Source of the DNA: a virus
Direction: 5' to 3' (one strand)
Length of the DNA: 25,116 nucleotides
Virus record (IMG/VR): IMGVR_UViG_3300046513_000239
Coordinates: 1 to 25,116 of that record
Both the position numbers and the translations under genes were made by a program. Under the pieces are notes generated by a model. The model was given only the letters and a program-made list of their open reading frames with translations, made no database searches and was not told the DNA's origin. Each line of letters starts with the position of its first letter. The stretch's first letter is position 1. Below, piece by piece: positions 1 through 25,116 of the stretch.

Positions 1-6
1 TGCTGC

Positions 7-12
7 TATAAT
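7..12 (+). promoter_or_regulatory. -10 box of the tRNA-Pro promoter
   Basis: A perfect TATAAT lies 12 bases before the tRNA 5' end, as expected for a stable-RNA promoter with a very short leader. The -35 box would fall outside the window. Confidence 0.6.
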
Positions 13-24
13 GCGTGCGTCTGT

Positions 25-101
25 CGGGGCGTAGCGCAGCCTGGTAGCGTACTTGCATGGGGTGCAAGGGGTCGGAAGTTCGAATCTTCTCGCCCCGACC
101 A
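25..101 (+). tRNA. tRNA-Pro (anticodon GGG)
   Basis: The acceptor arms CGGGGCG (25-31) and CGCCCCG (91-97) pair fully. The anticodon stem CTTGC/GCAAG encloses a seven-base loop ATGGGGT with anticodon GGG, and the T loop carries GTTCGAATC. CCA is encoded at 99-101. The gene is 77 nt. Phage-type minus-strand genes begin immediately downstream, so the 3' half of this tRNA is the likely attachment site (attL/attB core). Confidence 0.95.
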
Positions 102-118
102 GACAAATCAATGACTTA

Positions 119-146
119 GGCCAGCCGATGAGCTGGCCTTTTTCTT
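119..146 (+). terminator. Rho-independent terminator after tRNA-Pro
   Basis: The stem GGCCAGC/GCTGGCC (119-125 and 132-138) with loop CGATGA is followed by TTTTTCTT. It terminates plus-strand tRNA transcription. Read on the minus strand it lacks a U-tract, so it is not an obvious stop for the prophage left operon. Confidence 0.85.
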
Positions 147-156
147 GTCCGCGAAA

Positions 157-180
157 TTTACCCCTACATTTACCCCTACA
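157..180. repeat. Tandem 12-bp repeat beside the putative attL
   Basis: Two perfect head-to-tail copies of TTTACCCCTACA (157-168 and 169-180) lie between the tRNA terminator and alpA. Read on the minus strand they encode VGVNVGVN followed by a Lys-rich tail that runs through the terminator. That resembles the extreme C-terminus of a tyrosine integrase, but no integrase body precedes it. They could be integrase arm-type binding sites or a remnant of an integrase 3' end; the sequence does not decide. Confidence 0.55.
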
Positions 181-223
181 GATTGGTGGCCTTGCAAAAC
201 ATCATCTGGAACCGTCTGAGCCA

Positions 224-424
224 TTACCCGTTTGCCCGACTTGCAGCGATGCATTCCTCTTGCCAGCGCGCCACGTCGGCGGAATCCCAAGCGATCGCGC
301 GCGGCCCGAGGTGGATTGGAGCAGGGAAGGCGCCAGCTTTAACCCTGCGGAGGATGGTGCTGCGCGATTGGCCAGTGGCCTCGATCACGGCGGGCAGGCG
401 GAGAAATTTTTTGGTCATGGTCAT
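224..424 (-). CDS. AlpA-family excisionase-like regulator
   Basis: This 66-residue protein is almost entirely a MerR-type winged-helix domain of the AlpA family. It shows the pattern RLPAV-ATGQSRSTILRRVKAG-FP-P-HLGPRAIAW--ADV-RW, with the recognition helix around residues 18-30. AlpA proteins bind DNA and act as excisionases or transcriptional activators of prophage integrases. The start overlaps the stop of the upstream MazG-like gene (ATGA), and an ATG two codons further in could also be used. It is the last gene before the attachment region, where lambda-like phages carry xis. The cognate integrase is not next to it. Confidence 0.85.
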   Translation of the reverse strand: MTMTKKFLRLPAVIEATGQSRSTILRRVKAGAFPAPIHLGPRAIAWDSADVARWQEECIAASRANG

Positions 425-1185
425 GCGGCTTTTCCTTCCGATTTAATCTGATTCTTTTCCGTCGCGCACACACAGCGCTTCCCGAATGCTGTCTTGGTGC
501 CAGCGCAGATGTCACATGGGGCCGCACGGGCGCGCCGGGCGGCCGTCTCGGCCTTAGCCTTCTTGCGCGCCATAGCGTGGGCCGGATTGGGCGGGAAAGA
601 GGAGGGCGCCGGCGTCACGCCCGGCAGCGGGCCATACTTTGGCTTCGCTGTCTGCTTGGCGCGGATCGCGTCGACCTTCGTCCAGATCCTGGTCAGCTCC
701 GTTTCGCCAGCGGCATGCATGTCCAACCCTTGCGCCAGGCACAGGGCGGCCAGCGTGACCATAACGCCACCCACCTCCTGCACCTTCTCTCCGACGTCGC
801 GGCCGTACACGTAATCCACCAGCTGGTGCGCCTCGCTGGTGGTGCAGCCGCAGGCTTGGACCAACTCAAGCGCCTCCTCGAGGAAGCGGTGGTTGCGCTC
901 CTCGCGGTCGCCGGAGATCATCTCGCCGAAGCAGGCCATCATCCAGGGCTGCACGCGCGCCTGGAATGGCTCGGCTGCTGGTGGCGCGTTGGCGGCAGCG
1001 ATTTTCGCCTCAATCGCTTCGATATCATTGCGGCGTTCCATCTTCCCGCGACCGCGCGGCAACCCCCAGTCCTTTTCAAGGTGATCGTCCCATTGGTCGC
1101 CGAGTATTTGGCATGCCCGCCCGAACCCGATTTTACGGCCGATCTGCTCGAGCAGTTTCATTTCATCAGACTCATAGCTGTTCAA
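421..1185 (-). CDS. MazG-like phage protein
   Basis: The 254-residue product has a central all-alpha region (about residues 85-185) resembling MazG/dUTPase-type nucleoside triphosphate pyrophosphohydrolases. The first metal-binding motif, EEALE, is present in HRFLEEALELVQ. The second reads EKVQEVGGVMV, with Gly where an Asp is usual, so activity is uncertain. The C-terminus carries CDIC and CVC, a possible zinc knuckle. I take the TTG at 1185 as start because GGGAG sits six bases upstream; the first ATG is eight codons later with a poor site. Phage MazG-like proteins are thought to adjust nucleotide or alarmone pools during infection; that role is inferred here. Confidence 0.75.
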   Translation of the reverse strand: MNSYESDEMKLLEQIGRKIGFGRACQILGDQWDDHLEKDWGLPRGRGKMERRNDIEAIEAKIAAANAPPAAEPFQARVQPWMMACFGEMISGDREERNHRFLEEALELVQACGCTTSEAHQLVDYVYGRDVGEKVQEVGGVMVTLAALCLAQGLDMHAAGETELTRIWTKVDAIRAKQTAKPKYGPLPGVTPAPSSFPPNPAHAMARKKAKAETAARRARAAPCDICAGTKTAFGKRCVCATEKNQIKSEGKAA

Positions 1186-1200
1186 TTCGTTCTCCCGGAA

Positions 1201-1467
1201 TTAATCTTCGAAGGCGCGTTTAATGCCTGCGCGGTCCAGTCCTGCCGCCTTGCATCCGGCCTCGGTAGCGTGAAAATACGTGCTGCCGTTGTTCTGCGTG
1301 TGGCCCTGAGTGGTGTAGCCGGCCGCGACCAGGCGCTGCATGTGCTCGTTGTCAGCGCTGCCCGCGCAGTAGTAGTTCCGCCAGCCCCATTTGTTCTTCG
1401 GATAGCGGCCGGGAATCGCGCCCAGCATGTGGCGCAGCTTGTCCATGTCTTCAGTGGTAACGCTCAT
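1201..1467 (-). CDS. Small phage protein of unknown function
   Basis: This 88-residue soluble protein begins MSVTTEDMDKLRHMLG. It has the look of small phage proteins that carry a glycine- and aromatic-rich middle (KNKWGWRNYYCAG) followed by a helical end. I see no catalytic motif, signal peptide or membrane segment. It lies between the MazG-like gene (15 bases downstream) and another small gene, in the same orientation and probably the same transcript. Codon use and amino-acid composition look genuine. Confidence 0.7.
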   Translation of the reverse strand: MSVTTEDMDKLRHMLGAIPGRYPKNKWGWRNYYCAGSADNEHMQRLVAAGYTTQGHTQNNGSTYFHATEAGCKAAGLDRAGIKRAFED

Positions 1468-1496
1468 AGTTTCTTTCGCGCCCTGTGGGCGAAGGG

Positions 1497-1697
1497 TTAG
1501 GCCGGCTCGGCGCCGACAACTTGGCCGGCGACTCGGGCGGTCGCTTTCAATTCCACCAGAATCATTTCGGCATGCTCGTGCGACAGCGCATAGATGTAGG
1601 TGGAGAATTTCCCATCCGCCGTATCGAATTCGAGATCAAATAGCAGCCATTTCCGGCCGCTGACGTGCGCAGTGAATTTCTGTGGGATGAAGTCCAT
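1497..1697 (-). CDS. Small phage protein of unknown function
   Basis: The 66-residue protein starts MDFIPQKFTAHV. It has an alternating hydrophobic/polar pattern suggesting a small alpha/beta fold (KWLLFDLEFDT, FSTYIYALSHEHAEMI). No known domain is recognised. It keeps the operon's orientation, with short gaps to its neighbours of about 28-29 bases. Confidence rests on composition and context only. Confidence 0.65.
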   Translation of the reverse strand: MDFIPQKFTAHVSGRKWLLFDLEFDTADGKFSTYIYALSHEHAEMILVELKATARVAGQVVGAEPA

Positions 1698-1725
1698 CGT
1701 GTGCCTCTCTGCCCTGGGTGAATGA

Positions 1726-2094
1726 TTAAAGGACGGACTTGCCGCGCACGTCCACGACGCCGACCTTATCTTTCAACCGGTCGACCTTTCCGCGCAGGCT
1801 CTTTTCTTCCTTCTTCAAAGCCGTCACGCGATCCTGCGTGTCGCTCAGATCCCGTTTGACGCTGGCATAGTCCTGCCAGGCCCGTTGCAGCGTCTGCGCC
1901 TGGTGGAGTAGGAAGTTGAACGGGTCAAATGCCTGATCGCATCGGGCGCAGTGAATCGTTCGCTCGTGCGCGTCGATGCGCAGCTGCTCGTGGTTGCAGA
2001 AATATGGCTTCCCGGCGGGCGGCTTTTCGATAAGCAGCGTTTGCTCTGGCAGATCGGCAGGTTTGAAGGCGTGGATCACGTTGTCGTCGCTCAT
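1726..2094 (-). CDS. Zinc-ribbon plus coiled-coil phage protein
   Basis: The 122-residue product has an N-terminal half with a C/H-rich finger: FCNHE around residue 32, then HCARC around 48. The C-terminal half (about 65-115) is a charged heptad-like helix rich in K, E, R and L, likely a coiled coil. Such proteins occur in early regions of betaproteobacterial phages; the function is unknown. The stop of the upstream Cys-rich gene lies two bases away, so the two are probably co-translated. Confidence 0.75.
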   Translation of the reverse strand: MSDDNVIHAFKPADLPEQTLLIEKPPAGKPYFCNHEQLRIDAHERTIHCARCDQAFDPFNFLLHQAQTLQRAWQDYASVKRDLSDTQDRVTALKKEEKSLRGKVDRLKDKVGVVDVRGKSVL

Positions 2095-2096
2095 GG

Positions 2097-2300
2097 CTAT
2101 TCCTCATCCTTGATAATCGGTATGCGGCGCGGTCCGCCGTTGACCGCCTGCCCATGCAGGACGCCGCTGCAATCTGCGTATGCATGCTCGCCGTTCACCC
2201 GGGCCGTCTGCATGCGGCGCTTCGGGCAGTCCGAGTGTGAGCAGCCGTCGAAGTGACGTTCGCCGCGCTGGCAGGTGCCGCACTTTTCTTGCTTAGCCAT
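2097..2300 (-). CDS. Small Cys-rich zinc-finger-like protein
   Basis: This 67-residue protein carries CGTC near its start, then CSHSDC and a later single Cys, so it probably binds zinc. It starts MAKQEKCGTCQRGERHF and is basic in the middle. Function is unknown; size and spacing of Cys fit small phage accessory proteins. It sits 11 bases downstream of the 309-residue gene and two bases upstream of the zinc-ribbon/coiled-coil gene. Confidence 0.7.
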   Translation of the reverse strand: MAKQEKCGTCQRGERHFDGCSHSDCPKRRMQTARVNGEHAYADCSGVLHGQAVNGGPRRIPIIKDEE

Positions 2301-2311
2301 GGTCTGCCTCC

Positions 2312-3241
2312 TTACACGCTCAAAAATGGCATCTTGCCATCGGATTCAGGCCGCAATAGGGCGCCTCCTACTGGAGCAGATGGGGCGGCGGCGAGCAGGT
2401 CGCTCCAAAGGTCTTGCCAGAGGAGGCTCCCGCCTGCTTTGGCTACGTCAAACGCCTTGATCAGGACTTCGATCATCGCAGGATGATCCGGAGCCATTTT
2501 GATGGGCACCAGCTTCCAGCCCTCCGCAACAGCAGGCGCGGCTACAGATGCAGGTGGCGGGGCGACATTGCGCGGCTGGTTAAGCCGGTTCAGGAGAGAA
2601 CAGCACGCTTGGAACACATCGTCATCCAGCTGGAAGCACTTTCCCATGTACGTGTTGCTTGGGTCGCCGCCCTCGTGGCAGTCGTCGCCGTTTTCCCATG
2701 CGTCAAACACACAGCCCAGCAAGCGGACGGCCTCGTCATGATCCGATTGCGCCGTTACTGACTGTGCTGGGGCGATGGATGCGCGGCCGGCCAAATAACC
2801 GCTCCGCGTCGCTCCAACGCATTCCGCAGCCTCACTGCTTGCGTCGGCCATGGCTTGGCCGAAGGTCAGCGGCCATTCACTTTTGAACCACGCTTCAAAC
2901 GCCGCTTGCTCGTCAGGATTTAACAGCGGATTAGTGGGCGCCCGCTCATCCGGTGCCAGACACTGTGCCGTACCGTTTGCGCCTGCGATCTGCTCCAGCG
3001 CCATCTTGGCCACCGCGCCATCTTCTACCGTCGCCGTGTTGCTGGCGTCCTCGTAGAAGTTTTGTGGTTCGCCACTAACTGTGTCCCATGCATCTGGATC
3101 GTGCATGTGGAAATGCTCTTGGTTGGCGTAGAACTGCAGCGCTTCGCGGGCGATTCCCAGGGCACTACCATCACCTGGCGCATCCGTCAGCGCGGGCTGT
3201 GCCTGCGGCGTCATCTTGTCATTCAGAGGATTGAGGTCCAT
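2312..3241 (-). CDS. Phage protein with N-terminal FYANQ/WDTVSGEP region, unknown function
   Basis: I start this 309-residue protein at the ATG that shares a base with the upstream stop (TAATG, 3239-3243). An in-frame ATG five codons earlier is possible. It is acidic and Ala-rich, with segments typical of mosaic phage early proteins: EALQFYANQ near the start, EDGAVAKMALEQIAG after it, a middle block with WFKSEWPLTFG, and a C-terminal block WKLVPIKMAPDHPAMIEVLIKAF. These blocks recur in unrelated combinations in phage early genes, so the gene may be a fusion of several. No enzymatic motif is visible. Confidence 0.75.
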   Translation of the reverse strand: MDLNPLNDKMTPQAQPALTDAPGDGSALGIAREALQFYANQEHFHMHDPDAWDTVSGEPQNFYEDASNTATVEDGAVAKMALEQIAGANGTAQCLAPDERAPTNPLLNPDEQAAFEAWFKSEWPLTFGQAMADASSEAAECVGATRSGYLAGRASIAPAQSVTAQSDHDEAVRLLGCVFDAWENGDDCHEGGDPSNTYMGKCFQLDDDVFQACCSLLNRLNQPRNVAPPPASVAAPAVAEGWKLVPIKMAPDHPAMIEVLIKAFDVAKAGGSLLWQDLWSDLLAAAPSAPVGGALLRPESDGKMPFLSV

Positions 3242-3384
3242 TACGCTGCACTCCATTCAACATATACGTCGACCATGGCGCCGGTCCACAGGCCCAGCAC
3301 CACGATCACCAGGATGATCAGGCCCCAGTTCGGGCCGGTTTGCGGTTTGTTTTCCATTGCAGACCTTTCGTTTGAATTGTTCAT
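3241..3384 (-). CDS. Small single-pass membrane protein
   Basis: A 47-residue reading frame begins MNNSNERSAMENKPQTG. One clear membrane segment, GLIILVIVVLGLWTGAMV (about residues 21-38), is followed by a short acidic tail. The start overlaps the upstream stop as ATGA and its stop shares a base with the next start (TAATG), so translation is coupled on both sides. The internal ATG at residue 10 is an alternative start. Function is unknown; small inner-membrane proteins like this are common in early phage operons. Confidence 0.65.
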   Translation of the reverse strand: MNNSNERSAMENKPQTGPNWGLIILVIVVLGLWTGAMVDVYVEWSAA

Positions 3385-3635
3385 TTGGTTTCCCCGGCAG
3401 TCGCTGCTCGCCTAACCCTGTCCCACGTTTTCTGGTTCATCAACAGCACGGCGCCGTCGTTCAGAATGAGGACTTGGCCGTCGGGAACGGTTTCCCAGTA
3501 GCCGAAGAAATCAGCCATCCACGCATTTGTCTTAGCGACTAGGTCGGGGTCTTGTATCCGAGCGAACTCAGGGCTGCATTGCATGCGCGGGCGCGCTGGC
3601 GCGATCTGGACTGCTTTTCCGGAGAGGGAGTTCAT
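3381..3635 (-). CDS. Small phage protein of unknown function
   Basis: The 84-residue product starts MNSLSGKAVQIAPARPR at an ATGA overlap with the preceding zinc-ribbon gene. The frame is open further upstream but runs through the neighbour's coding sequence. The C-terminal half, WMADFFGYWETVPDGQVLILNDGAVLLMNQKTWDR when read in short pieces, has strand-rich character. No domain is recognised. Coupling on both ends supports a real gene. Confidence 0.65.
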   Translation of the reverse strand: MNSLSGKAVQIAPARPRMQCSPEFARIQDPDLVAKTNAWMADFFGYWETVPDGQVLILNDGAVLLMNQKTWDRVRRAATAGETK

Positions 3636-3805
3636 GCGCCACCCGCCACGCAGCCAGCGCAGCACCGCTTGCGGGCGATATTCTTGCTTCCTGTTAGTCC
3701 CTTGCGCTGCTGGCACTTGGCGCAGTGGAAGGTGAAGCCCGGGCCGCGCGACGTGCAGTTGCCGCGCGAGCGCTCTTTGCCTACTTGGTCGGGGCTGGGG
3801 ATCAT
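3632..3805 (-). CDS. Small zinc-ribbon-like protein
   Basis: This 57-residue basic protein has four or five cysteines in ribbon-like spacing: HCAKC near residue 29 and CCAGC near residue 50. It starts MIPSPDQVGKERSRGNC at an ATGA overlap with the upstream 200-residue gene. A small nucleic-acid- or protein-binding zinc ribbon is plausible but not proven. Confidence 0.65.
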   Translation of the reverse strand: MIPSPDQVGKERSRGNCTSRGPGFTFHCAKCQQRKGLTGSKNIARKRCCAGCVAGGA

Positions 3806-4404
3806 GGCTGCGCTCCGTCGTCGGGATCCGGATACAGCGCGCGGAGCGCTGGCAGGTCGTCGCCATGTATGCGCGGCCCGTCTTCGCCGAACACCCATTC
3901 CGCGCCGTACTGACCGCCTGGGAAATTCAGGTAGGCGATGCTGCTGGCGCCAGCGCCTGGCCGCGCGGATTCCAAACGGCAGCCGTACACATGGACGCTG
4001 GTGACTTTGGAACCCGGCATGCGCGCCTCGACCAGTTCGATCAGTGCTGCTTCGGCTGCGGCGCGGCCGCGTTGGCGAGCGAAGTCCTGCGCCATGCACG
4101 CTTCGCAGCAATACGCAGTACCGGTGGCGCTGAATGTTTTGCCCTCGGTATCGTCGAAGACCGGATTTGAGCAGCCGTAACCACTGCATTTATACGACCA
4201 GCCAGCGGCGATCAGCGCCGCAGCTGGTACCGGCCCCGGTGCATATTGGTCCAGCTCAGGCATGCGGCGGCAGTGGTCTACTTCGTTGAACTCGCAGCCG
4301 CATTCATTCGCGCCTTCGCGCCGCGCGACCACATTGCTGGGAGCGAAGCGGATTGCCCAGTTGTCGCCGCCGTCGTAGACCTCGTAGGCTTTCAGGCGAT
4401 TCAT
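3802..4404 (-). CDS. Cys-rich phage protein of unknown function
   Basis: The 200-residue protein contains several cysteine clusters (ECGCEF near 34, KCSGYGC near 72, YCCEAC near 97) that suggest one or two zinc sites. A helix rich in Ala/Arg/Glu follows, then a C-terminal region rich in Gly and Tyr. It overlaps the genes on both sides by four bases. I do not recognise a family. The pattern is compatible with a small phage regulator or a host-protein binder; this is inference. Confidence 0.7.
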   Translation of the reverse strand: MNRLKAYEVYDGGDNWAIRFAPSNVVARREGANECGCEFNEVDHCRRMPELDQYAPGPVPAAALIAAGWSYKCSGYGCSNPVFDDTEGKTFSATGTAYCCEACMAQDFARQRGRAAAEAALIELVEARMPGSKVTSVHVYGCRLESARPGAGASSIAYLNFPGGQYGAEWVFGEDGPRIHGDDLPALRALYPDPDDGAQP

Positions 4405-4661
4405 GCCGAAGCCCTCCCCACGCGGTCAATATGCCGCTTGGCGACGCTCAGGCGCTGCGATACCTGCTGGCGCTCCTTTACCAGCTTGGCGGCCTGCTTG
4501 CAGTGCGGGCAGTCACAGGCGCGCATGGTTGCCCCCCCGTTCGGGCAGCTCAGCAATTCCACGCCCAGGTCGCGCGTCAGCTTTAGAGCGCGGGCCGAGG
4601 CGCGTACAAATTCGCGGCAGGCGGCCAGGGCCTGCTGCTCGATGGTTAGGTTGGTGTTCAT
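4401..4661 (-). CDS. Small helical zinc-binding-like protein
   Basis: This 86-residue protein starts MNTNLTIEQQALAACREF. It is mostly helical, with a central CPNGG...CDCPHC Cys/His cluster (about residues 39-54) flanked by basic helices. The layout, helix then zinc knuckle then basic helix, suggests nucleic-acid contact. It overlaps the upstream and downstream genes by four bases. Confidence 0.7.
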   Translation of the reverse strand: MNTNLTIEQQALAACREFVRASARALKLTRDLGVELLSCPNGGATMRACDCPHCKQAAKLVKERQQVSQRLSVAKRHIDRVGRASA

Positions 4662-4861
4662 GGGGTAGCTCCTTTCGGGTTACTTGAACTCGCATGCAAG
4701 CCCATATCCGTCATCCGGCAGCGCGTGCTGTCCACCCGGATCATTTCGCGCTGCATGGGCCGCCGTAATGCGTCCGGCATTTGGTTGAGCGTCTGCCAGT
4801 TCTTCTCGTGCTGGCAGGTATCGCACTTGTTGTGCGTGTAGCCGAGGCAATAGGATTTCAT
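4658..4861 (-). CDS. Small Cys-containing phage protein
   Basis: The 67-residue protein starts MKSYCLGYTHNKCDTCQHEKNW when read in two pieces. CDTC and nearby Cys/His residues suggest one zinc site. The remainder is basic and Met-rich (REMIRVDSTRCRMTDMG). It is coupled by ATGA overlaps to both neighbours. Function unknown. Confidence 0.65.
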   Translation of the reverse strand: MKSYCLGYTHNKCDTCQHEKNWQTLNQMPDALRRPMQREMIRVDSTRCRMTDMGLHASSSNPKGATP

Positions 4862-5385
4862 GCCGCCGCCTTGATGGCTCGATGCGCCGACTTCGCCGCG
4901 TTGTACTCGCTACCCAGGATTTCCTGCATGACCGGCGCCAGCTTCGCGCCAGTTGCCACGTAGATGCAGCCGTTGTGCTGGAACATGGCGAATCCGCAGA
5001 AGAACAGGTTGCCCCAATCAGTGCCCATGGCGGTCAGCACCGGTTCCAGATCTGCTTTCGCGATAGGGAATCGCGCCTGCCAGCCCGCCAGCAACTCTGC
5101 AAGCTCCGCCCTTTGTTCCTTAGTGGCGGATTTGATGGACGTGCGCGGACGCTGCATGCCTGCGGACTTCGGGTCAGGCTTCGTCCACAACGGATCATTT
5201 TTTTCGGGGTGGAAGCACAGGCCCGCTATGCTGTAGCCGTGAAGATCAGCGCGCGCTAACAGCGTGCCGCCGTAGTGCGCAGCAAACTCGGCGCCTGCCT
5301 TGCGCACTTCGGCCACATGCTCGTCGTAGATGGCCATCGCGGCAAGTGCCGCCGCGTCATTGGTCTTGTAGAAGGTGGTGCTCAT
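4858..5385 (-). CDS. Phage protein of unknown function downstream of rdgC
   Basis: This 175-residue protein starts at an ATGA overlap with the rdgC stop. It has an Ala-rich helical N-terminus, a middle segment with YSIAGLCFHPEKND, a basic linker, then KEQRAELAELLAGWQARF and a hydrophobic C-terminal block, NLFFCGFAMFQHNGCIYV. No active-site motif is recognised. Tight coupling to rdgC suggests co-expression, perhaps in recombination or replication management; that is inference from position. Confidence 0.7.
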   Translation of the reverse strand: MSTTFYKTNDAAALAAMAIYDEHVAEVRKAGAEFAAHYGGTLLARADLHGYSIAGLCFHPEKNDPLWTKPDPKSAGMQRPRTSIKSATKEQRAELAELLAGWQARFPIAKADLEPVLTAMGTDWGNLFFCGFAMFQHNGCIYVATGAKLAPVMQEILGSEYNAAKSAHRAIKAAA

Positions 5386-6653
5386 GCTGTCGCTCCCGGC
5401 GCCGCCGCCAAGTTGCGATCACCGACAACTGCGCCTACCGCACCATCCTCGCTCGCATCTTCCATGTCGACGTAGGCGGCCAGCAGCTGCATCTGGCGGT
5501 TGGTGTCGTATGTCGCCGTGCATAGGCTCGTTAATGCGCCCAGGTCGCTAACGCCGCGCTTGGCAGCTTCCGCCTTGATCTCAGCGCGCAATTCGGCCAT
5601 GTGCGCGGAAAAGGTGGCGCCCAGGAGCGTCTTGGCGGCCGTATGTGCCTCGTACATTTTGGCCGCCACTTCCACGGTCCGGCGCGCCTTGCCAGCGGTG
5701 CCGCCCAGTGCCAGCAACGTTTCGCCGCGCGCTACGGGCGCGGGCTTCATCGGTGCATCGCCCTCAGCAGGGCCGCCCAGCGCCTCAACCACATCGGCCA
5801 GCATCTTGTTCAGCTCGCCGGTCATCAGCATGAAGTCGCTGTCGAAGCGCTCGTCGTCGTTGCGGGTGCTCGCCTCGGTTTCCTTGAGTACGTCCAGCGC
5901 CTTGATGCTCTTGATGGCCAGGCTCTCGTCCAACACGAAGCTGATCTTCGATTCCCAGGTCATGGCCAGGCGCGTGCACTGCTTTCCGGCGGCGATATGG
6001 CGGCCGAGTTCTTCGGCTTCCAGCGTGGGGCGCTTCCACTGCACGGTGGCCTTGCTTTCGCCAGTCGCCTGCAGCGTGGCGTCCATGTCGACCGTGAAGC
6101 CGGCGGGCGCCTCGTCCGATTGCAGCCATTCAGTCATCACGCCCACCGGCGAGCGCTGCACGCGCAGGCTTTCCAGCGGCATGCGGTCGACCGCCTTGAG
6201 CAGCAGCTTGATTACTTCATCGGCCTTCGAGGGGCTGGCGGCGTCTACGCAGAGCCAGCCGTGCACAGGGTCGATCCAGACGTTGGTGGTACTGGCGACA
6301 CTGAACGCGCGCGGCAGCAGCTCGTCGGCGACGCGCTCCTTAATCTCCTTCATGGCCTTCTTGCCGGGTGCGAAACCTTGCTGCTCCTCCAGTTCCGCAG
6401 CGCGGGCCTTGGTCACCTGGTTGATGACGGTGGCGGGCAGCAGCTTCTTCTCGGCCTGCAGCTGCAGCAGCCACTGGCGGTTGATGACGTGGACCAGCTC
6501 GCCGGCCGGGCGCGGCGCGGCCCAGCCCTGGCGCAGCAGTTCGTCGCTGCTGGCGGGCGTGAAGGTGTGGGCCGCCAGCGCCTCGATCATCTGCTCGGCG
6601 GTGAATGCCCAGCCAGCGGGCAGGCGGTAAAGTTGTGCGTTTTTGAAGAACAT
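5382..6653 (-). CDS. rdgC: RdgC recombination-associated protein (phage copy, C-terminally extended)
   Basis: Residues 1 to about 300 follow the RdgC family from the start: MFFKNAQLYRLPAGW, then FTPASSDELLRQGW, LPRAFSV, WIDPVHGWLCVDAAS, and FDSDFMLMTGELNKML. RdgC proteins form ring dimers on duplex DNA and restrain RecA filament formation. Cellular RdgC is about 300 residues; this one has about 120 extra residues, Ala-rich and helical, at the C-terminus. The ribosome site AGGGAG lies inside the end of the reverse transcriptase gene and the two genes are only three bases apart, so they are co-transcribed. Phage-encoded RdgC is known in several betaproteobacterial prophages. A link to DGR homing is possible but unproven. 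Confidence 0.92.
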   Translation of the reverse strand: MFFKNAQLYRLPAGWAFTAEQMIEALAAHTFTPASSDELLRQGWAAPRPAGELVHVINRQWLLQLQAEKKLLPATVINQVTKARAAELEEQQGFAPGKKAMKEIKERVADELLPRAFSVASTTNVWIDPVHGWLCVDAASPSKADEVIKLLLKAVDRMPLESLRVQRSPVGVMTEWLQSDEAPAGFTVDMDATLQATGESKATVQWKRPTLEAEELGRHIAAGKQCTRLAMTWESKISFVLDESLAIKSIKALDVLKETEASTRNDDERFDSDFMLMTGELNKMLADVVEALGGPAEGDAPMKPAPVARGETLLALGGTAGKARRTVEVAAKMYEAHTAAKTLLGATFSAHMAELRAEIKAEAAKRGVSDLGALTSLCTATYDTNRQMQLLAAYVDMEDASEDGAVGAVVGDRNLAAAPGATA

Positions 6654-6656
6654 CGT

Positions 6657-7634
6657 CTATCTCCCTGTATTGGTGGAGCCGGTATGGCTGAACATTGCTT
6701 TGTAGGAGGTGAGCGCCTGGCTGCGGTCGTAGCCGCCCACCTCATGCTGGCGCAGGCGCTGGTGGTACCGGCGCCGGCCGTAGGCGCCCACGGAGATATG
6801 GTTTGGCCAGACGATGTAGCCGAGGAAGGGCACGCCGTCGGCCACCGGCGCCACGCGCACCTTTTTCGGGTGGATGGTCAGGCCATCAGCTGCGAGTCGC
6901 TCAACGATGGCCGCGCTGATCGCCATCAGCCGCTCGCGGGATTCGCCGAGGATCACCATGTCGTCCACGTAACGGACGTAATAGCGCACGCGCAGCACTT
7001 CCTTCAGCCAGTGGTCGAAATCGTTCAAGTAGACGTTTGCGAAGAGTTGGCTGGGCAAATTCCCGATAGGCATTCCCTTGTCGCGAGTGCGCCGGTAGGC
7101 GCTCGTGGTCGGGAATAGGTGATCATGCTCGTCGCCGGAGCGGAACGAATCCACCAGATTCACCAGCAGCGTGCGAATGTCCTGGTCGCCGATGTAGCGC
7201 AGGATCCTCGCCTTCAAGAGCGAGTGGTTCACCGAATAGAAATACTTCGAGATATCCAGCTGCAGCACCCATTTAGCATCCTGCGCGCGGGCAAAGTCAG
7301 CCAGGCGTCGGACCGCAGCGTGCGTGCCACGACCAGGCAAGTTGCCGTAGGTGTCCGCGATGAAGCGGGGCTGCCAGATCGGCAGCATGTAGTCGTAGAG
7401 CATCCAGTGCACGATCCGATCCTTCATCGGCGCGTCGACGACATGCCTGAATTTCTTCTCACGGATGACGAACGTCTTGTACGGCCCGAAGGTGTAGCGG
7501 CGCTCGCGCAGCTGCTGCTGGATGTTGGCCAAGTAGCGAAGCGGGTCGTCGCCGAATCGCTGCACGCGCGGGCTCTTGGACTTGTTCTTCTTTGCTTTCA
7601 GCCAGCATCCGAACAGGCTGGCTAGGTCGGTCAT
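6657..7634 (-). CDS. DGR reverse transcriptase
   Basis: The 325-residue product has the group-II-like RT core in order: LQLDISKYFYSVNH (motif A Asp about 127), GMPIGNLPSQLFANVYLN (about 188-204), YVRYVDDMVIL with catalytic YVDD (about 222-225), and LTIHPKKVR followed by FLGYIV. The IGNLPSQ signature marks diversity-generating retroelement RTs, as opposed to the QG form of other RTs. The enzyme copies template-repeat RNA with errors at adenines. I start at 7634; the frame stays open upstream to 7946 only because the template repeat lacks stops, and that extension has no RT character. No strong ribosome site is seen. No HNH or maturase domain is present. Confidence 0.95.
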   Translation of the reverse strand: MTDLASLFGCWLKAKKNKSKSPRVQRFGDDPLRYLANIQQQLRERRYTFGPYKTFVIREKKFRHVVDAPMKDRIVHWMLYDYMLPIWQPRFIADTYGNLPGRGTHAAVRRLADFARAQDAKWVLQLDISKYFYSVNHSLLKARILRYIGDQDIRTLLVNLVDSFRSGDEHDHLFPTTSAYRRTRDKGMPIGNLPSQLFANVYLNDFDHWLKEVLRVRYYVRYVDDMVILGESRERLMAISAAIVERLAADGLTIHPKKVRVAPVADGVPFLGYIVWPNHISVGAYGRRRYHQRLRQHEVGGYDRSQALTSYKAMFSHTGSTNTGR

Positions 7635-7804
7635 GCGGTGGAACGGTGCTGGCGCTGGGCCGCTTTCCGCTGCGGCGCTCGGAAGCCCCGCAGCGGTCTT
7701 CGGTTTGGCGCAGCGCCGTGCTTTCGGGTTTATCCCAGGAGCTGATCGACCAAGAATTGGCTTTCCGTGAGCAGGCTCAGCGTCTAAGCATGTAATTTTT
7801 GGGT
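7635..7804 (-). ncRNA. TR-RT spacer, probable part of the DGR template RNA
   Basis: This 170-base stretch between the template repeat and the RT start has no convincing gene. In studied DGRs the template RNA extends past the TR into the spacer, which binds the RT-Avd complex and primes cDNA synthesis. I assign that role by position only; I did not identify a specific fold. Confidence 0.5.
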
Positions 7805-7919
7805 CAGCGGAAGCCGACATTGTCGTTGGCGTTGGACGGATTCGCGTTGTTGAGCCTGAACACGCCGGCGTTGTCGCCGTCGTTCCAGTAGCCGCCGCGG
7901 ATGAGCGCATTGCCGGACC
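7805..7919 (-). repeat. DGR template repeat (TR)
   Basis: These 115 bp match three downstream-of-gene copies (8894-9008, 9874-9988, 11740-11854) at every position except template adenines of the minus strand. Read in the target frame it would encode nine Asn codons (AAC/AAT) in the pattern GGYWNDGDNAGVF-LNNANPSNANDNVGFR and then a TGA stop, the adenine-loaded design of DGR templates. Of its 24 coding-strand adenines, 22 are replaced in at least one VR. It lies 23 bases after the avd-like gene and 170 bases before the RT, the usual avd-TR-RT order. Confidence 0.97.
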
Positions 7920-7942
7920 TACCAGACCACCCCCTTCGTTGA

Positions 7943-8797
7943 TCATGATGCTGCCTTTCCGGCGCGCAGCAGGCCGCCGACCAGGCGACCAAGCTCAACG
8001 GCTAAGCCAGCGCGGTGATCGAACGCAAGTTTGAGCTTGCTTAGCCGTGGAGCCTGGGTCAGGTAGTGCTTGAGCAGATCAATGTCGGCCGAGATGGCGT
8101 GCAGCACCGTCCGGCGGTCCGTCGCCGTCCCGTAGGCGTACACGTTGCCCATGACACGCGCCATGCACGCGCGTACGTTCTCGCCAAAAGTGACGCGCAG
8201 GTCGCGCGGCATCTTGATGATGTCGTGCAGTAGCTGCGTGTCCAGATCCTGGGCTTGCGTTTTCAATTTGAAGCCGGCGCTGTCGGGGTTGGCCAGCAGC
8301 TGCTTCGTTGCGGCCTGGTTGACCTCGCCCCGCGCGCGCAGGTCTGCGATCACCTGCAGAACGATCTTGTCGGAGACTGCATTGAGCACCGAAGTATTGG
8401 CCCCGGCCTGATCGGACACGTACAGCGTGTAGCCATCGGTGCGATTGCCCAGGTAGACCACGTATGGAATCTGAAACTCCTCGATCATGGACCAGAGCCG
8501 CTTTTTGAAATTCCCGGCGGGGAAACCCACTCGGATGTGTGGCGCGTCGCTGGTATTGACCAATTTCAACCGGTAGTTCTTGAGGGTGTTAAGTGCGTGC
8601 GCGGTGCGGTCGTAGCCGTGCAGGAAGCGGCCGACTTGCACCAGTACGAGGTGTCCAGGATGCTTCTGTTCCAACTGGGCCGAGACGTCGGCCATCGGAT
8701 CTTCCTGACCGAGACCGACCTCAATTCCACGATATGCGCGAATCGAGAACTGGCCCATCTCGGCCTGTGTCGGTACTTGCGATTCGGTTTTTGGCAT
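7943..8797 (-). CDS. avd: DGR accessory protein: MutS-domain-I-like region fused to Avd-like helical bundle
   Basis: The 284-residue protein has two parts. Residues about 41-135 resemble MutS domain I (mismatch-recognition domain): HPGHLVLVQVGRFLHGYD parallels the HPxxLLLFQVGDFYE entry of MutS, followed by a GFPAGNFKKRLWSMIE segment. Residues about 185-280 form a basic helical bundle ending ELGRLVGGLLRAGK, matching Avd, the pentameric accessory variability determinant that binds the RT. Avd alone is about 125 residues, so this is a fusion. MutS-like (MSL) accessory proteins have been noted near some DGRs. The ribosome site AGGACG precedes the ATG. The gene ends 23 bases before the TR. Confidence 0.85.
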   Translation of the reverse strand: MPKTESQVPTQAEMGQFSIRAYRGIEVGLGQEDPMADVSAQLEQKHPGHLVLVQVGRFLHGYDRTAHALNTLKNYRLKLVNTSDAPHIRVGFPAGNFKKRLWSMIEEFQIPYVVYLGNRTDGYTLYVSDQAGANTSVLNAVSDKIVLQVIADLRARGEVNQAATKQLLANPDSAGFKLKTQAQDLDTQLLHDIIKMPRDLRVTFGENVRACMARVMGNVYAYGTATDRRTVLHAISADIDLLKHYLTQAPRLSKLKLAFDHRAGLAVELGRLVGGLLRAGKAAS

Positions 8798-8830
8798 TTT
8801 CGTCCTGCCTATTCAGTATTGAGAGGCCCG

Positions 8831-8849
8831 ATCACCGCTACGCAGTGAC
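8831..8849 (-). promoter_or_regulatory. DGR hairpin downstream of VR1
   Basis: On the coding strand the arms GTCACTGC and GCGGTGAT pair over eight positions (two G-T) around a 3-nt loop, GTA. It lies 44 bases past the end of VR1. Hairpins of this size just after the VR promote target recognition in the Bordetella phage DGR; equivalents follow the other two VRs here. Confidence 0.75.
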
Positions 8850-8881
8850 CGGGGACCAGTGTCCTGTGACCAGAGACCTAC
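8847..8881 (-). repeat. GACCNNN heptad array after VR1 (5 units)
   Basis: On the plus strand five consecutive 7-bp units read gaccggg, gaccagt, gtcctgt, gaccaga, gacctac. They fill the gap between the VR1 hairpin and the target gene's last codons and include its stop codon. Matching arrays occur after VR2 and VR3 but not beside the TR. Confidence 0.75.
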
Positions 8882-9789
8882 AGGGTTTTGGTGCAGCGGA
8901 AGCCGACACAGCCGTAGGCGTAGGACGGATGCGCGTGGTTGAGCCCGAACACGCCGGCGTAGACGCCGCCGTTCCAGCAGCCGCCGCGGAAGAGCGCACG
9001 GCCGGACCAGTCGCGGGCCCCGTCAGGACGCCAGCCCATGCCGAATTGGCGCGAAGGGTAGGGCGCTGTGGCCAGGGAAACCGAGTCGGCAGCGATCGTG
9101 CGATCAACGACGCCGGCGGCATCACCTTGGACATCGTCGAAAATCCAGCTGTAGACGTTGCCGGCGAAGTGGTAGATTCGCTCACCATTCGACAGCACGT
9201 GCCAGCTGCGCTCTTCTGGATCTGACGAGATGTAGGAGCCGGGCTGCCCTTCGCTGACCGTACCCGTGTGCAGGCCTTGGAATACCTTGCCGCCCCCGAC
9301 GGCGCCACCGGTCCAGTTCTCAGCTTGTTGCACGATGTTGTGGGCGATGGCCAGCGCTTGCGATTCAGTGAGAAGGCCCAGGCCTGCCGCCGAGCATGCC
9401 GCCCGGGCATCGTGGTAGGAGATGTCCACCCATGGCGCTCCTTTCTCGTCGATCATCAGGGTTTCCATAGGCCCCTTGCTTGCCGCGTACGTGCCGACAC
9501 CAAAGGCAGGGACGATGAGGCCGCTCGGCAAAGTGGTTTCTGGCACGGTCGTGAACTGCCAAGTGCTGGACAGGATGCCGGTCGCCTTGGCTACGAGTTC
9601 TTCGCACAGTTGCGGGTATTCTTCTTTGCAGGACTCCGCATATGCAAGTAGTGCAGGGTAGGAGTGCCTGTCATGAGTCAGGTCCAGTACGAAGTAATCG
9701 CACGCCTCGTGCTTCTCGCCGGCGGCGTGGCGGCCGTCGGCCCGCGTGACGTTGAATTTCTGATAGATGCCTTTGTCGCGAGTGTTCAT
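8878..9789 (-). CDS. DGR target protein 3 (FGE/C-type-lectin-like) with extra N-terminal domain
   Basis: The 303-residue protein is modular. Residues 1 to about 75 contain the compact unit KFNVTRADGRHAAGEKHEAC, YFVLDLTHD and ALLAYAESC, which I know as a free-standing small bacterial/phage protein of unknown function. Residues about 80-303 are a formylglycine-generating-enzyme/C-type-lectin-like target domain (ETTLP..., WVDISYHDARAACSAAG, QAENWTGGAVG, AGNVYSW, GMGWRPDGARDWSG) ending in VR1 and GFRC. The frame continues upstream to 10014 only by crossing VR2; the ATG at 9789 has GGAGC upstream and is the true start. No signal peptide is seen, so the protein is cytoplasmic or virion-bound. Confidence 0.92.
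   Translation of the reverse strand: MNTRDKGIYQKFNVTRADGRHAAGEKHEACDYFVLDLTHDRHSYPALLAYAESCKEEYPQLCEELVAKATGILSSTWQFTTVPETTLPSGLIVPAFGVGTYAASKGPMETLMIDEKGAPWVDISYHDARAACSAAGLGLLTESQALAIAHNIVQQAENWTGGAVGGGKVFQGLHTGTVSEGQPGSYISSDPEERSWHVLSNGERIYHFAGNVYSWIFDDVQGDAAGVVDRTIAADSVSLATAPYPSRQFGMGWRPDGARDWSGRALFRGGCWNGGVYAGVFGLNHAHPSYAYGCVGFRCTKTL
8894..9008 (-). repeat. DGR variable repeat VR1
   Basis: The 115-bp copy of the TR at the 3' end of target gene 3 shows 15 substitutions, all at TR adenines of the coding strand and none elsewhere. The encoded segment reads WSGRALFRGGCWNGGVY followed by AGVFGLNHAHPSYAYGCVGFR. Variable residues include two Cys. Confidence 0.97.
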
Positions 9790-9819
9790 CGCATGCTCCG
9801 AATCATTAGAAGAAGTGCG

Positions 9820-9838
9820 GTCACCGCTTTGCGGCGAC
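9820..9838 (-). promoter_or_regulatory. DGR hairpin downstream of VR2
   Basis: On the coding strand GTCGCCGC and GCGGTGAC pair over eight positions (one G-T) around the loop AAA. It begins 35 bases past VR2, matching the hairpins after VR1 and VR3 in core (CCGC/GCGG) and loop size. Confidence 0.78.
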
Positions 9839-9863
9839 CCGAGACCAGGGATCAGAGACCGAT
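9836..9863 (-). repeat. GACCNNN heptad array after VR2 (4 units)
   Basis: Four plus-strand units read gacccga, gaccagg, gatcaga, gaccgat. They connect the hairpin with VR2 and contain the target stop codon. The first unit overlaps the outer hairpin arm by three bases. Confidence 0.7.
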
Positions 9864-10628
9864 GGGTTGGGTGCAGCGGAAGCCGACATTGTCGTAGGCG
9901 TCGGACGGATACGCGCTGCCGAGCCCGAACACGCCGGCGTGGTCGCCGTCGCTCCAGTAGCCGCCGCGGACGAGCGCATAGCCGGACCAGCCGCTTCCGG
10001 CGCGCGGCCGCCAACCCATGCCGCGCTCCATGGAGGCATACGGCGCAGTGGCGATCGATGGTGAGTCGGCAGCAAAGGCCTGCGTGGTCAGACCGTTGGC
10101 GTCACCTTGGACATCGTCGAAGACCCAGGTTTCGGCGTTGCCGGCGGCATCCATCACAGCTTCGCCGTTAGACAAGTAGAAGGTACGACGTTCGGAAGGA
10201 TCGCTCGACACGAAGTCGCCGGCATACGGCTCGTTGACGTCGTCCAGGTCGAGGTGCAGACCTTGGAACATGTCGCCGTCGCCGACGGCGCCGCTGATCC
10301 AGTTTGCATCCTGCTGGAACAGGTTGAACGCAAGGGCCAGCGCCTGGGTCTCGGTGATCAGTGCGAAGCCGGCGTCGGCACAGGCCTTGCGCGCGTCGGC
10401 GTAATTGATCCCGACCCAGGGCTTGCCGGTGGCACTTACGATGGCTTTGCCGTCCGCGCCCTTCGAGCACAGGTACTGACCGACTTGGAATGCTGGCACG
10501 ACGATACTGGGGCGCGCGACAATACCGTCGACGATCACGCACGGCAGCGTGGTCTCAGGTACCGTGATGAAGAGGTTATTCGCTACTGCCGCTACTGCGT
10601 GTTGCTCGGTGTGGGTGGCTGTGTTCAT
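9852..10628 (-). CDS. DGR target protein 2 (FGE/C-type-lectin-like, minimal form)
   Basis: This 258-residue protein is nearly all target domain: only about 20 residues precede TVPETTLP. It shares with the other targets the PAFQVGQYLCSKG strand, WVGINYADARKACADAGF, DANWISGAVGDGDMFQGLH, and AGNAETWVFDDVQGD, and ends in VR2 with GFRCTQ. Such C-type-lectin-like folds tolerate extreme variation in surface loops and display binding sites in phage DGR targets. The start has TAGGAGC upstream. It lies 62 bases before target gene 3. No signal peptide or tail-fibre domain is visible, so the ligand and location are unknown. Confidence 0.92.
   Translation of the reverse strand: MNTATHTEQHAVAAVANNLFITVPETTLPCVIVDGIVARPSIVVPAFQVGQYLCSKGADGKAIVSATGKPWVGINYADARKACADAGFALITETQALALAFNLFQQDANWISGAVGDGDMFQGLHLDLDDVNEPYAGDFVSSDPSERRTFYLSNGEAVMDAAGNAETWVFDDVQGDANGLTTQAFAADSPSIATAPYASMERGMGWRPRAGSGWSGYALVRGGYWSDGDHAGVFGLGSAYPSDAYDNVGFRCTQPIGL
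9874..9988 (-). repeat. DGR variable repeat VR2
   Basis: The 115-bp copy of the TR at the 3' end of target gene 2 has 11 substitutions, all at coding-strand template adenines. The encoded segment is WSGYALVRGGYWSDGDH then AGVFGLGSAYPSDAYDNVGFR. It is the VR closest to the TR. Confidence 0.97.
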
Positions 10629-10670
10629 GATGCTCCTAAGTTGAGTGTGAACTTCAGTTGGTACTGCTGC

Positions 10671-10871
10671 TTACTTCCCTGGTGAACGCGGCACGCGGCG
10701 CGCGTCGGCCAGCATGCGATCGACGACAGCTTGGAGGCGCTCGCGCTCCTCGGCCGCAGTCTCATTGGCGCGGAAACTCTTGCTGGACCGCAGGCGCGAC
10801 CGCGTTCGGCACTGGCGCTCCGCTGCGCGATCCAGGCGCGCCAGTCGTTGCTCCTCTGTTTCGGTTGGCAT
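10671..10871 (-). CDS. Small charged helical protein
   Basis: The 66-residue product starts MPTETEEQRLARLDRAAERQ. It is very rich in Arg, Glu and Ala with a heptad-like pattern, likely one long helix or a coiled coil. GGAGGG precedes the ATG closely, which favours this start. It overlaps the end of the 71-residue frame upstream in a different reading frame, and target gene 2 begins about 42 bases downstream. Function unknown. Confidence 0.6.
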   Translation of the reverse strand: MPTETEEQRLARLDRAAERQCRTRSRLRSSKSFRANETAAEERERLQAVVDRMLADARRVPRSPGK

Positions 10872-10977
10872 GCACCCTCCGCAGCAATTTAGCGGCCCGC
10901 GCCGTGGCGCTGGCCAGTCGTATCGAATGGCTGAATGTGTGGCCCGCGCGCCGTGCGGACCAGACCGCGCGGATCAT
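10762..10977 (-). CDS. Small basic protein, unknown function
   Basis: This frame gives 71 residues from MIRAVWSARRAGHTF, starting at an ATGA overlap with the membrane-protein gene upstream; an ATG three codons earlier is also available. The first half is basic and helical, the second half Gly/Ala/Pro-rich. Its last 110 bases overlap the next gene in another frame, unusual here, so its full length is doubtful. I include it because of the coupled start. Confidence 0.45.
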   Translation of the reverse strand: MIRAVWSARRAGHTFSHSIRLASATARAAKLLRRVHANRNRGATTGAPGSRSGAPVPNAVAPAVQQEFPRQ

Positions 10978-11108
10978 GGATGCCATGCCGCGCTCACTTC
11001 CTGCAGGGCGACCAGCACCTGCTGCTGCGCCTCTGCATCGCTGCGCGCGGCGTCGATATAGAACAGGGCCAGCACGCCGACCACGGCGATTGCGCGGAGC
11101 CAGCTCAT
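10974..11108 (-). CDS. Very small membrane protein
   Basis: The 44-residue protein has an N-terminal hydrophobic segment, WLRAIAVVGVLALFYI (about residues 3-18), followed by an Ala/Gln-rich helix. It could be a signal-anchor protein resembling small phage spanin- or holin-associated peptides. Starts and stops overlap neighbouring frames as ATGA on both sides. The role is not established. Confidence 0.6.
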   Translation of the reverse strand: MSWLRAIAVVGVLALFYIDAARSDAEAQQQVLVALQEVSAAWHP

Positions 11109-11248
11109 GGCAGGCTCGCCACTGCCGCGCCGGCTACATCGGCCAGCCATTCAGCCAGCGCGACCAGCATCACCACGGCCACGACCAGGGTGCCGCCGTT
11201 GCGCTCGCACCAGCCGCCCGGCGCGCCAAACAGGACGCGCGCGTTCAC
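11105..11248 (-). CDS. Very small membrane protein
   Basis: This 47-residue frame starts with GTG overlapping the previous stop (GTGA). It has one membrane segment, LVVAVVMLVALAEWLADVAG (about residues 20-39), after a short Gly/Cys-containing head. It ends in an ATGA overlap with the next small membrane protein gene. Two consecutive single-pass proteins could form a pair, but no known lysis family is recognised. Confidence 0.55.
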   Translation of the reverse strand: MNARVLFGAPGGWCERNGGTLVVAVVMLVALAEWLADVAGAAVASLP

Positions 11249-11475
11249 GCTGCCGCTCCCTGCCGCCCCACCAGCTGCGTTGCGCCGCTGCGAAAGTGCA
11301 CATCGGCGCGCTGCGCACCTGCAGGGATGTCCTCCGGCGCATCCAGACTGCCGTCGTTCAAGACGGACTCGAAGCCGCTATCTTGGTAGCGGAAATGCAG
11401 CTGTTCGCTCACGCGCCGTCGGGAGTTCCTTCCGCCGGTGGCGAGGCGCAGCTTTGAAGCGTGATTTGCGTGCAT
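11245..11475 (-). CDS. Small protein of unknown function
   Basis: The 76-residue product starts MHANHASKLRLATGGRN. AGGAG lies about six to seven bases before the ATG at 11475; a GTG one codon earlier is also open. The first 25 residues are basic. The remainder has strand-like segments (QLHFRYQDSGFESVL, ADVHFRSGATQLV). No domain is recognised. Downstream coupling is by GTGA overlap. Confidence 0.55.
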   Translation of the reverse strand: MHANHASKLRLATGGRNSRRRVSEQLHFRYQDSGFESVLNDGSLDAPEDIPAGAQRADVHFRSGATQLVGRQGAAA

Positions 11476-11490
11476 CACGATCTCCTGTTG

Positions 11491-11658
11491 CTAGCGTGAG
11501 CGAACGGTGGGCGTGCCGATCAGGCCCCAGCCAAGCTGGCGGCGGATTTCCTCGGGCGCCAACACTTTGTTTTCGGTTACGCGTGCAAGACGTTGTTGCC
11601 CCATCGTGTTGCGCACCAGGTGTTTGTCAGGGCGATTTGCTGTGGCTTGCTGTGTCAT
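11491..11658 (-). CDS. Small basic protein right after VR3 hairpin
   Basis: The 55-residue frame starts MTQQATANRPDKHLVRN, with GGAGATGG just upstream. It is basic, with a C-terminal segment LAPEEIRRQLGWGLIG that could be a helix. The stop is TAG. It begins 17 bases downstream of the VR3 hairpin, so its leader RNA carries the DGR heptads and hairpin. Function unknown. Confidence 0.55.
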   Translation of the reverse strand: MTQQATANRPDKHLVRNTMGQQRLARVTENKVLAPEEIRRQLGWGLIGTPTVRSR

Positions 11659-11675
11659 GACCATCTCCAAAAGTC

Positions 11676-11696
11676 GGCCGCCGCTGCGCGGTGGCC
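11676..11696 (-). promoter_or_regulatory. DGR hairpin downstream of VR3
   Basis: On the coding strand GGCCACCGC and GCGGCGGCC pair with one A-C mismatch around the loop GCA. It begins 43 bases past VR3. Core, loop size and distance match the VR1 and VR2 hairpins. Confidence 0.75.
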
Positions 11697-11727
11697 TGTT
11701 ACCAGTGACCGGGGACCAGAGACCTAC
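11693..11727 (-). repeat. GACCNNN heptad array after VR3 (5 units)
   Basis: Plus-strand units read ggcctgt, taccagt, gaccggg, gaccaga, gacctac. The last three equal units of the VR1 array but in a different combination. The array spans the target stop codon and joins the hairpin to VR3. Confidence 0.7.
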
Positions 11728-12623
11728 AGGGTTTTGGTGCAGCGGAAGCCGACAGGGTCGACGGCGTCGGACGGAAGCGCGTCGTTGAGCCCGAACACGC
11801 CGGCGTAGTCGCCGTCGTGCCAGTAGCCGCCGCGGATGAGCGCAGTGCCGGACCAGTCGCGGGCACCATCCGGGCGATAACCCATGCCCTTCGCACCGGA
11901 AGGGTAGGGCGCCGTAATCAGGGATGGCGAGTCGTCAGCGATGCGGGTGCACAGGCCATTGCTGTCCCCTTGGACGTCGTCGTAGACCGCGGTATAGATG
12001 TTGCCGGCCAGGCCGTAGACCTTCTCGCCATTGGCCAGCACGTGCCAGCTGCGTTCTTCTGGGTCGTCGCTCACGTAGTCAGCCGCTTGCGCGCTGCGCA
12101 CCGTGCCTTTGTGCAGGCCCTGGAACACTTTGCCCACGCCGACGGCGCCGCCGGTCCAGTTCTCGGCCTGCTGTACCACCTGCAGGCGGATGGCCAATTC
12201 CTGCGACTCGCGCGCCAACTGATAGCCGGCCGCCGCGCACGCAGCTGCAGCATCGTTGAAGCTGACGTTCACCCATGGCTTCGCCGAAGTGCTCAGCTGC
12301 AGCGCGCCGCTATCATCCTTCGACGCAGGGTACTTGGCGTACTTGAAAGCAGGGACGATGAGGCCATTCGGCAGCGTCGTCTCGGCCACAGTGACGAAAT
12401 GCTCTTCGGTCACCAGGCCCAGGCTGGACATCAGCGAGGGCGATCCGGACACGACGCGCTTCTCGGCGTCGAGAACGATCAAGTGCAGGCCGGAAGCGGA
12501 GTGGCGGAACTTGGTGAAGCCCTCCCAGGCGCTTTCAACGGCCAAGCCGGTGATATTGCGGTCATGCAGGCGCGCGGTGAACGTGCGCTCTTCGATCAGT
12601 TCCAGTGCTGCGGGTTGGTTCAT
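11724..12623 (-). CDS. DGR target protein 1 (FGE/C-type-lectin-like) with unique N-terminal domain
   Basis: The 299-residue protein starts MNQPAALELIEERTF, preceded by GGAG; an ATG four codons earlier lacks a good site. Residues 1 to about 80 are a domain not found in the other two targets (TARLHDRNITGLAVESAW, LHLIVLDAEKRVVSGS), which may be beta-rich. From VAETTLPNGLIVPAF onward it parallels target 3 closely (QAENWTGGAVGVGKVFQGLH, DPEERSWHVL, DDVQGD, PDGARDWSG) and ends in VR3 with GFRCTKTL. It is the target nearest the left promoter. No signal peptide is visible. Confidence 0.92.
   Translation of the reverse strand: MNQPAALELIEERTFTARLHDRNITGLAVESAWEGFTKFRHSASGLHLIVLDAEKRVVSGSPSLMSSLGLVTEEHFVTVAETTLPNGLIVPAFKYAKYPASKDDSGALQLSTSAKPWVNVSFNDAAAACAAAGYQLARESQELAIRLQVVQQAENWTGGAVGVGKVFQGLHKGTVRSAQAADYVSDDPEERSWHVLANGEKVYGLAGNIYTAVYDDVQGDSNGLCTRIADDSPSLITAPYPSGAKGMGYRPDGARDWSGTALIRGGYWHDGDYAGVFGLNDALPSDAVDPVGFRCTKTL
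11740..11854 (-). repeat. DGR variable repeat VR3
   Basis: The 115-bp copy of the TR at the end of target gene 1 has 12 substitutions, all at coding-strand template adenines. It encodes WSGTALIRGGYWHDGDY then AGVFGLNDALPSDAVDPVGFR. It is the VR farthest from the TR, about 3.8 kb away. Confidence 0.97.
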
Positions 12624-12654
12624 CGTGAACTCCATCAGTGAGGGGTCTTGATTT

Positions 12655-12978
12655 CTACTTTTTCATTTCGCCTGCGGCGACCAGAGCCTCTTTCGCGAGG
12701 CGCACCAGCCGGTGCTGCCTGGAGGTTCCATTCACCTGCCAGAGCGTTTCCACCATCTGATCCCGGCCGTTTATCCCGCTAATCAGACACTCAGCAACCT
12801 GCATGCCCTTGGCCGAAAGCTTCGACTTTTTTGCCTGCTCAACCGTCAGGCCAAACTCAATGCCGAACAGATTTGCGATGGCCGTACCATTTGCGTCAAC
12901 AAGGAGGTGTGCATTGCTTCCATCGCTATATCCCTGCCTGACGGGAAGCGCTAATGCTGTGTTGCAGTTCGGTTTCAT
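12655..12978 (-). CDS. First gene of the left operon, unknown function
   Basis: The 107-residue protein starts MKPNCNTALALPVRQG, with GGAGG eight bases upstream; a start four codons earlier would swallow the ribosome site. It has segments LLVDANGTAIANLFGIEFG and QVAECLISGINGRDQMVETLW, ending in a basic helix. No known domain is recognised; it lacks the Arg-rich N-terminus of lambda N. It lies directly downstream of the operator-bearing left promoter and 31 bases ahead of target gene 1. Confidence 0.65.
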   Translation of the reverse strand: MKPNCNTALALPVRQGYSDGSNAHLLVDANGTAIANLFGIEFGLTVEQAKKSKLSAKGMQVAECLISGINGRDQMVETLWQVNGTSRQHRLVRLAKEALVAAGEMKK

Positions 12979-12990
12979 CCTTGCCTCCAA

Positions 12991-13005
12991 CCGCAGCTAC
13001 TGCGG
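12991..13005 (-). promoter_or_regulatory. Leader hairpin of left operon (boxB-like geometry)
   Basis: The leader between the left promoter and the first gene folds as CCGCAG/CTGCGG around a 3-nt loop, or equally as a 5-bp stem with a 5-nt loop, the lambda boxB shape. It sits eight bases before the ribosome site. It could be an antitermination or attenuation element; no N-like protein is identified. Confidence 0.4.
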
Positions 13006-13017
13006 CGATAAATGGAC

Positions 13018-13044
13018 TTTATACTAGAAAAACTAGTAATGCAA
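13018..13044 (-). promoter_or_regulatory. Putative left early promoter (PL-like)
   Basis: On the minus strand TTGCAT (13039-13044) and TATAAA (13018-13023) are separated by 15 bp, and operator 13022-13038 fills the spacer. A repressor there would block RNA polymerase. The short spacer makes the exact -10 uncertain. Confidence 0.6.
13022..13038. promoter_or_regulatory. Repressor operator OL1
   Basis: TACTAG AAAAA CTAGTA is a perfect 6-bp inverted repeat with an A5 spacer, the best match to the operators between the repressor and cro-like genes. Confidence 0.75.
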
Positions 13045-13056
13045 GAAAAAATAGTA
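13040..13056. promoter_or_regulatory. Repressor operator OL2
   Basis: TGCAAG AAAAA ATAGTA is a degenerate second copy, 18 bp from OL1 start to start. It covers the -35 box of the left promoter. Confidence 0.6.
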
Positions 13057-13138
13057 ATCTGATCGGGAGGGAGGTGCATATGCGTGAAACAGGGATGGGC
13101 TGGGTGAACAGAGAGGGCGGGAGTATGCCTTAGGATTT

Positions 13139-13155
13139 GATACCGTAGAGATACC
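13139..13155. promoter_or_regulatory. Direct repeats GATACC, possible RHH operator
   Basis: Two GATACC copies lie 11 bp apart (13139-13144 and 13150-13155), one helical turn, about 40 bp upstream of a ribbon-helix-helix gene. That spacing suits cooperative binding of RHH dimers. Confidence 0.4.
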
Positions 13156-13196
13156 AAAAGGCTCAACCGTGCGCCTGTGCCTTGCACAATTGCCGG

Positions 13197-13421
13197 ATGC
13201 AAAAAACCAACAAGAACAACCCAATCCCTATGACCCTGCGGCTACCGGTCGACTTGGTCGAACGCCTTGATGCCGCAGCAGAACAAAACGGAAGAACCCG
13301 TACAGCTGAGATCAGGGCGCGCCTGGAGCCGTCAGAGACGGAGCAACGCCTATCGGTGGTGGAGCGCGAGCTGCAAGAGATAAAAGGGATGTTGCGGAGG
13401 CTGCTGGATGCGGCTGGATAG
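13197..13421 (+). CDS. Arc-like ribbon-helix-helix regulator
   Basis: This 74-residue protein has the strand PIPMTLRLPVDLVERLDAAA then TRTAEIRARLE, the Arc/MetJ strand-helix-helix core (about residues 9-45). A C-terminal leucine-heptad helix follows (LSVVERELQEIKGMLRRLLD). Arc-type proteins bind operators as dimers of dimers. I start at the ATG 13197; an in-frame TTG five codons earlier is less likely. It lies between the OL and OR clusters, where lambda carries rex/cI accessory genes. GATACC repeats upstream may be its own operator. Confidence 0.8.
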   Translation: MQKTNKNNPIPMTLRLPVDLVERLDAAAEQNGRTRTAEIRARLEPSETEQRLSVVERELQEIKGMLRRLLDAAG

Positions 13422-13426
13422 GGCGG

Positions 13427-13448
13427 AAAAAAGCCCGGCGAACCGGGC
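13427..13448 (-). terminator. Rho-independent terminator, minus direction
   Basis: The stem GCCCGG/CCGGGC with a 4-base loop is followed on the minus strand by TTTTTT. It ends transcription of the minus-strand gene at 13508-13741; read on the plus strand it lacks a U-tract. Confidence 0.8.
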
Positions 13449-13507
13449 GTTGTATGAATGCGTGCAGAGAGGAAGTGCCAGCTGAGGGGCGGCTATTTGC
13501 GATCCAT

Positions 13508-13741
13508 CTATTGAGCGCCAGCACTCCGAGCGGCCAGTATGCCGCGATCAAATGCACTGGATGTTTGCTGCTCCGATTCTATGAATGCCCGCTCCGTAGG
13601 ATCGGCGTTATTCCAATAATTTACACCAGCCTGGAATTGCGCCTCTTGTCGAGCAGCTTTCCATTTCTTGATCGGCAACAGGACGGTGACCCAACTCGGT
13701 TGGGCGCGACTGGGCGCGGCGGTCCTTGCAACCTGTCTCAT
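13508..13741 (-). CDS. Small basic phage protein, unknown function
   Basis: The 77-residue product starts MRQVARTAAPSRAQPSW; GGAAGAG lies just upstream. It reads LLPIKKWKAARQEAQFQAG then an acidic helical C-terminal half (NNADPTERAFIESEQQT). The frame is open further upstream without a ribosome site. It is a single-gene unit with its own downstream terminator, facing away from the repressor region and possibly expressed in the lysogen. Function unknown. Confidence 0.6.
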   Translation of the reverse strand: MRQVARTAAPSRAQPSWVTVLLPIKKWKAARQEAQFQAGVNYWNNADPTERAFIESEQQTSSAFDRGILAARSAGAQ

Positions 13742-13956
13742 GGTCTCTTCCTTATTATGGATTTTGTACAACTCATAATAATGGAAAATTCCCATCGGAA
13801 ATCTATTGAATTGTTGCACTTTTACGGCCCCCAGTGCAAACGGTTAGCAAAGCGTTCGCGCGGCGGTGTGAGAATTGTGACAATTGGGTTTCAAAAAAGT
13901 AGGAGCAGATAAGCACTCTATTTCTTCATTTCGAATCGGTAACGGGGGTTATATTG
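13742..13956. other. AT-rich intergenic region with a short palindrome
   Basis: No gene is supported in these 215 bases. The region is clearly more AT-rich than its surroundings. It contains a perfect 13-bp palindrome AATTGTGACAATT (13873-13885), possibly an operator for the gene at 13957. Promoter boxes could not be assigned with confidence. Confidence 0.4.
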
Positions 13957-14172
13957 ATGCAATATTGGTTACGTTTCAGAAGGCATGCCGAAATGGAGAA
14001 TTTCCCGAAGTTGGAAGCAGCATATAGAGCCATGAGTAAGGAAAAGCGCCTAAGACTCATCGAGCTCGCCCTGTTATTCGCTGAGAAATGGCCCGTTACC
14101 CAGTTAGATAGCCAAGCGCATCCCCGGCGCGCTTCACACCTGCGTGTCGTCCACTCCAACGACACGCGCTAA
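13957..14172 (+). CDS. Small protein convergent with the repressor
   Basis: The 71-residue frame starts MQYWLRFRRHAEMENF, with a purine-rich GGGGG stretch about 10 bases upstream. It is basic and helical (LEAAYRAMSKEKRLRLIELALLFAEKW), with a less ordered tail. Its 3' end overlaps the end of the repressor gene by 39 bases on the opposite strand. No family is recognised; position suggests a lysogeny-associated gene. Confidence 0.5.
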   Translation: MQYWLRFRRHAEMENFPKLEAAYRAMSKEKRLRLIELALLFAEKWPVTQLDSQAHPRRASHLRVVHSNDTR

Positions 14173-14568
14173 TGGCCGCTTTTTCGTCGTGCTGGCCATC
14201 AACTTAATTTCTTCACGACCATCCTCGTAAGAGAGCCGGAACTGCTCCAACAATTCGCATTCTTCGGGGGTGTTGTACTGCAGAACCATGCGTGCGACCG
14301 GAGGGGCTTCCGGCACCGTATTTGGCGCTGGCAACTCTGCCGGATCATCAGCTGTACCTCGCCCAGTAACCAACCACTCAGTACTGCAGCGCAGCCCAGC
14401 AGCGGCAGCGGCCAAGTTGCTGCGATTGGGCGCAGTCCCATCCTCTTTTTCCCATAGCTGAATAGTCTGCCACGCAATCCTCTTGCCAGTGGCTTTGAAA
14501 ATAGCCTCGGAGAGCTTTACGAAGGAAAGCTCAAGCTGTGTTCGGCGTGCTTTTATTCGTTCGTGCAT
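14134..14568 (-). CDS. XRE-family phage repressor (CI-like, no S24 domain)
   Basis: The 144-residue protein has an N-terminal helix-turn-helix: SFVKLSEAIFKATGKRIAWQTIQLWEKEDG, then SNLAAAAAGLRCSTEWLVTG, the usual XRE/CI ending (about residues 1-75). A Pro-rich linker follows, then a short acidic C-terminal helix (EECELLEQFRLSYEDGREE). It lacks the LexA-like S24 self-cleavage domain, so induction must differ from lambda CI. Of two close ATGs I take 14568 because AGGGA is six bases upstream. It diverges from the cro-like gene and probably binds the TACTAG-N5-CTAGTA operators. Confidence 0.85.
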   Translation of the reverse strand: MHERIKARRTQLELSFVKLSEAIFKATGKRIAWQTIQLWEKEDGTAPNRSNLAAAAAGLRCSTEWLVTGRGTADDPAELPAPNTVPEAPPVARMVLQYNTPEECELLEQFRLSYEDGREEIKLMASTTKKRPLARVVGVDDTQV

Positions 14569-14580
14569 GTCCATTCCCTA

Positions 14581-14609
14581 ACTATGCCCGCTAGGTTTTC
14601 TTGTGCCAA
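14581..14609 (-). promoter_or_regulatory. Putative repressor-maintenance promoter (PRM-like)
   Basis: On the minus strand TTGGCA (14604-14609) and CATAGT (14581-14586) are 17 bp apart. Operator O3 occupies the spacer, allowing autoregulation of the repressor. The -10 is weak, as is usual for PRM. Confidence 0.55.
14589..14605. promoter_or_regulatory. Operator O3 (repressor side)
   Basis: CGCTAG GTTTT CTTGTG is a degenerate copy of the 17-bp operator lying within the repressor promoter. Confidence 0.55.
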
Positions 14610-14626
14610 TACAGATTTTTCTTGTA
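14610..14626. promoter_or_regulatory. Operator O2
   Basis: TACAGA TTTTT CTTGTA is the middle copy, 21 bp from O3 and 19 bp from O1 start to start. It covers the -35 side of both divergent promoters. Confidence 0.6.
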
Positions 14627-14649
14627 TCTGCTAGTTTTTCTAGTACAAT
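14622..14649 (+). promoter_or_regulatory. Putative right early promoter (PR-like)
   Basis: TTGTAT (14622-14627) and TACAAT (14644-14649) are 16 bp apart. The expected transcription start coincides with the ATG at 14656, so the mRNA would be leaderless or nearly so. Confidence 0.65.
14629..14645. promoter_or_regulatory. Operator O1 (cro-like side)
   Basis: TGCTAG TTTTT CTAGTA is a near-perfect palindrome and the closest relative of OL1. It lies between -35 and -10 of the rightward promoter. Confidence 0.72.
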
Positions 14650-14655
14650 CAGCGC

Positions 14656-14943
14656 ATGGATACCACCAAATCAAAAGCGGCTCTGACGCGTGCGATTGCG
14701 AAATGGACGACGCTCAAGGCGTTCGCCGCAGCGCTGGACGTCGAATACCAAACCGTCCAACAGTGGCTGAGGAATGGCGTTCCGGCCCCGTACTGCCCCC
14801 AGATTGAGGAAATGACTGGGGGCGAGTCGCGGTGCGAGGAGCTGAACGACTCGGTGAACTGGGCATATCTGCGCACCACCGCACCCCAATCTACCGCCGC
14901 CGCACCGGCCGCGCCCGACCAACTGGCCGCTGGACCGCCTTGA
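14656..14943 (+). CDS. Cro-like regulator, YdaS family
   Basis: This 95-residue protein matches the YdaS/Cro-like helix-turn-helix family. AFAAALDVEYQTVQQWLRNG gives the HTH (about residues 22-41), then VPAPYCPQIEEMTGG and CEELNDSVNWAYLR follow. The tail is Ala/Pro-rich and probably disordered. It is the first gene of the rightward early operon and should compete with the repressor for the three operators. Only six bases separate the -10 box from the ATG, and no ribosome site precedes it. Confidence 0.85.
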   Translation: MDTTKSKAALTRAIAKWTTLKAFAAALDVEYQTVQQWLRNGVPAPYCPQIEEMTGGESRCEELNDSVNWAYLRTTAPQSTAAAPAAPDQLAAGPP

Positions 14944-15018
14944 TTCACTCCGAATTTGCAACCGTAGTACCGAAGTTCCAACCCGAAAGCCAGAAGCACA
15001 TTCACCAGGAGATACACC

Positions 15019-15279
15019 ATGAAAAAGCCCCCTCGCACCATAGTTGTAAAGACGTTGTTGAGCCCCGACGAGTTCCTCGAATTTAACAACGTTTGCTGCG
15101 CTTCCGATATGTCGCATAGCAGTCTTATCCGTGAAATGGTGAAGGCTTTCATCGCCTGGCATCGGAATAATAGGCCACCACCAGGTAAGCCGGAATGGCC
15201 TAAGGTGGGCCACAACATGGCCATGCTGGCCGCGCCGCGCGGTGGGTTCGGCCATCCGTTGCTTCGCTTGCGTCTTTGA
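15019..15279 (+). CDS. Ribbon-helix-helix-like small regulator
   Basis: The 86-residue protein starts after a strong AGGAGATACACC ribosome site. Its first half, TIVVKTLLSPDEFLEFNN then SDMSHSSLIREMVKAFI, is an RHH strand-helix-helix pattern like CopG-type phage regulators. The C-terminal half is Pro/Gly-rich. It is the second gene of the right operon and may modulate early transcription. I cannot place it in a specific family. Confidence 0.7.
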   Translation: MKKPPRTIVVKTLLSPDEFLEFNNVCCASDMSHSSLIREMVKAFIAWHRNNRPPPGKPEWPKVGHNMAMLAAPRGGFGHPLLRLRL

Positions 15280-15352
15280 CGAAGGTCACTCCTACCGCAT
15301 CAGCATGGGCGGCATCAACTATCAGTACGCGCCTAGCGGCGCCGGCGCGTGA
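15242..15352 (+). CDS. Possible very small protein
   Basis: A GTG-started frame of 36 residues overlaps the end of the previous gene. Its composition looks natural (FDEGHSYRISMGGINYQY), but there is no visible ribosome site. It could instead be the remnant of a longer gene. Confidence 0.25.
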   Translation: MGSAIRCFACVFDEGHSYRISMGGINYQYAPSGAGA

Positions 15353-15370
15353 ACCAGCAACCACTGAAAT

Positions 15371-15514
15371 ATGAACGGAATCGCCAGTATGAGCGACCAA
15401 CAGAAACAAGACCGCGAGGATCGGCCAGAAGAAACTCTGCCGATCCAACCAGGCCACGTGATGCAGCGCCGGCATTGCGAGCGCTTGGCGCGCGAAGCGG
15501 CAGAGCAGAAGTAG
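15371..15514 (+). CDS. Small acidic protein, unknown function
   Basis: This 47-residue frame reads MNGIASMSDQQKQDREDRPE and ends HCERLAREAAEQK. A longer frame (15349-15762) overlaps it, but that frame's first part has an unnatural Arg/Pro-rich composition typical of an out-of-frame reading. The internal ATG at 15389 is an alternative start giving 41 residues. It is probably a small helical accessory protein. Confidence 0.45.
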   Translation: MNGIASMSDQQKQDREDRPEETLPIQPGHVMQRRHCERLAREAAEQK

Positions 15515-15561
15515 AAGAAGCCCGAAGCAACGGCTTCGTCAAAATCAATCTGAGAGGCACT

Positions 15562-15762
15562 ATGCCGAAGACACAAACAGAACCGGGCGCCCAGCAAATA
15601 GCGTCCATCGAATTCCTCGTCCGCATCCTGGTCGACTGGCGCCGCAAGGACCGCAAGGCGATTGCCAAGGATGACCGCAGGGCAGGGATCGCCGAGTACC
15701 GCGCCCGCAACGTCCTGCGCTCGGTAGCTGACTCGGTTGATAACGCAGAATGCCAGCCATGA
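15562..15762 (+). CDS. Small basic helical protein, unknown function
   Basis: The 66-residue product starts MPKTQTEPGAQQIASIEF, after GAGAGG at good spacing. The middle, LVRILVDWRRKDRKAIAKDD, is basic and amphipathic. The stop overlaps the next start as ATGA. Function unknown; small size and charge fit a nucleic-acid-binding phage protein. Confidence 0.6.
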   Translation: MPKTQTEPGAQQIASIEFLVRILVDWRRKDRKAIAKDDRRAGIAEYRARNVLRSVADSVDNAECQP

Positions 15763-16208
15763 CAATCCCATCCCGCACCCAGCACCGCATCGATATGCTG
15801 TCAGCCTTGCTCACCGAGCTCGGCCAGCACGACATCACCACGGTCCAGGCCGCGAACTTCCTGGACTGCACCCGCGCCGCCGCAAAGAAGCTCGTACGCG
15901 AGCTGCGCGCCGCCAAGCTGATAAAGGTCGGTATGTACATCGACCGGCGCGTGCCGCTGTTCCACCTGGTCGGCGACTCGGAGCAGATCGCAAAATTCAT
16001 GGCCGACATCAGCGTCCCACCAGTGCCGCGTACGCCAGCGCCATCGCGTACGCTGGTGGAGCGCTGCCTGGCCGATCCTTCGCGCCATCTGCATATCGTG
16101 CGTGACGACGAGCCGTTCGTGCCCCGGCTGCACCGCTTCAAGGCTTTCCGCGACGATCTGGTGGCGGCATTGTTCGGCGCGCCAGCTGCGCATGGGGCGC
16201 GGGCATGA
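15759..16208 (+). CDS. Winged-helix-like phage protein
   Basis: This 149-residue protein starts at the ATGA overlap with the previous stop. The N-terminal half looks like a helix-turn-helix/winged-helix unit (RIDMLSALLTELGQHDITTV, then AANFLDCTRAAAKKLVRELRAA and a wing KVGMYIDRRVPLFHLV). The C-terminal half has DDEPFVPRLHRFKAFRDDLV. It is likely a DNA-binding early protein. It overlaps the next gene by four bases. Confidence 0.65.
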   Translation: MTIPSRTQHRIDMLSALLTELGQHDITTVQAANFLDCTRAAAKKLVRELRAAKLIKVGMYIDRRVPLFHLVGDSEQIAKFMADISVPPVPRTPAPSRTLVERCLADPSRHLHIVRDDEPFVPRLHRFKAFRDDLVAALFGAPAAHGARA

Positions 16209-16543
16209 AGCGCGTCTACATCGCTGGCCCGATGACCGGCCTCCCGGATCACAATTTCCCGGCTTTCCACGCCATGGCCGCGCAGCTGCGCGCGCAAGGC
16301 CTCGACGCCGTCAATCCGGCCGAGATCAATGCCGACAAGGACGGCGCCTGGGCAGACTACATGCGCGCCGATATCGCGCAGTTGGTGACGTGCGACAGCC
16401 TCATGCTGCTGCCAGGCTGGGAGCGCTCGCGCGGCGCCAAGCTGGAGTTCCGCATAGCGGTTGAGCTCGGCATGACTATCGAAGCCGCGCCCGGCGAGTC
16501 GCCGTTCGCAAAGGCGGCTACGCCGGATTGGGCGGCGGCATGA
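16205..16543 (+). CDS. DUF4406-like (nucleoside 2-deoxyribosyltransferase fold) protein
   Basis: The 112-residue protein begins MKRVYIAGPMTGLPDHNFPA. The pattern YIAGPMTG then FHAMAAQLRAQGLDAVNPAE, DYMRADIAQLVTCDSLMLLPGWERSRGA and E-ELGM is typical of DUF4406, a small family with the nucleoside 2-deoxyribosyltransferase Rossmann-like fold. Phages often carry it among nucleotide-metabolism genes, and the reaction is not established. It overlaps both neighbours as ATGA, next to the cytosine methyltransferase. Confidence 0.88.
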   Translation: MKRVYIAGPMTGLPDHNFPAFHAMAAQLRAQGLDAVNPAEINADKDGAWADYMRADIAQLVTCDSLMLLPGWERSRGAKLEFRIAVELGMTIEAAPGESPFAKAATPDWAAA

Positions 16544-17460
16544 AAGCCATCGACTTATTCGCTGGCGCAGGCGGTTTCACTGAAGGCGCCAGGATGGCCG
16601 GGTGTCGGGTTATCTGGGCAGGTAACCACTGGAGGACTGCCGTGGATACGCACGCCGCGAACCACCCAGATACTGAGCATGCATGCCAGGACCTGCAGCA
16701 AACGAACTGGTCGACCGTGCCGACTCACGAGCTACTGCTGGCGTCATGGTGCTGCCAGGGTAATTCGAATGCGCGCGGCAAGGTGGCAAACAATCCTGAG
16801 CACGACGACAGCCGCGCCACGGCATGGGCTGTTATCGATGCGCTTGAATTCCACCGCCCACCATTCTTCATCGGCGAGAACGTCAAGGGCTTCCTGAAAT
16901 GGGCTCTGTATCCAGCATGGCGTATGGCTGTCGAGGCGCTCGGCTACTGCCTGGACATCCAAATCGTGGACGCGGCCGACCACGGTGTACCACAGCACCG
17001 CCAGCGATTGATTTTCATCGGGTCGCGATCGAAGCATCCACTGATGCTTCGCCTGCCGAAGCGCGCGCACGTGCCAGCCCGCACCTTTATCGACTTCGAT
17101 GCCGGGGACTGGCAGCCGATCGAGAGGCCCGGCCGCGCGCCAGCGACGCTTATCCGTGTTGCAAACGGGCGCCGCACGTTCGGTGATCGCTTTCTGGCTC
17201 CGTATTACGGAAGCGGCTCCGGCCTCACTGGCCGCAGCCTGGATCGCCCGATAGGCACGATCACTACACGCGATCGCTGGGCGGTGATTGATGGCGACCG
17301 CATGCGCATGCTCTCAGTGCAGGAGGCGCGCATCGGCATGGGCTTCCGTGAAAGCTACATCCTTCCCTTAGAACCAAAGCTGGCGATGCACGTCCTCGGC
17401 AACGCTGTTGCGCCGCCCAAGGCTTGCGACGTCATCACCGCATTACTGGAGGCAGCATGA
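16540..17460 (+). CDS. DNA cytosine-C5 methyltransferase
   Basis: This 306-residue enzyme transfers a methyl group from S-adenosylmethionine to cytosine C5. Motif I is IDLFAGAGGFTEGARMAG (residues about 4-21), motif VI is GENV (112-115), motif VIII is QHRQRL (152-157) and motif X is LGNAVAPP near the C-terminus. The catalytic loop (motif IV) reads SWCCQGNS (69-76) rather than PPCQPFS; the Cys before Gln is kept but both prolines are lost. No restriction partner is visible, so it is an orphan, probably masking phage DNA or regulating genes. Starts at an ATGA overlap. Confidence 0.93.
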   Translation: MKAIDLFAGAGGFTEGARMAGCRVIWAGNHWRTAVDTHAANHPDTEHACQDLQQTNWSTVPTHELLLASWCCQGNSNARGKVANNPEHDDSRATAWAVIDALEFHRPPFFIGENVKGFLKWALYPAWRMAVEALGYCLDIQIVDAADHGVPQHRQRLIFIGSRSKHPLMLRLPKRAHVPARTFIDFDAGDWQPIERPGRAPATLIRVANGRRTFGDRFLAPYYGSGSGLTGRSLDRPIGTITTRDRWAVIDGDRMRMLSVQEARIGMGFRESYILPLEPKLAMHVLGNAVAPPKACDVITALLEAA

Positions 17461-17630
17461 CCACCAATCCACTGCTAGGCAGCGCCCTGGCTGACAAGAT
17501 CATAGCCGCCGCGCTGCACAACATCGATGCGCACCTGGCCCGCCTGAAGGCTAAAGCGGCCATCGCTGCTGCAGCGCAGGCCATGCCAATGGCCGATCGC
17601 CGGACCCTGCCGGATGGGAGTGCGCCATGA
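17457..17630 (+). CDS. Small Ala-rich helical protein
   Basis: The 57-residue product starts MTTNPLLGSALADKIIAAAL and is almost wholly helical and Ala-rich until a short Pro-containing end. It is linked by ATGA overlaps to the methyltransferase and to the next small gene. No function can be assigned. Confidence 0.55.
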   Translation: MTTNPLLGSALADKIIAAALHNIDAHLARLKAKAAIAAAAQAMPMADRRTLPDGSAP

Positions 17631-17779
17631 ACCCAGCCGCCGTCAAGCGCGATGCCATGCCCACCGGCGCCCCGATGGTCGCATTCACTTCGCGTTCTAT
17701 ACACGCGCACCTGCAGCGCGCCTCTGAGCTGCATTTCGCGTTGCTGATGATGCGGCTGGGCGTGAGGATGGTGGCATGA
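17627..17779 (+). CDS. Small protein of unknown function
   Basis: This 50-residue frame starts MNPAAVKRDAMPTGAPM at an ATGA overlap. It ends in a Met/Leu-rich helix (ELHFALLMMRLGVRMVA) and overlaps the DndC-like gene by four bases. Coupling on both sides supports it. Confidence 0.5.
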   Translation: MNPAAVKRDAMPTGAPMVAFTSRSIHAHLQRASELHFALLMMRLGVRMVA

Positions 17780-19005
17780 ACCAGGGTGACATCTTCGCGG
17801 CCGGCGCCCAGCGCCTGCAGATGACCGATTCCATCGAACTGACAATTCAGTCTCTGCTGGCCTACTGCGCCGAGCACGACCACTGGGGCATCGCCTGGTC
17901 TGGCGGCAAGGATTCGAGCGCAACCCTGACGCTGATCATCTGGCTGCTCGACACCGGTCGCATCCCGCGCCCCAAGTCGCTGACGGTCTTCTACGCCGAC
18001 ACACGCCAGGAATTGCCGCCGCTAGCCATCGCCGCGCGCCAGATCATGGACGAGCTGGCTGAACGCGGCATCCGCGTTGAGATCGTAATGGCGCCAATGG
18101 ATAAGCGCTTCATGGTCTACATCTTGGGCCGCGGCGTGCCACCGCCGAACAACAACACGCTGCGCTGGTGCACGGGGCAGATCAAGATCACCCCGATGGA
18201 GAACGCCCTGCGCGACCGGCTGGACCAACTGGACGGCCAGATCCTGATGATCACCGGCGTGCGCCAGGGTGAGAGCGCGATCCGCGACCAGCGCATCGAA
18301 ATGAGCTGCGGAAAAGATGGCGCGGAGTGCGGGCAGGGCTGGTATCAGCAGGTTCTGCCCAACGCGAAAGGGCTGCGCGGCCGGCTGGCCACGTTGGCGC
18401 CGCTCCTGCACTGGCGAGTCTGCCACGTGTGGGAGTGGCTGCGCCACTGGGCCCCGCAGGCCGAGTTCGGCGACTGGAGTACAGCCGCCATCGCCGAGGC
18501 TTACGGCGGGGACGAGGCCGAGGAGGTCAACGCGCGCACCGGCTGCATCGGCTGCCCGCTCGCGGCTGAGGATAAGGCGCTCGACACGATCCTGATCAAT
18601 CCGCAGTGGGCATATCTGGAGCCGTTGAAAGGCATCAAGCTGTTGTGGCGCGAATTGCGCAAGCCACAGCATCGCCTGCGCAAAGCCGGGCTCGAAATCC
18701 TCAAGAGCGGCAAAACTGCGGTCAACCCGCAGCGCATGGGTCCGCTGACGTTTGAGGCCAGGCTGATGGGCCTCCATCGCGTGCTGGGCATCCAATCGGC
18801 CGTGAACTCGGCAGCACGCGCGACCGGTCGGCCAGAGATCGACTTGATCAATGCCGAAGAAGAGGCGCGCATCCGTGAACTAATCTCGCTGAAGACCTGG
18901 CCGGACGGCTGGGATGGCGACGAGCCGCTGGCCACCACCATCATGGACACGGTGTATGCGAATGGCGCCGTACAGCCGCGCCTTTTCTCGGAGGCTGAAC
19001 TGTGA
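17776..19005 (+). CDS. DndC/PAPS-reductase-family protein
   Basis: The 409-residue protein has the PP-loop SGGKDSSAT (42-50) of phosphoadenylyl-sulfate reductases, then YADTRQELPP, TLRWCTGQIKITP (128-140) and GVRQGES-IR (161-170). A Cys pair TGCIGCPL (256-262) and further cysteines could hold an iron-sulfur cluster, as in DndC, the sulfur-transfer enzyme of DNA phosphorothioation. No DndB, D or E gene is visible. The location between two DNA methyltransferases suggests a role in modifying phage DNA, but sulfur assimilation or tRNA thiolation are alternatives. Starts at an ATGA overlap. Confidence 0.85.
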   Translation: MNQGDIFAAGAQRLQMTDSIELTIQSLLAYCAEHDHWGIAWSGGKDSSATLTLIIWLLDTGRIPRPKSLTVFYADTRQELPPLAIAARQIMDELAERGIRVEIVMAPMDKRFMVYILGRGVPPPNNNTLRWCTGQIKITPMENALRDRLDQLDGQILMITGVRQGESAIRDQRIEMSCGKDGAECGQGWYQQVLPNAKGLRGRLATLAPLLHWRVCHVWEWLRHWAPQAEFGDWSTAAIAEAYGGDEAEEVNARTGCIGCPLAAEDKALDTILINPQWAYLEPLKGIKLLWRELRKPQHRLRKAGLEILKSGKTAVNPQRMGPLTFEARLMGLHRVLGIQSAVNSAARATGRPEIDLINAEEEARIRELISLKTWPDGWDGDEPLATTIMDTVYANGAVQPRLFSEAEL

Positions 19006-19037
19006 GGCCTACGTTTACTTGCGGGTGGGGCGCGAGC

Positions 19038-19235
19038 CTATTCGCCGTTCGACAGCACGGTGGTCGCGTAATTCGCGGCAATCGCGCTAACGATGGCGGC
19101 AGTCAGCTCAGGGCTGGTCGTTCCGCCGAAGTGCAAGGCCAGCAAATGTTTTGCTTTCTCGATCTGGGCTGCGGTTACAGCTGTGGCCGATTCGAGTCGC
19201 GCCTTTTGGATCTGATTCAAGTTGTTGTAGGACAT
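19038..19235 (-). CDS. Small helical protein on the opposite strand (moron-like)
   Basis: This 65-residue frame is the only minus-strand gene in the right arm. It reads MSYNNLNQIQKARLESATAV then AAQIEKAKHLLALHF and a long Ala-rich helix. Composition looks genuine and unlike the overlapping plus-strand frame. It fills almost exactly the gap between the DndC-like gene and the next plus gene, like a small inserted moron. The ribosome site is weak and no promoter or terminator is clear. Confidence 0.5.
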   Translation of the reverse strand: MSYNNLNQIQKARLESATAVTAAQIEKAKHLLALHFGGTTSPELTAAIVSAIAANYATTVLSNGE

Positions 19236-19256
19236 ATCAGCTTCTGGAAAAAGTTA

Positions 19257-19451
19257 ATGGAAAGTAATCCTATCATGATCTACGACCTCGCCCGCGCAGA
19301 GCGCCAGCACCGCGCCATTCAGGCCGACACGAAGCCGCCGATGTATTTCACCATGCGCACCTGCACCGGCGAGTGCCGCCGACAGCGCTCGGTCGGTCAG
19401 TTCGCGGCCGGCAGCACGGTGTGTATTCGCTGCACGAGGCGCGCACCGTGA
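19257..19451 (+). CDS. Small Cys-rich phage protein
   Basis: The 64-residue product starts MESNPIMIYDLARAERQ and carries CTGEC and CIRC (about residues 42-60), a likely zinc finger. An ATG six codons in is an alternative start. The frame is open upstream through the minus-strand gene, but without plausible coding character. Its stop overlaps the next GTG start. Confidence 0.6.
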   Translation: MESNPIMIYDLARAERQHRAIQADTKPPMYFTMRTCTGECRRQRSVGQFAAGSTVCIRCTRRAP

Positions 19452-19738
19452 CGTACATCCACATCTCCATGGGCGGGCCAGATCGCAAGATCCGGGACCA
19501 GGCCGGCAAGGGGTTCACGTTCGAAGATCACCCCCGCTTCGGTCCGTTCGTGCTGAACAAGCGGGGCGACCCGAAGCCAAAGCAGCCGGGTCAGCGCGCA
19601 TCTTTCTGGCGTGTCTACGCGTGGTGGTGCGAGCAAGGCAAGACCATCGACGCTGACGGCTTCTGCGTGTGGATTGAGCCGCCGAAGCCGAAATTGATTC
19701 ACTTGGGCGGTCGCCATTACAAGGCAGTGTGGCCATGA
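19448..19738 (+). CDS. Phage protein of unknown function
   Basis: I start this 96-residue protein at the GTG overlapping the previous stop (GTGA). It is rich in aromatic and basic residues: MTYIHISMGGPDRKIRDQ, then FTFEDHPRFGPFVLNKRG, SFWRVYAWWCEQGK and HYKAVWP. This resembles a small phage family of unknown role near Ref/recombination genes. It overlaps the Ref-like gene by four bases. Confidence 0.65.
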   Translation: MTYIHISMGGPDRKIRDQAGKGFTFEDHPRFGPFVLNKRGDPKPKQPGQRASFWRVYAWWCEQGKTIDADGFCVWIEPPKPKLIHLGGRHYKAVWP

Positions 19739-20166
19739 AACGCTCACCCATGCCGCCACGCTCCGCGCCGATGAAGCAATCCGGCTTCGCGCGGCCAGAT
19801 CGCATCGAGGCCCGCGAGGTGTCGAAGCTGCTCATGCCGCCGCGGAAGTCAACGTTGAAGTCGCGCCAGCTCGCGCGCACTCCGGCCGATATCGAACTGC
19901 ATGACCGCCTGGCCGCGCTGGGTTGCATCGCCTGCATGAAGGACGGGAAGCGCAACACGTACGTGAGCATCCACCACATCGACGGACGCACAAAGCCTGG
20001 TTGCCACCAGCTGGTGCTGCCGCTGTGCGGACCGCACCACCAGCGCGACGATAACGACCCTCAGCGGCGCATCGCTATTCACCCGGATAAGGCCCGATTC
20101 GAGGCGCGCTACGGCAAGCAGCGCGAATTGCTGGCTGAGTGCCACGATCTATTGAAAGAGTACTGA
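19735..20166 (+). CDS. Ref-like HNH nuclease / recombination enhancement protein
   Basis: This 143-residue protein has a basic N-terminal tail and then a Ref-type HNH module: ALGCIACMKDGKRNT, SIHHIDGRTKPG, LVLPLCGPHHQRD and IAIHPDKARFEARYGKQREL. Phage P1 Ref is a RecA-dependent DNA endonuclease that cuts at displacement loops. The metal-binding Cys and His pairs are present. I start at the ATG overlapping the previous stop. It lies among replication and modification genes, as Ref-like proteins do in other phages. Confidence 0.85.
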   Translation: MKRSPMPPRSAPMKQSGFARPDRIEAREVSKLLMPPRKSTLKSRQLARTPADIELHDRLAALGCIACMKDGKRNTYVSIHHIDGRTKPGCHQLVLPLCGPHHQRDDNDPQRRIAIHPDKARFEARYGKQRELLAECHDLLKEY

Positions 20167-20167
20167 C

Positions 20168-21526
20168 ATGGCGCCAATCATCATCGGTGGTGCCACGCTG
20201 CACCACGGCGATTGCATCGAGGTTATGCGCAGCATGCCTGACAACAGCGTCGACGCGGTAGTGACCGATCCGCCATACGGCATCCGCTTCATGAGTAAGG
20301 CCTGGGATGGCGCCGACATCGAGGCGCGCGCCGAGCGGCGCCGCAGCTTCGCTTCGCACGCCCCGGATACCGGGCCGAACGGCGGGCACAAGTCGATGGC
20401 GGCCGAGGCAGGCAAGTGCGACCTGGCGCCGGCAGCAATGCGCGCATTCCAGGAGTTCAGCGAAGAGTGGTCGCGCGAAGCATTCCGCATCCTCAAACCG
20501 GGCGGACACCTGCTGTCGTTCTCGTCGGCGCGCACCTACCACCGGATGGCCTGTGGCATCGAGGATGCAGGCTTTGAGGTGCGCGACCAAGCCCTGTGGC
20601 TGTACGGTTCGGGCTTCCCCAAAAGCCGCGACCTGGCGAAAATGGACTTCGCCGGCACCGTCGCTGCAGAGGAGTGGGAAGGGTGGGGCACTGCCGTCAA
20701 GCCAGCGCATGAGCCTATCTGTATGGGCCGCAAGCCGCTGGTCGGCACTGTGGCGGCAAACGTGCTGGCATTCGGTACCGGGGCGCTGAATATCGACAGG
20801 TGTCGGGTCGAGGGCCGCGAACGCACTGAATATGGGCTGACCAATAGCATACGTAGCGCCGGCAGCACGTATGGCGCACCGAGCGCTTCAGCAGATTTCG
20901 ACAGCAGTAAGGGCCGCTGGCCAGCAAACCTGATCCACGACGGCAGCCCGGAAGTGGTGGCGCTGTTCCCGTGCACGTCTAGTCATGACTCTAACGATAA
21001 GGGCGGACTCCGACCGCCGGCCAGCGATTCCGCAACAAACTTTAAGCGCGGCTCTATGGGCTCATTACCGATAGGTCGTGGTGATGCCGGTAGCGCTGCG
21101 CGCTTCTTCTACTGCGCCAAGGCCAGTCGCGCTGACCGCAATGAAGGCTTGGCCGACCCCGGGCCGCAGTTCGAGCGCGGCACCACGTTGCGCAAAGTCG
21201 AGGACGCGGCCGCCGCCGGCGAACTGAAGGGAAATACACATCCGACGGTCAAGCCCACCGACCTGATGGCCTACCTGTGCCGCTTGATCACGCCACCCGG
21301 CGGCGTGGTGCTTGACCCATTCATGGGTAGCGGCAGCACCGGTAAGGCGGCGATGCGCGAGGGCTTCCGATTCATCGGCATCGAATTAGAAACCGACTAC
21401 CTCGATATCGCCAGGGCGCGTATCGAATTCGAAATCGGCGCCGTCGCGCGCCGCGCCGCCGAGGCCATGGAGCAGCAGCGCATCGCCTCACAGCAGACCA
21501 CAATTTTTGAGTTGGAGGGAATATGA
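20168..21526 (+). CDS. DNA N4-cytosine/N6-adenine methyltransferase (beta class)
   Basis: The 452-residue enzyme has the catalytic motif DPPYG (34-38) first and the SAM-binding motif DPFMGSGSTGKAA (about 383-395) near the C-terminus, the beta-class order. HPTVKP lies just ahead of the latter. The long middle contains WLYGSGFPKS and is typical of phage adenine/cytosine-N4 methylases. The target sequence cannot be read from the sequence. No restriction enzyme is adjacent. It starts one base after the Ref-like gene and overlaps the next gene as ATGA. Confidence 0.92.
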   Translation: MAPIIIGGATLHHGDCIEVMRSMPDNSVDAVVTDPPYGIRFMSKAWDGADIEARAERRRSFASHAPDTGPNGGHKSMAAEAGKCDLAPAAMRAFQEFSEEWSREAFRILKPGGHLLSFSSARTYHRMACGIEDAGFEVRDQALWLYGSGFPKSRDLAKMDFAGTVAAEEWEGWGTAVKPAHEPICMGRKPLVGTVAANVLAFGTGALNIDRCRVEGRERTEYGLTNSIRSAGSTYGAPSASADFDSSKGRWPANLIHDGSPEVVALFPCTSSHDSNDKGGLRPPASDSATNFKRGSMGSLPIGRGDAGSAARFFYCAKASRADRNEGLADPGPQFERGTTLRKVEDAAAAGELKGNTHPTVKPTDLMAYLCRLITPPGGVVLDPFMGSGSTGKAAMREGFRFIGIELETDYLDIARARIEFEIGAVARRAAEAMEQQRIASQQTTIFELEGI

Positions 21527-22401
21527 ACGACCAACAAATTTACGCCCTGATGGCCAAGACTCCAGGAATCCGCGCGGCCGAGATCGCCGGCGCACTGGAC
21601 GCGGACCTGAAAGAGGTAAGCGAAAAGCTGCGCTTCCTGGTGGAACTGGGCGACGCGGTACGCAGCAGGGGCTTTACGCCCGAGGGGCGCCCTGCGCAAG
21701 TCTACGAGTTGAGCGAACAGTACAAGGTCTCACCGACGGGTATGACACTTCTGGCCAGTCTGGAAGCTGAGCCTACCCCGGCTGCGGCGCCCACGCCGAC
21801 ACCACCGGCCCCTCCGGCAGCAGTACCCAGCGCGGCGCCGGCCGCCGAGCCAACTAAAGAAGAGCCCGGCCGCGCCGCTCGCGCGCTCGCCCACATTGAG
21901 GCAGTCGGTTCCGCCACGGACGCCCAACTGCGCGTTGTGATGGGGCTACCCGACGATGTGTACCCATCCTCCTACCTGACCAAAGACGCCCAGGCCGGCA
22001 AAGTGGTGAAAATCGGCCGCGAATGGAAGCTCGGCGACGGTGTGCCGCTTCGCCCACTGTCGCGCCAGCCAGCCTTCGGCGCACCGTTGGGACTCCCCGG
22101 CGCCTCGCCGTTTAGTGTGCCAGCGCCACCGCCGCCAGCGCCGAAGGTAAAGAGCCAGGCGATCACCCCGGCGCCAACCGAGGCACCAGCTCCAGCTCCA
22201 GCTCCAGCTCCGGCTCCAGCGCCGGCACCGGCACCAGCCGCAACTGCGCCATCTACATCGCCATTCCGCGTCGGCCTCTGGCTTGATGACGTGATCGAGC
22301 TGCAACGCGGCGGCGCCACGGTGGATAAACTGGCACGCGACGAGGCGCTGGTGCTGCGCGACTTCCTGAATCGCGTGCTGCCGGCCGAGGTGGTTTCATG
22401 A
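21523..22401 (+). CDS. HTH protein with Ala-Pro linkers
   Basis: The 292-residue product has an N-terminal winged-helix unit (QQIYALMAKTPGIRAAEIAG then EVSEKLRFLVELGDAVRS, about residues 4-50) and a second one around residues 118-165 (RALAHIEAVGSATDAQLR). Both are joined by Ala/Pro-rich linkers, one of which is encoded by a 6-bp tandem repeat. The C-terminus is a short helical domain (LARDEALVLRDFLNRVL). Two DNA-binding heads on flexible linkers suggest an early regulator or a replication helper; this is inference. Confidence 0.7.
   Translation: MNDQQIYALMAKTPGIRAAEIAGALDADLKEVSEKLRFLVELGDAVRSRGFTPEGRPAQVYELSEQYKVSPTGMTLLASLEAEPTPAAAPTPTPPAPPAAVPSAAPAAEPTKEEPGRAARALAHIEAVGSATDAQLRVVMGLPDDVYPSSYLTKDAQAGKVVKIGREWKLGDGVPLRPLSRQPAFGAPLGLPGASPFSVPAPPPPAPKVKSQAITPAPTEAPAPAPAPAPAPAPAPAPAATAPSTSPFRVGLWLDDVIELQRGGATVDKLARDEALVLRDFLNRVLPAEVVS
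22183..22236 (+). repeat. Hexanucleotide tandem repeat encoding Ala-Pro
   Basis: Nine consecutive 6-bp units of GCNCCN, mostly GCTCCA, encode an (AP)n linker in the HTH protein. Such arrays can change length by slippage without frameshift. Confidence 0.8.
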
Positions 22402-22562
22402 CGCGCCGCCGCGTGCTGACCGCCGACCAGGTCCGCGAGATCCGCGCCGAGCACAAGCCGGGCGTGCGTGGCTATGGCTACGCGTCGCTTGCACGTCGCT
22501 ACGGCGTCGGCGCCTCGACCATCCGCGACCTGCTGACATATCGGAGCACAACATATGCGTGA
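22398..22562 (+). CDS. Small resolvase-type HTH protein
   Basis: This 54-residue protein starts MTRRRVLTADQVREIRAE at an ATGA overlap. It carries GYASLARRYGVGASTIRDLL, the helix-turn-helix of resolvase and transposase families (about residues 28-48). It is too short for a catalytic domain, so it is probably a DNA-binding accessory protein. It overlaps the replication gene by eight bases in another frame. Confidence 0.7.
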   Translation: MTRRRVLTADQVREIRAEHKPGVRGYGYASLARRYGVGASTIRDLLTYRSTTYA

Positions 22563-23430
22563 CTATGCCAAGGTCAGCCCGAAGTTCTGGATCGGCAAAA
22601 CGGGCAAGGCATTGCGGAAGCAGGGTATGGAAGCTGTGATCGTCGGCATGTACCTGATGTCAGCGCCATCATCGAACATGCTGGGCCTGTACTACGTCTC
22701 GATGGCGACTATTGCGCACGAAACCGGACTGGGCTTAGAAGGGGCTTCTAAGGGGCTTCAAAGCGCCATTGAAGCCGGGTTTTGCGCGTACGACGACGAC
22801 GCCGAGGTGGTATGGGTCTACGAGATGGCAGCGTATCAAATCGCCGAGCGGCTGGAGGCTCGCGACAATCGCTGCGCGGGCGTGCAGCGAGACTATAACG
22901 ACCTCCCCGAGAACCAGTATCTTCGAGGGTTCTACGAGAGATACGCGACCGCGTTTCACATGAAATCCATGCGCGATCTCGGTAGCCCCTCCGAAGCCCC
23001 TATCAAGCCCCTCCAAAGCCAAGAGCAAGAGCAAGAGCAAGAGCAGGATCAAGAGCAAGCGTACGTCGCGCCAAGCGCTCCGGCGGACGCGCAGGTGACG
23101 GCCGCCGATCTCAGCATCGCGATGCGCAAAGCCGGCGTGCAAACGCAGTCTGCTGATCCGCGCTTGATCGCACTGGCAGCGCAAGGTGTGCAGCCCGAAA
23201 CCGCTGCCGCAGCCTGCGAGGAGGGAGTGCGGGCCCAGGGCGCCGGCAAGGTCAAACCCGGTTACGTGTTCGCGATCCTGGGGCGCTGGGCGGCAGAGGC
23301 CGCGACCCTGCAGGTGACCGGCGCTGCGCCACCGCCGGCGCGCGCAGCGCCGCCAGGCCGACCATCACGACACGTTGGATTCGACAAACTGGACTACTCG
23401 GAGGGGATTGAGAATGGCCGAATTACGTAA
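22555..23430 (+). CDS. Phage replication initiation-like protein (O-like)
   Basis: The 291-residue protein starts MRDYAKVSPKFWIGKTGKAL and has a helical N-terminal half (about 1-130) of the winged-helix type seen in phage replication proteins (GLGLEGASKGLQSAIEAGF, FVW-type YEMAAYQIAE). A Gln/Glu dipeptide run (SQEQEQEQEQDQEQ, about 160-173) and a helical C-terminal block follow (AAQGVQPETAAAACEEG, GYVFAILGRWAAEA). It lies directly upstream of a DnaC-like loader, the O-P arrangement of lambdoid phages. Its gene contains inverted sets of 11-bp repeats that could be the origin. Confidence 0.75.
   Translation: MRDYAKVSPKFWIGKTGKALRKQGMEAVIVGMYLMSAPSSNMLGLYYVSMATIAHETGLGLEGASKGLQSAIEAGFCAYDDDAEVVWVYEMAAYQIAERLEARDNRCAGVQRDYNDLPENQYLRGFYERYATAFHMKSMRDLGSPSEAPIKPLQSQEQEQEQEQDQEQAYVAPSAPADAQVTAADLSIAMRKAGVQTQSADPRLIALAAQGVQPETAAAACEEGVRAQGAGKVKPGYVFAILGRWAAEAATLQVTGAAPPPARAAPPGRPSRHVGFDKLDYSEGIENGRIT
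22732..22764 (+). repeat. Iteron-like 11-bp repeats, left set (3 units)
   Basis: Three consecutive 11-bp units read ggcttagaagg, ggcttctaagg, ggcttcaaagc. The core AGCCCCT of the reverse strand matches the right set 220 bp away in opposite orientation. Confidence 0.55.
22984..23016 (+). repeat. Iteron-like 11-bp repeats, right set (3 units)
   Basis: Units read agcccctccga, agcccctatca, agcccctccaa, with a partial fourth unit after. Inside a replication gene this resembles the iterons of lambda ori within O. Confidence 0.6.
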
Positions 23431-24193
23431 GACCACCATCACGACGGAGACGCGCCAGGCCGACTGCGAGGCCCATGGGGCCTACGACAGTACAGCCTTC
23501 AAGCTCGGCAACCGTATCATGCATTGGTCCGTCTGCCCGGCATGTTCCGGCGAAGAGCGCGCCGTGGAGCTCGCGAAAGCTGCGCAAGAAGAGGCAGCGG
23601 AGCGGCAGCGGCAGCTTGAAACGCGCTTGAATCAGTCGGGCATTCCACTGCGGTACCGTAGCAAGAGTTTCGCGAATTTTGTTGCAACGGATGACGCGAT
23701 GGAGCAGGCGCTGGCGACTGCGATGCTGTTCGCGCAAGACTTCGACCAGCATTCCGAGAAGGGCACGTTCATGGTCTTTTCCGGCCCACCCGGTACTGGC
23801 AAGAGTCATCTGGCGACTGCCATCGCCCAGGCTGTGCTGGCGGGCGGCACAGCGATGTACACGTCGGCCATCGACGCCGTGCGCTTGATCCGCGACACCT
23901 GGCGCCGTAATTCGGACCGCACCGAGTCGCAGGTGCTCGCCATGCTTGCATCCATTGATCTGCTGATCCTCGATGAGGTGGGTGTGCAGTACGGGACGGA
24001 GGCAGAGCAGGTGAACTTGTTCGACATTATCGACAAGCGCTACCGCGACAAGATGCCGACCATCCTGCTGACGAACCAGAATCGGTCGGGTCTGAAACAG
24101 TTCCTCGGAGATCGAAGTTTCGACCGGTTGCGCGAAGGTGGAATCTGGGTCACGTTCGACTGGGGCTCGCAGCGCGGCGCGGTGCCGCAATGA
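23414..24193 (+). CDS. dnaC: DnaC-like helicase loader ATPase
   Basis: The 259-residue AAA+ ATPase has an N-terminal zinc-knuckle-like region (C18, CPAC 41-44), a charged helical linker, then Walker A GPPGTGKS (124-131), Walker B LLILDEV (183-189) and sensor-like LTNQN. This layout matches DnaC/IstB-type loaders that place the host DnaB helicase at the phage origin. GGAGG lies upstream of the ATG. It overlaps the replication gene's 3' end and is coupled to the next gene by ATGA. The symbol reflects family similarity, not proven equivalence. Confidence 0.9.
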   Translation: MAELRKTTITTETRQADCEAHGAYDSTAFKLGNRIMHWSVCPACSGEERAVELAKAAQEEAAERQRQLETRLNQSGIPLRYRSKSFANFVATDDAMEQALATAMLFAQDFDQHSEKGTFMVFSGPPGTGKSHLATAIAQAVLAGGTAMYTSAIDAVRLIRDTWRRNSDRTESQVLAMLASIDLLILDEVGVQYGTEAEQVNLFDIIDKRYRDKMPTILLTNQNRSGLKQFLGDRSFDRLREGGIWVTFDWGSQRGAVPQ

Positions 24194-24435
24194 ATTGCCT
24201 CTCCTGCTCCCGCATGAACCTCCAGGACTACCCCAAGCACGCGGCGGTCGGCTTCGGCCACTGCCCGCTGGAAATGGCTGGCGTCTTCAATAATTTGCGC
24301 ATGGAGCGCCAGTGCAAGTCGTTTACGCCGGCGGTGGCCGATGTGGTGGCCGCGCGCATCGCCTGGGATGAGAAGCGCCGAGGCGGGCAGGGCGGCACCG
24401 CTTCCGCAGACGGCCCTACGGTATCCGCCATCTGA
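24190..24435 (+). CDS. Small Cys-containing phage protein
   Basis: This 81-residue protein starts MNCLSCSRMNLQDYPKHA and reads GFGHCPLEMAGVFNNLRMERQC. Four cysteines in the first half suggest a zinc site. The tail is Gly-rich. Small proteins of this kind commonly follow helicase loaders in betaproteobacterial phages. Function unknown. Confidence 0.65.
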   Translation: MNCLSCSRMNLQDYPKHAAVGFGHCPLEMAGVFNNLRMERQCKSFTPAVADVVAARIAWDEKRRGGQGGTASADGPTVSAI

Positions 24436-24484
24436 GCCCCATCCGATCACAATTGACCCCGGAGCATCTTTGATAAATAGAGAA

Positions 24485-24832
24485 ATGATGAACGCGGCGA
24501 ATATGCGCTTGGCCATGCTTTTTGGCTGGACCAACCTTTTTGCCATCGGTGGCGCGCTGCTTGGCACGCCACCAGCCGGCCTGCCGAGTAGTCGCGGCCA
24601 GGCGCTTGTGCCGGACTGGTGTGGTGATTGGAAGGCGGCCGGTCCACTGATCGGCGCTTACGGGATCGAATTAGACTGGGCGAATGGTGGTGCCGCAGTT
24701 GAGGCGCTGGCAAACACGCGCCAAATGTACGAGAAATTCACCGAGCAGCTGGTGGACCATTCGACGCCCGATGATGCCGTTCGGCTTGCGGTCGTCCGCG
24801 CGGTAACGGCGATGCTGGAGCGGCGGTCATGA
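24485..24832 (+). CDS. Phage protein of unknown function
   Basis: The 115-residue product starts MMNAANMRLAMLFGWTNLF. It has a mainly helical character with a hydrophobic start and the segment EALANTRQMYEKFTEQLV. The longer open frame upstream crosses the previous gene and is not supported. The ribosome site is weak. It overlaps the next gene by ATGA. Confidence 0.6.
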   Translation: MMNAANMRLAMLFGWTNLFAIGGALLGTPPAGLPSSRGQALVPDWCGDWKAAGPLIGAYGIELDWANGGAAVEALANTRQMYEKFTEQLVDHSTPDDAVRLAVVRAVTAMLERRS

Positions 24833-25116
24833 CGGGCATCATCTGGCGGGCGCCTGGCACGGCAAAGAAAAAGCCGAAGTACGGCAACTCGAAGGTGACA
24901 TTGAACGGCGAGAAATTCGATTCGCGGGCCGAGCTGGCGCGCTACCAAGTGCTGCTCAAGCTGCAGCAGGCCGGCGGAATCAGTCAGCTCTCGCGCCAGC
25001 CTTCGTTCCTTTTGGCGCCAAAGGCCGTCGTGGGCGGCAAGCCGAAGCGCAGCCTGATCTACCGCGCCGACTTCCAGTACCGTGATCACTCGACCGGGCG
25101 GATGGTGGTGGAGGAC
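24829..25116 (+). CDS. DUF1064 nuclease-like protein (cut by window end)
   Basis: The visible 96 residues begin MTGIIWRAPGTAKKKPKYGN and contain FDSRAELARYQVLLKLQQAG then LIYRADFQYRDHSTGRMVVED. This is the start of DUF1064, a phage family with a PD-(D/E)XK-like arrangement in which E (SRAE), D (RADF) and the VVED end supply likely metal ligands. Members may resolve or cut branched DNA. The final part of the gene lies outside the window. Confidence 0.85.
   Translation, partial: MTGIIWRAPGTAKKKPKYGNSKVTLNGEKFDSRAELARYQVLLKLQQAGGISQLSRQPSFLLAPKAVVGGKPKRSLIYRADFQYRDHSTGRMVVED

Follow-up and report, generated by a model that had tools for sequence, protein, structure and literature searches.

Candidate lambda/P22-type operators at the head of a DGR operon in a phage fragment and its relatives

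Five short dyads flank the repressor gene of a phage fragment, and the question that they raise is which genes they would control. The window, i.e., the whole stretch of DNA that was analysed, is a fragment of a phage; the record itself has the same 25,116 bases. The initial annotation read the dyads as lambda-like OL and OR operators at 13022, 13040, 14589, 14610 and 14629, and all five were found at these coordinates (Table 1), with distances between neighbours of 18 bp at OL and of 21 and 19 bp at OR, in agreement with the 18-21 bp given there. The sequence assigned to them, TACTAG-N5-CTAGTA, fits the individual sites to different degrees: it is exact at 13022 only, with one mismatch at 14629, three at 13040, and four at each of 14589 and 14610. 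The spacer, described as A/T-only, is GTTTT at 14589.

Table 1. Features of the window that bear on the operator reading, from left to right.
Feature	Coordinates	Strand	Description
tRNA-Pro	25-101		adjoins excisionase-like gene
Excisionase-like protein	224..424	-	PHROGs; far end of left arm
RdgC-family recombination-associated protein	5382..6653	-	
DGR reverse transcriptase (RT)	6657..7865	-	RVT_1; coding start uncertain
Template repeat (TR) of DGR	7797..7919	-	matches ends of three variable genes
Avd fusion protein	7943..8797	-	284 aa; bAvd-like residues 192-278 (under Pfam cut-off; PHROGs Avd 4e-6)
Variable protein 3	8878..9792	-	VR3 8886-9008
Variable protein 2	9852..10628	-	VR2 9867-9988
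Variable protein 1	11724..12635	-	FGE/C-type-lectin-like, under Pfam cut-off; VR1 11732-11854
First gene of PL operon	12655..12975	-	106 aa, function unassigned; unmatched in L006, whose operon opens with a variable protein
OL1 (predicted)	13022..13038	-	TACTAGTTTTTCTAGTA, transcribed strand; perfect dyad; final 2 bases open PL -10 (TATAAA)
OL2 (predicted)	13040..13056	-	TACTATTTTTTCTTGCA; its end gives weak PL -35 (TTGCAT or CTTGCA)
17-codon ORF	13080-13133	+	strong Shine-Dalgarno; just right of OL
Ribbon-helix-helix (RHH) protein	13200..13421	+	Arc/TraY-like; between OL and repressor
Small conserved ORF	13508..13744	-	downstream of repressor; present too in L005, L006, L043
CI-type repressor	14134..14574	-	146 aa, or 144 aa if started at ATG 14568; P22 C2-like at its N-terminus
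PRM-like promoter	14581..14609	-	TTGGCA-17-CATAGT
OR3 (predicted)	14589..14605	+	CGCTAGGTTTTCTTGTG; inside PRM
OR2 (predicted)	14610..14626	+	TACAGATTTTTCTTGTA; adjoins PRM -35, overlaps weak PR -35 (TTGTAT)
OR1 (predicted)	14629..14645	+	TGCTAGTTTTTCTAGTA; overlaps PR -10 TACAAT (14644-14649)
Cro-like protein	14656..14943	+	YdaS/P22 Cro Pfam families; heads right operon

The ten half-sites of the five dyads give the consensus TRCWAG, with T in 8/10, C in 10/10, A in 9/10 and G in 8/10. When up to three mismatches to TACTAG-N5-CTAGTA were allowed, there were 5 matches in the window versus 1.46 expected, three of the five claimed sites among them; at up to four mismatches the window contains 28 matches, so that 14589 and 14610 are not significant singly. 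The clustering is significant: none of 200 shuffles had three such sites, with an A/T-rich spacer, inside 60 bp. A search for pairs of dyads that was blind to the motif, later extended to even-length dyads, ranked 13022, 13040, 14610 and 14629 first in the window; 14589 was not among them. The pair score in the first scoring was 99 for the window versus a maximum of 95, with 0/490 shuffles of all loci as high; in the second scoring, the window score was reached by 1/100 window shuffles. The degenerate form TRCWAG-N5-CTWGYA occurs 15 times in nine betaproteobacterial genomes (~50 Mb), versus 148 times for the backward-read control, and has two exact places in the window. The exact 17-mer TACTAGTTTTTCTAGTA is not rare in IMG/VR, where 38 stretches carry one copy each, L005 being one of them. 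Some G+C-rich quads also scored high (e.g., L011 4248/8366, L046 7875/9914 and L053 2110/3088); these were dropped by eye, as they resemble repeats of variable-protein genes or coding noise.

The gene order supports the OL/OR reading. The repressor and Cro genes, the reading frames of which are open in the window, are divergent and share the OR cluster between them, and a second cluster of like operators, OL, sits at the left early promoter and heads the left operon, an arrangement of the lambda/P22 type. The N-terminal domain of the repressor aligns with the P22 C2 structures 1adr, 3jxb and 2r1j (phmmer, E 2.4e-4 to 2.9e-4); there was no Pfam match to an HTH in this protein at 0.01, and an AlphaFold model made without an alignment (pLDDT 46) was too poor for use. 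Peptide patterns retrieved no repressor relatives from viral or genome contigs, nor did a search of 399 genomes from the order at E 1e-6, run without a positive control; weak partial matches were found in 10 phage records.

The claimed overlap of sites and promoters holds, as promoter elements of PL, PR and PRM were found inside or overlapping the predicted operators. It should be noted that PL and PR of the window are weak compared to the consensus (about 3/6 matches at -35, spacers of 15-17) and both are under the scan threshold, and that the PRM match is at chance frequency, with 1 promoter-like site in the scanned region versus 1.6 expected. A PRM transcript that began with the A of the repressor start codon (ATG) would be leaderless, and the cro message may be leaderless as well, because the PR -10, which overlaps the end of OR1, lies 6 bases ahead of the cro ATG.

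All DGR genes, from OL through RT, are on one strand. The left operon has the parts that define a DGR, namely an RT, an Avd protein, a TR, and VRs that depart from the TR mainly at its A positions; 13/14, 13/14 and 16/17 of the TR-VR mismatches in the three variable genes are at template A. We compared the VRs with those of L005, L006 and L043, the TRs of which are identical to that of the window at 123, 123 and 122 of 123 bases, respectively; the third variable gene was set against its nearest paralogue in these loci. The VRs differ at 12-21 of the 28-29 template-A positions and at 0/94 other positions. This confinement of differences between close relatives to template A indicates, from natural VR variation, that the DGR is active in nature. 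PHROGs matches of variable proteins 1 and 2 were limited to phrog_2889 (unknown) and phrog_9572 (FGE-like), and there was no structural annotation among the ten left-arm proteins scanned. On the content behind OL, i.e., the DGR operon, the initial annotation had been silent.

Relatives with an RT at least 59% identical to that of the window comprise 43 IMG/VR loci (L005-L047) and 15 GTDB loci (L053-L067); the hosts named in the record titles are betaproteobacteria. Matching operators at both the OL and OR places were found in 28 relatives, most of which have their own operator sequence, thus giving 29 modules including the window. The 28 relatives account for 34 of the 58 loci with a close RT, six of these 34 duplicating or nearly duplicating others; L005 has OL only, and the 23 loci outside the count mostly have little DNA upstream of the RT. 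No repressor was seen in the gene lists of L010, L025 and L026, and a scan of the distant-RT loci L048-L052 found no convincing operators. In L005, both OL sites are identical to those of the window base for base. L006 and L043 have the DGR operon in common with the window (RT 93-95% identical) and different repressors, and their operators, the motif TTTAAACATRGTGTTT in L006 and GTTTAG-N6-CTAAAC in L043, each found at both OL and OR, are unlike those of the window.

The main set consisted of 19 modules (the window and 18 relatives), i.e., loci in which a repressor was recognised ahead of the DGR; where several records seem to represent one phage (e.g., L011/L057, L040/L066, L034/L061 and L036/L041), they were counted once. 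In an all-against-all scoring of ORs and downstream regions, the cognate combination was the best in 16/19 rows and 14/19 columns, with modules picked by eye and, for most of them, a search region chosen when the sites were already known. The row ties (L006/L020, and L059 with L058) involve relatives of similar operator. In L042 the accepted pair, 2318/4336, is not the top-scoring one, and its second OL site was found on reading. OL encloses TTGAC in 13/19 modules and TTGCAT, TTGCCT, TTGATT or TTGATA in 6/19, and in the 19 modules a -10-like end that points at the DGR operon precedes the first gene at OL; a third OR site is visible on reading in many modules. OL lies 57-77 bp ahead of a variable-protein gene in L006 and L011. 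The sites of the window, 18-21 bp apart, are spaced more tightly than those of most relatives (24-26 bp). Across the 19 modules, OL and OR are ~0.6-3.9 kb apart (1.6 kb in the window), and therefore no fixed loop length is kept.

Upstream DNA obtained afterwards (11 pieces), from loci that had shown no repressor, was used as a test of this layout, the expectation having no written record prior to obtaining it. Operators were found at both places in 10/10 examined: five were found automatically (L172, L173, L175, L176 and L177), three by a targeted search (L182/L039, L179/L032 and L180/L044), and two (L174/L056 and L178/L022) were accepted on reading by eye, not by score. For the last two, the targeted search gave no good matches or weak ones; the OR piece of L056/L174 was cut too short, and the motif of L022/L178 is loose.

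Between relatives, the operator changes together with the repressor, as in the lambda/P22 type. Among the 19 modules, similarity of OL1 (strings read by eye) tracks similarity of the first 75 residues of the repressors (r 0.56, 0/5000 permutations as high), and the 19 promoter-proximal OL sites form 16 groups at 80% identity. The OL/OR reading is further supported by this change of operators at both places along with the DNA-binding end of the repressor. Two pairs are the most informative: L006, with an S24 domain, and L020, without one, have DNA-binding ends that are 61% identical and an identical OL1; the corresponding values for L013 (S24 present) and L046 (S24 absent) are 62% and 81%. The repressors of L036 and L040 are 65% identical over a stretch of 144 residues and their operators are different. 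These results suggest that the operator goes with the DNA-binding end, whereas the S24 part comes and goes.

The window repressor was correctly described as lacking S24, in that no match to this domain was found. Pfam detects S24 in 8/19 repressors (L006, L013, L018, L034, L036, L040, L058 and L063) and did not find it in the window, L011, L020, L028, L042, L043, L046, L059, L062, L064 and L065; with 11/19 repressors in this class, lack of S24 is common in the group. P2-type and other short repressors are also without S24. The operator layout is alike in modules with and without S24, and therefore the means of repressor inactivation looks like an exchangeable part. The window gave no sign of a LexA box (4 one-mismatch matches versus 7.1 expected); inactivation by an antirepressor is a guess.

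Judged from sequence, the five sites are very probably operators of the lambda/P22 type, with OL controlling the PL of a left operon that is chiefly a DGR, and with the repressor of the lysogen silencing this DGR. OR1-OR3 would act on PR (cro) and on PRM (repressor). PL, regulated through OL1-OL2, would drive the three variable proteins, Avd, TR and RT, followed by rdgC, with the excisionase at the end of the arm. A repressor dimer would cover OL1 and OL2 in the lysogen, where the DGR is proposed to be silent because these sites contain the -35 and -10 of PL. Upon infection or induction, PL would open, and the variable proteins would be made and mutagenised early, separately from the late tail genes. 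With OL at the head of the DGR operon, the most likely role of the repressor is to keep the DGR off; in this reading the repressor would bind these sites, PL would be the principal DGR promoter, and mutagenesis would be confined to the lytic phase.

Alternatively, the operators could be real while an internal or constitutive promoter runs the DGR in lysogens, OL gating only the first genes or a superinfecting phage. The distance of 5 kb between OL and RT is compatible with such a promoter, and DGR activity was found in uninduced hankyphage lysogens, alongside spontaneous virion production, according to the available excerpts of the report (PMC12135933). However, the genes from OL to RT are on one strand, and an internal promoter scan of the left operon (5200-13100) is at chance, with 1 promoter-like site versus 1.3 expected, where a consensus scan can overlook promoters over these 5 kb; moreover, the gene immediately behind OL in L006 and L011 encodes a variable protein. 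We consider an internal promoter unlikely. Much less probable still is that the left pair serves a rightward promoter of the RHH gene or of the 17-codon ORF, both of which lie on the plus strand just right of OL, and not a leftward PL: the OL pair is kept in L006 and L043, which have no match to the RHH protein of the window, and the sites of relatives enclose a -35 and -10 directed at the DGR operon. That the sites are chance A/T-rich repeats or functionless remnants of a dead immunity region is already disfavoured and hardly credible, for although three sites are degenerate and 1/100 shuffles reached the pair score, the layout is repeated in 28 relatives, OL is unchanged in L005, and the repressor and Cro frames are open.

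The preferred reading is thus a PL operon under the repressor. The OL/OR arrangement is ordinary in itself; it is the DGR operon behind OL, kept across 29 modules, that is the finding worth following. A second, distant RT is present in three records, i.e., those of L021, L024 and L022. The second DGRs in L184 and L185 have a tail-fibre-like gene before the RT, and that in L183 has tail genes nearby, which suggests that the DGR of the PL operon does something other than tail tropism. It should be noted that phrog_2889 also matches targets of two second DGRs (L183 and L184); therefore, this family does not separate tail from non-tail targets.

Among the loci that have an RT frame (56, counted with duplicates), 22 encode relatives of RecT (7), YqaJ (12) or RdgC (15) on the RT strand, before or after the RT; the RecT of L015, L060 and L065 and the YqaJ of L015, L018, L028 and L060 are confirmed by Pfam. 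The accessible portion of a study of the BPP-1 DGR in E. coli (PMC12875486) links cDNA insertion to replication direction and ExoI; in the reconstitution described there, ExoI inhibited the DGR and its nuclease activity was not needed, and editing was unaffected by a dnaG mutation that is described as increasing recombineering. Annealase help is therefore a hypothesis that can be tested rather than a finding. As a tentative proposal, which we regard as possible, the modules may represent a group of betaproteobacterial prophages with a repressor-gated "early DGR" in the PL operon, which would diversify non-virion proteins at the lysogeny-lysis switch, apart from tail-fibre DGRs, and possibly use the phage's own RecT/YqaJ or RdgC to insert mutagenised cDNA. 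If true, an early DGR with phage recombination proteins would be a natural form of RT-plus-annealase recombineering.

The natural activation of DGRs is called an exciting frontier, hence an open question, in the same portion of PMC12875486, and stronger control of RT activity as the cause of less steady change in non-structural targets was still to be determined according to the part of PMC8144416 available to us. A defined operator pair before the DGR, which changes with the repressor across 29 modules, offers a directly testable answer on DGR control, accessible in cultured hosts; sister modules are carried by Duganella sp. BJB476, Thauera butanivorans NBRC 103042 and Methylotenera oryzisoli. 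The pair further draws attention to DGR targets that do not resemble tail fibres recognisably and have no assigned job. Among the matches listed from the open-licence PMC literature, no paper connected a DGR to PL or to operators.

Of the known systems, the DGR of the Bacteroides hankyphage is similar in lying in a prophage with a CI-like repressor, the silencing of which raises the expression of most phage genes as well as DGR activity. The hankyphage differs in being a transposable (Mu-like) phage whose DGR targets a tail fibre, and the available excerpts of this report (PMC12135933) mention no operator ahead of its DGR genes. The BPP-1 DGR has the same order, variable gene-avd-TR-RT, and, as described in the papers, the same A-specific mutagenesis. 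Its cassette lies between tail genes and the endolysin and has one tail target, whereas the window has, behind a promoter of the early type, three targets, none of them recognised as a tail protein; the location of the DGR thus differs from the BPP-1 type, with its tail-protein target in a late operon.

The N-terminal domain of the window repressor is homologous to the HTH of P22 C2. The differences are in the length of the window repressor (146 aa), in which no C-terminal domain of the S24 type was found, and in the 17-bp TRCWAG dyads. The A/T-rich operator centre would suit indirect readout, as in P22 C2. Compared to the lambda immunity region, the window has two OL sites versus three, tighter spacing, a repressor without S24, and a left operon dominated by the DGR. 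Shared with lambda are the two operator clusters flanking the repressor, the 17-bp dyads, OR2 adjoining the PRM -35 with OR3 within PRM, and a left arm that ends with an excisionase-like gene beside a tRNA; recombination genes are on the same strand in some relatives. With a short repressor in place of a self-cleavable one of the S24 kind, this part of the window would work like an immunity region of the lambda/P22 type.

The candidate repressor operators of the window (13022-14645) lie closer together than those of most related loci, with a spacing of 18-21 bp versus 24-26 bp, and adjacent dimers would therefore sit on different faces of the helix.

In the window and in five related loci (L006, L011, L013, L058 and L062), the leader of the left promoter (PL) forms a hairpin, and the Shine-Dalgarno sequence of the first gene lies in its 3' arm or is touched by it. 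For these six PL leaders, chosen by eye out of 19, hairpin z values range from -1.65 to -4.15, and translational control of the first gene is possible.

Several small elements surround the left operators (OL) and the repressor gene (see table). The 17-codon ORF is a portion of the listed ORF 12954-13133. The common stretch is shared by the window, L006 and L043, whose immunity regions otherwise differ. In L062, an HTH-like gene and an ImmA/IrrE metallopeptidase-like gene, the latter recognised by eye, lie beside OL (5302-6233).

Coordinates of the elements discussed
Feature	Locus	Position	Strand	Remarks
Avd fusion	Window	7943-8797		Avd domain plus N-terminal part of ~170-190 residues
PL leader hairpin	Window	12973-13014		
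17-codon ORF	Window	13080-13133	+	Strong Shine-Dalgarno (GGGAGGGAGGTGCATATG); adjoins OL
Common stretch GTGCAACAATT-N2-ATAG	Window	13803-13819	-	Upstream of small ORF following repressor
Same	L006	5639-5655		Upstream of small ORF downstream of repressor
Same	L043	5081-5097		Upstream of small ORF downstream of repressor

In the diversity-generating retroelement (DGR) of the left operon, the N-terminal part of the Avd fusion has no MutS domain I match in the window; its L011 homologue has a sub-threshold one (E 0.048). Further stretches of three related virus records (L183-L185, from the L024, L022 and L021 records) carry an additional DGR-type RT, far from the first within the same record. The RTs of this distant DGR are 32-36% identical; a tail-fibre-like gene precedes the RT in L184 and L185, and both Avd and RT are confirmed by PHROGs in L184.
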